From contig NZ_JADEXD010000012.1 in the NCBI RefSeq assembly GCF_015207285.1, positions 1-59,871 of the forward strand: a stretch of 59,871 nt of DNA. The letters are read 5' to 3'. The notes under the pieces were generated by a model. The model was not told the DNA's origin. It saw nothing but the letters and a program-made list of their open reading frames with translations, and ran no database searches. Source of the stretch: Tychonema sp. LEGE 07203. Lineage in GTDB: Bacteria; Cyanobacteriota; Cyanobacteriia; Cyanobacteriales; Microcoleaceae. How positions within the stretch are numbered: position 1 is the stretch's first letter; each line of letters opens with the position of its first letter. The position numbers were made by a program, and so were the translations under genes. This document shows positions 1-59,871 of the stretch, piece after piece.

Positions 1-10
1 AAGAGACAGG

Positions 11-50
11 ATGGGGAGATGGGCAGATGGGGAGATGGGCAGATGGGGAG
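11..50. repeat. Short tandem repeat (G-rich, period about 16)
   Basis: Units of the form GGGCAGATGGGGAGAT repeat about two and a half times. The rest of 51-269 is the leader of the next gene. It holds one perfect GGCGATCGCC octamer and no gene or riboswitch that I can recognise. Confidence 0.8.
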
Positions 51-269
51 TCGGAAAAATTTTTAAGCTTGACTTCTCGGCTCGATATCGATCGGTTAAA
101 TCGGTGAAATCCACTAGATAATTCGTTGCTGAACTTCCTTCGCAGGCGATCGCCTGCGACAAATTCACCGCACTAGGTTAAGATAAGTGAAGGTGACACT
201 CATTTTAGACAGAGCCGGTGATTTGCACTGCGCTCTTAGCTTGCAAATCTTAGGTGCAGAAAATAATTA

Positions 270-1040
270 ATGCTAGATCAATTTCTTGACGCTGCCCCCA
301 ATTTGGGAGCTGACACTTTTTTATTATTGTTAGTGTTAGTGGCTTTGGAGGCTGTACTTTCCGCTGACAACGCGATCGCCCTGGCGTCTATTGCTAAAGG
401 TTTGGAAAGTCCCAAGGTACAGCAACAGGCTCTCAATATCGGTTTGATAATTGCTTTTGTACTGCGAATTTTACTAATTTTCATAGCGACTTGGGTGCTC
501 AAGTTCTGGCAGTTTGAACTGCTGGGAGCACTCTACCTGCTGTGGCTAGTTTTCCAGCACTTTTCCTCAGAACCTGGCTCTGACGGAGAACATCACGGGC
601 CGAGATTTTCGTCTCTGTGGCAAGCAATTCCAGTGATTTGTCTGACGGATTTAGCATTTTCTTTGGATAGCGTTACTACTGCGATCGCAATTTCTGACGA
701 AACTTGGCTCGTGGTGACAGGTGCCACAATAGGAATTATCACCCTGCGATTTATGGCGGGGTTGTTCATCCGCTGGCTCGACGAGTTCGTACACTTAGAA
801 GATGCTGGCTACATTACAGTTGGCTTGGTGGGAATGCGATTGTTGCTGAGAGTAGTTAACGAGGATTTAGTACCTCCGCAGTGGTTGTTAATTACCAGTA
901 TCACCGCGCTATTTGTGTGGGGATTTTCTAAGCGCACTCCCGAGGCGTTGGAGATTGCAGAATCTCAGACAACAGCTCTCAATCAGCCGGATTCAGAAGT
1001 CGCACTGCCGGAATCGCCAGCACAGAAGTCCGAAGTTTAA
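270..1040 (+). CDS. TerC family integral membrane protein (probable metal exporter)
   Basis: The 256-residue protein is a hydrophobic TerC/Alx/YkoY-type membrane protein. It has about seven transmembrane segments and the two family hallmark acidic motifs: EAVLSADNAIALA near residues 28-40, and DLAFSLDSVTTAIA near 126-139. In characterised relatives these acidic residues line a metal path, and several members export manganese. A manganese role here is therefore inference from the family. The start is the ATG at 270, with a weak AGGTG about 13 bases upstream. The gene stands alone: the downstream neighbour is convergent and the intergenic region is full of repeats. No yybP-ykoY manganese riboswitch could be recognised in the leader. 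The C-terminal 25 residues are hydrophilic and look dispensable. Confidence 0.9.
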   Translation: MLDQFLDAAPNLGADTFLLLLVLVALEAVLSADNAIALASIAKGLESPKVQQQALNIGLIIAFVLRILLIFIATWVLKFWQFELLGALYLLWLVFQHFSSEPGSDGEHHGPRFSSLWQAIPVICLTDLAFSLDSVTTAIAISDETWLVVTGATIGIITLRFMAGLFIRWLDEFVHLEDAGYITVGLVGMRLLLRVVNEDLVPPQWLLITSITALFVWGFSKRTPEALEIAESQTTALNQPDSEVALPESPAQKSEV

Positions 1041-1057
1041 CATACAGCATATTCTAT

Positions 1058-1156
1058 GTATAGCGGTTCTCCTTGATGTGAGGTACTTTTTTTCGATCGG
1101 GCATCTATCGCCCGATCGCTTTTGCGTACTTCACAACGCTTGAAAACCGATATAGA
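1058..1156. repeat. MITE-like imperfect inverted repeat, about 100 bp
   Basis: The left end reads TATAGCGGTTCTC...GTGAGGTAC and the right end GTACTTCAC...AACCGATATA, which is its approximate reverse complement. An inner perfect palindrome flanks CGATCGGG...CCCGATCG. The same architecture recurs at 7296-7475 and 24454-24562, so this is a dispersed family and not a single terminator. Confidence 0.65.
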
Positions 1157-1160
1157 TATA

Positions 1161-1225
1161 GAAACCGGGTTTTTTAGAGGGTTCGGCTTGTCAACGGATG
1201 GGAGATCGGTAAACCCCGTTTCTGG
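1161..1225. repeat. GAAACCGGGTTT inverted-repeat element
   Basis: GAAACCGGGTTTT at the left and AAACCCCGTTTCTGG at the right form an imperfect hairpin. This is a solitary copy of the element that is amplified at 40198-40700 and 57436-57915. Nothing else is evident between 1226 and 1371. Confidence 0.6.
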
Positions 1226-1371
1226 GAGCGGCTGTAACGCATTTAAATTCTATATGCTGCGAGCAGTTTGACCGATAATTTAAATGCCGCGACATCTTGC
1301 AGCAACAAAGAATATACTGTATTACCTGCGATCGACCATTATACCCCTAGGGGCAGCTTCGCGGCCGAGGA

Positions 1372-2799
1372 TCACGCTAGCGCCATCCAAAAGAGTACCA
1401 CCAAAGTCAGACTCATCGCACCCACCAGATGATCGAACTCCTCAGCTACCCGCGGCAGTGCGATCGCTAACCGTTTAATCACTAAAACATAAATCAGCCA
1501 ACCAATAGCGATCGTCGCCAGTGCTTTAATGATTGTATCAATTTTATAAGCATCTAAATACACTACATTTGCGATAATTAGCCCGCTAATTAAAAGTGCG
1601 ATCGCCGGCCACAAGCCAGGCTGGACTTTCTGTTTTTCTCCACGCGGGAGAAAGATAAATTTGGCGAAGGATATAGCTGTACCAACGGCGGCAATCTTCA
1701 TCGGGATTACCTGCCAAGGTACTAGATTTTTGATCGTCAAGGCTTTGGCCCCAAATCCTACCAAAAAGGGAAAGCCAGAAATCGACAGGCTGGCGATAAC
1801 TAAGGCAATCCAAAGGTTAGGATCTATGGGTTTATATTGCAGTTCTTTGAGGTTCCGACTTGGTAAAGAACCTGAAATTAAAAATAGAGTTGATTTAACC
1901 AAACCGTGAGCCAGCGCATAAAATCCCCCCACTGCCGGTGCCGCCAAGACAAACCCTAACTGCGAAATTGTGTGAAAAGCCAACATCCGTTTTGTATCTT
2001 TTTCAAAGACGGCATAGCAGATTCCCATGAAAGCCGTCGCTACGCCCAAAATCCTGACGATATGATTGATATCATCGGAAATCAAAGCACAGCGCAACAG
2101 CGGTAAAATACTAGCTTTGATGACAATTCCTGATAGCAATGCTGAGACTGGGGTTTCTGATTCTGAGTGAGTTAGCGGCAGCCACAATCCCGAAACAAAA
2201 ATCCCTCCTTTAATCAACAATCCTAGAAATATCAGGGCTAAAGCTTCTGGCGGCGCACCCTTTAAACCCTCAAAACCAAAGGAATTATGAGTTTGATAGA
2301 CTAGCACAGCGCCCACCATATAAAATAGCATGGCGGTGTTGGTGATAAATAGATAGCGCAAACCTACCCAAAGCGAGCGATCGGTGCGAGGATAGGCAAT
2401 CAACAGAAAAGCAGCAATCCCGCTGACTTCTAAGGCGACATATAAACTGACAAAATCTGCACAGACAAAGGGAGCATTTATGCTGCCGTGCAAAATAATC
2501 ATCATAGAGTAAAAGAAAGCTGTTTTACTGCTGTACCAACAGTAGAAAATTACCGCAGCAGTTACTAGAGCATTTGTCAAGATAAAGTAGGCGCTTAAAT
2601 TGTCTGCGACTAATTCTACGCCGAAATTATCTAGTAATTTTAGTGTTAAGGGCGAACTCTCTCGAAAGAGCAGCAGCGCATAGCCTGCCGAAACAAAGGT
2701 AGCAGCCAAGGCGAGATATTTGTCAAGCTTGGGAATGAGAGCAATCACAAACCCGATAAAAAATGGTAGTGTCAGCCAAACGATCGTCAGGATATTCAT
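1372..2799 (-). CDS. mrpD2: Mrp antiporter subunit D, second copy (proton-translocating NuoN/NuoM-like)
   Basis: The 475-residue protein has about 14 transmembrane segments and belongs to the proton-conducting antiporter-like family (MrpD/MnhD, related to complex I NuoL/M/N). It shows the expected buried charges, including the conserved lysine in LLIKGGIFVSGLWLPLTHSE near residues 196-214. It aligns without a single gap to the 5048-6475 gene. The first roughly 250 residues are nearly identical and the last third is more divergent. It is the last gene of the Mrp operon, 51 bases after mrpB. Cyanobacterial Mrp systems often pair a short MrpA with extra D-type subunits, so this copy may stand in for the missing large MrpA domain (inference). 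Its upstream flank carries a relic of the mrpC 3' end. Confidence 0.93.
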   Translation of the reverse strand: MNILTIVWLTLPFFIGFVIALIPKLDKYLALAATFVSAGYALLLFRESSPLTLKLLDNFGVELVADNLSAYFILTNALVTAAVIFYCWYSSKTAFFYSMMIILHGSINAPFVCADFVSLYVALEVSGIAAFLLIAYPRTDRSLWVGLRYLFITNTAMLFYMVGAVLVYQTHNSFGFEGLKGAPPEALALIFLGLLIKGGIFVSGLWLPLTHSESETPVSALLSGIVIKASILPLLRCALISDDINHIVRILGVATAFMGICYAVFEKDTKRMLAFHTISQLGFVLAAPAVGGFYALAHGLVKSTLFLISGSLPSRNLKELQYKPIDPNLWIALVIASLSISGFPFLVGFGAKALTIKNLVPWQVIPMKIAAVGTAISFAKFIFLPRGEKQKVQPGLWPAIALLISGLIIANVVYLDAYKIDTIIKALATIAIGWLIYVLVIKRLAIALPRVAEEFDHLVGAMSLTLVVLFWMALA

Positions 2800-2833
2800 T
2801 GATGGGTGTCGCGGCGTGTTATTTTTTTCAATT
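2800..2833 (-). other. Relic of the mrpC 3' end and the mrpC-mrpD spacer
   Basis: Bases 2800-2833 match 6476-6509, the spacer plus last codons of mrpC, apart from a few substitutions. In the copy the mrpC stop codon position has been changed. The relic shows that mrpD2 was copied together with the mrpC-mrpD junction. Confidence 0.75.
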
Positions 2834-2850
2834 CAAAGTCCTAGAATCCA

Positions 2851-3513
2851 TCACAACAAGCCGCGATAGTGAATAAAAACCAACAAGACTGCCCAGGAGC
2901 CCAAGGCAACTTTTAAAGCCACCAAAATGTTTAGCAAAGGAAGCACTCCACCGCTAACTAATGCCCCAAACTCTCCATGCGGCAACTCGAATCCGCACAA
3001 AAGGATCGCTGACAGGGCAATAAAAACTAGCACCGAAATCTTCTCCCATGTAGCCGCGTGCCACCGTTCATAAATCCGCTGCATCCACTCGGATGATGAA
3101 GTAATTGCCACCAAGCCGATCGCCGTTCCCCCCGCTACACCCGCGGCAAAACCGCCACCGGGACTCAAATGCCCCCGCAGTGACAGTTCAATACTCACTA
3201 AAGCCGAAATAGTCGCTCCTAAACGAGATAAAATAATAGATGGTTGATCGGTAAACTGATAAATTGTGCAGGACGGGTTTTCTGTCGCCAACAGAAATTT
3301 AGCTCCCATAATGGCGATCGTAAATACCACCACTTCAAAAATCGTGTCATACAGCCGATTTCGGAAAATTATCGCCGACACGGCATTCGGAATCCCACTA
3401 TCTTTGACAAGCAATTCTACTATTGCCAAACCAGATAAACCTGACGTTGGATTTGCAAAAAACAGCATTTTGATGTAAAGCAATATCCCCGCCGCAACGT
3501 AAACCCATTTCAT
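2851..3513 (-). CDS. mrpB: Mrp antiporter subunit B (with fused MrpA-tail segment)
   Basis: This is a 220-residue membrane protein. The C-terminal half (about residues 90-220) is MnhB-like, with the motif SLRGHLSPGGGFAAG. The N-terminal part, including FRNRLYDTIFEVVVF, resembles the extreme C-terminal MbhE-type segment of full-length MrpA, so subunit boundaries are rearranged compared with bacillus-type Mrp. The ATG at 3513 is preferred to the one at 3528: it overlaps the mrpA stop by four bases (ATGA) and has a perfect GGAGG seven bases upstream. Known role of the family: a small subunit of the multi-subunit Na+/H+ antiporter in the plasma membrane. Confidence 0.9.
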   Translation of the reverse strand: MKWVYVAAGILLYIKMLFFANPTSGLSGLAIVELLVKDSGIPNAVSAIIFRNRLYDTIFEVVVFTIAIMGAKFLLATENPSCTIYQFTDQPSIILSRLGATISALVSIELSLRGHLSPGGGFAAGVAGGTAIGLVAITSSSEWMQRIYERWHAATWEKISVLVFIALSAILLCGFELPHGEFGALVSGGVLPLLNILVALKVALGSWAVLLVFIHYRGLL

Positions 3514-4124
3514 TGATAATCCTCCCATGAACCTGAAGCAAGTTTATAATCTAGACTCGTATTTATTGATGAAATTTCCGGCTGCATGATGTCATACAAC
3601 CGTTGGATTCTCGTGACAGTTAGATAATGTTTTGTTTCTGCCCCCCCCGCGGCATCACTATCTAGGACAGGCACACAAGTTGCATGAATTTCTTTCTCCA
3701 TCAGGGCGCGGTGTAAAGCCTCCAAACTTGTAAAAGGTACTACCTCAATGCGGAGATAATACTTGCTAAAAATTCTGCGAAAATCCTTCATCAAGGAGTT
3801 AAAATCGCGGGGACTTTCTACCGTCAACACTACTTTCAAAACATCGCCCCGAGACTCGACTTTCTCCTCTTCCAACACGCCCAAACGCATCACCAAGGAC
3901 GATCGCACCGCCACCGCATAAAGCGTGATTGCCAGCATCGTACCCATCAATGCTTCTGTCAAAGCCACATCCGCAGCCCCAAAAACTGAATATATCAATA
4001 CTGCGATCGCACCTAATATGCCGCGAATGACTAGGGCGTGGTAGGGATTCACCTGAACTACTACCATGCAAGCAGCCAAGGGCAACAGTGCAGTTAAGAT
4101 ATAAATGTAGCTATCATCATTCAT
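3510..4124 (-). CDS. mrpA: Mrp antiporter subunit A, C-terminal part only (MbhD/DUF4040 type)
   Basis: This 204-residue protein starts with about three transmembrane segments of DUF4040/MbhD type (motif FGAADVALTEALMGTMLAITL, residues about 48-68). A soluble domain of about 110 residues follows. Full-length MrpA of bacilli is about 800 residues with a large NuoL-like proton channel, and that part is absent here. Both ends overlap their neighbours by four bases (4121-4124 and 3510-3513), pointing to translational coupling. The soluble tail has no close relative that I recognise. It could be a regulatory domain specific to the cyanobacterial complex (inference). Confidence 0.88.
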   Translation of the reverse strand: MNDDSYIYILTALLPLAACMVVVQVNPYHALVIRGILGAIAVLIYSVFGAADVALTEALMGTMLAITLYAVAVRSSLVMRLGVLEEEKVESRGDVLKVVLTVESPRDFNSLMKDFRRIFSKYYLRIEVVPFTSLEALHRALMEKEIHATCVPVLDSDAAGGAETKHYLTVTRIQRLYDIMQPEISSINTSLDYKLASGSWEDYQ

Positions 4125-4423
4125 AATGTCTTCGGTGGAAACTCCGTCTGATTTTCTTCCCCGTCACTGGAACAGTGTGCAAAAACATACCCCAGCATTG
4201 TATTCCAGATTGCTAAGGAAATAATTGCCAAAATTAGCAATGGCCATTCATCGGGTATTTGTAGCAGCAGCGCTACCAGAAGCAGCATCGAACCCAAGGT
4301 ATCGGCAACGGAAAGACTGTGTAACTTAAATAATACCGATCGCTTGCTCAGTAAGTGAGAAGTTCCCCAGAACCAGAAGAATACTCCTAAAACCATCAAG
4401 AAATAACTCAAAATATCAATCAT
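4121..4423 (-). CDS. mrpG: Mrp antiporter subunit G
   Basis: The 100-residue protein has three transmembrane helices and fits the MnhG/PhaG family: MIDILSYFLMVLGVFFWF..., then KLHSLSVADTLGSMLLLVALLL. The start is the ATG at 4423, which overlaps the mrpF stop as ATGA. A longer reading from 4516 would add 31 non-membrane residues encoded inside mrpF and is unlikely. This is a small accessory subunit required for assembly of the antiporter in other bacteria (established for the family). Confidence 0.9.
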   Translation of the reverse strand: MIDILSYFLMVLGVFFWFWGTSHLLSKRSVLFKLHSLSVADTLGSMLLLVALLLQIPDEWPLLILAIISLAIWNTMLGYVFAHCSSDGEENQTEFPPKTL

Positions 4424-4671
4424 AGGTCGTCCAGCCGTTTTATTACATGGGCCAGCAGCATTAATCCCGCATTTCCTACAGTGAGGATAATCGCCCCCAC
4501 CACACCAATCATCCAATCGTCGCGCAAGACAGATATGAACAAAGTCATAATTCCTGCCTTTGAGGAAATACTAGCCAAAGCCAGCATTTTCTGCCAAATA
4601 TTATCATCCTTCCATGCCTCGTACATGGGGATGAGCATAGCTGCAATCATAGCAATTAGGACCAAGTTCAT
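4420..4671 (-). CDS. mrpF: Mrp antiporter subunit F
   Basis: This 83-residue, three-helix membrane protein is of MnhF/PhaF type. It overlaps mrpE by four bases at the start (4668-4671) and mrpG by four at the end. The loop sequence is more hydrophilic than in bacillus MrpF, but position and topology agree. In the family it is a small structural subunit that has also been linked to bile-salt or cation efflux. Confidence 0.85.
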   Translation of the reverse strand: MNLVLIAMIAAMLIPMYEAWKDDNIWQKMLALASISSKAGIMTLFISVLRDDWMIGVVGAIILTVGNAGLMLLAHVIKRLDDL

Positions 4672-5051
4672 GGCTTTTTCCTCGGCAGAACCCTGTGGAC
4701 TTCATAGCTGCCTGCGTGGTTGTGTCTGACAACAATTGTCTTTGGGGTAAATGTTATCACAAATACATCCAGAAATATCATGATCGGCGACCTTTTGAGT
4801 TTTACCCGTTCCAGGATGATGTCTTCTTCGTTGTGGGGACGGATAATTATTTCAAAGGCTTCAATGTATGCTACCGGAATCGCAATCAGGATTTTTTTGA
4901 TCATCCTCAGCCAATCCTTAAACCTTTCCGGGGATGTGTATCCGCGAGGCAGGAGAAATGCAATCACCACACCGATGATGATATTTACTAGACTCAGATC
5001 GGAAGTTAGCAAGAACCAAATTGTCAATCGTAATATCAAAGATCCAATCAT
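4668..5051 (-). CDS. mrpE: Mrp antiporter subunit E
   Basis: The 127-residue protein has two N-terminal transmembrane helices and a cytoplasmic C-terminal domain ending FVITFTPKTIVV..., the conserved MnhE core. The start is the ATG at 5051, giving the ATGA overlap with the mrpD1 stop that is repeated through the whole operon. An ATG 15 bases earlier (5066) is possible but breaks that pattern. This is a structural subunit of the antiporter. Confidence 0.9.
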   Translation of the reverse strand: MIGSLILRLTIWFLLTSDLSLVNIIIGVVIAFLLPRGYTSPERFKDWLRMIKKILIAIPVAYIEAFEIIIRPHNEEDIILERVKLKRSPIMIFLDVFVITFTPKTIVVRHNHAGSYEVHRVLPRKKP

Positions 5052-6475
5052 GCTAATGCCATCCAAAAGAGTACGATCAAACTTAGAGTCATGACACCGA
5101 TCAGATGATCGAACTGCTCGGCTACCCGCGGTAGAGCAATTGCTAACCGTTTAATCACTAAAACATAAATCAGCCAACCAATACCGATCGCCCCCAGTGC
5201 TTTGATTGTGTTCTCAATCGTGTAAGCATCTAGGTACACCGCATTTGCTATAATTAGCCCGCTAATTAAAAGTATGACTGCTTGCCACAAACCGATTTTG
5301 ATTTCTTGTGGTTCTTTGCGGGGCAGAAAGATGAATCTGGCATACACTATTGCTGTACCAACGGCGGCAATATTCATCGGGATTACCTGCCAAGGTGCTA
5401 GATTTTTGAGCGTCAAGGCTTTGGCCCCAAATCCTGCCAACAAGGGAAAGCCAGAAATCGACAGGCTGGCGATAACTAAGACAATCCAAATTTTAGGATC
5501 CATCGGCTTAGATTGCAGTTCTTTGATATTTCGACTTGGCAATGAACCTACAGTCAAGAACATTATCGATTTAGCCAAGCCGTGTGTCAGCGCATAAAAT
5601 CCCCCCACTGCCGGTGCAGCTAAGACAAACCCTAACTGCGAAATTGTGCTCAAAGCTAGAATCCGTTTTGTATCTTTTTCAAAGATGGCATAGCCGGTTC
5701 CCATGAAAGTCGTCGCTATGCCCAAAATTTTGACGATATGATTGATATCATCGGAAATCAAAGCACAGCGCAACAGCGGTAAAATACTAGCTTTGATGAC
5801 AATTCCTGATAGCAATGCTGAGACTGGGGTTTCTGATTCTGAGTGAGTTAGCGGCAGCCACAATCCCGAAACAAAAATCCCTCCTTTAACCAACAATCCT
5901 AGAAATATCAGGGCTAAAGCTTCTGGCGGCGCACCATTTAAACCCTCAAAACCAAAGGAATTATGAGTTTGATAGACTAGCACAGCGCCCACCAGATAAA
6001 ATAGCATGGCGGTGTTGCTGATAAATAAATAGCGCAAACCTACCCAAAGCGAGCGATCGGTGCGAGGATAGGCAATCAACAGAAAAGCAGCAATCCCGCT
6101 GACTTCTAAGGCCACATATAAACTGACAAAATCTGCACAGACAAAGGGAGCATTTGTGCTGCCGTGCAAAATAATCATCATAGAGTAAAAGAAAGCTGTT
6201 TTACCGCTGTGCCAACAGTAGACAATTACCGCAGCAGTTACTAGAGCATTTGTCAAGATAAAGTAGGCGCTTAAATTGTCTGCGACTAATTCTATGCCGA
6301 AATTATCTAGTAGTTTTAGTGTTAAGGGCGAACTCTCTCGAAAGAGCAGCAGCGCATAGCCTGCCGAAACAAAGGTAACGCCCAAGGCGAGATATTTGTC
6401 AAGCTTGGGGAGTAGATAAATGACGAACCCGATAAAAGATGGTAGTATCAGCCAAGCGATCGTCAGGATATTCAT
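5048..6475 (-). CDS. mrpD: Mrp antiporter subunit D, first copy
   Basis: This 475-residue MrpD/MnhD protein sits directly after mrpC (nine-base spacer) and overlaps mrpE. It is the canonical position and therefore probably the ancestral copy. It has about 14 helices and the conserved glutamate/lysine features of proton-translocating subunits, for example YVALEVSGIAAFLLIAY near residues 119-135. It differs from mrpD2 by roughly nine to eleven residues between positions 41 and 250. Differences are denser at the N terminus and in the last 200 residues. The near-identical block suggests either a recent duplication or gene conversion confined to the 5' half. Confidence 0.95.
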   Translation of the reverse strand: MNILTIAWLILPSFIGFVIYLLPKLDKYLALGVTFVSAGYALLLFRESSPLTLKLLDNFGIELVADNLSAYFILTNALVTAAVIVYCWHSGKTAFFYSMMIILHGSTNAPFVCADFVSLYVALEVSGIAAFLLIAYPRTDRSLWVGLRYLFISNTAMLFYLVGAVLVYQTHNSFGFEGLNGAPPEALALIFLGLLVKGGIFVSGLWLPLTHSESETPVSALLSGIVIKASILPLLRCALISDDINHIVKILGIATTFMGTGYAIFEKDTKRILALSTISQLGFVLAAPAVGGFYALTHGLAKSIMFLTVGSLPSRNIKELQSKPMDPKIWIVLVIASLSISGFPLLAGFGAKALTLKNLAPWQVIPMNIAAVGTAIVYARFIFLPRKEPQEIKIGLWQAVILLISGLIIANAVYLDAYTIENTIKALGAIGIGWLIYVLVIKRLAIALPRVAEQFDHLIGVMTLSLIVLFWMALA

Positions 6476-6484
6476 GGATGGGTG

Positions 6485-6820
6485 TTAGGGCGTGTTATTT
6501 TTTTCAATTTCGTTGGTTTCCAATGTGGGATTGTCTCGTGCTAGCTTCATCACGCCTACCAGCATCAGGGCTTGAATCGAAAAGCCGATGACGATCGCCG
6601 TTAAGATGATACCCTGGGGGACTGGATCGGCGTAAGCTTTACTTTTGACTTCTCCCATAATTGGGGTATACAAGCCCTTGAGGGATGCAATCAGCACATA
6701 ATAGGCAATTACACCAGTGCTCATCACGTCCATAGAGACGATCTTCATTACCAGGTTCTTTTTGAGGATGATACCAAAAAATCCGCACAGTATGGTGGCA
6801 AATACGAAGGCTTCTAACAC
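6485..6820 (-). CDS. mrpC: Mrp antiporter subunit C (NuoK-like)
   Basis: The 111-residue, three-helix protein is homologous to NuoK/MnhC. Features are KKNLVMKIVSMDVMSTGVIAY near residues 20-40 and DPVPQGIILTAIVIGFSIQAL, the conserved PQALVLTAIVI-like motif, near 66-86. It is the first gene of the operon, whose promoter must lie in the repeat-rich region above 6820. Its last codons (EIEKNNTP) are the part copied in front of mrpD2. Confidence 0.93.
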   Translation of the reverse strand: MLEAFVFATILCGFFGIILKKNLVMKIVSMDVMSTGVIAYYVLIASLKGLYTPIMGEVKSKAYADPVPQGIILTAIVIGFSIQALMLVGVMKLARDNPTLETNEIEKNNTP

Positions 6821-6914
6821 AGAAGTTTTTGTGGCTTAAGGTTTGGTTACAATCATACATTACTCAGGCACTACCGAGTTGGAGAATCGTGTTAAATTAA
6901 AGTAGCGACTTTCA

Positions 6915-6930
6915 CCGGGCGATCGCCCGG
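6915..6930. repeat. Perfect 16-bp palindrome containing GCGATCGC
   Basis: CCGGGCGATCGCCCGG is a perfect palindrome centred on a HIP1 octamer, about 95 bases upstream of mrpC. It may be a simple HIP1 expansion. A role as an operator is unproven. Confidence 0.6.
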
Positions 6931-7295
6931 CTGTGCGATCGGGCACCAGCGGTTGCGGTTTCGTCCGTGTCACCGCTCTTGTTTTGCGAAGTTGCCCAAT
7001 TTGTCAGGCTGTGAGGTTAGATTTTGGGGAATGAACCCTCAATCCTGAAAAATTAAAAGTGTAAAGTTCCAAGCTTTATGATATTATTAGCTGTAAATTG
7101 CCATCGCAACAATTCATTTCTAGTTGGCTATTGAATCTTGGTTATTGATAATTTTTTGAGAATTTTTAATTAATTGAATTAGGTTTAAATAGTTCGATTT
7201 TTAGAGCGCCAGGGAATTTCTGGCTCCGCTCCGTGCGACGAATAGTTTTGTCTTTAGTTGGATGAAAAACTCCGATCTTGCGATCTACAATAGAG

Positions 7296-7475
7296 CTATA
7301 GCACTTATCAGAAAGATGAGGTACTGTCGGCCCGCGCAGGGCCCAAGAGCATCGGGCCTAAAAGCATAAGGCATACCTCATCTTTCGCTTGAAAGGCTAT
7401 ATAGCATTTCGAGAGATCGTATGAGGTGCTGTCGGGCTTAGAGCATAGCTCACAACGATCGAGAACCGCTATATA
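7296..7475. repeat. Two adjacent MITE-like inverted repeats
   Basis: The first unit (7296-7401) has ends CTATAGCACTTATCAGAAAG and CTTTCGCTTGAAAGGCTATATAG, enclosing AAAGATGAGGTA and its reverse complement. The second (about 7399-7475) has ends TATATAGCATTTCGAGAGAT and CGATCGAGAACCGCTATATA. Both share termini and a GAGGTAC/T core with 1058-1156 and 24454-24562. The rest of the gene-free stretch 6821-7788 shows no other convincing feature. Confidence 0.65.
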
Positions 7476-7788
7476 TCGAAAATCCCCATTGCGATCGATA
7501 CAATTCCTACTCGCTTCAAAATAGCACGATAGCTGTGCATTTGTTTTCAGGTTTCAGGGTTTGTTAAGCAAAAACTATGAATTTTACGGTACTTTGAAGG
7601 AATGTCACAAAAGCCGATCGCCCTTTCCAGACAAATCACTCGCCCGCAACAACAACCGGAGCGGCGTTAGTACAATTGTCTGGCGAATTGAACAACCGGG
7701 TTTTTGTACAGTACGCAGAATAACGGCACTGTCGATCGGCAAAAAACCGCCTCGACAGCACCAAAATCTCTCGTCCGCAATTGCTAAA

Positions 7789-8841
7789 TTAGGTATGCGT
7801 ACCCGATATCGGACGATAGCCGTGCAGGCGGTTGTAAGCCGCTTTTTTACCAGCTATTTTATGCTGAATGCTCCTGAGAGAAAATTCTGCCATGCGGCTA
7901 AGCTGGTTTTTTTGGCTCCAGCGTTTGTACCCATCGGCGGCAGGGCCTGCAAGGAGTTGATACCAGCGATCGATCATTTTTTCGGTGGTGAAATCTTCAG
8001 CGCGCTTGTGGCTGTTAGCTATTATTTGTTGATAGAGTTCAGGCCGTGACTTAAGTAATTTAATTGCCTCAAATACTGCTTGAGGTGTTGTCACTTCGAT
8101 ATAATCCAGGTCTGATTGTCTCTGTTCGCGGAATGGTGGCTCAGGCCCGAGTAAGGCTGGTACTCCTGCTATCCAAGCATTAATCAGTTTACTAGCTGGC
8201 TTGACTAAGCCATCTTTTTCAGTGACATCGCGCACGGCTAACACTAAATCGTCGGTGCTGTAGTCATGCCACATAACAGGTTCATTTTCAACTAAGGTAT
8301 TAATTCTGAGTTTGACACCAATTTTTTCGAGTTGTCGCTTAAATTCAGGAGAACGAAAGGATTCATACAAATTAATTTCGTCACCTTTAAAAACAATATT
8401 TTCAATTCTACTGCCTCGCTCCTTAAGCCTCGGTATCAGACCGGGTTGGGGCCAGTGAGGTATGAATATATCTGTTCGTGAAGAGACACAGGCTTGATTT
8501 TGGACAACAGTTAAATCGCAAAGAAACGGTTGAAAACCATCGCTGCGACAACCTACAATAAAAGAGTTAAAAGTGCGATCGCTAATTCCAAAATCAAGAC
8601 CGCTAACTACACAAATTTCTCCTGGGACAAACCGATCGGAAATGGAGACATTGAGGTGCTTTCGCTTCAGATGCAAATAGGTAAGGACAATCCAACAGTC
8701 TTCGTTGGTTTTAATGCGATCGCATAAAAAATTTGGATCGGGGATTGATGTTTGAGAGGGTTGAAATAGCTCGGGCCAACGTTCAGGATGGCGAATCACA
8801 AAGGTCACAGGGTACGGAAGAGAGGGAACATCGCTCGACAC
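7789..8841 (-). CDS. Glycosyltransferase-like protein (GT-B type, uncharacterised)
   Basis: The soluble protein has about 350 residues. Its C-terminal half has the look of a GT-B fold glycosyltransferase: KPASKLINAWIAGVPALLGPEP (about 212-233), an E-x7-E-like acidic/loop region, then a helical tail typical of the PF13524 or exostosin group. The specific sugar is unknown. The start is taken as the GTG at 8841, because a strong GGAGG lies eight bases upstream. An in-frame TTG at 8856 overlaps that ribosome binding site. The gene is isolated, with repeats upstream and downstream, so context gives no pathway. It could also be a sulfotransferase-like or surface-polysaccharide enzyme. Confidence 0.75.
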   Translation of the reverse strand: MSSDVPSLPYPVTFVIRHPERWPELFQPSQTSIPDPNFLCDRIKTNEDCWIVLTYLHLKRKHLNVSISDRFVPGEICVVSGLDFGISDRTFNSFIVGCRSDGFQPFLCDLTVVQNQACVSSRTDIFIPHWPQPGLIPRLKERGSRIENIVFKGDEINLYESFRSPEFKRQLEKIGVKLRINTLVENEPVMWHDYSTDDLVLAVRDVTEKDGLVKPASKLINAWIAGVPALLGPEPPFREQRQSDLDYIEVTTPQAVFEAIKLLKSRPELYQQIIANSHKRAEDFTTEKMIDRWYQLLAGPAADGYKRWSQKNQLSRMAEFSLRSIQHKIAGKKAAYNRLHGYRPISGTHT

Positions 8842-9412
8842 AACTTTTTCCTCCAAAATATCTTAATATATTTGCATGAGATGCTAAGTTTTTAAAGGGA
8901 GCATCTCTAGCTTTGCAAAAAACAAAATGTTTTATTGCTGTCGCGGGTAGCGAAAGTTACATCAACTCTTGGAGGGAGACCGCACTACAAATATAAAACA
9001 CAGATGCAGCTTTTTAAACCACTTTACCTAAAAATTAATTTTACAGCAAGTGCGATCTGCTCAACAGCAGATGAATTAATTGTGATGGGGGCGAGGGAGG
9101 ATGCGATCGACAGGGGCGCTCCCTGTGAAAGATACGGGCTAGAAAACAAAAAGTGGAAAGCCTTATGTGAGATGGATTTCAGTTTTTTTGCCACCCGAAC
9201 CGCACGATCGATCGTTGTGTGGCTACCGATCGCCAGACGGTTGTTTATCCGCCTTATTTTTCAAGAAAAGATGTCCAATGGGTTCTATAAAAAAGCTTTC
9301 TTCCCCACTTTCCCACTCTCCCCCAGTCAGGTGACTCGCCAGGAGGAAGTTCGATCGCCCCAAAGCCGCCTAAATTAAAAACTAGCAATGGAGGATTCGA
9401 TCGCACCCAAAC
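8842..9412. other. Gene-free stretch
   Basis: An open frame covers 8935-9378 (plus), but its product has no recognisable domain, no good ribosome binding site and irregular composition. I see no convincing gene here. The promoter of the MASE1 kinase presumably lies in the last 150 bases. Confidence 0.4.
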
Positions 9413-12400
9413 ATGAAACTGCTCAACCGCCGCACTCGACTGCTTCTTTCCGCCGGCATCCTGGCCCTGGCCTACTTTGTTACCGGAAAACTCGCAGTGT
9501 CCGTACTGGGATTGGTGAAAGCCGAAGCCTCTCCCGTGTGGCCGCCCGCCGGTATTGCCCTAGCGGCAATCCTGCTGCAAGGGCGGCGGATGTGGCCGGG
9601 AATAGCCCTCGGTTCGGTGCTGCTCAACTCAACCGCCGGATCTGGTGTACCCTTGGCAGTCATTGTCACGTCGGCCTTTAGCGTCACCGTGCAAGCGCTG
9701 GCTGGGGAGGCCGTGCTCAGTCGCAGCGGATTTTCGACTTCGCTCGATCGACTGCGAGATGTTCTGGCTTTAGTAGCGGGCGCTGTCATCGGGTCTACTT
9801 TGGTGGGTTCTACCCTCGGCAATTTGGGTACTTGCATTTTTGGTTGGGCTCAGTGGAGCAATTTCTCTCGGAATTGGTGGACTACATGGCTCGGAGACGG
9901 CATGGGAATCTTGATTGTCACACCGGTGCTGCTGACTTTGAACTACGCCGTTAATAGTTGGAAATTTCCAGTAAAACTGAGATGTTTCATTATTTTCAAT
10001 TACTTGTTTGGGAACAGGCAAGATGCCTGTTCCACAAGAGATGAATTTGATTGTGGAACAGGCAAGATGCCTGTTCCCGACAGCGGTGTAAAGTCAAAGC
10101 TAAAATCTCGGATTTTTACAAATTTTAAAGCAGTTTTTGAATGGAATAATTATCAATTAAAAATTAAAAATTATTCCAGCAGATTTCAGGGAAAAAAAAA
10201 CAGTTATGATCTTCAATATTTAATTGTTAATTATTCAGAATTAGCGCTTTGGCTGACTCTGTTGGTGAGCGTTAGTTCGCTGGTTTTTTGCTCGAAAACA
10301 CAGGCAGCGAGCGCTCTGTATCCGCTGGAGTATTTGCCTTTTCCTCTGATAGTTTGGGCCGCTTTGCGATTTCGTCAGCCGGGAGCGATTTTTGCTTATT
10401 CGATCGTGTCTTACATCGCGATTTTGGGAGCGGTGCAGGGAGGCGGCCCGTTTTTGGTCAGAAGCGAAAATCTGCAACAGGCGGTTTTATTTTTACAAGC
10501 TTTTACCGGTACGATCGCCCTTGTGGCCCTGATGTTGGCTGCTGCTGTGGCAGAACGGGAGCAAGCGCTGGAGTTCCTCGGCCGCACGGCCGCTCTGCTG
10601 CGCGATCGCGAAGCCAGTTTAGCTAACGCTCAGCGCATCGCTCAGTTGGGCAATTGGGATGTAAATTGCACCGCCATTGAGCCTGCAGAAAACTGCACGG
10701 CACCAGCAGAACACAATATATCCAATATCGAACTGCGGTGGTCGGACGAGCTTTATCGCCTCTTGGGCTTGGTTCCGGGAACTGTCAAACCGACACCATC
10801 CGTTTTTTTGCAAGCCGTACATCCAGAAGACCGAGAATTGGTGGCGCGATCGCAATGTCAAGCGATGTTTGAGCGCAAACCCTATTGCATTGATTACCGC
10901 ATCGTACTCCCAGACGGCGGAGTGCGCGCTGTCTGCGAACAGTCGGCAATTCACTCAAACATCATAGCCGCCACAGTCCAAGACGTTACCGAACGCCACC
11001 GCGCCGAAGCTGCTTTGCGGACATCCTCCGAGCGCGATCGGCTGCTCTCAGAAATGGCCCTGCGGATTCGCCACTCCCTCGACCTCGAAGAAATTCTCAA
11101 CACTACTGTTGCCGAAGTCCGGCAATTTTTCAAGGCCGATCGCGCTTTCATCGGTATTATCGACGCAGGCGGGGCAAATCTTCCCAGCCCGGTATACGGT
11201 AAAATTGTCGCTGAGTCTGTCGGTGTCCAATACCGTTCTATTTTGGGGTTGGTGCTCACTGACGAGAATCACCTCGCAGCGCAGAAAACTTTTTATGCTA
11301 ACAACCGCGTCCGAATTGTCTCCGATGCTGCTGCGGTGCAAAAGGGCGATCGAGTTGTCCAACTATACAGCGACTATCAAATTCGGGCGACGTTAAATGT
11401 GCCGATCGTCCTCGGCGATGAACTGTTCGGGATTTTGGCAGTCAACCAGTGTTCCGGGCCCCGCCAGTGGCAGGAATTTGAAATTGATTTGTTAGAAAAA
11501 CTCGCTACCCAAGTCGCGATCGCCCTCCAGCAAGCCCAACTTTTGCAGCAAGTAAAAGAACTCAATGCCAACTTAGAATCTCAAGTCGAAGAACGCACCA
11601 GCCAACTGCAGCAAAAAATGCACGAACTGCAAGAAAGCAACCGCCTCAAAGATTTATTTTTGCACGCAGTTTCTCACAATCTCCGCACTCCAGTTATGGG
11701 AATGTTAATGTTGCTGAAAAATTTGCTCAATAAATCGTCCTGTGAATCTCTACAGGATGTTCCGGTTGCGCGATCGATTTTGCAGCGGATCGTGCAGGCC
11801 AGCGAACACCAATTGACTGTGGTTAATTCCCTGCTAGACGCTCACGCTACCGAAGTTAAAGGTATTTTTCTCCATCCCGAACCGCTGGAATTGCACTCTT
11901 TAAGTTCAGCAGTTGTTGCCGGTTTAGCACCGATGATAGCCAAAAATCAAGCAATTTTTACTCGCGAAATTCCGCTAAATTTGCCGCTAGTATGTGCCGA
12001 TCGCAAACACTTGCAGCGGGTGCTGGAAAATCTGCTAACTAATGCGATCAAACACAATCATCCGGGAGTCAATATCACTTTTAAAGCTGAGGTAATTGAA
12101 GTTAAAAAAGCGCTAAATTCTGAAGAAAATTCACAAAGTTTAACATCTTCCAATAATCCGATCGCCCGCTGTACCGCTAACCGGATATCTGCTGCGGGCG
12201 ATCGTCCGGGGATGCGCGACACCGCCCCCAAAAATCGGGAAACCCTGACCGAACTTCACCCCGAAAGCAGTTGTCAAATCCCCCCGTATCAGGCTCAAAT
12301 TGGCAATATCGGCGACAAATTGCCCGAAGCTACCGTAAAAATGGTTCGCTGTACTGTAACAGATAATGGAGTAGGAATCAGCCCCAAACAGCGGGAATCT

Positions 12401-12568
12401 CTGTTTGAACTTTACGTTCAAGACCCCAATAGCCGACAATTAACAGGACTGGGTTTGGGACTTTACCTCTCCAAGCAAATTATCAAAGCTCACGGCGGCG
12501 AAATCGGTGTCGAAAGCACTCCCGGAGGCGGCTCGACTTTCTGGTTTTCGCTACCTGCTGTGAGTTGA
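9413..12568 (+). CDS. MASE1-PAS-GAF hybrid sensor histidine kinase
   Basis: This is a membrane-bound sensor kinase of 1051 residues. Residues 1-380 form a MASE1 sensor with about eight helices and the motif SPVWPPAGIALAAILL near 41-56. A PAS domain follows (about 400-530), then GAF (about 545-710), a coiled coil (about 710-745) and HisKA with the phospho-acceptor in HAVSHNLRTP (His755). The ATPase domain has an N-box (NLLTNAIKHN), G1 (DNGVGIS) and G2 (GLGLGLYLSK), all intact. About 75-85 residues (about 195-275) interrupt MASE1 between two helices. That insert contains the repeat at 10010-10078 and a second A/T-rich inverted repeat near 10143-10177. No response regulator is encoded next to it. 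The C-terminal half is paralogous to the next gene, suggesting tandem duplication and domain exchange. Confidence 0.92.
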   Translation: MKLLNRRTRLLLSAGILALAYFVTGKLAVSVLGLVKAEASPVWPPAGIALAAILLQGRRMWPGIALGSVLLNSTAGSGVPLAVIVTSAFSVTVQALAGEAVLSRSGFSTSLDRLRDVLALVAGAVIGSTLVGSTLGNLGTCIFGWAQWSNFSRNWWTTWLGDGMGILIVTPVLLTLNYAVNSWKFPVKLRCFIIFNYLFGNRQDACSTRDEFDCGTGKMPVPDSGVKSKLKSRIFTNFKAVFEWNNYQLKIKNYSSRFQGKKNSYDLQYLIVNYSELALWLTLLVSVSSLVFCSKTQAASALYPLEYLPFPLIVWAALRFRQPGAIFAYSIVSYIAILGAVQGGGPFLVRSENLQQAVLFLQAFTGTIALVALMLAAAVAEREQALEFLGRTAALLRDREASLANAQRIAQLGNWDVNCTAIEPAENCTAPAEHNISNIELRWSDELYRLLGLVPGTVKPTPSVFLQAVHPEDRELVARSQCQAMFERKPYCIDYRIVLPDGGVRAVCEQSAIHSNIIAATVQDVTERHRAEAALRTSSERDRLLSEMALRIRHSLDLEEILNTTVAEVRQFFKADRAFIGIIDAGGANLPSPVYGKIVAESVGVQYRSILGLVLTDENHLAAQKTFYANNRVRIVSDAAAVQKGDRVVQLYSDYQIRATLNVPIVLGDELFGILAVNQCSGPRQWQEFEIDLLEKLATQVAIALQQAQLLQQVKELNANLESQVEERTSQLQQKMHELQESNRLKDLFLHAVSHNLRTPVMGMLMLLKNLLNKSSCESLQDVPVARSILQRIVQASEHQLTVVNSLLDAHATEVKGIFLHPEPLELHSLSSAVVAGLAPMIAKNQAIFTREIPLNLPLVCADRKHLQRVLENLLTNAIKHNHPGVNITFKAEVIEVKKALNSEENSQSLTSSNNPIARCTANRISAAGDRPGMRDTAPKNRETLTELHPESSCQIPPYQAQIGNIGDKLPEATVKMVRCTVTDNGVGISPKQRESLFELYVQDPNSRQLTGLGLGLYLSKQIIKAHGGEIGVESTPGGGSTFWFSLPAVS
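10010..10078. repeat. Double-hairpin repeat inserted in frame inside the MASE1 kinase gene
   Basis: Two copies of a palindrome with arms GGAACAGGCA / TGCCTGTTCC and loop AGA flank a spacer bounded by CCACAA and TTGTGG. The 69-base unit is a multiple of three and reads through as ...NRQDACST...GTGKMPVP.... Relatives occur at 56381-56444 and inside the MITE at 35019-35163. Confidence 0.85.
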
Positions 12569-12804
12569 TTTTAGATTTTATTAACAGATGAATTTGGAAA
12601 CTTTAACTATGGTTTAAAATATAACTTTCAATTATTAAATAATCTGCGTCCATCAGTGTTTATCCGCTTAAAATCTGCGGTAAATAGATCGAAAATTTAT
12701 GCAAATCAAGTACAATCAAACTGGTACAGCAACTCTCAAGCCAGCAAGATATGCAGCAATCAATTAACAATCCCTCATTCCCAAAACCTAAAATCTAAAA
12801 GAGT

Positions 12805-14571
12805 ATGAGTTTTTTGGGCAAGAAAAAATCAGTTGAGGCGTTAACGGCTTACGAGGTGTGGCGCAATCGCTTTCTCCAAGATCGGCTGCGCCCTGCTGTC
12901 GGAATTGCCATCTTTTTTGCCTTGACAATAACTGTCTATTTTATGGGCGAAGCATTCTTCATCCGCCAGGAATTTAAAAGTGTTTATTTGTACACGAGCG
13001 CTGCTGTAGAAATGGGTTTGCTGACCTGTTTTGCGCTCCAAAAAACCTCCTTTGGACAGCGCTACCCCGGTTTGCTATTTTTGGGGTTTTCGTGGTCGCT
13101 GACGGTCATTATACAGATCGGGCTAGCTGTCGCAGGAACCGGAGAATTACCGATTTTTACCTGGACTTTAGCGTTTCTGATCCAAGCTACGCTGATGCCA
13201 GTTCGCTGGCGACTTCACCTGATTTCTCAACTCGGCGTTTTGTGCTGCCACATCGGGATAAATTTGGTTTTAAATTTAAGTTTTGCTAAGTATAGTGCTT
13301 TTAGGCTGACCGGGTTTTACTTGTATTTGTTTTGGTTTTGTTTGATTTGCGATTTGTCGGTTTATTGGTACGAATGCCTGCAACGAAAAGAGTTTAGTAC
13401 CAGGCGCAAGTTGGAATCTGCTTACCAACAATTGGAGGTGGCGGAAGCGAAGTACCGCAGCATTTTTGAGAATGCCGGCGAGGGAATTTTTCAAAGCACT
13501 CCCGACGGACGCTATATTACTGCAAATCCAGCTTTGGCGCGGATTTACGGCTGCAATTCTCCCGAAGAGGTGACGGCAAAGTTTACTGATATCCATCGGC
13601 AGTTGTACGTCGATCCCGATCGCAGAAATGAGTTTTTGCGATCGATCGAGGAAAGCGGCACAGTATCGGATTTTGAATCTAAAATTTACCGCTGTGACGG
13701 CAGTATTGTCTGGATTTCCGAGAAAGTGCGGGCGGTACGAGATAGCAGCGGCTCCGTGCTTTATCATGAGGGTTTAATTGAGGATATCACCCAGCGGAAA
13801 CAAGCCCAAGAATCGCAGCGCTTGTTTATTCACGCTCTTTCTCACGACTTGCGAAACCCGGTAGCGGGAATGTTAATGGTACTGAAGAATTGGCAGACAA
13901 AAACCGGGGATTCGATCGCAATTCCCCGTTCTGTTTTGGAGCGGATGATACAAGGTAGCGAGCAGCAATTGCGGTTGATCAATTCGCTGTTGGAAGTTCA
14001 CGCCGGGGAATTGCGCGGTTTAGTTTTGCACTGCGATGCCGTTAATTTGAGGGCGGTAGTTGAAGCTGCCGCCGTCGATTTGGAGCCTTTAATGAATGAG
14101 GCTCAAGCTACTTTTAAAAATTTGGTTGCGGATAATTTGCCCGCCGCGAAGGCCGATACTACTCAGTTGTGGCGAGTATTTTCTAATTTAATTTCTAATG
14201 CTTTGAAACACAATCTGCCGGGACTGAATTTAACGGTTTCCGCTAAATTGATAACTGCAGAAAAAATTAGGAACGGTAACAGCCAAACGAAACAGGATAT
14301 AGATAAATTACCTTTTCCCAATTCCCCAACCAGGATGATTTACTGTACTGTTGAAGATGACGGGGCGGGAATATTGCCGGAACAGTGCGAACATCTGTTC
14401 GATCTTTACGTTAGGGGCCATCAATCCCGACATTCGGTCGGTTTGGGTTTAGGTTTATATCTATGTCGGCAAATTATTGGCGCTCACGGCGGGGAAATTG
14501 GGGTAATTAGCAGTCCCGGCGCTGGGGCAATTTTTTGGTTTACTCTGCCGGTGGCTGAGAATGGTAATTGA
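12805..14571 (+). CDS. PAS-domain sensor histidine kinase (membrane)
   Basis: The 588-residue protein begins with about six transmembrane helices (residues 28-195) of no named sensor family that I recognise. A short coiled coil follows, then a PAS domain (about 215-335, AKYRSIFENAGEGIFQSTPDG) and HisKA with the acceptor in HALSHDLRNP (His347). The ATPase domain has NLISNALKHN, a G1 box DDGAGI and a G2 box GLGLGLYLC. All catalytic boxes are present. The kinase core matches that of the gene 236 bases upstream, including the SEQQLRLINSLLEVHAGEL-type dimerisation helix. No partner response regulator is visible. The start is the ATG at 12805, with AAAAGAG just upstream. Confidence 0.92.
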   Translation: MSFLGKKKSVEALTAYEVWRNRFLQDRLRPAVGIAIFFALTITVYFMGEAFFIRQEFKSVYLYTSAAVEMGLLTCFALQKTSFGQRYPGLLFLGFSWSLTVIIQIGLAVAGTGELPIFTWTLAFLIQATLMPVRWRLHLISQLGVLCCHIGINLVLNLSFAKYSAFRLTGFYLYLFWFCLICDLSVYWYECLQRKEFSTRRKLESAYQQLEVAEAKYRSIFENAGEGIFQSTPDGRYITANPALARIYGCNSPEEVTAKFTDIHRQLYVDPDRRNEFLRSIEESGTVSDFESKIYRCDGSIVWISEKVRAVRDSSGSVLYHEGLIEDITQRKQAQESQRLFIHALSHDLRNPVAGMLMVLKNWQTKTGDSIAIPRSVLERMIQGSEQQLRLINSLLEVHAGELRGLVLHCDAVNLRAVVEAAAVDLEPLMNEAQATFKNLVADNLPAAKADTTQLWRVFSNLISNALKHNLPGLNLTVSAKLITAEKIRNGNSQTKQDIDKLPFPNSPTRMIYCTVEDDGAGILPEQCEHLFDLYVRGHQSRHSVGLGLGLYLCRQIIGAHGGEIGVISSPGAGAIFWFTLPVAENGN

Positions 14572-14605
14572 TTTTTTGGTATTTTGAACTAAATTCGATC
14601 TGTTC

Positions 14606-14657
14606 GTAGTGCGGACTTGCATACGCTTTCATGAAGCGGACTCGCATTCCGCACTAC
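14606..14657. repeat. Inverted repeat between convergent genes
   Basis: GTAGTGCGGA at the left and TCCGCACTAC at the right form a perfect ten-base stem around a loop of about 32 bases. The position between convergent genes suits a bidirectional terminator, but no T-run follows and the sequence looks like a dispersed repeat. Confidence 0.55.
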
Positions 14658-14751
14658 AAACCAATCTTATCGTTTTCAGTCTACAGGATACGATATTACT
14701 CCCTCAATCTAAAATCTAAAATTGACTGATTTCTCACCTTTTTGAGAAAGG

Positions 14752-16032
14752 CTAGATCGGAGGGGCTTCTAACACGGTGACATCTACCAATGGTGTTGCC
14801 TTAAAATCTTCTGTCAACAAGCGATTTTGGATGGCTTGGGTGAGATCGGCGCGAATTTGTTGAGCCGATCGCGCGACTTGGGGCTGACGCTGAACGTAGA
14901 CTTGACACAGCAAAATATCATCCCCCGGATTGTCGGCTCTGGTAAAGCGAACGTTGGATTCTACCAGCTTGGCTAAATCGCTTTGCTTTACAACCTGCTG
15001 CAGTTGAGAATTTGCCCGTTGAGCGAGACTAGAACGCAGGAGGTTAGGCGAATTGGAAAATTGCCAGATGATTAATGCCGTGAGTACGATCGCGCTCACC
15101 GCGATCGCCCCGGGGAAAACACCGCGTTTGCCCCGCGCGTAGCGAGCTCCTTGAGTAGATAGGCCAAACACACGAAACATCAGCGCAGCAGCTAAATTAA
15201 TGCCGCCGAGTTGCAGCAGCAGTAAAAACAGGCCGTTGACTGCCAGATCCCAACGGCCGATGGCTCCTCCCATGCCAATCAAGCCAGCAGGGGGAGCCAG
15301 GGAAGCCGATACCAGCATTCCGGTAGCTGCTCCTGACACCAAGCTGCTGCGATCGGACTGAACCAGGGATAGGGCTCCGGCGGCTCCGGCGGCAAGGGGA
15401 ATCAGCACCGATACCGAGGAAATTTGGCTGCCGTCAATCATCAAGCTGGTGGGGCTTTGCTGTTGCAAAATCCAACTCAGCAATCCCGTAGTAACGATCG
15501 TGACGCTCAGGGCCGCAAAGTAGCGTAAAATGCTGCGCCCCAAGAGTTTGAGATCGCCCCTTGCCGTTGCCAGCGCAGTATTCATGGCAGGCCCGGCAAA
15601 CGGTGCCAGCAACATCGCGGCAACTAACAGGTAGCTGGTATTGGTGTACAAACCAATCCAAACAATGACTCCGGCGAAAAAGGCATAGCTGAGAAATCCT
15701 TTCCAAGAACCTGTACTCTGCAAACCGGACAGAAAAATTTCGATCGGGCTGCGTTCCTCAACGTTAGTGACTTGCTCTGGAGCCTCATTGGCTGGGGGAT
15801 GCAGTGACATCACACCAGTTGGCAGCAGAGTAACACTTAAGTCCGGCAGGTCTTCGAGTTTTCCGAGAAGTTCTTCAACCTCGCCATTTGAAACGTGGAT
15901 CAGCACCAGATCCAGCGATCCATCGACTCCCGCAGCTTCTATTTTTGCTAGGTTTGTGCCTTTACAGGCTTTTGCTATCTCTAAAACTGTTTTTCCAGAG
16001 CCTTGAGGGACTTGTACAAATAGTTGGCGCAT
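14752..16032 (-). CDS. DUF389 / TIGR00341 family membrane protein
   Basis: The 426-residue protein has a soluble N-terminal domain (about 1-85) followed by the DUF389 membrane core. The core motifs are NTSYLLVAAMLLAPFAGPAMN near 130-150 and the glycine/alanine-rich helices LASLAPPAGLIGMGG near 240-255. A short soluble tail of about 80 residues ends the protein. The family is widespread and of unknown function. The gene is monocistronic as seen here, with the ATG at 16032. Confidence 0.9.
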   Translation of the reverse strand: MRQLFVQVPQGSGKTVLEIAKACKGTNLAKIEAAGVDGSLDLVLIHVSNGEVEELLGKLEDLPDLSVTLLPTGVMSLHPPANEAPEQVTNVEERSPIEIFLSGLQSTGSWKGFLSYAFFAGVIVWIGLYTNTSYLLVAAMLLAPFAGPAMNTALATARGDLKLLGRSILRYFAALSVTIVTTGLLSWILQQQSPTSLMIDGSQISSVSVLIPLAAGAAGALSLVQSDRSSLVSGAATGMLVSASLAPPAGLIGMGGAIGRWDLAVNGLFLLLLQLGGINLAAALMFRVFGLSTQGARYARGKRGVFPGAIAVSAIVLTALIIWQFSNSPNLLRSSLAQRANSQLQQVVKQSDLAKLVESNVRFTRADNPGDDILLCQVYVQRQPQVARSAQQIRADLTQAIQNRLLTEDFKATPLVDVTVLEAPPI

Positions 16033-16890
16033 CGTCTTTACTCATCTGTTAATTCGATCGAGACTTTCTCTCTAGAGAAAGCAGCTTCAACAAATCCAGG
16101 CAAACCCGGAAAACCTAGAATATTTAAGTTTAGACAAGCATTCTTCTAAGCGTGCTTGCGTTTTCTCACTGTCGAGGTTAACCTGAAAATATCTGTTAGA
16201 AATATTATAATAACATAGCCTTTCTCAGGTTTTTGGAGGTACGGGTTTAGATTTGAGATTTGAGACTTCGCCGTCAGCGCTAGCGTCGAAGAATTTTAGA
16301 TTTGTCGATGGGGAGATTCAGGAATTGTTAATTAATTCAACCTCGGCCACAATTCTTGTAGGGCCTGCTATTACAGGCTTTGAGAGGATTGGTCTATTGG
16401 TGAATGCTTCACTCAATTGAGAACCGCTAAGCTGTATATTCGTTACTGTAGAGCTTTTCAAAAGCGGTGAGATTGTCCGTTTAGTTGACAATTGACAGTT
16501 GACCTGGGACATTTAAATGCGACCTCTACCAGGGGCAAAAAAGATGGGACTAATGAATACTCTTGTTTTAATTTCCGCCTAAAGGGAGAGGTTTTAAACC
16601 ATTTTTTACGGCAATTGGTAAGAAAGCAAAAAAGCCAGAAATCAATCGATCGCTTTCTTACCAAACTTACAGTTTTTTGCGCTTTAACAGAAAATCTAGA
16701 GCGCCGCAGCTTAGCGCGGCAGGTGGCACAATAGCGAAGGCTGCCAAAATAATCGATCGCACTATTGATTTTATTTGAAAATAGTGTTATAGTAAGCCAA
16801 ATATTTTTATAGGAAACAGACCTCTTCACACTGTCTCAACTGACAGCATTTAATCTATAAGATTTATAAAACATAAAATAAGTGTAACTT
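16033..16890. other. Gene-free stretch with A/T-rich promoter region
   Basis: Overlapping open frames at 16458-16829 (minus) and 16492-16734 (plus) look unconvincing: odd composition, no domain, no ribosome binding site. Bases 16780-16890 are A/T-rich and probably hold the promoter of the next gene. Confidence 0.4.
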
Positions 16891-17373
16891 ATGGTTGAAA
16901 TAAACTCAGAAGATACATCTAAAGACGCTCCAGCTAAGTACGACTCAGCGAAATATAACGAGCGGTCATTCTCAACATTAATTCGAGCGATCCATCTTTC
17001 CCCAGGTTACTTTTCTTTCCTTTTAGTCAACTGCAACTCCCTGGATTTGCGGCAGCAAATAGTCGATCGCCTAGAAGCAACTTGCGTCCACAAACCGCAG
17101 CAACTGGTGTTGCCAAAATCGGCGACAACTCTCTACACGACAATCGCAGCAGAAGTAGAGGGCGAACCGCCTCCAGCTTTAATGATCCTCGGTTTGGAAT
17201 CAGTGGAGTCGATCGATCGACTCCTGGTTTCTACCAACCTAGTATGCAGCGAATTTAGCAAAAAATTTTCCTTTCCCGTCGTCTTTTGGGTAACAGACGA
17301 ACTTTTGAGAAAAATCATTCGCACCGCCCCAGACTTATACAATCGGATGACAACAATTAGATTCCTCAGTTAG
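16891..17373 (+). CDS. Orphan N-terminal domain of a large cyanobacterial TPR/ATPase-type protein (possibly truncated)
   Basis: The protein has 160 residues. From memory, the block LIRAIHLSPGYFSFLLVNCN...LVLPKSATTLYTTI...LMILGLESVESID...FPVVFWVTDELLRKIIRTAPDLYN resembles the N-terminal P-loop-less ATPase-like domain that precedes TPR or WD40 arrays in large cyanobacterial proteins. Here it stops after MTTIRFLS, directly at the edge of a 280-base heptamer repeat tract. The rest of a larger gene may have been lost at the repeat, or this may be a stand-alone paralogue. Function unknown. Confidence 0.75.
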   Translation: MVEINSEDTSKDAPAKYDSAKYNERSFSTLIRAIHLSPGYFSFLLVNCNSLDLRQQIVDRLEATCVHKPQQLVLPKSATTLYTTIAAEVEGEPPPALMILGLESVESIDRLLVSTNLVCSEFSKKFSFPVVFWVTDELLRKIIRTAPDLYNRMTTIRFLS

Positions 17374-17654
17374 CAGTCAGTTGGCAGTGGGCAGTGGGCA
17401 GTTGTTAGTTGGCAGTTGTTAGTTGGCAGTTGTTAGTTGGCAGGAAAGCAGTTGACAGGAAAGCAGTTGTTATTTGTTATTTGTTAACAGTTAACAGTCA
17501 ACAGTTAGCAGTTAACAGTTAGCAGTTAACAGTTAACAGTCAACAGTTAGCAGTTAGCAGTTAACAGTTAGCAGTTAACCGTCAACTGTCAACAGTCAAC
17601 AACCAACAACCAACAACCAACAACCAACAGTTAACAGTCAACAGTTAACAGTCA
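17374..17654. repeat. Heptamer-type tandem repeat tract
   Basis: Long runs of TTGGCAG, TTAACAG, TCAACAG and related heptamers, ending with AACCAAC units. It is the largest of several such tracts (22203-22268, 43852-43975, 53687-53748). It abuts the stop of the upstream gene and supplies the TGA stop of the downstream cupin gene. Confidence 0.9.
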
Positions 17655-18143
17655 ACCCTTAAATTCCGCTTCCCAAAGCCGGACTAATTCCCGCGCTGCC
17701 GCACTTCCCTCAGCCGGAAAACCGGGCAAAAAGTGTTTATCTGCAGCCGCGTCGTAAGGCCCCTCCTTGAACTCCAAAATCACAGTATCCGCAGCCAAAG
17801 CTACTAACGTGTGAATAGTACCCTCGGGAAGTTCCACAGCGCGAGTGGGCCCGGCTGCGCCCACTCGCAACGATCGCAGGATTTGACCGTTTTCGTTCAA
17901 AATAAGAATACCGACTTCTCCTTGAATCACCGCAAAAAACTCAAAACCGTTCACATCGGGCGGGCGCAGGTGTCGGTGAGGGCGCACGTAAGTGCCCCGT
18001 TGCAGCACGTTGACAAACCGCTGCACCTTTTCTGATAAGTCGTGGAAATTGTAGTTTCGTCGTTGGCGGGGGCTGCTGCGCGAAGAAGCTGCAACTTCGT
18101 CTAGCAATTCCTGCGTCAGGCACTTAATCGGAGGGGATTGCAC
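17652..18143 (-). CDS. WbuC family cupin-fold metalloprotein
   Basis: The single-domain cupin has 163 residues. Metal-binding motifs are visible: VRPHRHLRPPDVNGFEFFAVIQG near 53-75 (His ligands and Glu), and the second cupin motif LPEGTIHTLVALAADTVILEF near 104-124. The WbuC family is associated with O-antigen and polysaccharide loci elsewhere, but no such neighbour is present here. The start appears to be GTG at 18143. Its TGA stop lies inside the adjacent heptamer repeat, so the last residue may have been altered by repeat growth. Confidence 0.85.
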   Translation of the reverse strand: MQSPPIKCLTQELLDEVAASSRSSPRQRRNYNFHDLSEKVQRFVNVLQRGTYVRPHRHLRPPDVNGFEFFAVIQGEVGILILNENGQILRSLRVGAAGPTRAVELPEGTIHTLVALAADTVILEFKEGPYDAAADKHFLPGFPAEGSAAARELVRLWEAEFKG

Positions 18144-18219
18144 AACAGATATCCTGTATTTAATAGTTTTTAAACAAATGGGCTAGTCTGAGATTATCCT
18201 TACCAGCATCTCTTGACAT

Positions 18220-19446
18220 ATGAAAATCGCAAATCAGGTGCGTATCACTAAGGCAATGCGTTTGTCAAGTATTTTTAGAACAATTATTAGCCCGATCGCC
18301 CTTTCGACTATTTTAGTCTGCGCCAGCAGCGTTTCTGCCTCACAACCGAGGGCTGCAGCACTGTTGGTGCAGCAGGAATTGCCAGAGCAGCAAATTAAAG
18401 CAGAAATTCGCGATCGAGTTCAAGAAGAAGTTGACATTGCTTTCGGGCGCACGGCGACACTGCTAAACGGGCTAGTAATTGCCTTAACTTTGCTTCCCAC
18501 AGCAGCCGGAGTCGCTGTTTGGTTTCTGTACAATAAATTGTCCCAGCAGACAAAAAGTGCTCGCCAAGAAATCGAAAGTCTCCATTACGATACAATCTCT
18601 CAATTAAAACTATTAATTTCGGACGCTGAAGGCATCTTAGGCGAAATTCAACACCAAAGTCACCAGGAAGATGTAGAAACAGACTTGTTATTGCCCGACG
18701 CGCAAATTCAAGAATTTGCTCCGGTTAACTACGGCAATTACCAACAGTTATTGACGGCGGCCGACTATGCCAAACAGGGAGATGCTTGTTTCTTTGAAAA
18801 CCGCTATGAAGATGCGATCGCAGCTTACAATCTCGCCCTGCAAATCCAGCCGGATTTAGCAGATACCTGGAACAACCGGGGAGTAGTGCTCACTAGAATG
18901 CAGCGCTATCCAGAGGCGATCGCCTCCTACGAACAAGCTACGACAATTCGCCCGCAGTATCCCGACGCTTGGAACAACCGAGGCGTAGTATTGTTGGAAT
19001 TGCAGAAGTACCCGGAGGCGATCGGCTGTTACGAACAAGCCATCCAAGCCAAACCCGATTATGCCGATGCTTGGAACAACCGAGGCGTTGCTTTTTCCAA
19101 AATGCAGGAATACGAACAAGCTGTAATTTCCTACAATAAAGCCCTACAAATCAAGAATGATTATACAGACGCTTGGAACAATCGAGGCGTTGCACTCTCA
19201 AAACTGCAAAAATACGAAGCGGCGATCGATTCCTACGACAATGCTGCTAAAATTCGACCAGATTTTTACAGAATATGGTACAATAAAGCCCGATGTTACG
19301 CCCTACAAGGTAAAATTGAATTAGCAATTGAAAATTTAAAGCGCGCCCTCAATCTCAATCCGAATTTGTGTAAAGAGTTAGCAAAAACTGAAGCTGATTT
19401 AGAAAAAATTCGCGAACACGATACGTTCAAGCAGTTGATAAATTAA
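18220..19446 (+). CDS. Membrane-anchored TPR protein
   Basis: The protein has 408 residues. Residues 1-42 form a signal peptide or anchor ending near SVSASQP, and a second hydrophobic segment lies at about 83-105. A coiled coil covers about 108-160. Five to six tetratricopeptide repeats of 34 residues follow (about 187-390), with the repeated core DAWNNRGV. Such proteins scaffold protein-protein interactions. The topology suggests an exported or membrane-attached scaffold, and the partner is unknown. The TPR-coding DNA is internally repetitive, which allows repeat-number variation by recombination. Confidence 0.88.
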   Translation: MKIANQVRITKAMRLSSIFRTIISPIALSTILVCASSVSASQPRAAALLVQQELPEQQIKAEIRDRVQEEVDIAFGRTATLLNGLVIALTLLPTAAGVAVWFLYNKLSQQTKSARQEIESLHYDTISQLKLLISDAEGILGEIQHQSHQEDVETDLLLPDAQIQEFAPVNYGNYQQLLTAADYAKQGDACFFENRYEDAIAAYNLALQIQPDLADTWNNRGVVLTRMQRYPEAIASYEQATTIRPQYPDAWNNRGVVLLELQKYPEAIGCYEQAIQAKPDYADAWNNRGVAFSKMQEYEQAVISYNKALQIKNDYTDAWNNRGVALSKLQKYEAAIDSYDNAAKIRPDFYRIWYNKARCYALQGKIELAIENLKRALNLNPNLCKELAKTEADLEKIREHDTFKQLIN

Positions 19447-19562
19447 TTAGGGATGGGGCATTGGGAATTGGGCAGTGGGCATCGGGAATTGTTAATCAAT
19501 CACCAATCACCAATAACTTTCTTTCAAGTTGTAATATCGTTTCGAGTAGCACCGGAATGATT

Positions 19563-19596
19563 TAACCACAGAGAACGCAGAGAACACAGAGGGAGA
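19563..19596. repeat. ACCACAGAGAACGCAGAG intergenic repeat
   Basis: The stretch AACCACAGAGAACGCAGAG and its continuation belong to a dispersed intergenic family. Relatives are at 24565-24605 and in the tandem duplication at 48065-48422. The surrounding 19447-19701 also contains GGGAATTGGGCAGTGGGCAT-type simple repeats. Confidence 0.65.
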
Positions 19597-19701
19597 TCCC
19601 AGAGATGAATACGGGACGATGCTACGGGAAACGATATTATTAGTTACCAATGCCCTGCGCGGGCCAATCCCTCCGCTTCGCTCCGCCCAATGCCCTATTT
19701 G

Positions 19702-20574
19702 CTACAAATATTTCTGCAACAACAAACTCATTTTCTCCTTGGTTGCCGCCGGTACTTTGTCCAGCGGAGTCAGAATTGCATATTTCAAAGCAGAATGCGA
19801 TTCGGAAACAGGAGGATTTTCTGTTAGCATCCGTACAGTTTTTTGAATAACTTTTTGGGCGTTTTCCGCATTGCGGTGCAAATTGGCAATTACCATTTCT
19901 ACCGTTACGCTGTCGTGATCTTCGTGCCAGCAGTCGTAATCGGTGACTAATGCTAAAGTTGCATAGGCAATTTCTGCTTCTCTGGCTAATTTTGCTTCGG
20001 GCAAATTTGTCATCCCGATGACTGTCGCCCCCCAACTGCGGTAAAGGTGGGATTCTGCTTTTGTGGAAAATGCGGGGCCTTCCATGCAGACGTAGGTGCC
20101 TCCTCGGTGCAGGGTAACATCGGGGATGTTTAAGGATTCGATCGCACTTGCCAATACTTTAGCCAATTCGCCGCAAATCGGGTCGCCAAATGTAATGTGA
20201 CCGACTATTCCTTCTCCGAAAAAAGTAGAAGCTCGATTTTTTGTGCGATCGATAAACTGATCCGGCACTACCATATCTAAAGGTTTTGCCTCTGCTTTCA
20301 GGGAACCAACCGCCGACGCTGAGATTAAATACTCAACTCCCAAACTCTTCATTGCATAAATATTTGCTCGATACGGCACTTCTGAGGGCAAAAAAGTGTG
20401 GTTGCGGCCGTGTCTTGCCAGAAATGCCACGGGCGTACCGTCCAATGTTCCCACAATTGCGGCATCCGACGGATCTCCAAAAGGTGTATCAATTTTTACC
20501 TCTTCAACATCTTTGAGGGCTGCCATTTTATACAAACCGCTGCCGCCGATAATTCCGATTTTTGCTTGTGTCAT
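19702..20574 (-). CDS. mtnP: S-methyl-5'-thioadenosine phosphorylase
   Basis: The enzyme has 290 residues and cleaves 5'-methylthioadenosine to adenine and methylthioribose-1-phosphate in the methionine salvage pathway. Visible family motifs are IGGSGLYKM near the N terminus, phosphate-binding [21 protein letters not shown], and [17 protein letters not shown] followed by [17 protein letters not shown], the MTAP/PNP class signature. The ATG at 20574 is chosen because AGAGGG lies five bases upstream. A GTG at 20598 would add eight residues. The upstream region shared with the next gene contains a CRP-type operator. Confidence 0.95.
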
Positions 20575-20697
20575 TTTTACCCTCTGCCTGAGTTTCACAA
20601 CATTGATTTTATTGGGCCACCGTTAAGTTGGCGTAAATCTTGTTAAACATTTCATCACAATAGCGATCGGGCTTACACTATATTGTGGAGCTAAAAG

Positions 20698-20713
20698 TGT
20701 GATTTCAATCACA
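20698..20713. promoter_or_regulatory. CRP-type binding site (perfect palindrome)
   Basis: TGTGATTTCAATCACA fits the CRP/SyCRP1 consensus TGTGA-N6-TCACA exactly. It lies 71 bases before the ATG of the 66-residue gene at 20784 and 124 bases before mtnP, in the divergent intergenic region. Binding is inferred from sequence only. Confidence 0.6.
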
Positions 20714-20783
20714 TTATAAGTTCACGAAATCTTGAAAAATAAAAGTACAGAGTTGTGTTATCTATTTTCAGGGTGTTGAGACC

Positions 20784-20984
20784 ATGACAGTCAGTTCTGC
20801 TAGCGTTCCCAAAATCTCTGTGGAGGCGATCGCCCAGCGCGTCTTTGCCTTCCGCCAAATTACCCCCCTTGACAGAGAACTGCTTCAGTCAGCAGTCCTC
20901 AACGGGCTCGACCAAAAAGACCATTTTCACATTAACCGATTGTGTGAGGGCATCCAAAAGGGATTAATTCTGGTTGTGGAATAA
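20784..20984 (+). CDS. Small conserved-looking hypothetical protein (66 aa)
   Basis: MTVSSASVPKISVEAIAQRV... followed by FRQITPLDRELLQSAVLNG and an amphipathic C-terminal helix. The composition is regular and codon use is normal. An AGGG lies about 12 bases upstream of the ATG, and the coding start follows a CRP-type operator. It is probably a soluble helical protein. I recall similar small cyanobacterial proteins but know no function. Confidence 0.75.
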   Translation: MTVSSASVPKISVEAIAQRVFAFRQITPLDRELLQSAVLNGLDQKDHFHINRLCEGIQKGLILVVE

Positions 20985-21121
20985 GTTTGCTGCACTATTT
21001 CTGACTAGATTGAGAGGTTCTCCTAATAATTTGTGCTTGAGTCTGTATCTGCTGGAACTAAGTTCGGGCCGTCTTTTTTATTGTGCGATCGACCGACATC
21101 AGAAATACTAATATTTAAATA

Positions 21122-21961
21122 TTATCGATCGAACTTTAACAACCAAAAGCCTGTATAAGTCATGCCGCTGTCATCCGGCTGCACTAATAAAAAATGCAAT
21201 CCTTGACTTAATTGCTGGCGCTGTTGGTAAATTTGGGCTGCCGCCTTCACCTCCGCATCTTCAAAAGTAGCCACAACCCACCTATCTGCTAATCCAGCTT
21301 CCAAAATCAATCCATCGGGAGCACCAGCAATATAATTCAAAGCAAAAGGTTTGGCATCCTCAAGCCATCTAGCCAACCGCATCGACTGTCGCCCGCCGTC
21401 AATTACAACTCCGGGCACGGGTACTGTTGAAGCTAAACCCAAAGTCAGCGGTAGCAACAATTCGGGCATTTCCAATATTGGCAGGGCACGCCCTTGGAAA
21501 GCCTCTTCAATGTCGCCTGCGGGTAGGGAAGCAAAACGCCAGCTATCGCCCCAAAGGTTTTCGGGTAAGGGCACAGGCGGCGGAGTCTCAAGGGCGATCG
21601 GGCTGTAAGTTTCGGCTGTATAATTAGGCATGCTCAAATACTCTTTTGCCCGTTTTTGCAGCAGCAATTTCAAAGCCGCAGTGCGTCGAGTCGCTTCTAC
21701 TTTGACACCCAAAACTTTGCCCGCAGCTTCGATTAAACTAAGAGACTGAGGTCTAAATACCTGAATCAAATCGGGCAAATTATGAGTTTGAGCTTGCTGC
21801 TGCAACTGCGCGGCCAGCCAATTAGAATTAGCGGCTCCCTGGGGGCAAAAAGCGCTAAATTGAAAACTTTGTGCGCCGTCGCAAATTAAAAGTTCCCACA
21901 AGGGTTTACCTGCCTCGTCTTGGAGGGGGCGACGGTAAAAATCGGCTTGCCAAATACGCAT
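21122..21961 (-). CDS. Tab2/Atab2 family RNA-binding protein
   Basis: The 279-residue protein begins RIWQADFYRRPLQDEAGKPLW and contains QPDDSGMTYTGFWLLK near the C terminus, both characteristic of the Tab2 (DUF1092) family. In Chlamydomonas and Arabidopsis the plastid homologues bind psaB mRNA and promote translation of photosystem I subunits. The cyanobacterial protein probably acts similarly in the cytoplasm (inference by homology). The start is the ATG at 21961. The gene is divergent from the small reading frame at 22021. Confidence 0.9.
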   Translation of the reverse strand: MRIWQADFYRRPLQDEAGKPLWELLICDGAQSFQFSAFCPQGAANSNWLAAQLQQQAQTHNLPDLIQVFRPQSLSLIEAAGKVLGVKVEATRRTAALKLLLQKRAKEYLSMPNYTAETYSPIALETPPPVPLPENLWGDSWRFASLPAGDIEEAFQGRALPILEMPELLLPLTLGLASTVPVPGVVIDGGRQSMRLARWLEDAKPFALNYIAGAPDGLILEAGLADRWVVATFEDAEVKAAAQIYQQRQQLSQGLHFLLVQPDDSGMTYTGFWLLKFDR

Positions 21962-22020
21962 GGGAATTAAGAAATAAAATCTACAACTCGATAATTTTAA
22001 TATAACCAGGGGACACGGCG

Positions 22021-22188
22021 GTGCAATATCGCTTGGACGACCGGCATCGGATTTATTGCATCTGTAAAGCGGGCGCGATCGAAAAATCTTTAAATCCAGA
22101 CTGCCAGACTATTTACACTCGCGCACCGCCCCAAGGATTCAAAAATACCGATGCTACTGGAATCGCTCTAACGGCTCGGTTATATTAA
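22021..22188 (+). CDS. Possible small protein, 55 aa, GTG start
   Basis: A frame from GTG (22021) to TAA encodes a plausible soluble peptide, VQYRLDDRHRIYCICKAGAI... ending ...IALTARLY. AGGGGA lies seven bases upstream, and a stop codon just before it fixes the start. I do not recognise a family. The amino-acid composition is protein-like, but the gene is short and unsupported by context. Confidence 0.4.
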   Translation: MQYRLDDRHRIYCICKAGAIEKSLNPDCQTIYTRAPPQGFKNTDATGIALTARLY

Positions 22189-22202
22189 TTCCGGTTGCAC
22201 AG

Positions 22203-22268
22203 TCAGGTGACTGTTGACTGTTGACTGTTGACTGTTGACTGTCGAGAAACTGAATGGTTGAGTGTTAA
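22203..22268. repeat. GACTGTT heptamer tandem repeat
   Basis: About four units of TGACTGT followed by degenerate units, of the same family as 17374-17654. Confidence 0.85.
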
Positions 22269-22534
22269 CTGTTGACTCTATTTTATGATTCCGATGCAAC
22301 CGTCCACGATATTAGTCATTCCTCTTTCCCCAATTTATTTAAGATTGCGAACCAAATACATATCCAGGTCGTCCTTGTTTTTAGCCGGGATTGTTTCTCG
22401 ATATTTGCATTCGCAAAAATCTTTAACTCATTCAAATGTTGCACTAGAAATATTGCTTTTTCCAGCCACGCCGGAAGATTCCATCCGGGATGCAGTATTA
22501 CAGCGTATTCCAGGTTTATGAATTACACACTCCT
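22269..22534. other. Gene-free stretch
   Basis: Together with 22596-22982 this contains only short frames without domains (22285-22521 and 22612-22869, plus). A motif TTCCGATGCAACCG near 22285 is the reverse of the CGGTTGCATCGGAA repeat seen at 24370-24440, so part of this region is repeat-derived. Confidence 0.4.
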
Positions 22535-22595
22535 AACCGGGTTTCTTTACAGTTCTCGCCTTTAAGCGGATTCTGTTCTGTGAAACCCGGTTTCT
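22535..22595. repeat. GAAACCGGGTTT inverted-repeat element
   Basis: AACCGGGTTTCTTTACAG at the left and GAAACCCGGTTTCT at the right form a hairpin with about 12 paired bases and a loop of about 35. It is another solitary copy of the array element. Confidence 0.7.
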
Positions 22596-22982
22596 CGCTC
22601 TATACATCTACATGGAATATGCTGTAACTGTATTTCCCCAGACATCACAGGCAAAATTCTTATTGCCAATTATCCCAGCAAGTATGGGGCCAGAATCAAC
22701 ACCGATCCAAAGCGAAATTTCACTAAAACTGTTTAATTCGATCGTACTGCCCGATCGCGATTTTGCAGGCAAAAAACAATGTGCGATCGATCTCCAGAAA
22801 TGCCCACAATCTTATGCTCTGGGGCGCGCACCGGGGAAAAACAAAATGCTGTGCGATCGAGTTTATTGAATTTGCCTATCATGTCGATCGACAACCCATA
22901 ACCCAGACAAGCCGCGCTAAGGTCTGCGACTGGAGTTATCATGGGTAAACTGTAAACTTCTATCTTTGTCGCTGCATTTATT

Positions 22983-24284
22983 ATGAACCCTGCCCTTACT
23001 CAGTTTGGCGCTCAGATGTCCCACCTCACGGGAGTTCGGGCAATTATGAAAGACATTATTGAAACTCTCAAAGCTGGCAGCGGGCAAGAGTTTATCAATT
23101 TGAGCGCGGGAAATCCGCTGATTTTGCCGGAAGTCGAGGAATTGTGGCGCGATTGCACGGCCCAACTTTTGGCTGGCTCGGAATACGGCGAAGTGGTTTG
23201 CCGCTACGGTTCCAGCCAAGGCTATCAGCCGTTTATCGATGCGGTATTGACCGATTTCAACCAGCGTTACGGGCTGAATTTGACCGATCGCAATATCCTA
23301 ATTACTCCGGGAAGTCAATCAATTTACTTCTACGCAGCCAACGCTTTTGGCGGCTACACTGCACCCCCCCCATACCAAGGGGGGGCTAGGGGAGGTAGCC
23401 TTAAAAATATTGTTTTACCGCTGAGCCCGGACTACACGGGTTACGGCGGCGTTAGCTTGATTCCCGAAGCGGTTGTCGCTTGCAAACCTACCCTCGATAT
23501 TGATGCAGCCGCCCACAGGTTCAAATACCGCCCGGATTTCAGCCAACTGTCGATCGACCAAACCACCGGCTGCGTCATCTTTTCCCGTCCCTGCAACCCC
23601 ACCGGCAACGTCCTCACCAACGACGAAGTTCAAAAAATAGCAGATTTAGCCGCTGTTTTCGACGTGCCGGTGTTCGTCGATTCGGCCTACGCCCCTCCTT
23701 TCCCTGCCTTGAATTTTACCGAGATGACGCCGATTTTTGGGGGCAATATCGTGCATTGCATGAGTTTGTCGAAAGCGGGATTGCCGGGAGAAAGAATCGG
23801 AATTGCGATCGGCGATCGAAAGATTATTCAAGTATTAGAATCTTTTCAGACCAATATGTGCATTCATTCGCCGAGATACGGACAGGCGATCGCCACCCAT
23901 GCCATTAATTCCGGCGCTCTTGCAGACATTTCCTTCAATATAATTCGCCCGTACTATCAAAGCAAATTTGCAGTAGTTGAAGAAACTTTAGAACAAGCAA
24001 TGCCGAAGGATTTGCCGTGGTTCTTGCACCGGGGCGAAGGAGCAATTTTTGCGTGGTTGTGGCTGAAAGATTTGCCAATGACGGATTGGGAACTCTATCA
24101 AAAATTGAAGGAAGTCGGCGTAATTGTCGTGCCGGGAAGTTCTTTCTTCCCAGGTTTGCGGGAAAATTGGCAGCACAAGCACGAGTGTTTGCGAATTAGT
24201 TTGACTGCGACAAATGATGAGATTGAAACTGCGATGAAACGCTTGGCTCAACTAGTGGAAAAAATTTATCGCGGCACAGAGTAA
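22983..24284 (+). CDS. avtA: Valine-pyruvate-type aminotransferase (PLP fold type I)
   Basis: The 433-residue aminotransferase is of class I/II. The PLP-binding lysine is in SLSKAGLPGERIG (about 265-277). Other marks are the substrate/phosphate motif FSRPCNPTGNVLT (about 200-212) and the tail CLRISLT. Close cyanobacterial relatives are annotated as valine-pyruvate transaminase, exchanging amino groups between valine or alanine and 2-oxo acids. The true substrate is untested. About ten extra residues (about 127-139, PPPYQGGARGGS) interrupt a surface loop after FGGYT. They are encoded by a repeat (23363-23398). The start is the ATG at 22983. Confidence 0.88.
   Translation: MNPALTQFGAQMSHLTGVRAIMKDIIETLKAGSGQEFINLSAGNPLILPEVEELWRDCTAQLLAGSEYGEVVCRYGSSQGYQPFIDAVLTDFNQRYGLNLTDRNILITPGSQSIYFYAANAFGGYTAPPPYQGGARGGSLKNIVLPLSPDYTGYGGVSLIPEAVVACKPTLDIDAAAHRFKYRPDFSQLSIDQTTGCVIFSRPCNPTGNVLTNDEVQKIADLAAVFDVPVFVDSAYAPPFPALNFTEMTPIFGGNIVHCMSLSKAGLPGERIGIAIGDRKIIQVLESFQTNMCIHSPRYGQAIATHAINSGALADISFNIIRPYYQSKFAVVEETLEQAMPKDLPWFLHRGEGAIFAWLWLKDLPMTDWELYQKLKEVGVIVVPGSSFFPGLRENWQHKHECLRISLTATNDEIETAMKRLAQLVEKIYRGTE
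23363..23398. repeat. C-run/G-run palindromic repeat inserted in frame in the aminotransferase gene
   Basis: A run of eight C, then ATACCAA, a run of seven G and CTAGGGGAGGTAG. It is translated as PPPYQGGARGGS. A related element with C6 and G7 runs lies in the intergenic sequence at 38050-38080. Confidence 0.8.
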
Positions 24285-24453
24285 TTGCGATCGTCTGGGC
24301 TCGCACTGAGTATTTGTAGGGTGCTAATGCACCGAGAATCCGATCGGGATCATCTGATTTTCCCTCAACTCTGATATCATGTCCGGTTGCATCGGAATGA
24401 TGTTGACTGTTGACTGTTGATATCAAATCCGGTAGCATCGGAATGATTCAGAC

Positions 24454-24562
24454 ATACCACTTATCAGAAAGATGAGGTATACCTTATGCCCGGCGCGGGC
24501 CGGTTTGGCCGATGCCCGATTCCCGACAGTACCTCATACCAGAGCACAGAAAGGCTATATAT
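24454..24562. repeat. MITE-like inverted repeat (inner segment flipped)
   Basis: The left end ACCACTTATCAGAAAGATGA matches the left end of the 7296-7401 element and the right end matches its AAAGGCTATATA terminus. The central part is in the opposite orientation (ATACCTTATGCC... first, GACAGTACCTCA last). The flanks 24362-24440 and 24660-24750 carry copies of a second family, ATATCAAATCCGGTAGCAT and relatives. No gene is seen in 24285-24792. Confidence 0.65.
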
Positions 24563-24792
24563 ATTCTCGGACTCTGTGTACTCTGTGTTCTAGCGCCGGT
24601 TAAATCACCTGACGATGCCAGCGGAAACGATAGGACTCGAATTTATTATTCCGATGAAGAGAGGATTTGATCTGATATCAAATTCGGTAGCATTCGCTCT
24701 TACCACCTATTAGCGATCGTACTGATACAACCGGATTTGATATGACAACTGGCGCGCAGGTGTTCCCGTAAAAAACATTTCCAATTTCATTC

Positions 24793-26967
24793 CTAAACCA
24801 CCCGATAGACAAAACTCAAACTCGCCCAAACATTCACATCCAAAGCCAAATCTTCAGTGGATATCCCCACCTTCTGCACGCTCGGAATGCTAGCAGCGTG
24901 CAAATCTTCGAGAACAGCCTCAGCTACTTTTAGAGGGTTTAACAGCACTCGGATTGGTGAGGCATTCCTAACAGGCGGCATTCCTTCTTCCAGCACTGCC
25001 AGAGTTCGAGCGAAGGGCTTCTCGCTAAATATAATTAAAGTTTCCGCCAGTCCGATCGGTCCCGATACCTCCAACCCGAAAGCCCCAGCCGTCGGGACGC
25101 TCAAATTCTCTCCGGGGGCGATCGCCCGCGACATCCCCCCGGCAGCATCATTTTCACTCTGAAAATTCATAGCCATCAGCCCTCCGGCATTATCCGACGA
25201 AAACACCGCAGCATGAACCGGGCGATCGCTTTCGTTATACATTCTGTACGCAATTCGACTGCCTTTGTTCACACTTAGTATGTCTACATTTGCCGATTTC
25301 TCGCTGTCGGCGCTCAGCGGTTCCAAGCGATAAGTGCGATCGCCTCGTACCGGCGATCGCTCCACCATCACCCGGGCTTGTGGCGCGAGAGTTGTCAGCG
25401 CCGCCCGCACCTTCAGCCGCGACGACCCTTCATTGAGAGTCAGCCGCAGCAACTTAGTCGCCAGCAACCCTTTCAACTGCGGAGCCAACCGCTGCACCGC
25501 TACTTTCACAGCTTCTCCCCCGTCGCCCTCGGTGTCGGGAACCGCCGTTTGGGCGACAGAAAACAAACCGTAGCGCCATTGAGACACAACAGGCCCAGCC
25601 GACGACAAAGTTTCGGCTAAAGTTGTTTCCGGGACTCGGCCGAACCGAAAGTCAGCCGGTTGGTCGCTGCCTACCGACGAAATGTGGGTGACAGCGGCAA
25701 AGGCACTGGTAGCGTCCACCCGCTCGATGCGTTCCAAACCAGAGTCCAAAGCTACTGTCAAACCGATGTTTCGGGGCAGTACGCGAATTTCTTCCCTCAC
25801 GAGTTCGCCGCCGGTTAATTGCCCGTTTGTATGATCGGTCCCCTCTAAAACTTGAGCTTTCGCAGACAAACCCGTGCGCGTCCGCAGCAAAAGCAGATCG
25901 CCCCGGGAGCCATCCACCGCAAACACAGAACCCTCGCAACACTCCAAAACTCCCGGCGACAAACCGCCCAGCCACAACTCCACAGTTTTGCCGCCATCTT
26001 CCACCGCCGTCACAGCGCCATCAGCACCAGCCCAATTCAACATTAAACTTGAAAAATCAACGGCTGGCGGTACCTTTAAATTGTCACGGCGAATTTGGGG
26101 TTGTTGCGACAACCCGGCGATTTGCTCGACAGTACCCGCCGCGCGACTGAAACTAACGCTCAAACTGCTAGCGGGAGTTGCCAACCACAGAGTTTGGGTG
26201 AGGGCGTAGGTAAACAAACCAGCGGTAAATCCGTTCCACTCTTGTTCGGCGGCGAGGTGCGAATTGGCAGCAGCAGCAAGTACGACGGCCGCCGGACGGA
26301 GATTTGAGCTGGACTTGAGGCCTTCGGCAAACGTTAATTCTCCGGGGCTTGGCTGCCCGATGGTGTGGCGGGGACGGGAGCGAATGCGAAAGTTGCCGTT
26401 TTTGTGAAAACCTGGATAGGTGTAGCTGGTGTCGAGGATGGCGATCGCGTTTTCTGTCGCGAGCGATCGCACCAACAGCAGCAGGGTTTCCTCTAAAATA
26501 TCGTTCACCGTTCGGTTTGCTAACAGCGGCACAACGTCATCCACCGGCACCAAACTATTTTGCCTGTTGCCGGGAGAGTCGATCGAACCGACTCGACTAC
26601 CGCAGCCGCTAAAGTGAAAAACCACCACATCACCGGGCTTTGCTTGTTCCTGCAAGTGAGTTGCAAAAGCCGTCTCGATATTTTCCCTGGTAGCTAGAGC
26701 ATCAGTCAAAGTCAGAATATCCGACGGTGCAAACCCAAACCGATAGATCAGCAATTCCCGCTGTAATTCCACATCCGTCACGCAGCCGTACAGAGGCGAG
26801 TTGGGATATCGATCTACGCCCACCAACAAAGCCAATTTACGCCCTGTCGGCTGGGCGAGCGCTTGGAGGTAGCGATCGCCCAACCGCAACCACGCAGCCT
26901 CGCTGATGCCGAGCGCGGCCAGCATCCGGCCAGCTTGCTCTAAAAATTCCCGCCGCTTCAGTCCCAT
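24793..26967 (-). CDS. Caspase-fold (peptidase C14-like) protein with DUF4384-like C terminus, catalytic dyad absent
   Basis: The 724-residue protein starts with a twin-arginine-like signal (GLKRREFLEQAG) and then a caspase/metacaspase fold, about 42-290, from LALLVGVDRYPN. The strand that normally carries the catalytic His reads HFSGCGSR (Cys122 in place of His). The strand that normally carries the catalytic Cys reads LDTSYTYPG (Ser181 in place of Cys). Residues about 560-700 resemble a DUF4384-type beta domain (NKGSRIAYRMYNES, NAGGLMAMNF). Some cyanobacterial relatives have a Tyr/Ser pair at these positions, so this is a further drifted pseudocaspase. It is probably a non-proteolytic, exported binding protein (inference). 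The gene stands alone. Confidence 0.88.
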   Translation of the reverse strand: MGLKRREFLEQAGRMLAALGISEAAWLRLGDRYLQALAQPTGRKLALLVGVDRYPNSPLYGCVTDVELQRELLIYRFGFAPSDILTLTDALATRENIETAFATHLQEQAKPGDVVVFHFSGCGSRVGSIDSPGNRQNSLVPVDDVVPLLANRTVNDILEETLLLLVRSLATENAIAILDTSYTYPGFHKNGNFRIRSRPRHTIGQPSPGELTFAEGLKSSSNLRPAAVVLAAAANSHLAAEQEWNGFTAGLFTYALTQTLWLATPASSLSVSFSRAAGTVEQIAGLSQQPQIRRDNLKVPPAVDFSSLMLNWAGADGAVTAVEDGGKTVELWLGGLSPGVLECCEGSVFAVDGSRGDLLLLRTRTGLSAKAQVLEGTDHTNGQLTGGELVREEIRVLPRNIGLTVALDSGLERIERVDATSAFAAVTHISSVGSDQPADFRFGRVPETTLAETLSSAGPVVSQWRYGLFSVAQTAVPDTEGDGGEAVKVAVQRLAPQLKGLLATKLLRLTLNEGSSRLKVRAALTTLAPQARVMVERSPVRGDRTYRLEPLSADSEKSANVDILSVNKGSRIAYRMYNESDRPVHAAVFSSDNAGGLMAMNFQSENDAAGGMSRAIAPGENLSVPTAGAFGLEVSGPIGLAETLIIFSEKPFARTLAVLEEGMPPVRNASPIRVLLNPLKVAEAVLEDLHAASIPSVQKVGISTEDLALDVNVWASLSFVYRVV

Positions 26968-26989
26968 TTTTTAAATAGCTGTGAATTTT

Positions 26990-28450
26990 CTGTTGTCAAC
27001 TACCCAGCATCAAGCGGAGTACCGCTATAATGTGGGCTTGCATCTGAAGTCCACCGCAATTCCGAAAACCTTTGCAGGATTTGGGCTTTGGTTTCACCAT
27101 TCGATACATTAGGGGATGCTGACAAGCTCCCCGTACTCGTCCAGTCTTGCCGGACAAGCAACGCTCTCATTGCAATATTTCGCGCACCAACAAGATCGGC
27201 GTGAAGCTCATGACTGCAACATTCGCAACGGAATAATAGTCCTTTGTTCGGCCTATTAGTATCCGAACTATGCCCGCGTTTAGGACAACTTTTCGACGTG
27301 TAATGAGCCGGAACTTTAGTTGCCAACGAACCATTTAAATTTGCCTTATAGTCGATATACCCGTGCAATTCGGAATATGACCATTTAGCTTTGTTTCGAT
27401 TGGCTCTGCGTCTCTTCTTGCTTGCCTTGTTGCCCGATTTAGTCCTAGTTCTGTCCCGTATTCCGGTTAGGCTTTCCAGTCCAATCAGGGTGTTAGGCTT
27501 TGCAATATCATTGCTGATTTGGTGGTTTACGTCAGCGATCAACCGTCTTTCTCTCCCAGACAGAGCGATTAATCTTCGCTTCGCTGAACGAGTGTCTTTA
27601 CGCTGAAGAGTCATCCGTGCTTTGTGATAGCGGTTAGCTTTGTGTCTGGCATTCTTCCCTGAGTAGAATTTAGACTTATTTTGCAAGTCTGTTTCTACCG
27701 CTAAGTAGCGCATACCCACATCAACACCATCCATTCTAGTTATTTTCAGTGGGTCTATTTCAGGTGTTTCTACTTCAAGACTTACCATCAAATAGTATAT
27801 CTTGGAGGAACGCTGATAGACAATTTTAGCTGCTCCCATCCTTGCACCATTGGCAATTAAATCTAAATGCTTATTGTAACCGTCATACGAGACTACTATT
27901 CGACCCTGGAGAGTGATAATACTCACTCGCCTTTCGGTTTTAAAAGAGTAGTCGCGTTGATAATTTAGGGTACAGGTTCCAGAGATATATTTGGGGGCTT
28001 TGTCTAGCCCTTTATACCGTCTCTTGGTGTAACATGAAGCAATAGCATCGTTAGATTGTTTTAGCTTAGTCCACAGAGTCTTATAGGTTCCAGAAACTTG
28101 TCTGGGTACGTTGCAAGCCATTTGGGCTTAAGAGTCCAAAGTTCACTCGCAATTCGTTGTAGACCGCTTTTTGTAGCTTAGCACCATTGCTGGTTTTTCC
28201 TGCATCAAAAGCAACTTGTGAAGTGTAATTTAAAGCATCTCGGTAGGCTAAAGTAGTCTGAGATACCAAAGCTTTTTGCTCGGCAGTCAGGTTTAGTTTT
28301 AGCTTGGCGGTGATAACTTGGGACATTATTTTCACAAACTCTTGTATTATTGTATCTCGTGAAAACTAATATTGCAACAGGAGTCGAAGATTTGCTCGGC
28401 CCGTAGGCCTCGCGCGCATTCCTCCGGGCACTCAACGGAGTACAGTTAGA
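26990..28450 (-). mobile_element. IS200/IS605-type element carrying only a decayed tnpB
   Basis: The right side (27003-27025) and the left side (about 28427-28445) share, on the minus strand, the subterminal motif GTACTCCGCTTGATGC versus GTACTCCGTTGAGTGC. This suits the hairpin ends of IS200/IS605 elements. No tnpA is present, so mobility would need a transposase from elsewhere. The boundaries are approximate. Confidence 0.6.
27000..28335 (-). pseudogene. tnpB: RNA-guided endonuclease TnpB, frameshifted
   Basis: The first fragment (28335 to 28081) covers the N terminus ITAKLKLNLTAEQKALV. The second, in the +1 frame from about 28121, starts ACNVPRQVSGTYKTLWTK and runs to the C terminus, together about 430 residues. 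One extra base in the AGCCCAAATGG region explains the break. RuvC residues look intact: Asp in DGVDVGMRYLAV, Glu in LIGLESLTGI and Asp in HADLVGARNIA. The zinc finger is damaged, with CPKRGH replacing the usual CxxC (Arg codon at 27276-27278), while the second pair CECC is present. An omega-RNA would be expected to overlap the 3' end near 26990-27130 but cannot be shown here. Confidence 0.85.
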
Positions 28451-28624
28451 GGGCCCGACTCCTGCTGTCTAGTTGAATTTTAACTTAAATTCCCCTCAAT
28501 ATTTTTTGGGGATTTAATTCTATCCTGGCTGAGGCAGAACCTTTATATTGCTGGTTTGCACCGCACGCCTAGAGCCGTACAACTAGCTTCTTCAACCACT
28601 TTTTGGCGGCTAATTTTGTCGAGG

Positions 28625-28654
28625 GCGGCCTGTACCGCCGGCGGTACAGGCCGC
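28625..28654. repeat. Perfect 30-bp palindrome
   Basis: The arms GCGGCCTGTACCGCC and GGCGGTACAGGCCGC abut with no loop. It lies between the insertion sequence and the sulfate adenylyltransferase gene, about 190 bases beyond the latter's stop. The remaining sequence 28451-28843 is A/T-rich, contains degenerate TTGAGTTTTAAG-type repeats and has no gene. Confidence 0.85.
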
Positions 28655-28843
28655 ACCTTACCACTATATAGCGTATGAAACCACTTTTTGCCTAATTATT
28701 GTAGATGGTGACTGTTAATTATTAAGATAATTCTTGAGTCTTAAGTTTCAATTTTTGAGTTTTAAGCTTAAACTTTCAAATTTCAAACTCAAAACCCAAA
28801 ATTAACAACTTTTACCAAGGTCGCGAATACCCTAGTTCCAGAC

Positions 28844-30025
28844 TTAAATCTCGTAACTAAAAATATTCATAGCCTTGGCCAATTCGGCTGCAACTTCCGG
28901 CCGAGAAAACTGGGGCGGTGGCAATTTTCCAGCGCGCAGCATTTCCCGCACCTTGGTTCCCGACAAATGCACCCGCTGTTCGGGAGTGCTGGGACTTGTT
29001 TTAGTTGTAGCCATTTGTTCCGTCACCTTGCAATAGAAAGCGTGCTCGAATTTCATCGGCACAATTCCCAATTCAGAGGGTTCAAATTCGTCAAAAATGT
29101 GTTGGGCATCGTAAGTCCCGTAATAATCGCCAACTCCTGCGTGATCGCGCCCTACAATAAAGTGAGTGCAGCCGTAGTTTTTGCGGATTAAAGCATGAAA
29201 AATTGCTTCTCGCGGCCCGGCGTAGCGCATCGCCGCCGGATTAATTGCCAAAATTACCCGTTCTTTTGGATAGTATTTTTCTAGCAAAATTTCGTAGCAG
29301 CGCATCCGTACGTCAGCGGGGATGTCGTCATCTTTCGTCGCCCCCACTAGCGGGTGCAAAAACAAGCCGTCTACTGTTTCTAAGGCGCATTTTTGGATGT
29401 ATTCGTGGGCCCGGTGGATGGGATTTCTGGTTTGGAAACCGACTATGGTTTTCCATCCTTTTTCTGCGAACAGCATTCTCGATTTCGCCGGATCAATTTG
29501 GTATTGGGGGAAACGGGGGTCTAGTTCGCGTTCTAGCAGCCAAACGTCGCCTGCGAGGTTGACCGGCCCGGCTTGGTCTAGCACTTGAACGCCCGGGTGT
29601 TTGAGGTCGTCGGTGCGGTAGACGTTGAGGGCTTCTTCTTCTTTGCTGTAGCGATATTTTTCTGCAAGTTCCAAGATACCTGCAAACTCGCCGGCGGGCG
29701 AGTCTAGACGCACTAAAGTTCCTGGTTTCAGGGGGGCAGCGACTTCTTCTGTTACCGAGAGGGTGATGGGAACTGACCACGGAATGCCGTTGGAGAGGCG
29801 CATTTCTTTGACGACCGATCGATAATCAGCTTCGTTCATGAACCCTTTAAGGGGACTCAGAGCGCCGATGGCGATGGTTTGCAGGTCGGAGATCGATCGG
29901 GCCGAAAGCTGAACTCGCGGCAAGACTTCTGCTTTAGAGAAAAATTCTTGTCTTTGGTCTAGTGTGGCAATGCGGTTGACCAGGATGCCGCCGTGAGGGG
30001 CAATGCGGTCTGAATTCTGGCTCAT
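28844..30025 (-). CDS. sat: Sulfate adenylyltransferase (ATP sulfurylase)
   Basis: The 393-residue enzyme activates sulfate with ATP to adenosine-5'-phosphosulfate, the first step of assimilatory sulfate reduction in the cytoplasm. The diagnostic motifs are complete: [12 protein letters not shown] (about 198-209), the ribose/phosphate loop with [23 protein letters not shown] (about 290-295), and the C-terminal KVREML motif. Length is normal for the homo-oligomeric type without an APS kinase domain. The start is the ATG at 30025. The gene is divergent from the FkbM gene and has no other sulfur gene beside it. Confidence 0.97.
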
Positions 30026-30160
30026 GTCGATTTGAATTATTGGGTTTTAACTGCCAGAGTACATAGTACCAAAGTATTGTTACGATTAATTGATTTTCCT
30101 CACTAAGTCGGCACACATGGTTTTTAATGTGTGTATTAACCATTTTTTATTCCTTCACTC

Positions 30161-30949
30161 ATGACACTTTATAATTTATTAGTGAACTCCCTCGATTTCT
30201 GGCAAAAGCATTCAGGATTTAGCAATCTCAAAACTCATACTATTTATTCTAAAATTCTAGACTCTGAGTCTTTAGTAATCGATTTAGGTGCAAATGTGGG
30301 TCAATTCAGTGAAGCGATAACTCGCGAATTTAATTGTAGCTGTTACGCCATAGAAGCAGTTCCTTCTGTGTATTCTCAACTCCCAGAAAATGACTTAGTT
30401 AAAAAATTTAATTATGCTATATCAGACCGAAATGAGCTATTAAAAATATATACTTCAGATAATCGAGAATGTAACAGTATTAGTCAGGAATCTGCTAGTG
30501 TCTACGGCCTTCAGGGAGAGATATCAGTGGATGGTATCACTTTAGAAACTTTTCTGAAAAACCAGAAAATCGAGTTAGTTGATTTGTTGAAGATAGATAT
30601 TGAAGGTGCTGAAGAAGCCGTTTTTAACTCAACGAGCGATGCCACGCTCTGCAATGTTAAGCAGATTACTATAGAGTTTCACGATTTTATGCCCGGTTCT
30701 ATTAGCACTGAGGAAGTTAAAAAAATTACTAACAGGTTAAAAAGATTGGGTTTTATCTGCCTCCCATTTTCATACCTGTTCCCTGACATGGATACCTGTG
30801 ACTTCTTGTTCATTAATACGAATCGATGTAAAATTCCGTATAAAGACTGGCTTGGTTTTCAAATAATTAAGTTGCTTCTAACAATAGAAAAAACTAAGTC
30901 GTCTCTACTCCGTTCCGCTATCAAGCGCGAACAAAGTATTGGCAATTAG
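30161..30949 (+). CDS. FkbM family SAM-dependent methyltransferase
   Basis: The 262-residue protein is an FkbM-type O-methyltransferase. SAM motif I is SLVIDLGANVGQFSEAI (about 44-60) and the FkbM signature is LLKIDIEGAEEAVF (about 142-155). Family members methylate sugars or polyketides. The substrate is unknown and there is no polysaccharide cluster here. The gene is clearly more A/T-rich than its neighbours and poor in GCGATCGC octamers, which suggests horizontal acquisition (inference). The ATG at 30161 follows a run of T and CTTCACTC, with no strong ribosome binding site. Confidence 0.88.
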   Translation: MTLYNLLVNSLDFWQKHSGFSNLKTHTIYSKILDSESLVIDLGANVGQFSEAITREFNCSCYAIEAVPSVYSQLPENDLVKKFNYAISDRNELLKIYTSDNRECNSISQESASVYGLQGEISVDGITLETFLKNQKIELVDLLKIDIEGAEEAVFNSTSDATLCNVKQITIEFHDFMPGSISTEEVKKITNRLKRLGFICLPFSYLFPDMDTCDFLFINTNRCKIPYKDWLGFQIIKLLLTIEKTKSSLLRSAIKREQSIGN

Positions 30950-31378
30950 CGCGATGAATAAATCGACGACCAAGTCGATCGGAATTCCCTTCAAATCTAT
31001 CACTTTTATTTCTATACAATCAGCTCTGGCATTGCAATCAAGCAATTTATTGCCGCCCCCAGATTCATTTTTTTTGCAGAATCAGGAGGTGAGTAATTCT
31101 CCAATCCCAAATCCCAAATTCCAAATCTGCAGAACATTTTTTCATAATAATAAATCATGGCAGCAGTTGCAGTGGGTGAATAGCTCTCGAAATCGGGAAA
31201 TAAAATAACACATCTATCGTCTCAGTGTCAATATTGATATTGATTGTTTTTACAATATCTATTTTGCCGCTGAGTCGCGATCGCGTCTAGAAAAAGCGAG
31301 TTGATAAATGCTAAAGTCCCTAGGATTTATCAACCTTTTCCTTCTTCCTCTTTCTTCTTCCCCTTCCCCTTCTTCAGA
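30950..31378. other. Gene-free stretch
   Basis: Contains CCCAAATCCCAAATTCCAAAT-type low-complexity sequence near 31105 and a pyrimidine-rich tract (31330-31375) after the stop of the convergent protease gene. I see no gene. Confidence 0.4.
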
Positions 31379-32851
31379 CTAAATATTTAACCACTGAACG
31401 AGTATCTTGGGTGCAGGCAACAAAATAATTAACAAAAGCCCGATCGCCAGCAATCCCAAAAAATCCCGCCGGTTATCCAATTCGCTAACATCATTCAACG
31501 CCGGTTCGTTGTTGAGAGGAGTCAAAAACAAAATAATTGCCCACAGCAGCAAACCCTGTTCCAAAAAAGCTAGCAGCAGCATACAAAATCTAGCAACTTG
31601 CCCGATCGCCATACTTGCTCGCTGCCCAAACATCGCGTGTACAATGTGGCCGCCGTCGAACTGTCCCACCGGCATCAAATTAAACGCCGTCACGATCAAA
31701 CCCAAATAACCCGCCACCGCCACCGGATGCAGATTAATCGCTGTTTCCGCATTCAAAGCACCGCCCAAAGTTAACTTGCTCAACAAAGTCATCAGCACCG
31801 AAAAATTTGGAGTAAAAGAGTCAAAATTCAACATTCCCGACTTTTCAGAAAGCGGTACAATGGTTGAATGCTGCAAACCCCAAATTAATAATGGTACTGT
31901 CGCAACTAAACCAGCAAACGGGCCGGCAATACTGATATCAAATAAAGCTCGGCGGTGCGGAATTGGACTCCGCATTTGAATGAAAGCACCCAAAGTTCCC
32001 AAGAAAAATGGAATCGGAATAAAATAAGGCAAAGTCGTGCGAATTTTATAGAATCGGGCAGCTAAATAGTGTCCGGACTCGTGAAATGCTAAGATTGTAA
32101 TGAGCGCCAGCGAGTAAGGCAAACCCTGGAGCAACATTGACGGGTTAGACTGCAAAATCTTTTCAGTAACTCCGGCAATTTGCGAGCCGACAATCGTAGT
32201 CGTAAACACGGCGATTAGCAGCAAAGCTAAGGCGAAAAAGGGCTTGGTTACAGGTGCGGTTTTGACGGGGGTTTCGGCTGATTGGCGGTTGGGATTGGGA
32301 ACTAGGGCAAAAAAAGGTTGACCGCTCAAGCTGTTTTGAAATATGACTAAAAAGCGATCGCCAAAATGCTGTTCCACATTGTCCCGAATTGTTTGATAAG
32401 CCGCCTCCGGGTTGGTGCGTAACTGTCCGCGACAAATCACAGCCTGCGGCCGAAATTCCAAATCCCGCAAAAAGTAAGTTGACCAAGGAAAACAATCGCG
32501 CAAACTTGCTTCTTCGGCTGAATCGATCGGGCGCAGGGGCGGTTTTGGCTTTGCAGGTTCAGCGCCCGAATCTGTTACTTGCTCGGAATCCGATGGGGTA
32601 ATTTCCTTGCGTCCCAACTGCACCAAAAACCAGTACAACACAGGGCAAACCAAAAAAGGTATAATTATCAACTCCGGCGGTGCTGTTTTTTTTGCGCCGT
32701 TAGCTAAAACCCAACCGCTCCAAATCAGCGCCGGCGCCATCATTACCAGCCACAGCAGCCATACCGGAGTTCTGGTGATGCGGCTGATGCTGCTCTGCAA
32801 CAAGTAGTAAGATATCCAGCCCAAAACCAACAACCATAGTAAAAAAAACAT
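31379..32851 (-). CDS. Site-2 protease family (M50) membrane metalloprotease
   Basis: The intramembrane zinc metalloprotease has about 490 residues and resembles the plant plastid EGY proteins. The N-terminal part has three helices and a soluble domain with SLRDCFPWSTYFLRDLEFRP. The zinc site is AFHESGHYLAARF (HExxH, about residue 260), and the third ligand is in NLMPVGQFDGGHI (about 397-409). The family cleaves membrane-anchored regulators, and the substrate here is unknown. The ATG at 32851 is chosen because the frame upstream of it overlaps the divergent gene. A start at 32908 would add 19 polar residues. Confidence 0.9.
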   Translation of the reverse strand: MFFLLWLLVLGWISYYLLQSSISRITRTPVWLLWLVMMAPALIWSGWVLANGAKKTAPPELIIIPFLVCPVLYWFLVQLGRKEITPSDSEQVTDSGAEPAKPKPPLRPIDSAEEASLRDCFPWSTYFLRDLEFRPQAVICRGQLRTNPEAAYQTIRDNVEQHFGDRFLVIFQNSLSGQPFFALVPNPNRQSAETPVKTAPVTKPFFALALLLIAVFTTTIVGSQIAGVTEKILQSNPSMLLQGLPYSLALITILAFHESGHYLAARFYKIRTTLPYFIPIPFFLGTLGAFIQMRSPIPHRRALFDISIAGPFAGLVATVPLLIWGLQHSTIVPLSEKSGMLNFDSFTPNFSVLMTLLSKLTLGGALNAETAINLHPVAVAGYLGLIVTAFNLMPVGQFDGGHIVHAMFGQRASMAIGQVARFCMLLLAFLEQGLLLWAIILFLTPLNNEPALNDVSELDNRRDFLGLLAIGLLLIILLPAPKILVQWLNI

Positions 32852-32882
32852 AATATTTATTCCATTCCTTCTGAATACTTCC

Positions 32883-33545
32883 TTGAAACAACAGAGTTCC
32901 GTCTCCAAACAGCCCAGGCTGGTACTGCCAAATATCTTTGCTTTCCCGCCTAACCGGGATACCCTGGGTGCGACAGCCTATTTCATTGTAGAAAACGAAT
33001 CGAACATCTTAGTGGATTGTCCCGCTTGGGATGAGATCAACCAAACCTTTTTGGAGGAATGCGGCGGTGTGCGGCTGCTGTTTCTCACCCACCGCGGCGC
33101 TATGGCCAAGGCGCGGGAGATTCAGGAAGCCACAGGGTGCGATATCCTGATTCAAGAGCAGGAAGCTTATTTGCTCCCTGGATTGCGGGTGACGGTTTTT
33201 GAGCGAGAATTTGCTTTGAACGATCGAACTCTGGCATTTTGGACTCCCGGTCACTCTCCTGGTTCCTCTTGCCTTTATGATAGTCGCAGCGGTGGAGTCC
33301 TGTTTTCCGGCAGACATTTGCTCCCCAGCCGCGAAGGTGCTCCAGTACCGATTTTCACGCCAAAAACTTTTCACTGGCCGCGGCAAATTAACAGCGTGAA
33401 GTCAATTGTCGATCGATTTTCGCCTTCGACTTTACAGTATATTTGCCCCGCTGCGAATACTGGTTTTTTGCGGGGAAAAGGATCGATCGATCGAGCTTTT
33501 GAGCAATTAACCAATCTGGATTTATCCCTTTGTTTGCAGAATTAA
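32883..33545 (+). CDS. Metallo-beta-lactamase fold protein with degenerate metal site
   Basis: The 220-residue protein has the MBL fold layout: GATAYFIVENESNILVDCPAW, then LFLTHRGAMAKAREI where the classical motif is THxHxDH, then WTPGHSPGSSCLY and LFSGRHLL. The first zinc motif is reduced to THRGAMA, so metal binding is probably weakened or lost. The gene appears to begin with TTG at 32883, with no better in-frame start. It is divergent from the M50 protease with only about 30 bases between starts, so the two share a promoter region. Function unknown. Confidence 0.8.
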   Translation: MKQQSSVSKQPRLVLPNIFAFPPNRDTLGATAYFIVENESNILVDCPAWDEINQTFLEECGGVRLLFLTHRGAMAKAREIQEATGCDILIQEQEAYLLPGLRVTVFEREFALNDRTLAFWTPGHSPGSSCLYDSRSGGVLFSGRHLLPSREGAPVPIFTPKTFHWPRQINSVKSIVDRFSPSTLQYICPAANTGFLRGKGSIDRAFEQLTNLDLSLCLQN

Positions 33546-33598
33546 GCATACCGGGCGGTTGAAACTGACATTTTGCACCATTCTCCACAAGCTCTTAA

Positions 33599-33664
33599 AA
33601 ACCGGGTTTCTGAACGAAAGATATAGGTTGTGATGCGGTTTTTGAGGTCAGAAACCCGGTTTTT
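33599..33664. repeat. GAAACCGGGTTT inverted-repeat element
   Basis: AAACCGGGTTTCTGAAC at the left and CAGAAACCCGGTTTTT at the right form a hairpin. It lies 70 bases before the start of the acetyltransferase gene and argues against extending that gene upstream. Confidence 0.7.
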
Positions 33665-33734
33665 GCCACAGGTGCAACATCTCAGTTTCAACCAAATTTC
33701 AACCGCCGTCTTATCCGATCCCGCCGTATTATTT

Positions 33735-34295
33735 ATGGAAAAAACCGAAAAACAAAAAATGCTCGCCGGCGAATTGTATTTAGCGGCAGACGAGCAATTA
33801 ATTGCCGAACGCCACCGAGCCCGCCGCCTCGCCAGAACTTACAATTCTACCCGCGAAGACGAACCCGACAAACGGTTAGAAATTCTCGCCGAATTATTTG
33901 GTACCCTGGGTCAAAAAGTTGAAATTGAGCCGCCTTTTTACTGCGACTACGGCAGCAATATTTATGCTGGAAACGGATTGTACATGAATTTTGGCTGCGT
34001 AATTCTTGACTGCAATCGAGTTAACATTGGCGAAAATTTGCTGTGCGGGCCCAACGTGCAAATTTACACCGCTTTTCACCCCACCGATCCGGAAATTAGA
34101 CTTTCTGGCCGCGAACTCGCCGCAGAAATTAATATTGGCAATAATGTTTGGATTGGCGGCGGCAGTATTATTTGTCCCGGAGTGACTGTGGGCGATAATA
34201 GCACGATCGGCGCAGGTAGCGTTGTGGTCAAAGATATTCCCGCAAATGTCGTGGCGGCCGGGAATCCTTGCCGCATCATCAGGCATTTGCCTTGA
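33735..34295 (+). CDS. Sugar O-acetyltransferase (maltose/galactoside acetyltransferase family)
   Basis: The 186-residue protein is a left-handed beta-helix acetyltransferase of the LacA/Maa/NodL group. It has the N-terminal Maa domain (EKQKMLAGELYLAADEQL), then hexapeptide repeats including YAGNGLYMNFGCVILDC and NNVWIGGGSIICPGV. The likely catalytic His is in AFHPTDPEIR. It transfers acetyl from acetyl-CoA to a sugar hydroxyl, with acceptor unknown. The ATG at 33735 matches the family start. The upstream in-frame extension from 33630 is encoded by the repeat element. Confidence 0.93.
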   Translation: MEKTEKQKMLAGELYLAADEQLIAERHRARRLARTYNSTREDEPDKRLEILAELFGTLGQKVEIEPPFYCDYGSNIYAGNGLYMNFGCVILDCNRVNIGENLLCGPNVQIYTAFHPTDPEIRLSGRELAAEINIGNNVWIGGGSIICPGVTVGDNSTIGAGSVVVKDIPANVVAAGNPCRIIRHLP

Positions 34296-34483
34296 TGTGG
34301 TACGATCGACTGACTGGCGCGATCGGCTCTTTGGAGCTTACCCCAACAATTTTAGATATTAGATACAGCCAGTTTGAGATTTTTCAAGTCAAAGCCCCCA
34401 GAAAAATCCGTGCAAAAAATCTAAAATCTAAAATCGCTTGATTTTTCGCGAACGGTTTTCAACTCCTACTCAAAAGATTTTTT

Positions 34484-34948
34484 ATGACGACTTCAACAGT
34501 TTATCCCACCGCCCCCGATCTCTGCACCGACGACTACATAGCAGTGGGTTTGGCCACCTGCTTCATTAAAGAAGAAGGCGAAGTTCATCAAGTAAAAATA
34601 ATCGAAGCTATCCCCTCAGCAGCTTTGGAAGCAATTGTCAAGGGAATTCCCACTTCTTACGAAATGGCTTGGGGGACAACTTTAGGATCGGTGCTGGAGG
34701 GCGACTCACCCAAAAGGCTGCCGGAATTCCCCCCAGAAGCTCAGTTTAGCGACGAATTCGGCTTTCGGGCGATCGCCGCAGCCCGCACTTACAAAATCCG
34801 CCCCGAGGCTCAAGTTCACATTCCTTCAGGAACAGTTCGCAACGACTTTGCTTATTCATTAGAACGCAAAAGAGTCCTCAATTCCGAGCGCATCGTTCGC
34901 ACTGAAGATAATGTGAAACAGCACGATCACACTCACAAGGTTCTTTAA
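34484..34948 (+). CDS. Conserved hypothetical protein (154 aa)
   Basis: A soluble protein starting TTSTVYPTAPDLCTDDYIAVGLATCF and ending in a His-rich tail (KQHDHTHKVL). No named domain is recognised. The middle (IIEAIPSAALEAIVKGIPTS) looks globular. The gene is monocistronic, with ATG at 34484 after a T-rich stretch. Low similarity to anything I know outside cyanobacteria. Confidence 0.75.
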   Translation: MTTSTVYPTAPDLCTDDYIAVGLATCFIKEEGEVHQVKIIEAIPSAALEAIVKGIPTSYEMAWGTTLGSVLEGDSPKRLPEFPPEAQFSDEFGFRAIAAARTYKIRPEAQVHIPSGTVRNDFAYSLERKRVLNSERIVRTEDNVKQHDHTHKVL

Positions 34949-35018
34949 ATTAAGTCGCCAAACTGCGGCAATTTAGCACGGAAAATAGTTTTGAGTTTTG
35001 AAATGTGAATTAAATATT

Positions 35019-35163
35019 TAATAGACCTCTTGCAAAAATCCTTTTCATCAATTGATGGGACGGGCTCTTCGGCCCATCCCACAAGAGTTATTTTTTATTG
35101 TGGGATGGGCTCTCTTGCCCGTCCCAAAATTTGATTAAAAGGAATTTTGCAAGAGGTCTATTA
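35019..35163. mobile_element. MITE (145 bp) with 27-bp terminal inverted repeats
   Basis: The ends TAATAGACCTCTTGCAAAA and the reverse complement at the right match over 27 bases with one mismatch, and TA-containing ends suggest target TA duplication. The interior is a double hairpin (arms based on GGGACGGGC and GGGATGGGC) around a spacer bounded by CCACAA and TTGTGG, the same layout as 10010-10078. No coding capacity, so it would need a transposase from elsewhere. The remaining gap sequence (34949-35018, 35164-35458) shows no gene. Confidence 0.8.
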
Positions 35164-35458
35164 CCCGATCGCACAAAATTTAAACATCTCAACCTAGGCT
35201 GCGCCGAGCGGCGAACCTTACCAAACTGAGAGCAATTCTTAACAACACTTAACAAAACAATTAAGCGGTTGCGGAAATGTTTTAATTTGTCAAAAATATG
35301 GTACGATCTGATGCCAGTTTCACAGAGTGAGCCGGCCAGCGGGAAAAAATCAAAAAATCCCCGCACTTATTGAATGCTAGTAGTTTTCAGACTGCTCGCA
35401 GGGGGGCAAGTGCATCGCAGGTGAGCTGAGGATTTTAATCTCACAAATTGGTCAAACC

Positions 35459-37864
35459 ATGCGAAGCTTTGCGAAAGTGAAGTGGTGGAAATTAACAAGA
35501 TTGTTGCGAGCGGGATTTAAGGGCAAATACAATTTTCCCTACAAAATTGCGCTGTTAATTTTGGGCGCAACAATTCTAGCAGCTAGCATCATTGGTTGCA
35601 TCAGCTATCACAGCGTGCGCCGCTTGATTGTGGACAATTTAGAGCGAAATGCTTTGTTGGAAGTTAGGCAGCGCGGGAACAAGATCGATCGCTGGATCGG
35701 CACGAGAAAGGCCGAGATCGAACTCCTCGCCAACACTCCTCCGGTGCGATCGATGAATTGGTATGTGGCAGGGCCTTATTTGAAATCTGAAGTAAATCGA
35801 CTGCAAGAATTCCAGCATTTTGCGTTAATCGATCCCGACGGTTTTTATTTCACCACAAAAGTTGGCAGAGCTTTGATTAATGTTGGCGATCGCCAACACT
35901 TCAAAAAAGCAATGGCTGGAGAAGTCTATGTTTCAGATCCTACCATTTCTCGCACGCTCAAACAACAAAGTATTGTTCCCATTTCGGCTCCGGTGCGGTC
36001 AAATTCGGCAAACTATCGGGATACAACAGCACAAAAGCCGATCGGAGTAATCAACGGCGTTATTAGCATTGACAGAATTGCCGAAGTAGTAGGAAATTTG
36101 GAATATGGAGCCGGAACATATGCTTTTGTTCTCAATTCTCAAGGAATCCCCATTGTCCATCCCGACGCTCGGTTAATCGGAAATATCGACCAACCCGCTC
36201 CGAGTTTGTTACAGTCGGCAGACGCTAATTTGGCGATAGTAGCCCGCGAGATGGTTTATCAAAAAACGGGCATTTTGCTGACTACAATCAACGAAGCAAA
36301 AGTTTATGTTGTTTATTTTCCTTTAGAACAAGCTGAATGGTCGATCGCCCTAGTAATTCCTTCCCACCATCTCGAAAAAGAACTAATCCCCTTAAACATA
36401 TTAGCAGCAGCCGCGGCCATACTCTTAGCAGCAGCTATTTTTGCAGCAATTGCGGCACTGAAGCTGTTTGCCGAAAATTGCATCCGCACTCGCACAGAAG
36501 CGATTCTCCACCGTTTGACAGGCCGCATTCGTGCTGGGTTGGGGTTCGATCGCATCCTGCAAACAACGTTAAAAGAACTCGGTACTTTCCTAAAGCTCGA
36601 TCGAGCAATATTCGGCTGGTACGATCCCCGACAAGATACAGTAGAATTTTGCTGGGAATATTGCCGAAAAGGTTTGCCGGGGCGCTTGGGAATCTTCGGC
36701 GCGACGGGAGGGCCATCGGGAGATTTAGCTGCACGGCTGCAGCGTTGCGAAACCATACTTCTCAACAAAACCTCCGCCCCTGATGCCGGAAGGCCTCAAC
36801 AACCCGTCCATCTCGAACTCGCAAACACCCGCTACGCAACAGTACCGGTACTTACCCAGACTAATCGGCTGGGATATCTGTTCGCCATTGCTAATCGGCG
36901 GTTTGCGACTCCCAAGGAAGTAGAAGTTTTGGAAGCAATAGCAGACTCGCTGGCGATCGCAATTTCTCAATCTCAACTCCAGGGGCAAATTCAAGACGAA
37001 CTCAAACTTTTGGAAGAAGTATTAGCCCAACTCAGAAGAACCGAAGAGCATTTAGTAAAAAGCGAAAAAATGACAATTTTGGGTCAACTCGCCGCCGGAA
37101 TTGCCCGGGAAATTAATAACCCGATTAACTTTATTTACGGTCGCTTAATTCACGTCAACGATTATATCAAAGATTTGCTCGAAATAATTCACCTTTATCG
37201 CGAACAGTACCCCCAACCAGTGCCGCAAATTGCCAGAGAAATAGAAACTTTCGACCTAGATTTTATCAGCCAAGACTTGCCGGAAACTCTCAATTCTCTG
37301 AAAATAGGAACCGATCGCATTCGGCAGCTCGTAGTAGCTTTTCGGAAAATTTCACTTCCTGACAAAGCTAACAAAGAACGCACCAACGTTCGCGAAAGTA
37401 TCGACAATGTACTGCTATTACTCGCTCACCGATTGTCGCCACAAATATTAGTAGTCAAGGAATATAACAACCAGCCACTAATTTTGTGTTATCCGGGCCA
37501 ACTGATCCAGGTATTCGTAAATATTCTCAACAATGCGATTGATGCTGTTAACAGTCTTGACAACTCCGAGCCAATCATTACAATTAAAACAGATATTGTA
37601 GAGCATTTTTCTGGCAGGTTTATTGCAGTATCGATCGCCCACAACGGCTCCCGGATTTCGCCAGAGATTCAACACAGAATATTTGAACCATTTGGCAATA
37701 CTAAATCCTGGAAAAATTTTACAGGATTGGGACTATCGGCTTGCTATAAAATTATTGTAGAATTGCACGGCGGTATTTTTACAGTTCAATCTCCAGTACA
37801 GTCTGAAATTGAATCTCAAACTGGGGGCGGTGCTGAGTTTATCATAGAATTGCCGATCGTTTGA
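35459..37864 (+). CDS. Cache-GAF histidine-kinase-like protein with lost phospho-acceptor
   Basis: The 801-residue membrane protein has a helix at about 27-48, a periplasmic dCache-type sensor (about 55-310), a helix at about 315-340, GAF (about 365-515), a coiled coil and a HisKA/HATPase core. The H-box reads GQLAAGIAREINNPINF, with Arg550 where the phosphorylated His belongs. The G1 box reads HNGSRI (His728) where DNGxGI is expected. The N-box (NILNNAIDAV) and G2 (TGLGLSA) remain. Autophosphorylation is therefore unlikely. It could act as a signal-binding partner of another kinase or be drifting toward a pseudogene, although the frame is open over its whole length. ATG at 35459. Confidence 0.9.
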   Translation: MRSFAKVKWWKLTRLLRAGFKGKYNFPYKIALLILGATILAASIIGCISYHSVRRLIVDNLERNALLEVRQRGNKIDRWIGTRKAEIELLANTPPVRSMNWYVAGPYLKSEVNRLQEFQHFALIDPDGFYFTTKVGRALINVGDRQHFKKAMAGEVYVSDPTISRTLKQQSIVPISAPVRSNSANYRDTTAQKPIGVINGVISIDRIAEVVGNLEYGAGTYAFVLNSQGIPIVHPDARLIGNIDQPAPSLLQSADANLAIVAREMVYQKTGILLTTINEAKVYVVYFPLEQAEWSIALVIPSHHLEKELIPLNILAAAAAILLAAAIFAAIAALKLFAENCIRTRTEAILHRLTGRIRAGLGFDRILQTTLKELGTFLKLDRAIFGWYDPRQDTVEFCWEYCRKGLPGRLGIFGATGGPSGDLAARLQRCETILLNKTSAPDAGRPQQPVHLELANTRYATVPVLTQTNRLGYLFAIANRRFATPKEVEVLEAIADSLAIAISQSQLQGQIQDELKLLEEVLAQLRRTEEHLVKSEKMTILGQLAAGIAREINNPINFIYGRLIHVNDYIKDLLEIIHLYREQYPQPVPQIAREIETFDLDFISQDLPETLNSLKIGTDRIRQLVVAFRKISLPDKANKERTNVRESIDNVLLLLAHRLSPQILVVKEYNNQPLILCYPGQLIQVFVNILNNAIDAVNSLDNSEPIITIKTDIVEHFSGRFIAVSIAHNGSRISPEIQHRIFEPFGNTKSWKNFTGLGLSACYKIIVELHGGIFTVQSPVQSEIESQTGGGAEFIIELPIV

Positions 37865-37916
37865 TATAAAGCCCGTAAAATAGAAATTCGTTGCTGCGAA
37901 GCCGATGGCGAGCGGA

Positions 37917-38006
37917 TTAGGGAAACAATAAAGGTGCGATAACAGCAAACAACCAGCCTCCCATTACCACGATTTCCACAACAATTAATAGGATATTTTT
38001 GTTCAT
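37917..38006 (-). CDS. Possible single-helix membrane miniprotein (29 aa)
   Basis: The frame encodes a 29-residue peptide, M-N-K-N followed by one hydrophobic helix containing VVEIVVMGGWLFAVIAP and ending LLFP. It resembles the very small subunits of photosynthetic or respiratory complexes in size only; I could not match it to a named one. No strong ribosome binding site. It is convergent with the kinase-like gene. Confidence 0.35.
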   Translation of the reverse strand: MNKNILLIVVEIVVMGGWLFAVIAPLLFP

Positions 38007-38049
38007 TTTTATACCATTTTTCTAAAAATGTGCTGTAGATGAAGTCTTA

Positions 38050-38080
38050 GCCCCCCAAAGCATCGGGGGGGTTGGGGGGG
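38050..38080. repeat. C-run/G-run hairpin repeat
   Basis: GCCCCCCAAAGCATC followed by runs of G forms a strong hairpin. It is related to the element that interrupts the aminotransferase gene at 23363-23398. Confidence 0.7.
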
Positions 38081-38116
38081 TAATATCCAGCGCTACTTTA
38101 TTTCCTTGGTATTACA

Positions 38117-38716
38117 TTAAGAGCGATCGACAAAAGAGCGAATTTTGCGCCACCAAGCAGCCGGCGAATCCTCCTGGCGGTATGCACCATCAAACATCGA
38201 CAAAATCAGCGGTAAACCCCCCACCTTCGCACTCATCAACAAGTGCATCAGCAGACAAGACACCAATACCGCCCAACCAGAAAGGTGCAGATAATACCAA
38301 ACCTGCGTCAAATCCCCCGCCGGAAGCCATTCTTCCTTAACCATACTTCCAGAGACGATCGCCCAAGTCAGCGCTAACAACATCAAAGTATTTACAATCC
38401 GGTGCAAACTGTACCACCAAATCGGTTTTCCCACCTGAGTTAGTTTCCCAAAAGAATCCGGCTGCACCAAGCGTTGTTGACCTGCGTGGAAACTGTACAA
38501 TGCAAAAGCCGGCATGACTCCTAACAGCAACAGCTTGCCGAAAGTGCCGTGAATCCCGATAATATCAGCAATCTGAGGCGCGGGGATTTTGCCCAACCGC
38601 CCGTCATAGGCGTTGTACACCAAAAATGCGGTCAAAATTGCTAAAAGGGCGATCGCACCATTAAGCCCGTGCAGCAATCTGAGCAACAATGGCTGGTAAG
38701 GTCTAGATTGCGACAT
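38117..38716 (-). CDS. Cytochrome b/b561-like membrane protein
   Basis: The four- to five-helix protein has about 199 residues. Histidines suited to axial haem ligation lie in LLRLLHGLNGAIALLA (about 12-27), IIGIHGTFGKLLLLG and WWYSLHRIVNTLML, with another in YYLHLSGWAVLVSCLLMHLL. It fits the cytochrome b561/b6 N-terminal-like family of electron carriers. The partner is unknown. The ATG at 38716 is preferred over a TTG two codons earlier. Confidence 0.8.
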   Translation of the reverse strand: MSQSRPYQPLLLRLLHGLNGAIALLAILTAFLVYNAYDGRLGKIPAPQIADIIGIHGTFGKLLLLGVMPAFALYSFHAGQQRLVQPDSFGKLTQVGKPIWWYSLHRIVNTLMLLALTWAIVSGSMVKEEWLPAGDLTQVWYYLHLSGWAVLVSCLLMHLLMSAKVGGLPLILSMFDGAYRQEDSPAAWWRKIRSFVDRS

Positions 38717-38910
38717 TCTCAACTCTGTTAACTAAAAACTCTTCATCATACATTACAGCTAATCCCGGCATTTTTCAACCTGCCGATTGTGAAATAAATA
38801 TGACTTAAAAATGAATGTATTGTGATAAAAATGTTATTTTATCGAGGTTTAGTGTAGACTAAAATTGTCGAAAAAACTCCTTTAATTGTAACAGTTCACA
38901 GTTAACAAAA

Positions 38911-39492
38911 ATGGATGCAGCCACTACCGTATTTCTTTCCTTGGGACTAGCAGCAGATGCTTTTGCTGTGGCGATTTCTAGCGGTTTAGCAATCAAACAC
39001 ATGAAGCTCAACAAAGCTTTAAAAATTGCCTTGTTCTTCGGCTGCTTTCAAGCGTTGATGCCCGCGATCGGATGGTTGGCAGGTCTGAGTTTGAGTTCTT
39101 GGATAACACCGATCGACCATTGGATAGTTTTTGGGCTTTTGAGTTTCATTGGCGGTAAAATGATTTACGAATCGCTGCAGGGCGAAGAAAGCGAAAAAAA
39201 GTTCAATCCCTTACATACCGGAACTTTGATAACCCTGTCGGTGGCGACGAGTCTCGATGCCCTGGCAGTTGGCATCGGATTTGCTGTCTTGAAAGATTCT
39301 ATTGCTCAGGCGGTGACTGCGATCGGATTTATTACTTTCTTTTTAGCCTTTGCGGGTGTGTTTATCGGACACAAATGCGGCAACTTATTTGCTAATAAAA
39401 TCGAAATGTTGGGCGGAGCAATTTTGATTTTTATTGGCAGCAAAATCTTGCTCGTACACTTAACAGAAGTGACAGTAGTTGTCGGAAATTAG
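38911..39492 (+). CDS. mntP: MntP-type manganese efflux pump
   Basis: The 193-residue protein has six transmembrane helices and two internal half-repeats. Each half carries the MntP acidic motif: LGLAADAFAVAISSGL (about 12-27) and SVATSLDALAVGIGF (about 110-124). In Escherichia coli the homologue exports Mn2+, and these Asp residues are required. Manganese export is important for cells rich in photosystem II, so the assignment is plausible (inference). No upstream manganese riboswitch was recognised. ATG at 38911. Confidence 0.92.
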   Translation: MDAATTVFLSLGLAADAFAVAISSGLAIKHMKLNKALKIALFFGCFQALMPAIGWLAGLSLSSWITPIDHWIVFGLLSFIGGKMIYESLQGEESEKKFNPLHTGTLITLSVATSLDALAVGIGFAVLKDSIAQAVTAIGFITFFLAFAGVFIGHKCGNLFANKIEMLGGAILIFIGSKILLVHLTEVTVVVGN

Positions 39493-39617
39493 TTGTTAGT
39501 TGTTAGTTGTTAGTTCTTAGTTATTTTTCCAATTCCAATTACCAATTACCTTTTTCTCAATTTCCAATTCCCCAAAGATGGTATAACAGAAATATTGCGT
39601 TAAAGGATAAAAATTCC

Positions 39618-40172
39618 GTGTTAAAACTTTACGGCCCGGGTCGCAGCAGGGCCTCAATTGTCCAGTGGTATCTAGAAGAAATCGCGGTTCCCTACGAATT
39701 CGTCACCCTAGATATGCAAGCAGGGGAACACTTGCAGCCAGAGTTTCTGGAAATTAACCCGATCGGCAAAGTACCGGCAATTGTGGACGGAGATTTTAAA
39801 CTTTGGGAATCCGGAGCAATTTTGCTGTATTTAGCTCAAAAATACGGTAAAATGCCCGAAAGTGTCGAGCAGCAAGCCGAAATCGTGCAGTGGGTAATAT
39901 TTGCTAACGCTACCCTAGGGCCGGGAATATTTGTTGAAGCAAGTCGCGATCGCGAAACCCCGAAAATGTTAGAACCGTTAAATCGCATTTTCGAGAAACA
40001 GCCGTTTTTAATGGGCGATGAATTTGGTGTCGCCGACGCAGCAGTCGGCTCAATTTTATGCTACATTCCGATGATGCTGAAACTAGACCTCAGCGCTTAT
40101 CCGGCTGTTTTAGATTACATGAAGCGGATCTCGGAAAGACCGGCATTCCAAAAGGCGATCGGCGGGAGTTGA
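39618..40172 (+). CDS. Glutathione S-transferase family protein
   Basis: This 184-residue GST has an N-terminal thioredoxin-like domain (LKLYGPGRSRASIVQWYLEE; NPIGKVPAIVDGDFKLWESGAILLYLA, with the cis-Pro and the glutathione-contacting ESGAI) and a shortened alpha-helical C-terminal domain. The start is read as GTG at 39618, with AAAGGA about ten bases upstream. A longer frame from 39507 consists of repeat-derived sequence. The catalytic residue is probably a Ser in the GRSRAS segment. The substrate is unknown. Confidence 0.9.
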   Translation: MLKLYGPGRSRASIVQWYLEEIAVPYEFVTLDMQAGEHLQPEFLEINPIGKVPAIVDGDFKLWESGAILLYLAQKYGKMPESVEQQAEIVQWVIFANATLGPGIFVEASRDRETPKMLEPLNRIFEKQPFLMGDEFGVADAAVGSILCYIPMMLKLDLSAYPAVLDYMKRISERPAFQKAIGGS

Positions 40173-40197
40173 AAACGGATTAGGAATGGTTCGCCAG

Positions 40198-40700
40198 TCT
40201 CAAGAAACCGGGTTTTTCCGAGAGATTGAGGGTTGTAGTCAAGTATTTGGTGAAAAACCCGGTTTCAGGCCACCCCTGCGCCAGTCTCAAGAAACCGGGT
40301 TTTTCCGAGAGATTGAGGGTTTTAGTCAAGTATTTGGTGAAAAAGCCGGTTTCAGGCCGCCCCGCCAATCTCAAGAAACCGGGTTTTTCCGAGAGATTGA
40401 GGGTTGTAGTCAAGTATTTGGTGAAAAACCCGGTTTCTGGCAGCCCCTGCGCCAATCTCAAGAAACCGGGTTTTTCCGAGAGATTGAGGGTTTTAGTCAA
40501 GTATTTGGTGAAAAACCCGGTTTCTGGCCCCTGCGCCAATCTCAAGAAACCGGGTTTTTCCGAGAGATTGAGGGTTTTAGTCAAGTATTTGGTGAAAAAC
40601 CCGGTTTCAGGCCCCTGCGCCAATCTCAAGAAACCGGGTTTTTCCGAGAGATTGAGGGTTGTAGTCAAGTATTTGGTGAAAAACCCGGTTTCTGGCAGCC
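40198..40700. repeat. Six-unit hairpin tandem array (period 84-87)
   Basis: Units begin at 40198, 40285, 40369, 40456, 40540 and 40624. Each contains perfect 15-base arms GAAACCGGGTTTTTC and GAAAAACCCGGTTTC around a loop of about 34 bases. One arm base differs in unit 2. The period is always a multiple of three and the units lack stop codons, so open frames appear on both strands. They are considered artefacts. The array is followed by psbK's terminator. Confidence 0.92.
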
Positions 40701-40751
40701 CCTGCGTCGAGTCCGAGAAGAGAAGGAAGAACGAACCAACAACTCAATATC

Positions 40752-40789
40752 TAAAATCTGGGGCAATTGGTAAATTGCCCCAGATTTTA
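40752..40789 (-). terminator. psbK terminator hairpin
   Basis: Perfect 17-base arms (TAAAATCTGGGGCAATT and its reverse complement) around a four-base loop begin 12 bases after the psbK stop. The A/T-rich ends supply a short T-run on the minus strand. It would also stop transcription arriving from the array side. Confidence 0.75.
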
Positions 40790-40801
40790 ATGCAATCAAC
40801 T

Positions 40802-40939
40802 TTATCTGAACCCGACAGCCGCTTGCCAGACAAAAGCCAGCAGCAAGAAAAACACGGGAATCACTGGCAAAACATTAACCAAAGGGTCAAAGATTGCATA
40901 AGCCTCGGGCAGTTTAGCCAACAGTAATGCAGCTTCCAT
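40802..40939 (-). CDS. psbK: Photosystem II reaction center protein K
   Basis: A 45-residue protein. The sequence after a short leader, [20 protein letters not shown] followed by [16 protein letters not shown], is the highly conserved PsbK subunit. The first eight residues form the cleaved leader known from other PsbK proteins. The protein is a single-helix subunit of photosystem II in the thylakoid membrane. The gene sits 60 bases downstream of tgt in the same orientation, as commonly seen in cyanobacteria, and ends at a strong hairpin. The ATG at 40939 gives the expected length. Confidence 0.97.
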
Positions 40940-40999
40940 GAATCAACCTACCTATCCAACACAATTTTAATAATTGTCGCATATCTTCACCCAAGGAAC

Positions 41000-42130
41000 T
41001 CACGATCGATCGACAGTCGGTGTCAGCCAGTGGGCAAACTCTTCGGTAAATCGATCGGCCAAAATCGCCTCCCGCATCCTCCCAGTAAAGCGAATCAACT
41101 CCGTGACGTTGTGCAGCGCCAGCAAAGTATAGCTGAGTGCCTCCTTAGCCCGCGCCAAATGAGCCAAATAAGCCCGACTAAATTTTTGGCAGGTATAGCA
41201 AGGACAAGACTCATCCAGGGGAGCAAAATCCTCGCGAAACCGAGCATTTTTCAAATTCCAGCGTTCCCCGCGCACAAAAGCCGTCCCGTGGCGGCCCAGC
41301 CGAGTTGGAATCACGCAGTCAAACATATCTACACCACTAGCTACAGCCAGCGCCATTTCCCGATAGGTTCCAATCCCCATCAAATAACGAGGTTTATTTG
41401 CCGGCAACAGAGGCGCAGTAACTCTCACAATCTCTGCGATCAAATCCCCCGATTCCCCGACGCTAACCCCGCCGATCGCATAACCGGGCAAATCTAAGTC
41501 TACCAACTGGTTCGCCGCGCGCGATCGCAAATCGGGGAAAACACCCCCCTGCACGATGCCGAACAAAGCTTGTTCCGGGCGCGAGTGAGCCTGCATACAG
41601 CGCTGCAGCCAGCGGTAAGTGCGATCTGTCGCTGCCTCCACCTCGTCCCGCGTAGCGGGGTAAGGCGGACACTCATCAAAGGCCATAATCACGTCAGCGC
41701 CTAACTCGTTCTGAATCTCGATCGATTTTTCCGGCGTTAAATTAATGATGCGGCCGTCGCGGGGAGCTCGAAAAGTCACCCCATTCTCCGAAATAGTCCG
41801 CATTTGGCTCAAGCTAAACACCTGAAAGCCGCCCGAATCCGTCAGAATCGGGCCCGGCCAAGCCATAAATTTGTGCAATCCGCCCGCGCCCGCGACAATT
41901 CGTTCCCCCGGCTGCAAGTGCAAGTGATAAGTATTGGCCAAAACCATTTGAGCTCCCGCGTCTTCAAGATGTGCCGGAGTCAAAGTTTTGACATTAGCCA
42001 AAGTGCCCACGGGCATAAACTTTGGCGTTTCCACAATACCGTGGGGAGTGGTAAAAACTCCTGCACGCGCTTGGGTGTGGCTGCAGTTAGCCTGACATTT
42101 AAAAGAAAATTTCGCCTTGTCCTCAGTCAT
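41000..42130 (-). CDS. tgt: Queuine/preQ1 tRNA-guanine transglycosylase
   Basis: The 376-residue enzyme exchanges guanine-34 of GUN-anticodon tRNAs for preQ1. Visible features are the catalytic Asp in [14 protein letters not shown] (about 95-108), the nucleophile Asp in [17 protein letters not shown] (about 267-283), substrate specificity in GIVQGGVF, and the zinc site [17 protein letters not shown] with a later His. All are in canonical spacing. Its product acts in the cytoplasm on tRNA Asp, Asn, His and Tyr. It precedes psbK by 60 bases and may be cotranscribed with it. Confidence 0.97.
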
Positions 42131-42344
42131 TAGTCCCCGATGCTCGTTAACCGCTACTCGGCCGTCCGTGTTATCTAATCTATTGTTGATGACATCGCGA
42201 CAAAAAAAACCATCACCCCGCCCAAAAACAGAGACAATTTTCCGACAATTGTCGTGGAGGGCAAAAAATTTTAGACCTTAGTTATCCTCTCAGATTCACG
42301 GCGCTGCGAGTAAATCTAAAATCGACTGACTGACTGACTGGTGA

Positions 42345-42794
42345 TTAAAACTGAGAATCATCCTCATCCAATTGCAGATCCCAGTGGCCTGAGAGTACCT
42401 GATCGACAACTGCATCCAAAGCCGCAGCATTTAAATTCCGGGAGACTTGCTCTTGCAAAGGATTGGAGAGGGGAATTAACCGCAACTGCCGGCCGTCTTG
42501 AATCAGGTCAAAATAAGCACCATCTTCAGGCGACTGTTTCAGTTCCAGGTAATCAAAACTATACACGTTCAAATAAAGCCCGTGGTTGGCAATCAGGGTA
42601 GACCGGTGGGGGTTGGCGAAGACTTCGAGCACGTACCCTTCGCCTTCGCTGTAAGTCTTGCCATCTTGGATGTGAAGGTAGCGGACACGTCCTAAATCAA
42701 ACAGCAATCTTTTGATATCGCGCTTGTTGACGACAATGCCTGTATCAATGATGCAAGGAGCAACTACCCTGTTATTCGATTGGTCGTGACTCAT
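42345..42794 (-). CDS. Conserved cyanobacterial hypothetical protein (149 aa)
   Basis: A soluble protein beginning SHDQSNNRVVAPCIIDTGIV, with the segments DIKRLLFDLGRVRYLHIQDG and GYVLEVFANPHRSTLIANHGLYLNVYSFDYLEL. The strand pattern suggests a beta-rich single domain. The ATG at 42794 is chosen because AGAGG lies just upstream. Extension to 43007 adds 71 residues without protein character. I recognise it as a type common in cyanobacteria but know no function. It is divergent from cobS. Confidence 0.8.
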   Translation of the reverse strand: MSHDQSNNRVVAPCIIDTGIVVNKRDIKRLLFDLGRVRYLHIQDGKTYSEGEGYVLEVFANPHRSTLIANHGLYLNVYSFDYLELKQSPEDGAYFDLIQDGRQLRLIPLSNPLQEQVSRNLNAAALDAVVDQVLSGHWDLQLDEDDSQF

Positions 42795-43053
42795 GGAGCA
42801 AAAGCCTCTGTTGTAGTATTTTCCCGTTTTGAAAATCGGGGAGTTAGCTAGAATTCTGGATACGGGAAACCGGAATCTTGAGTTTAGCCATTTTAGATAG
42901 GGAGCTTCGGGAGCGCTGCCGGCAGAGGTTTTCCGGGGAAAATTGCTCGGACAGGAGGAATGCCCGATCCAAAGGACTAGGCTGTTACAGTTCCAATTCT
43001 GGCACAAGCTAATGAATTGACAACTGTATATCAGATCAAAAAATTTCTATCTT

Positions 43054-43851
43054 ATGGTGGATGATAAATTGGTTCGCTCTACGATCGACTTTTTCCGGAA
43101 TCAAGGCGCTGCCATTGCAGCCGCAGTCGCTTTTTATACTTGTTTGCCGGTGCCGGTGTCTTGGACTTTGGAGTTTCGGGGCATTGCTCGGTTGGCACCG
43201 GCGATCGGGCTTTCGATCGGCGGGATGCTGGGACTGGCGGATCTTGGGTTGCAGTTGTTGGGTATGCCTGCTCTGACTCGATCGGCCTTGGTGGTAGTTT
43301 TGGGCATCGGCATTACTGGCGGGCTGCACTTAGATGGGGCTATGGACGCGGCGGACGGGCTGGCCGTACCCGACCCGGTACGCAGGCTGGAAGTCATGCG
43401 GGACAGCGTTACAGGGGCTTTTGGGGCGATGGCTGCGATCGCGATCGTCCTGCTGAAAACTGCGGCTCTTTCGGACTTGAATCACTATCGGTGGCTGGCT
43501 TTGATGGGTGTGGCGGGTTGGGGAAGGTGGGCCCAACTGGTGGCGATCGCCCGCTATCCCTATCTCCGGGCCGAGGGTAAGGGAGCTTTTCATAAAGAAT
43601 CGATTTATTCTCCTTTTGATTTTATTCCGGGAGTGCTGTTGTTGGTGAGTTTGAGCGTGCTGCAAGTTGTCTTGGATGGCGATCGGTGGCTGTTGGCGGT
43701 GGGGATGGCTTTGGGGGGAAGCGCGATCGGAATTTTTGCCGGAGCCTGGTTCAACCACCGTTTGGGAGGCCACACCGGCGATACTTACGGTGCTGTAGTT
43801 GAGTGGACGGAGGCTTTGTTGCTGTGTCTGTTGGCGGCCTTGGAAGGGTGA
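43054..43851 (+). CDS. cobS: Adenosylcobinamide-GDP ribazoletransferase (cobalamin synthase)
   Basis: The 265-residue polytopic membrane enzyme of the CobS/CobV family joins adenosylcobinamide-GDP and alpha-ribazole in the final stage of cobalamin (in cyanobacteria often pseudocobalamin) synthesis. The family motif [15 protein letters not shown] (about 90-104) provides the acidic metal-binding residues, with DSVTGAFG (about 116-123) further on. No cobalamin riboswitch could be recognised in the 259-base upstream region. ATG at 43054. Confidence 0.95.
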
Positions 43852-43975
43852 ACAGTTGACAGTTGGCAGTTGACAGTTGACTGTTGACTGTTAACTGTTA
43901 ACTGTTAACTGTTGACTGTTAACAAATAACAAATAACTGTTAACAAATAACCCATAACCAATAACCAATAACCAA
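43852..43975. repeat. Heptamer tandem repeat tract
   Basis: TTGACAG, TTAACTG and AACAAAT units between the convergent cobS and NRPS genes. Same family as 17374-17654. Confidence 0.9.
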
Positions 43976-43986
43976 AAGACTTAAGA

Positions 43987-46900
43987 TTATTGACAATTCA
44001 TTTGCCGAGCTCGATCGACCGCAGCCTGCAATTTTTCCCCCAGTATCCGAACGTGAGGTTCTTTTAACATCCCCAAATGGTCGCTAGGGATGTCGTGAAT
44101 CTCTATTCCTCCCGTAATTACCTCGCCCCAACCCAACTCGCGACCGACACCAAACGCGGCCGCACTCTCAACTGCCTTGAAAATAGTCGCTCTACCGGGG
44201 TAAACTCTTGCTACATAGTGTTTCAATGCGTCTTCATTGAGTTCTCGATGAGTGAAGTTTTCCAGATAAATCGGTAAGGGACGCCCGCTCGTTCTGTAAA
44301 ATTTGCACAAAATCCTCCACTGAATATGAGTAAGTAACTCGATTTTTCCCATCAGATTGCTCTTGGCTTTATTCAGAAATACACCAGGCGTCAGGTGTAA
44401 AACTTTCATCGCCCGTTGACCGCGTTTTATTGCAGGAGAATGTTTAAAAGCATCCGGGCCGTAGGTATCCAACAATCCCAGCAAAGCTACCTTTTGACCT
44501 ACATCGTGAAGTTGCCGCGCCATCTCAAAAGCTACCGTCCCCCCAAAAGATACTCCTAACAGAAAATAAGGGCCGTGCGGCTGGAAAGTTTGCATTTCTT
44601 TGATGTAATAAGCCGCCAATTCCTCAACTCGATTGGGAGGAGCCAATTTTTCATCCATAATTTGAGTAGACAATCCCAAAATTGCCTGCGATGGCTCCAA
44701 ATGATTCAGCAAAGGACGGTAAAATTCCAATCCCCTGCCGAGTACGTGAATGCAGAACAGAGGCGGTTTGTAACTCCCTGTTCCCGGTTGAATAACTACC
44801 ATTGACGGAGACGGAGACGACCATTCCGGTTCGCGGAGAATGTCAGCCAATTGTTCGACTGTTGGCGATTGGAAAATTGCAGACAGCGGCAGCTTTTTGC
44901 CGAAGACTTTTTCAACTTCAGCTAACAAGCGCGCTGCTAGCAGCGAATGTCCTCCTACCTCGAAGAAATTGTCCCGGACACCAATTGAATCGATGCCTAA
45001 AACTTGCTGCCAAATTTCTGTCACCTGGGATTCTAACTTGTCGCGGGGGGCAACAGCGATTGTTTCATCGGGCGCAACGCTAGCAGATTGCCATTTTTGA
45101 GTGGTCAAAGCGCGGCGGTCAACTTTGCCGTTGGGGTTTAAGGGCAAAGCGTCGAGAAATGCAAACCCAACAGGTATCATGTAGTCTGGCAGCCTCTGTT
45201 TCAGGAAACTCCGCAGGGTTGCTGCTGCGAGAATTTTGCCGGGGCGGGGTACTGCATAAGCTGCCAGACATTTGTTGCCGGCAGCATCTAGTTGAACTGC
45301 AATTGCCACTTGAGCGATATCTGGATGTGCGGCTAATACTGCTTCAATTTCTCCGACTTCTATGCGGAAACCGCGAATTTTTACTTGATTGTCGGTGCGT
45401 CCGAGATATTCGATATTACCGTCGGGTAGGTAGCGGGCTAAATCCCCGGTTTTATAAAGATTTGAAGAAGGAAGAAGGCTGGAAACCGATCGCTCTTCGG
45501 CATTTTCCAATCCTTTTTCTGGGTGAATCAAAGGATTTGGAATAAATCTTTCTGCTGTTAAATCCGGGCGGTTGAGATAGCCTCTGGCCAAGCCTGCACC
45601 GCCTGCATACAACTCGCCCGGAACGCCTGCAGGCACTGGCTGCAAATGCCGATCGAGTATGTAAACTTGAGTATTGGCGATCGGTCTGCCGATCGGCACC
45701 GAATTGCTAATTTGACTGTCAGGGGCGATCGTAAAACAGCAAGTAAAAGTCGTATCTTCGGTCGGCCCGTAGCCGTTAATTAATTTGCAGTTTGGAGCCT
45801 CTCTCAGCAATTTCTGGACGTGGGGAACCGATAAAACGTCGCCGCCTGCCAACAGTTGGCGCACACCCTTTAAATCCTCAATTCGATCGTCCACCATCAA
45901 GTGAAACAGTCCGGCGGTAAGCCACAAAATTGTCACATTGTATAAGCCAATTGCATCTCCCAACTCTGCCAAAGATGGAGTTCCTGGGGGAAATACAGCC
46001 AATTTCGCCCCGTTGAGCAGCGCTCCCCAAATTTCCAGCGTCGAAGCGTCGAAGGAAATCGGAGCCAGTTGCAGGAACACTTCTGCGGCGCTGAGGCTGG
46101 CAAAGTCAGTGTCTTTGACTAACCGCACTACGCCCCGGTGGACGACGCAAACGCCTTTGGGTTTGCCTGTGGAACCAGAAGTATACATTACATAAGCGAG
46201 ATTTTCCGCCTTCGCCAGATTGGCAAGATTGTCCTCACTTTTTGCGCTGATTTCCTCCCGCACCTGCTCCAAACAAACTATTTTTGCTTCAGTATCGGGC
46301 AGCTTTTCTGTTAAATGCTGTTGAGTTAACAGCACCGATAGGGCGGCATCTGACAGCATGAATTCCAGCCGCTCTTTGGGATAAGCTGGATCTAAGGGCA
46401 GGTAAGCAGAGCCGGCCTTGAGAACAGCTAACAGCGAGACGATCGCATCAATAGAGCGATCGAGACAAACACCGACTAAAACTTCCGGGCCCGCACCCAA
46501 AGTTTGCAAGTAACGGGCGAGTTGATTGGCCCGACAATTTAGCTGTTGGTAGGTTAATTGTTGCTCTCCAAAAACTAGAGCTACAGCATCGGGAGTTTGC
46601 TCTGCTTGAATTTCAAATAATTGGTGAATGCAGGCAGATTCGGGATAATTTGTTTGAGTATTGTTCCAATCAACTAATATTTTTTGTCGTTCTCCAGATG
46701 TCAAAATTGGCAAGTTTTGCAGCGGGCATTCTGGATTGGCAACTACCGCTTTTAACAACTCCTCAAATTCCGCCATGCGATCGCGAATTGTTGCCGCGTC
46801 AAACAAGTTAGTATTGTACTGGCATTCCAGCACCAATTTTTCTTTAGTTTCGCTAGCATTCACCGCCCATTCAAAATTTTCGCAAGTTCTAGGATTCGAG

Positions 46901-48087
46901 AAAACTTCAGCTTGAAAATCTGGAAAATTAAGTTGTGATTCGGCAAGCTGCACGTCCAGATTAAAAGTTACAGGTACTAAGGGAACGCGGCTGAAATCCC
47001 GCGGCAATGCTAATTTTTTGACCAAGGTACCGAAGGTAATTTGCTGCCGTTCGATCGCATCTAAAATTCCCGTGCGGCGCGATCGCAAATAATCGATAAA
47101 AGATTGTTCCCCGTCAATGCAGGTACGCAGCGGCAACAAGCTGACGCAGTGTCCGGCAAGCTGGTCTTTCCCCCCAACAAGCTGTCCCGCCGCCGGCATT
47201 CCCACAACCAAATCTTCTTGCCCGCACAAGCGGTACATAAAAGCTTCAAATCCAGCAAAGAGAATAGTAAAAAAACTGCACCTTGCTTTTTTTCCCAAGC
47301 CTTTGAGGTTAGCAACTAAATCCGGATCGACTTCCCAATCTTCCCGCGCGCCGCTGTAAGTTCGCAAAGCAGGACGAGGTTTGTCTGTCGGCAAATCCAC
47401 CACCGGAATTGTGCCGGAAAACTGGTTTAGCCAATAATTTTCAGCTTCAATAACTTCGAGACTTGTTGCTTGTTCTTCTTGTAAAATTGCGTAGTCGATA
47501 AAACTTTCTGGCTGCGAAAGATGGGCGGACAATCCTTGCTGGCGCGCCGAATAAATTGCACCCAAATCCGGAAATAGTATGCCCCATGACCAGCCGTCGC
47601 AAATAATGTGGTGGCCGGTGAGAATAATAATATGTTCTTGTTCTTGCAGCTTGATAATTTGACTGCGAAACAGCGGCCCCCGCACTAAATCGAAAGGGCG
47701 ATCGACTTCTTCGCGGCGCAAATAAGCTAATTTCGATTCGCGATCGCGATCGTCCAAAATTGACAAGTCGATCGTGGGAATATCCAGGGCGATCGCAGAA
47801 GCAATACAAAGAGTAGATCCGTCGGGACTAAATGTTGCCCGCAGCGCCTCGTGCCGCTGCACTAATTCCTGAATGGAAAATCGGAGAGATTCAACGTCGA
47901 GATTTCCTTGCAATCGCAAACACATCGATTCGTTGTAAGCACAATTTGCCTCGTCTCCCATTTGCACGGCAATCCAGATTTCTTTCTGCGATTCCGTCGC
48001 GGGTACGCAAGCAAAAAGTTCTCCGCCTGCGAAAGGATCGAAGTCTACAGCGGTTAGTTTTGGTGGTAAATCAGCAATTGTTTTCAT
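43987..48087 (-). CDS. Nonribosomal peptide synthetase, terminating module C-A-PCP-TE
   Basis: The protein has 1366 residues. The condensation domain (about 20-455) has an intact HHIICDG (His at about 160). The adenylation domain (about 475-985) has YTSGSTGKPKG near 631 and NGKVDRRAL at its end. The carrier domain has GGHSLLA (Ser at about 1045). A type I thioesterase (about 1095-1360) has GVSFGG near 1179, Asp in LLDTYGPD and His in SDHLGM. My manual reading of the specificity positions is D-A-L-W-L-G-G-T-F, closest to valine-type codes (DAFWIGGTF), so a branched aliphatic residue is likely (inference). The C domain starts PATESQKEIWIAVQMG, typical of C domains that follow a PKS-aminotransferase. 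Last gene of the cluster. ATG at 48087, inside a tandem duplication. Confidence 0.95.
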   Translation of the reverse strand: MKTIADLPPKLTAVDFDPFAGGELFACVPATESQKEIWIAVQMGDEANCAYNESMCLRLQGNLDVESLRFSIQELVQRHEALRATFSPDGSTLCIASAIALDIPTIDLSILDDRDRESKLAYLRREEVDRPFDLVRGPLFRSQIIKLQEQEHIIILTGHHIICDGWSWGILFPDLGAIYSARQQGLSAHLSQPESFIDYAILQEEQATSLEVIEAENYWLNQFSGTIPVVDLPTDKPRPALRTYSGAREDWEVDPDLVANLKGLGKKARCSFFTILFAGFEAFMYRLCGQEDLVVGMPAAGQLVGGKDQLAGHCVSLLPLRTCIDGEQSFIDYLRSRRTGILDAIERQQITFGTLVKKLALPRDFSRVPLVPVTFNLDVQLAESQLNFPDFQAEVFSNPRTCENFEWAVNASETKEKLVLECQYNTNLFDAATIRDRMAEFEELLKAVVANPECPLQNLPILTSGERQKILVDWNNTQTNYPESACIHQLFEIQAEQTPDAVALVFGEQQLTYQQLNCRANQLARYLQTLGAGPEVLVGVCLDRSIDAIVSLLAVLKAGSAYLPLDPAYPKERLEFMLSDAALSVLLTQQHLTEKLPDTEAKIVCLEQVREEISAKSEDNLANLAKAENLAYVMYTSGSTGKPKGVCVVHRGVVRLVKDTDFASLSAAEVFLQLAPISFDASTLEIWGALLNGAKLAVFPPGTPSLAELGDAIGLYNVTILWLTAGLFHLMVDDRIEDLKGVRQLLAGGDVLSVPHVQKLLREAPNCKLINGYGPTEDTTFTCCFTIAPDSQISNSVPIGRPIANTQVYILDRHLQPVPAGVPGELYAGGAGLARGYLNRPDLTAERFIPNPLIHPEKGLENAEERSVSSLLPSSNLYKTGDLARYLPDGNIEYLGRTDNQVKIRGFRIEVGEIEAVLAAHPDIAQVAIAVQLDAAGNKCLAAYAVPRPGKILAAATLRSFLKQRLPDYMIPVGFAFLDALPLNPNGKVDRRALTTQKWQSASVAPDETIAVAPRDKLESQVTEIWQQVLGIDSIGVRDNFFEVGGHSLLAARLLAEVEKVFGKKLPLSAIFQSPTVEQLADILREPEWSSPSPSMVVIQPGTGSYKPPLFCIHVLGRGLEFYRPLLNHLEPSQAILGLSTQIMDEKLAPPNRVEELAAYYIKEMQTFQPHGPYFLLGVSFGGTVAFEMARQLHDVGQKVALLGLLDTYGPDAFKHSPAIKRGQRAMKVLHLTPGVFLNKAKSNLMGKIELLTHIQWRILCKFYRTSGRPLPIYLENFTHRELNEDALKHYVARVYPGRATIFKAVESAAAFGVGRELGWGEVITGGIEIHDIPSDHLGMLKEPHVRILGEKLQAAVDRARQMNCQ

Positions 48088-48422
48088 TGGTTATTAACAG
48101 GTGAAAGATCGGATTTTTTTACCGCAGAGGGCGCAGAGAGCGCAGAGAGAATAAAGATATTATGGTAATGTGAAATCCAGTGCAATCAGCACGCTCTAAT
48201 TTCTCTCCCCTTTCTCTGATTCCTCTGCGTTCTCTGCGGTAAATCAGCAATTGTTTTTATCATTCATTAACAGGTGAAAGATCGGATTTTTTTTACCGCA
48301 GAGGGCGCAGAGAGCGCGGAGAGAAGAGGGAAGAGGGGTATTGTGGTAATGTCAAATTCAGTACAATCAGCACGCTCTAATTTCTCTCTCCTTTCTCTGA
48401 TTTCTCTGCGTTCTCTGCGGTT
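48065..48422. repeat. 173-bp tandem duplication spanning the NRPS start
   Basis: Copy A (48065-48237) and copy B (48238-48422) share GGTAAATCAGCAATTGTTTT, then AACAGGTGAAAGATCGG, then ACCGCAGAGGGCGCAGAGAG and a long TCTCTGCGTTCTCTGCGG tract. Copy A includes the real start codon and first eight codons of the NRPS. Copy B carries a decoy ATG (48263) that reads M-I-K-T-I-A-D-L-P and then leaves the frame. Confidence 0.9.
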
Positions 48423-48443
48423 ATATCTAAAAGATATTAAATC

Positions 48444-51400
48444 TTAAGATAAACTTTCTCCTACTTGTAAATGTTTGCCCGATCGCTCTGGATCTTCGAT
48501 GTACCAAGCTGGCTTTCCGTCGGGATCTCGTCCTAATTTTGCACCGGGTACGGGAGCATTGTTTGCGAAAGCAGTTGACGATTTCGATCCGTTTTGATGC
48601 AAATCGATCGCCCTCACAGTTTCCCCCGCTCCACCGGGAAAAAATCCGGCTGACTGCAATTCGGCAATACTGTTTTTAAATGCCTCCTTGATAAAAGCAA
48701 TATCTGCGTCGGAATGGGCTAGCGTCAGGAAACACGGGCGGTGATCCCAAATGTGGATTCCTTTTTCTCGCAGCGAGTAGAAGAGCAATTCTCCGTGAAT
48801 AAACTCTTGCGGGTAGGTGATTTTGAACAGGGAGCCAAAGTTTTTAACTGTGAAAGGTGCTGAGGCGCGATCGAACATGGCGTTCAATTCTGCAACTAAT
48901 TGGTCAGTTTTGGCATTGAGATCGCGCTGCAAGGAAGGCCCGCCCCGTTTCAAGTATTCGAGGGATGCTTTGGCGGCTGCTAATGTCAGCGGGTGGCGCA
49001 CAAAAGTTCCGGCAAAATAAGTAACCCCTACTTCGGGGAAAGAGTCGTCTCCGAATTGCCAAAATCCGCCATCTAATGCGTCCATCCAAGCCGATTTACC
49101 CGCAATTACCCCGATCGGCATCCCCCCGCCGACTACTTTGCCGTAGGTACCGATATCTGCTTGTACGCCGAAGTATTCTTGAGCGCCGCCCGGTGCGACT
49201 CGGAATCCGGTAATCACTTCGTCCATAATGAAGGCGCAACCGGCTTGTTCGGTAATTCGTCGCACTTCGTGGAGGAATTCTCGCGGTTGCCAGTCGGGGC
49301 GGCGGCTTTGTACGGGTTCTACCATGATGGCTGCAAACTCGCCCGCCCGCGCTTTGAGGATTTCTAGGGATTCGGGTTCGCCGTAGTCGAGGATCAGGGT
49401 GTTGTCAACGGCGGATTGGGGAATTCCCGGTGCTGCTGGGAGCGATCGCAATTTCTTGGTGCCGCGCACGATTACTTCGTCGAAATTTCCGTGATAGTCT
49501 CCGGTAAACGTGACGATCGTATTGTTGCCGGTGACGGTGCGGGCCAGCCGCATTGCGCCCAAAACTGCCTCGGAACCGGTGTTGCAGAAGGCGGCGCGAT
49601 CGTGTTTGGTCATTTCGCACACGAGTTCGGCGACTTCCCCGGCTAGCGGTGTTTGCGGCCCGATTTCAAAGCCTAATTGCATTTGGGCGGCGATCGCTTC
49701 TGTGATAAATGGCGCTGAATATCCGAAAAAGTTCGACCCGAAACCGTTGGTTAAATCGACATATTCGTTATCGTCTTTATCCCAAAGTTTGGAACCGGAC
49801 GATCGCACTGTGACAATTGGATAAACCAACTCTTTCATCGTCCGGTTAAACCCGGAAACTACGCGCGGATCGGCGAGGTGGTGGCGGTGAGTCTGAGCGT
49901 ACTGTTTCGATTTTTGGGTTCGCGCCGTGTACTGTTTGACAAATGTTTCTAAATGTGCTGTTTGCGATGGAGTTAAGGCGTCGCGATCGGACTTGTCGAT
50001 GCGGGTACCTGCACCAAACACCTTTTTTGGTTCGAGGGATTCTGCTGCGGGTGCTGCTGGGGCAGGCACGGGGGCACTGCCCCTACCGTTAGATGGTGCG
50101 GTATTTTGAGTCGGGGCGATCGGTTGTGCGGGAACAGAAACACCGCCGCCCAACATTTCTAGCTGCCGCGACATAATCTGCAACTGTTGGCCGATCAAGT
50201 ATTCGAGGTTGCTAGACGCTACGGGCTGCAAAATTTGAGGCTGCGGGCTGGGTACAGGCAGATTTGCAGGGGCGTTGGGCGCGATCGAACTGGTAATCGG
50301 TGCGGGAATCGCTGCAGGCGGTACGATCGAACTCGCAACTGGCGCAACAATTTGTTGTAGGGGCGGTGCCCCCGTGCCCGCCCCCACGGCCGCGATCGAG
50401 CTTGTTGCAGGCAAAACCTCCGGCGGCAAAGATCCGTCGATAAATTCCGATAAAGTTTCGAGACTGGGGAAAGTTTCTAGTAGCTGGCGGAAGGTAATTT
50501 TAACGTTAAATTCTTTTTGCAAGTTCAGCGCTACTTGAGTCAAAGACAGAGAATCTAAACCCATTTCTAAAAAGGTTAGATCGTCGCTGACGCTGCCTAA
50601 ATCTTCACCAGAAGTTTCTTCTAAGATATTTTTGATTTTGGGAATTAGTCTTTCTTTGCGAGCTGGTTGTTGGGTTGCGATTTGTGTATTTGGCATTGAC
50701 TGTTGACTGTTGATTGTTGATTGTTGGGAATTGGGAATTGGGAATTGGGCATGGGGCATCGGGAATTGGGAATCGGGCATCGGGAATTGGGAATTCTCCC
50801 ACTCTCCCACTCTCCCACTCTCCCCATCTCCCTCTCTCCGCATAGGTTCTATCCAGAAGCGTTTGCTCTCGAAGGGATAAGTTGGTAAGGGAAGGCGATC
50901 GCGCGTTTCTTCCTGATAAAAACTCTGCCAGTCGATCGGCACTCCGCAGAGCCAAAGCTGTCCGACTGCGCTTAACAAAGCAGTCCATTCAGCATTGTTA
51001 TCTGGATTATCGGTTAGAGAAGAAATAGCAACTTGCTGTTTCAAATCTTTCGATTGTTTGCGAGCCAAAGTAGCAGCCGTTGTTCTCGGCCCGACTTCCA
51101 AAAGCACGCGATTCGGATCTTGCCAAAGTTCTTTGATGCCGTCGGCAAAACGCACTGTCGCTCGCAAATGCCGCGCCCAATACATCGGATCAGTTGCTTG
51201 TTCCGCTGTTATCCAACTAGCAGTTACAGTCGAAACAAAGGGGATAGTTGGCGCTGACAATTGCACTTTTTTGACATATTCAGCGAATGGTTCGACGATC
51301 GAATCTACCATCGGCGAATGAAAAGCGTGGGAAGTGTGCAAGTGTTTGCAGACAATCTTTTCGCTGGCTAATTGCTGTTCAAAAAGTGCGAGATCGTCTG

Positions 51401-53501
51401 TCGGCCCAGAAACCACGCACAAATCCGGCGCATTCACCGCAGCAACTGCCAAATCCCCACTCAAGCGCCCTTCGACTTGCGCCGCCGGCAACCGTACCGA
51501 CAGCATCGAACCACCGGGCAAATCTTGCATCAAGCGCCCCCTCGCAGCCACCAGCATCAAGGCATCTTCCAGGGAAAACACGCCGGCGATAGTTGCCGCG
51601 ACAAATTCGCCGATGCTGTGCCCGATCGCACCTTGGGGAGTTACGCCCCAACTCTGCCACAGTTGAGCCAGCGCGTACTCTACAGTAAATATCGCGGGCT
51701 GAGTCAAGAAAGTTTGGCGCAGCGACTCGGCGGCTGTCGCTTCATCGCTACCGGGATACAGCACTTCGCGCAAATCTCGGCCTAGGTGCGGCTGCAAAAT
51801 TTCGGCGCAGCGATCGACCGTGGAGCGGAATAAAGGCTCAGATTCGTACAAATTCAAGCCCATATTGACGTATTGCGCCCCTTGTCCGGGAAACATGAAG
51901 ATTACCGCCGGATTTCTCGATTCGGCGCAGCGGGTTGCTGTACGCAGCGGCGGCAGGGATTCGAGTAACTCTAGGGCATCGGCGCGATCGCTGCAAACGG
52001 CGAAACGGCGGTAATTAAAGGCTTGCCGCCCGGTTTGCAGGGTGTAAGCAGCATCGGCGAGATCGATTTCTGGGTTTTCGGCGAGGTGCGATCGCAAGTT
52101 GGCGGTAGCCGCGTCTAAAGCAGATGGAGTTTTTGCCGACAGCAGCAGTAACTGCCGCGGGCGAGAAGAACTTGACGGTGCCAGCGCGGGCGCTTCTTCG
52201 AGGACAACGTGAGCGTTGGTACCGCCGACTCCAAAGGAACTGACTCCGGCTCTTCTGGGCGTTGTGCCTGCTTTCCATTCCGCAAGTTCGGCGTTGACGT
52301 AGAAAGGGCTGTTGGCAAAGTCGATCGCCGGATTCGGTGTTTGGTAGTGGAGAGTGGCGGGTATTTGTTGGTGTTTGAGGGCTAAAGCTGTTTTAATCAG
52401 CCCGGTGACTCCGGCGGCGGCGATCGTGTGTCCGAAGTTGCTTTTGACGGAGCCGATCGCGCAAAATTGTTTGGCTGAGGTTTTGAGGGCAAAAGCTTGA
52501 GTCAAAGCTGCAATTTCGATCGGATCGCCGAGGGGAGTTGCCGTGCCGTGGGTTTCGACGTAGGATATCGTTTCTGGATCTACGCCGGCCATCGCCTGGG
52601 CCATCGCGATCGCGTCTGCTTGTCCATCCACGCTGGGCGCTGCAAAGCTGACTTTGGCCGCCCCGTCGTTATTTAAACCAACGCCGCGAATTACCGCATA
52701 AATTGTATCTCTGTCGGATCTCGCTTCTTCCAAACGCTTCAGTACCACAGCCCCGCCTGCGTTGCCGAACACCGTCCCTTGGGCCTTAGCATCGAATGGT
52801 TTGCAATGTCCGTCGCTGGAAAACATCCCCCCTTCTTGATACAAATAACCGCTATTTTGGGGAGCTGTAATCGAAATTCCGCCGGCGAGAGCTAAATCGC
52901 ATTGATAGCTCATCAAGGCATAAAAAGCTTGACAAACTGCAACTAATGATGTAGAGCAAGCGGTATGGACGCTGACGCTGGGCCCTTTGAGATTGAGTTT
53001 GTAAGAAGTGCGGGTAGCAATGTAGTCTTTTTCATTTCCTACCATTACCTGAAACTCGCCCGCGCGGGAAATTATGTCCGATCGTCCGGCGATGTTGTTG
53101 GGAAAATAGGTATTGTTGCCCGTGCCGGCGTAAACTCCGATCGAGCCGTTGAAGGTATTCGGATCGCAGCCGGCATTTTCTAGGGCGGCCCAAGCTATTT
53201 CTAAAAAAACGCGCTGCTGCGGGTCGGTAATTTCGGCTTCGCGGGGACTCACGCCGAAAAATGCTGCATCAAAGCGATCGGCACCGTCAATAATGCCTCT
53301 AGCTTTGACATAATTCGGATCTTGTCTGAGATTGGGGTCAATACTGGGGTCTAGTTCTGCGTCGCTGAACAGCGCTGTAGACTCGACTCCGCCGCACAAA
53401 TTTTGCCACAATTCATCGACACTTGCAGCACCGGGAAAGCGACCTGCCATGCCAATAATTGCAATCCCGTCAAGTTCTGGATTTTCCTCGGAATTTGTCA
53501 T
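48444..53501 (-). CDS. Polyketide synthase-aminotransferase hybrid KS-AT-ACP-AMT
   Basis: The protein has 1685 residues. The ketosynthase (about 10-435) has Cys in [10 protein letters not shown] (about 181), [12 protein letters not shown] and [11 protein letters not shown]. The acyltransferase (about 535-850) has GHSIGEF near 625 and HAFHS near 724, the malonyl-CoA type. An ACP has GLDSLSL (Ser at about 980). After a Pro/Ala-rich linker comes a class III PLP aminotransferase (about 1215-1620) of the glutamate-semialdehyde-aminomutase type, with Lys in [13 protein letters not shown] (about 1452). There is no ketoreductase, dehydratase or methyltransferase. The layout parallels the McyE/iturin-type beta-amino-acyl modules. 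The linker before the ACP contains about 45 repeat-encoded residues. ATG at 53501 is supported by AGGGA nine bases upstream; a GTG/TTG-type extension to 53540 is unlikely. Confidence 0.95.
50690..50845. repeat. Simple-sequence repeat translated in frame in the PKS linker
   Basis: TGACTGTTGACTGTTGATTG units, then GGGAATTGGGAATTGGGCAT units, then CTCCCACTCTCCC units. Each family is otherwise intergenic (for example 19447-19500, 1-50, 59830-59871). They are translated as low-complexity [20 protein letters not shown] and SGRVGEW-type peptide. Confidence 0.9.
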
Positions 53502-53686
53502 CAGTAAGTCCCTATAATTCAACGTAAAAGTAAGATTCAACAGCTAGTTACATTATTTTTCTTCTTTCTATCCTCCTCTTTGAAACTACTAAATAAAGTT
53601 ATGACGGGGCGGTTGAAACCGCATCTACACATACAAAGTCGGCCTGCGCCGACTGGTTTGTAAAGGGGATCGGAAACCCGGATTTG

Positions 53687-53748
53687 CTATGACTAATGAC
53701 CAATGACTACTGACTAATGACTAATGACTAATGACTAATGACTACTAA
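53687..53748. repeat. GACTAAT heptamer tandem repeat
   Basis: About eight units of TGACTAA/TGACCAA/TGACTAC between the first NRPS and the PKS gene, ending at the stop codon of the NRPS. Same heptamer class as 17374-17654. The rest of the 247-base spacer holds an imperfect CGGGGCGGTTGAAACCGCAT segment. Confidence 0.85.
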
Positions 53749-56700
53749 CTACCGTCTTTTAGTAAATTGCTTCGATCGATTAAAAGCGGCTTTTTGTCGA
53801 TCGGCCCTATCTTGAAATTTATTACTAGACTGATTCGTACTCTCTCCTTGGTTTAAATAATTTGCTAATTGGGCGATCGTCGGATGCTGGAACAATTTCA
53901 CCACCGGCAAGTCAGTAGCTAACAGAGCTCGCACTTGCACTGCAACTTTCAGAGTCATCAGAGAATTCCCTCCAATCTCGAAGAAATTGTCATGAATCCC
54001 CACGCGATCGAGCTTCAGCAACTTAGACCAAATGCCCGCTAGCACTTTCTCCAATTCGCTTTGCGGTGCCGCGTAACTCTGGGACTGTTCTTGTCGCTGC
54101 GAGTCAGGTGCCGGCAGGGCGCGGCGGTCAATTTTGCCGCTGGGAGTCTTCGGCATCGCCTCCACAGTCACAAACACCGCAGGCACCATGTAATCGGGGA
54201 GTTGTCCTTGCAATTGGACGCGGAGGTCGGCAATTGTTAGTTGCTCTTCTGGATTGACTGCTAAATAAGCAACCAAGCGTTTTTCCCCCGGTTCGTCTTC
54301 CCGCGCTAGCACCACAGCTTGTTTAATTGCCGGATGTTTTGCGAGTGCAGTTTCGATTTCTCCCAACTCGATGCGGAAGCCGCGAATTTTGACTTGGCCG
54401 TCAATCCGTCCGATGTACTCGATGTTACCGTCGGGCAGGTAGCGGGCTAAATCTCCAGTTTTGTAAAGGCGATCTTCTGAAGGCAGAAGGGAAAAATCTG
54501 ATTTTTGTTCGATCGTGCTTTTTTCATTGTGTTTAAAAGGATTGGGAATAAATCTTTGGGCAGTCAAGTCCGGGCGGTTGAGATAGCCCCGGGCCAAACA
54601 GATACCCCCGATGTATAGTTCTCCACCTACTCCTAAAGGTACAGGCTCACCATTCTGGTGTAACAAATATATCTGCGTGTTGGCAATAGGGCGGCCGATC
54701 GCAGGCAGTGCTGGCCAATTTTCCGGCGGGCCGCTGAGGGTATAAGCTGTAACGACGTGACTCTCGGAGGGGCCGTATTGATTGTGCAGCGTACAATTTT
54801 CTAGCTGTTGAAAGAAACTGGTTATATAACGATTGACTTGCAACTGTTCGCCGGCAGTGATGACTTCGCGCAGCGATTTTGGTACTAGCTTGTAGGTATC
54901 GGCCGCTTCTGCTAAGTGTTGCAGGGCGATGAAGGGGAGAAACAATCTTTGAATTTTTTCTGTCTCGATTAGCTGCAACAAACTTTGGGCATCTCGCCGA
55001 ATTTCTTCGGTGATGAAAACGAGGGTGTCGCCCGCACACCAAGTACAAAACATTTCTTGAAATGAGACATCGAAGCTGAGAGAGGCAAATTGCAGGGTTT
55101 TGGCTGCATCTTCCAAGGTGGAGTTTTGCAGTTGCCACGCAATTAGGTTGACTAGGGCGCGGTGGGGGAGGAGAACTCCTTTGGGTTTGCCCGTGGAACC
55201 GGATGTATATATTGTATATGTTAAATTTTCTGGCGAGACGGTGCTGGTGGGGTTTTCGGTGCTGCAATTGGCGATTTCTTGCCAGTTTGCGTCCAAACAA
55301 ACGGTTTGCGCTTGATGTTCCGGCAGTGATTCTACTAAGTGAGATTGCGTGAGAATAACCGGAGTTTGGGTGTCGCCTAACATGAAAGTCAGCCTTTCTT
55401 TGGGATAGGCTGGATCTAGGGGAACGTAAGCTGCGCCTGCTTTGAGAATGCCTAAAACTGCGATCGCCATTTCTAAGGAACGTTCCATGCAAATCGCAAC
55501 TAAAACATCGGGCCCGACTCCTAATTGCTGCAAGTAATGCGCGAGTTGATTGGCTTTGGAATTGAGCTCGCGATAGGTAAGCTGCTGTTGGGAATTGTGG
55601 GGAAAAACGGCGGCAATGGCATCGGGCGATCGATCGACTTGCGCTTCAAATAATTGGTGAACGCATTTGTTGTCGGGATAATTTGCCTCAGTTTGGTTCC
55701 ACTGCTGCAATTGAGCAATTTCGGCTGCTGTCAGCATTGACAATTTGCTGATTTTCTGCTGGGGATTGGCGGCGATACTTTCTAGCAAAGTTTGCAGGTG
55801 TCCCAACATTCGGGTAAGGACGTTTTCATCGAACCGCTGGCGATCGCCCGCAATTTTTAGCAGCATTTCGTCTCCCCCGTAGCCGTAAACTGTTAGCGGA
55901 AAACTCGTCTGTTCTAAAAGCTGAAATTCTCGATTTTGCCAGTTACCGCCTAGAGTTTGTAAGGCTGCATTTATCGGAGTTTTCTCAACTACTACCAGGC
56001 TTTCAAATAAAGCTCTGCTGCGACCGATTTCGCTCCATTCTTGAATTTTTGCCAGCGGTACGTTACCGTGTTCTTGCAATGCAGTCCATTGATTTTGCAG
56101 TTGTTTCAGCCAGTCGATGGCTGGCATTTCTGGAGTGACAATTACTCTCAGCGGCAAAGTATTGATGAACAATCCTACTGCTGGTTCTATTTTTTCTCTA
56201 TTTGGCGATCGGCTGTTGCAAATAGTTCCAAATACTACATCTTGCGAACCGGAACAGCGGCTCAAAAGTAAAGCCCAGACTCCTTGCAGTAAAGTATTTA
56301 GGGTTAGTTGATGTTCTTCAATTAGGGAGTTTAAGGTTGCGGTAACAGTGCTAGAAAGCCGGATTTTTGGTGGAGTTAGCAACAGGCAAGATGCCTGTTC
56401 CACAACTGATAAGTTTTCTGGTGGAACGGGCATCTTGCCCGTTCTTGAAAAATCCCCAACCAAAGGGGTAGGATCGCACAAACCGCTTAAGTATTGCCTC
56501 CAGAATGTTTCTGCTTTCGAGATATCTTGCTGCATCCAATCGAGGCGATCTCGATCGCACCTAGGCGGTGTTAATTCTAATTGCCGATCGGCACACAGAG
56601 ATTCGTACAAGGTAAAAACTGCTTGCAAAACAGTTATTGCCGAGGTACTGTCGAGCAAAATATGGTGATAAGTCCAGATGAGTTTGTATTCGGTTTCCGC

Positions 56701-57123
56701 AACTCGGAACAAAGCCAAACGCATCAGCGGCGGTTGAGTTAGGTCAAATCCTTGCAGGCGATCGGCTTGCAAATAAGCGGAGAGTTGATTTTCCCGATCG
56801 CCCTGGGACAAACTGCGCCAGTCTTCATCAACAATTGGTACTTCGACTTGTGGGTGTACAGTTTGCACCGGCACCTCTCGATCCAACCAACTAAAACTCG
56901 TTCTCAAAACTGGATATCGATCGACACTTTGATGCCAAGCATCGACAAAAGCTGAAACATTCAATTCTTCGCCCAGGCTGCACAGTACCTGTTCGATATC
57001 TACCCCTGACTGTTGGCCCGAAAGGCCCTCGAACAACATCCCCTGCTGGAGCGGTGAAAGTTGATAGGAAGATTCGCTATCAGTTGCTACAGATTGGGGA
57101 CGGTCTGCTGCTGGCAAAGACAT
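53749..57123 (-). CDS. Nonribosomal peptide synthetase, first module C-A-PCP
   Basis: The protein has 1124 residues. The N-terminal condensation domain (about 20-460, SPLQQGMLFEGLSG) has HHILLDS in place of HHxxxDG (His at about 150; Gly replaced by Ser). The adenylation domain (about 480-990) has YTSGSTGKPKG near 637 and SGKIDRRAL. The PCP has GGNSLMT (Ser at about 1049). Specificity positions read D-V-Q-F-I-A-Q-V-V, one change (His to Gln at position 322) from the proline code DVQFIAHVV, so proline or a proline analogue is predicted (inference). Residues about 225-250 of the C domain are repeat-derived. ATG at 57123 is supported by AGG seven bases upstream. A longer frame to 57198 exists. 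This is the first gene of the cluster; nothing upstream in the window could load it. Confidence 0.94.
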   Translation of the reverse strand: MSLPAADRPQSVATDSESSYQLSPLQQGMLFEGLSGQQSGVDIEQVLCSLGEELNVSAFVDAWHQSVDRYPVLRTSFSWLDREVPVQTVHPQVEVPIVDEDWRSLSQGDRENQLSAYLQADRLQGFDLTQPPLMRLALFRVAETEYKLIWTYHHILLDSTSAITVLQAVFTLYESLCADRQLELTPPRCDRDRLDWMQQDISKAETFWRQYLSGLCDPTPLVGDFSRTGKMPVPPENLSVVEQASCLLLTPPKIRLSSTVTATLNSLIEEHQLTLNTLLQGVWALLLSRCSGSQDVVFGTICNSRSPNREKIEPAVGLFINTLPLRVIVTPEMPAIDWLKQLQNQWTALQEHGNVPLAKIQEWSEIGRSRALFESLVVVEKTPINAALQTLGGNWQNREFQLLEQTSFPLTVYGYGGDEMLLKIAGDRQRFDENVLTRMLGHLQTLLESIAANPQQKISKLSMLTAAEIAQLQQWNQTEANYPDNKCVHQLFEAQVDRSPDAIAAVFPHNSQQQLTYRELNSKANQLAHYLQQLGVGPDVLVAICMERSLEMAIAVLGILKAGAAYVPLDPAYPKERLTFMLGDTQTPVILTQSHLVESLPEHQAQTVCLDANWQEIANCSTENPTSTVSPENLTYTIYTSGSTGKPKGVLLPHRALVNLIAWQLQNSTLEDAAKTLQFASLSFDVSFQEMFCTWCAGDTLVFITEEIRRDAQSLLQLIETEKIQRLFLPFIALQHLAEAADTYKLVPKSLREVITAGEQLQVNRYITSFFQQLENCTLHNQYGPSESHVVTAYTLSGPPENWPALPAIGRPIANTQIYLLHQNGEPVPLGVGGELYIGGICLARGYLNRPDLTAQRFIPNPFKHNEKSTIEQKSDFSLLPSEDRLYKTGDLARYLPDGNIEYIGRIDGQVKIRGFRIELGEIETALAKHPAIKQAVVLAREDEPGEKRLVAYLAVNPEEQLTIADLRVQLQGQLPDYMVPAVFVTVEAMPKTPSGKIDRRALPAPDSQRQEQSQSYAAPQSELEKVLAGIWSKLLKLDRVGIHDNFFEIGGNSLMTLKVAVQVRALLATDLPVVKLFQHPTIAQLANYLNQGESTNQSSNKFQDRADRQKAAFNRSKQFTKRR
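56381..56444. repeat. Double-hairpin repeat inserted in frame in an NRPS condensation domain
   Basis: Arms AACAGGCA / TGCCTGTT with loop AGA, a spacer bounded by CCACAA and GGTGGAA, then arms AACGGGCA / TGCCCGTT with loop TCT. Translated from the minus strand as SRTGKMPVPPENL...VVEQASCLL. Same family as 10010-10078. The two hairpins have diverged from each other but kept base pairing. Confidence 0.85.
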
Positions 57124-57435
57124 ACTTACCTGCGAGTAGTGAACTAAAAACTTTGGAGCAAGTGTTACCGGATGTTTAATACTTGTTTTAATTAACAATT
57201 CAGGTCAAAGCGCGATCGCCAGCATCTGAATGTTGTGTTTTTTGTTGTAAATTTTTATCCTACGAGCCGAGGCTAACTCAAATTATACCCTCCTGTCAAC
57301 TCACACAGATCCAACCTACAAATATATTCTATGCCGATCGTTTACCGTTCCGCAACCGTGTAATTACAGAGAATACAGCCACAGTAAAAACATCGTAACG
57401 AGGGTAAGTTTTGAAAAGTTTTCAATTACCTGCTA
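57124..57435. other. Upstream region of the NRPS-PKS cluster
   Basis: A/T-rich sequence likely to contain the cluster promoter. I cannot point to a defined operator or -10/-35 pair with confidence. No gene is seen. Confidence 0.4.
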
Positions 57436-57915
57436 AGCCCGGTTTTTCAAATTCGTTAGGTAGCCAGAAACCGGGTTTCTGCGACAAATTTCGGTACCAA
57501 AAATTTAGGAAGAAACCGGGTTTCTTGAATTCGTAGGTCAGCCAGAAACCCGGTTTCTTGAATTCGTAGGTCAGCCAGAAACCCGGTTTCTGCGACAAAT
57601 TTCGGTTAGTACCAAAAATTTAGGAAGAAACCCGGTTTCTTGAATTCACTAGGCCAGCCAGAAACCCGGTTTCTGCGACAAATTTCGGTTAGTACCAAAA
57701 ATTTAGGAAGAAACCCGGTTTCTTGAATTCGTAGGCCAGCCAGAAACCCGGTTTCTTGAATTCGTAGGCCAGCCAGAAACCGGGTTTCTGCGACAAATTT
57801 CGGTACCAAAAATTTAGGAAGAAACCCGGTTTCTTGAATTCGTTGTTTCTGCGACAAATTTCGGTTAGTACCAAAAATTTAGGAAGAAACCCGGTTTCTT
57901 GAATTCACTAGGCCA
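57436..57915. repeat. GAAACCGGGTTTCT hairpin-repeat array
   Basis: At least ten copies of GAAACC(C/G)GGTTTCT, alternating with TGCGACAAATTTCGG and with ACCAAAAATTTAGGA, TTGAATTCGTAGG and TCAGCCA segments. Full units of about 80-110 bases occur roughly five times and shorter ones are interspersed. The layout differs from 40198-40700 in the spacer but shares the palindrome. Confidence 0.9.
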
Positions 57916-57931
57916 CCAGGAACCTAAATTT

Positions 57932-59680
57932 TTACGCTTTCGGCTCAACCCAAACAGTCATGCCTTCAACCCTCAAACCTTTGCCGCGAGTGCCGCAATA
58001 TTGACCGTTAGAAGTAACAGGAGTATCGCCCAGATTTTGAATGTGAGCCGTGTAGAAGACATCGTACTTATCGGCTTGCGGCCCAGTCAGCCGCGCGGCA
58101 AATCCTTCAATGCGCTTGGCTTTCCCCCGGAAACCGGCCAGTTCCCCTTCGCCGATCCAAGGAGTATCGCCAATTCCTTCAACGTGAGCCATGTACTGCA
58201 AATTTAAACCGGGAACCGGAGGCTCTATTTTAATTTGAAATCCTTCGACGCGGCGGCCTTGAGCTTTCGTACCGGCGTATTCTTTATCGCCAAAAGTTCG
58301 ATCGCCAATTCCTTGAATGTGCGCCAAAACTTTTAAACCCACAGCCGCCGCAACTCGAGAACTCGCAGATGGCGCAATCCACACTTTGATGCCCTCTATT
58401 CTCAAAGCTTTGCCGCGAGTGCCGCAGTAATCGCCGTTGGAGGACACATCGGTATCACCGATATTCTGAATGTGAGCGCTATAAAATACGTCATACTTAT
58501 CAGCTTGCGCCCCGCTCAAACGTACCGCAAATCCTTCAATTCGTTTCGCTTGACCCCGAAAACCAGCCAATTCTCCTTCGCCGATCCAAGGAGTATCGCC
58601 AACTCCTTCGACGTGAGCCATATACTCGACTGTTAAGCCGGAAATTGGCGGCTCGATATTAATTTGAAATCCTTCGACGCGCAGCCCCCGCCCCTTAGTT
58701 CCGGCGTATTCTCCAGGGCCGAAAGTTCGATCGCCAATTCCTTGAATGTGCGCCAAAACTTTCAATCCCAAACCGCCCTCTACAGGAGCTTGTTGAATCT
58801 CGCGAGGTATCCCAAACACAATGTTGCCCGATCCGGTTTTTTCCAGAGATTTAGGTACTTCCACGCTAGGAACAATAATCACTTCGTGCATCGGGGCCGT
58901 CGCGGCGGGGGATTCCAAAATCTCGATCTTTGGCGCAACTGCAACTTGTTTCGGTGCGACATTTCCCGACGGGATGATAATCACTTCCGGCAAGGCTTGG
59001 GCGCCCATTTTTGGTTCGGGCGCTGCTTTAAATGCGGGTTCGACTTTAGCCGGTGCTGCTTTTACCATCTGGGCAACGGTTAATTTGCCTCTGGAAATGG
59101 CGACGGCTATTTGTTTGCCAAAAGCGGCGCTGACTGTTTCTTCGAGGATTACCCACTGTTGGTCGTCTAATTTGTCTTGCTGTTCCACGAGGGCGAGCAC
59201 TGCTGCAACGGGGTGTTTGCCGCTGACTAAGGATTCTGCGTCGGAATGCAGTTGAGTCGGGGCGGATTCGGAAATGGCGCGCTGCAGTTCGCGGGCTTTG
59301 GCATGAACTGATTGTAGGGGCGGGAAGTCGCTTTGTTCGCGGTGGGCGATCGCCAATACTCGATCGAGCGCTTTCAATGCTGCATCGCGAATTTCTGCTT
59401 TACCTTCGGAAGCTGTTGCTGTCTCGACTAAGTTTTGAATGTCTTTGAGCGAAGTAATTTCCCCCGGTGCCAGGGCGGATTTGTTGAGTTCGAGAGCTTG
59501 TTTTTGGACTCCTGCAAAGTTTCTGCTGTAGCTGGCAATTTCTTGCAGTAAGCTGTCTGAGGGAGGAAGACCCGAGTCTTGCAGTTGTCTGGCTGCTTGG
59601 GACAGGCGATCGGCTAAATTACCATAAGTTTCCGATAATCGGGCTATTTGTTGTAACAAATCTTTATGTGCTGCTTCCAT
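57932..59680 (-). CDS. ChW-repeat protein with helical N-terminal region
   Basis: The protein has 582 residues. Residues 1-190 are largely helical and hydrophilic (LLQQIARLSETYGNLADRLS...). A low-complexity Pro/Ala/Val segment follows to about 300. Residues about 302-580 contain six ChW-type (PF07538-like) repeats of about 46 residues, in two sets of three. The repeat core is AHIQGIGDRTF...AGTKGRGLRVEGFQI; the conserved W of the classical repeat is replaced by D. ChW repeats were first named in clostridial surface proteins. No signal peptide is seen at the chosen start, ATG 59680. An extension to 59869 would be repeat-encoded. Function unknown; a binding or scaffold role is likely (inference). 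Confidence 0.85.
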   Translation of the reverse strand: MEAAHKDLLQQIARLSETYGNLADRLSQAARQLQDSGLPPSDSLLQEIASYSRNFAGVQKQALELNKSALAPGEITSLKDIQNLVETATASEGKAEIRDAALKALDRVLAIAHREQSDFPPLQSVHAKARELQRAISESAPTQLHSDAESLVSGKHPVAAVLALVEQQDKLDDQQWVILEETVSAAFGKQIAVAISRGKLTVAQMVKAAPAKVEPAFKAAPEPKMGAQALPEVIIIPSGNVAPKQVAVAPKIEILESPAATAPMHEVIIVPSVEVPKSLEKTGSGNIVFGIPREIQQAPVEGGLGLKVLAHIQGIGDRTFGPGEYAGTKGRGLRVEGFQINIEPPISGLTVEYMAHVEGVGDTPWIGEGELAGFRGQAKRIEGFAVRLSGAQADKYDVFYSAHIQNIGDTDVSSNGDYCGTRGKALRIEGIKVWIAPSASSRVAAAVGLKVLAHIQGIGDRTFGDKEYAGTKAQGRRVEGFQIKIEPPVPGLNLQYMAHVEGIGDTPWIGEGELAGFRGKAKRIEGFAARLTGPQADKYDVFYTAHIQNLGDTPVTSNGQYCGTRGKGLRVEGMTVWVEPKA

Positions 59681-59871
59681 AGGGGTCTTGCCGTAAATAT
59701 TTAACTTGCTGATTATAGACGTTGAGCGTCTTCTGAAGGAAGAACCAAGAGGCAAGAGGGAATACGGAACAAGGAAAAAAGAAGAATGAAAAAAGAAAAA
59801 AGAAGAATGAAAAAGGAATATTTTCCGAATCTCCCACTCTCGGACACTCCCCATCTCCCACCCCCCCACTC
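59681..59871. repeat. Low-complexity repeats at window end
   Basis: AAAAAAGAAGAATGAAAAA units and CTCCCACTCTC/CCCCATCTCCCAC units, the reverse complement of the G-rich repeat at 11-50. No gene is seen. Confidence 0.75.

Follow-up and report, generated by a model that had tools for sequence, protein, structure and literature searches.

Judged from its sequence, the three-gene cluster described here belongs to an uncharacterised variant of the β-aminotransferase NRPS-PKS systems and is predicted to start from proline. It lies within the window, by which we mean the whole stretch of 59,871 nucleotides that was analysed. We consider it fairly probable that the cluster encodes a self-contained line of three proteins, in which prolyl-PCP would be extended with malonate and transaminated to a β,γ-diamino acid that would be joined to valine and released by the thioesterase (TE). 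The product would most likely be 3-amino-3-(pyrrolidin-2-yl)propanoyl-valine or a ring-closed form of it. The domain order, the substrate codes and the chemical logic of the original prediction held up. Its implied singularity did not: the arrangement is less singular than had been thought, as many genomes from several phyla carry the same core, which rules out a unique cluster, and matching layouts appear in PMC3870968 and, as a valine-started version described in silico, in PMC11356792.

Layout and genome setting of the cluster

Along the direction of transcription, the domains of the three minus-strand genes run C-A-PCP, KS-AT-ACP-AMT and C-A-PCP-TE (Table 1). This is the order that had been predicted, and the Pfam scores of all listed domains in the three proteins lie far past the cut-offs. 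Ketoreductase, dehydratase and methyltransferase had been described as missing, and indeed Pfam revealed no KR, DH, ER or MT domain in any cluster protein. As judged by motif patterns, the catalytic motifs are intact in all cluster domains but the first C domain. The end of the cluster at 57123 coincides, by eye, with the ATG of gene 1. The mechanical ORF of this gene opens upstream of it, at 57198, and that of gene 2 opens at 53540.

Table 1. Genes and domains of the cluster, in the order of transcription.
Feature	Position	Strand	Evidence
Gene 1, starter module C-A-PCP	53749..57123	-	Pfam; ATG by eye
N-terminal condensation domain, HHILLDS, probably vestigial	55708..57075	-	Condensation 2.1e-77; motif; omega; PDB match
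Adenylation domain 1, code DVQFIAQVV (proline-like)	54133..55650	-	AMP-binding 5.2e-84; code reading
PCP 1	53854..54045	-	PF00550 PP-binding 3.6e-14; serine present
Gene 2, PKS module KS-AT-ACP-AMT	48444..53501	-	Pfam; Met at 53501 placed by comparison with the N-termini of relatives
Ketosynthase	52344..53465	-	KS 2.3e-69; TACST, ETHGTAT, KSNFGH (Cys and both His motifs)
Acyltransferase, malonyl type	50994..51902	-	AT 4.1e-56; GHSIGE, HAFH
Acyl carrier protein	50439..50639	-	PP-binding 1.5e-13; GLDSL
AMT, class III, glutamate-1-semialdehyde-aminomutase type	48621..49925	-	aminotransferase 2.9e-50; lysine in TYGKVVGGG
Gene 3, terminal module C-A-PCP-TE	43987..48087	-	Pfam
Downstream condensation domain, HHIICDG intact; expected to join the β-aminoacyl-ACP chain to residue 2	46675..48006	-	Condensation 4.3e-92
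Adenylation domain 2, code DALWLGGTF (valine-like)	45124..46617	-	AMP-binding 2.3e-90; code reading
PCP 2	44839..45027	-	PP-binding 1.8e-17; serine present
Thioesterase	44062..44763	-	Thioesterase 1.6e-23; GVSFGG, DHLGM

The window is the complete contig C225 of a draft assembly of 6.6 Mb in 351 contigs (completeness 99.83%). Upstream of gene 1, less than 3 kb of the contig remains. In this draft, the condensation family matched only the two C domains of the cluster and no further ones. The genome has two further KS matches; their open frames span 423 and 402 aa, so they are not modular. Six AMP-binding proteins are encoded in the genome: two in the cluster, one orphan A-T-TE protein and three others whose frames span 529-670 aa. 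The orphan (contig C11) was considered as an alternative source of the starter and rejected, as it has no obvious link to the cluster. Additional biosynthetic genes past the contig end were also rejected, since the region upstream of the cluster in the relatives L114 and L125 holds an ortholog of the ChW gene together with genes that look non-biosynthetic by eye. Three proteins of the genome have an ACPS fold; an Sfp-type PPTase may be among them, encoded in a frame of 264 aa. The analysis of neighbouring proteins took in 146 of 154 proteins, the other eight belonging to L110. Four Microcoleaceae relatives (L114, L051, L116 and L099) carry a Cupin_8/JmjC gene; when its remnants were sought with tblastn, the window gave nothing above chance level (E 5.8 and 7.7), and L119, L121 and L126 gave no match.

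Aminotransferase lineage and starter codes

Relatives of the cluster were found in Nostoc, Leptolyngbya and Kamptonema, at 51 loci of Bacteroidota and in a few other phyla. The AMT of the window matched the structure of the MycA AMT (6kfm) with 442 bits, and its TYGKVVGGG motif aligned with TYGKIIGGG of MycA. In a tree of 34 rows, which were labelled from architecture and include some without a visible feeding module, one 100/100 branch split 24 amino-acid-fed AMTs from 10 acyl-fed or other AMTs. The window enzyme fell on the aminoacyl-carrier-fed side of this branch, and the McyE-like, MycA and other AMTs on the opposite side. It also fell inside the amino-acid-fed clade in a tree of 97 rows (94 different), from which AMT matches shorter than about 350 residues had been dropped. 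The larger tree keeps two same-genome pairs of loci (L055 with L018, L062 with L019); those left out of it (L001-L007, L009, L010, L034, L035, L037, L129 and L130) are mostly fragments or second copies of kept loci, L007 being a separate genome. As in the amino-acid-fed lineage, an A-PCP lies directly upstream of KS-AT-ACP-AMT in the window. The position of the AMT in a lineage fed by A-PCP supports as plausible the predicted logic of an aminoacyl-PCP, malonate extension and β-transamination.

Four residues, singled out of 12 positions from the AMT comparison, are conserved in the lineage and mostly differ in other AMTs (N1265, E1292, E1355 and H1596 in the numbering of the window protein). 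When strict motif patterns were applied to 100 ORFs, some of them partial, HAFH was matched in 95, the first KS His in 91, the AMT lysine in 87, the KS Cys in 86 and the second KS His in 53. With slightly less than even confidence, we propose an old PKS-AMT lineage, diverse in cyanobacteria and passed from them to Bacteroidota and other phyla, that would be specialised for γ-amino-β-ketoacyl chains. Such a specialisation would allow one enzyme family to provide a series of natural β,γ-diamino acids, with proline, valine, threonine and others as starters. The conserved residues would possibly hold the γ-ammonium group, and the peptide may decorate a glycan in some hosts.

The codes of the two adenylation domains agree with the prediction of a proline-like first and a valine-like second residue. 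DVQFIAQVV of the window differs from the proline code at one position, residue 322 being Q instead of H, so that the starter could also be pipecolate or a different imino acid. The starter code of the Kamptonema-type loci L038 and L116 is DVQFVAHVV, which we take to be specific for proline. Of the 96 loci counted, 83 had a readable starter, and in 27 of these its code was of the type DVQ[F/I]..[Q/H]V. This count kept L034 and L126, both from one genome, and omitted 17 locus ids; L007 (DVQFVAHVV) and L024 (DAFWLGGTF), both in the omitted group, do not duplicate any kept locus.

The first condensation domain and the fate of the chain

Whether the proline nitrogen is free is decided by the N-terminal C domain, which the original prediction had left unexplained. 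Its motif is HHILLDS instead of HHxxxDG, and the Microcoleaceae relatives that were read have HHxxxD[S/N] (HHILLDS or HHILLDN) at this place. Omega was higher for the first C (0.28-0.40) than for the downstream C (0.15-0.22) in four of four window pairs (494-498 of 500 bootstraps). A second set, which has one pair in common with the first, gave the same order in six of six pairs (451-500 of 500). The first C did not clearly exceed the TE (304-478 of 500 bootstraps) or the ACP-AMT linker (68-436 of 500) in omega. Relatives may have no starter C at all, a truncated one (L067, L171, L173) or one that lacks an HH motif (L172). The motif, the relaxed selection and the loss or truncation in relatives suggest that the first C domain is probably vestigial, although its omega is well below 1 and it may keep some role. 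A domain that no longer condenses would leave the proline nitrogen free.

If the first C were instead an active starter or in-trans domain that acylates proline from a fatty acyl-CoA or another donor, the product would be an N-acyl-prolyl lipodipeptide with only the β-amine free. The full length of the domain and the degree of purifying selection on it are in line with such a role, and some AMT-containing systems yield lipopeptides, reportedly including puwainaphycin. However, the altered motif shared with the Microcoleaceae relatives and the truncation or absence of the starter C elsewhere argue against acylation. Among solved C domains, moreover, the best PDB match was the C domain of McyB (303 bits), whereas the CDA starter C reached 22.9 bits, and the genome encodes the six AMP-binding proteins listed above. 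We consider an acylated product unlikely.

In the preferred pathway, A1 would load L-proline or a closely related cyclic imino acid onto PCP1, with the N-terminal C retained as a structural remnant. The KS would accept the prolyl-PCP, and extension with malonate would give a γ-amino-β-keto thioester. The AMT would then turn the β-ketone into an amine, generating 3-amino-3-(pyrrolidin-2-yl)propanoyl-ACP. Coupling of this diamino acid to valine by the last module and cleavage by the TE would free a small basic dipeptide-like product, as the acid or ring-closed. For the dipeptide with valine the formula would be C12H23N3O3, with a calculated [M+H]+ of about 258.18, or about 240.17 when dehydrated. 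Priming of the carrier domains would fall to a PPTase whose gene lies elsewhere in the genome.

A free γ-amine beside a thioester could, as a caveat, cyclise ahead of the last condensation. Attack of the proline nitrogen on the β-aminoacyl (or β-ketoacyl) thioester would off-load the chain early as 1-aminopyrrolizidin-3-one (or a bicyclic tetramate), and the last module would act rarely or on another form. Five-membered ring formation from a γ-amine is chemically easy, and the amine would be available if the first C is vestigial. We nevertheless regard early off-loading as improbable: the downstream C is intact and constrained, and a single C-A-T-TE protein follows the AMT in 36 of the 51 Bacteroidota loci, so the chain would normally pass on. 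We think it very unlikely that the cluster, though real, is silent or decaying in Tychonema sp. LEGE 07203. The degenerated first C would fit decay, as would the split starter gene of the T. bourrellyi relative (L051) and the patchy occurrence in the genus, where an AMT of at least 57% identity is present in 4 of 15 genomes, the own genome included. Against this stand the intact catalytic motifs everywhere else and the within-genus omega of 0.05-0.07 for the KS and 0.08-0.15 for the AMT.

Vicinal diamines are rare among natural products. The system is compact, with three proteins and one extension step, and might be amenable to reconstitution in vitro; its AMT would serve as a new biocatalyst for diamines. 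The occurrence in several phyla points to an uncharted range of small basic peptides.

Comparison with known systems

Matching layouts were tabulated in a catalogue of 2013 (PMC3870968, Table 2), which gives A-CP-KS-AT-CP-PLP1, C-A-CP-KS-AT-CP-PLP1-C-(HxxPF)-A-CP and KS-AT-CP-PLP1. Its entries from Pedobacter heparinus (C6XWU5), Salinisphaera (F7QBN5) and Thiocapsa (F9UAS6) match the cluster when compared by layout alone, and stand there as catalogue entries without tested chemistry (PMC3870968). A valine-started mixed PKS/NRPS cluster of Pseudanabaena galeata CCNP1313 was described in silico in 2024 (PMC11356792). As in the window, a C-A-PCP feeds a PKS module with a C-terminal AMT, NRPS and a terminal TE follow, and the combination of amino acid, malonate and β-transamination was inferred in silico. 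Unlike in the window, the valine starter is fused with the PKS in one protein, and there are two downstream NRPS modules. The section on this cluster terms the moiety β-amino and names no isolated product (PMC11356792).

In the open-licence literature, we found no published product for any relative of the cluster, which is weak evidence of absence, and no relevant literature for the PDB entries 8XJU, 8XJY and 8XJZ. No compound or enzyme activity is known to us for any member of the family and, to our knowledge, no characterised assembly line makes a β,γ-diamino acid by extension of an amino acid and transamination. McyE (microcystin) and MycA (mycosubtilin) resemble the window in that the ACP of a PKS module is followed by a class III AMT, which makes a β-amino acyl chain. 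Their modules, however, are fed by an acyl or polyketide chain, whereas the PKS module of the window is fed by a C-A-PCP gene, and their AMTs have other residues at the positions conserved in the window lineage. Statine-type NRPS-PKS units share the extension of an amino acid with malonate to a γ-amino acid; there, a KR reduces the ketone to a hydroxyl group, whereas here it would be aminated.

The three-gene line and its surroundings

The window spans contig C225 in full and comes from a cyanobacterial draft genome of 6.61 Mb in 351 contigs, with a completeness of 99.83%. Pfam searches of the window proteins confirmed the originally predicted line of three genes on the minus strand, encoding C-A-PCP, KS-AT-ACP-AMT (AMT, class III aminotransferase) and C-A-PCP-TE. 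Motif patterns indicated intact catalytic motifs throughout, except in the first C domain (gene 1), which reads HHILLDS. The AT of gene 2 carries HAFH, and malonyl specificity is expected. A cobS gene lies downstream of the cluster and a ChW-repeat protein gene upstream. By eye, proteins sharing the N-terminal sequence of this ChW protein occupy the same position in L114 and L125, two loci of relatives with a related AMT, and the stretch separating genes 2 and 3 seems to contain a duplicated segment in which the opening codons of gene 3 occur once more. A protein similar to the orphan A-T-TE protein of this genome lies close to the L063 copy; those at the edges of L067 and L105 are cut and may be longer.

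Features of the window and of related loci (L, coordinates counted within each locus)
Feature	Location	Remarks
ChW-repeat protein, contig end	window 57932-59869	six Clostridial hydrophobic W (ChW) repeat matches
Direct-repeat array	window 57435-57906	~81-base units on AAACCCGGTTTCTT motif; between gene 1 and ChW-repeat gene
Apparent duplicated stretch	window 48088-48443	gap between genes 2 and 3, by eye
Cupin_8/JmjC-type putative hydroxylase	L114:15402-16274	in or beside cluster
Cupin_8/JmjC-type putative hydroxylase	L051:11752-12624	in or beside cluster
Cupin_8/JmjC-type putative hydroxylase	L116:859-1734	in or beside cluster
Cupin_8/JmjC-type putative hydroxylase	L099:3883-4752	in or beside cluster
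Orphan A-T-TE protein	L131:6334-9111	same genome as window, contig C11; 925 aa
Family 2 glycosyltransferase domain	L062:3503-4768	cyanobacterial; N-terminus of starter protein
Split starter gene	L051:2943-6415	Tychonema bourrellyi; two reading frames
PPTase-type protein	L108:18838-19581	PF01648

Substrates, proposed chemistry and the first C domain

The nine-residue codes of the window are DVQFIAQVV for A1 (gene 1) and DALWLGGTF for A2 (gene 3); proline is specified by DVQ[L/F]IAHVV and valine by DA[F/L]W[I/L]GGTF. The Q-for-H change in A1 is common to same-genus relatives and many Bacteroidota starters, and the Kamptonema-type orthologs L038 and L116 have DVQFVAHVV. From these codes, the likely A1 substrate is proline or a closely related imino acid. 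Among 96 loci counted, 27 of the 83 with a readable starter have codes of the form DVQ[F/I]..[Q/H]V; further starter codes resemble those for valine, threonine, asparagine, aspartate and glycine. A large number are unassigned. Of the 41 Bacteroidota loci with a downstream code that was read, 28 have a second-module code of the DILQ type, which is associated with glycine.

In the proposed mechanism, proline would be loaded as prolyl-PCP, extended with malonate, transaminated at the beta position, condensed with valine and released by the TE. The domain chemistry behind each step is known from other systems. The proposal derives from that chemistry, and PMC11356792 draws the same inference. Lactam formation instead of normal chain passage, which a free amine on the chain would favour, is a serious alternative. 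For this family the diamino-acid chemistry is a prediction, soundly argued and now with more support than it had at first.

Among solved C domains, the first C domain matched that of McyB best (303 bits), compared with 22.9 bits for the CDA starter C. HHxxxD[S/N] was read in the first C domain of Microcoleaceae relatives. Within the genus, omega was 0.28-0.40 for the first C domain, 0.15-0.22 for the downstream C (gene 3), 0.14-0.23 for A1, 0.05-0.07 for KS and 0.08-0.15 for AMT. Omega of the first C domain was above that of its downstream counterpart in 494-498 of 500 bootstraps (four window pairs) and in 451-500 of 500 (six pairs of a further set, one repeating an earlier pair), the pairs having sequences in common and not being independent. 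The TE and the ACP-AMT linker show similar omega, which speaks against a simple reading of these values. In the listed Bacteroidota loci (except L067) and in Nostoc and related f33 loci, the starter A begins 12-66 residues past the first Met; only the C-domain end is retained in the L067, L171 and L173 starters, and the L172 starter has a C domain without the HH motif. The simplest account is that the domain lost its role once the module turned starter. PMC11356792 notes, as a general point, that first C domains typically have an inactive active site.

Relatives across phyla

The AMTs closest to that of the window come from same-genus genomes and Microcoleus records, and the best matches include Tychonema sp. 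LEGE 06208 and Lyngbya sp. CCAP 1446/10. Scanning genome contigs with the AMT gave 117 relatives, and the analysis continued with the 80 best. Judged by record titles, Bacteroidota account for 51 of these 80. In 36 of the 51, A-T-KS-AT-T-AMT precedes a single C-A-T-TE protein; the remaining loci either are truncated at a contig or locus end or have a different downstream arrangement. Nostoc loci, where complete, read A-T, KS-AT-T-AMT, C-A-T, C-A-T-TE. Further relatives come from records of Planctomycetota, Verrucomicrobiota, Kiritimatiellota and Bdellovibrionota. Within the window's taxonomic order, 24 of 282 genomes encode an AMT with 57% identity or more, and 97 encode any AMT at E <= 1e-70. 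For a Mucilaginibacter AMT, the Bacteroidota figures are 14 of 395 genomes at that identity (the query's own included) and 16 of 395 at E <= 1e-120.

In a 34-row AMT tree, one 100/100 branch parts 24 AMTs of the amino-acid-fed group from 10 acyl-fed or other AMTs, labels being assigned from the architectures read; no feeding module is visible in L064 and L097 (amino-acid-fed group, cut contigs) or in L163, L166 and L168 (other group, beginning with KS). In a 97-row tree, midpoint-rooted on a long branch, the Bacteroidota AMTs are nested within cyanobacterial diversity, which suggests transfer. Aligning 96 family AMTs with 11 others revealed 12 differing positions. In window PKS-AMT numbering, these include N1265 (89/96; M in 10/11 others), E1292 (92/96; 0/11), E1355 (96/96; also E in 3/11) and H1596 (95/96; Y in 10/11). 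Our guess is that these four residues contact the gamma-amine.

In a similarity clustering, 12 of the 89 loci compared, some of them from Bacteroidota, have relatives of the Cupin_8/JmjC-type protein nearby (two members Pfam-checked); no such gene was found in the window. L114, L051, L116 and L099, which carry it, are Microcoleaceae loci; in L114 and L051 it sits between the PKS gene and the last NRPS gene. Since the L051 starter gene is split, that cluster may be inactive in the Tychonema bourrellyi strain. For 34 of the 51 Bacteroidota loci, the flanks retrieved include a member of a PPTase-type protein cluster (one member tested). Several Bacteroidota copies (for example L067, L072, L090 and L113) sit among glycosyltransferase and polysaccharide genes. 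Of the 146 proteins taken from the neighbourhoods of 20 loci, 11 matched Glycos_transf_2, a figure without a control set. The family's product might be glycan-linked.

Comparison with known systems

The open-licence literature yielded no product for these assembly lines, an absence that is weak evidence, and the passages of PMC12184294 consulted do not mention the window cluster. The singularity implied by the original prediction does not hold: besides the relatives in several phyla, PMC3870968 tabulates layouts of this kind for Pedobacter, Salinisphaera and Thiocapsa, and PMC11356792 describes a valine-started version from Pseudanabaena galeata with an inferred beta-amino unit. The window line, probably proline-started, belongs to an uncharacterised variant of beta-AMT hybrid assembly lines that extends across phyla.
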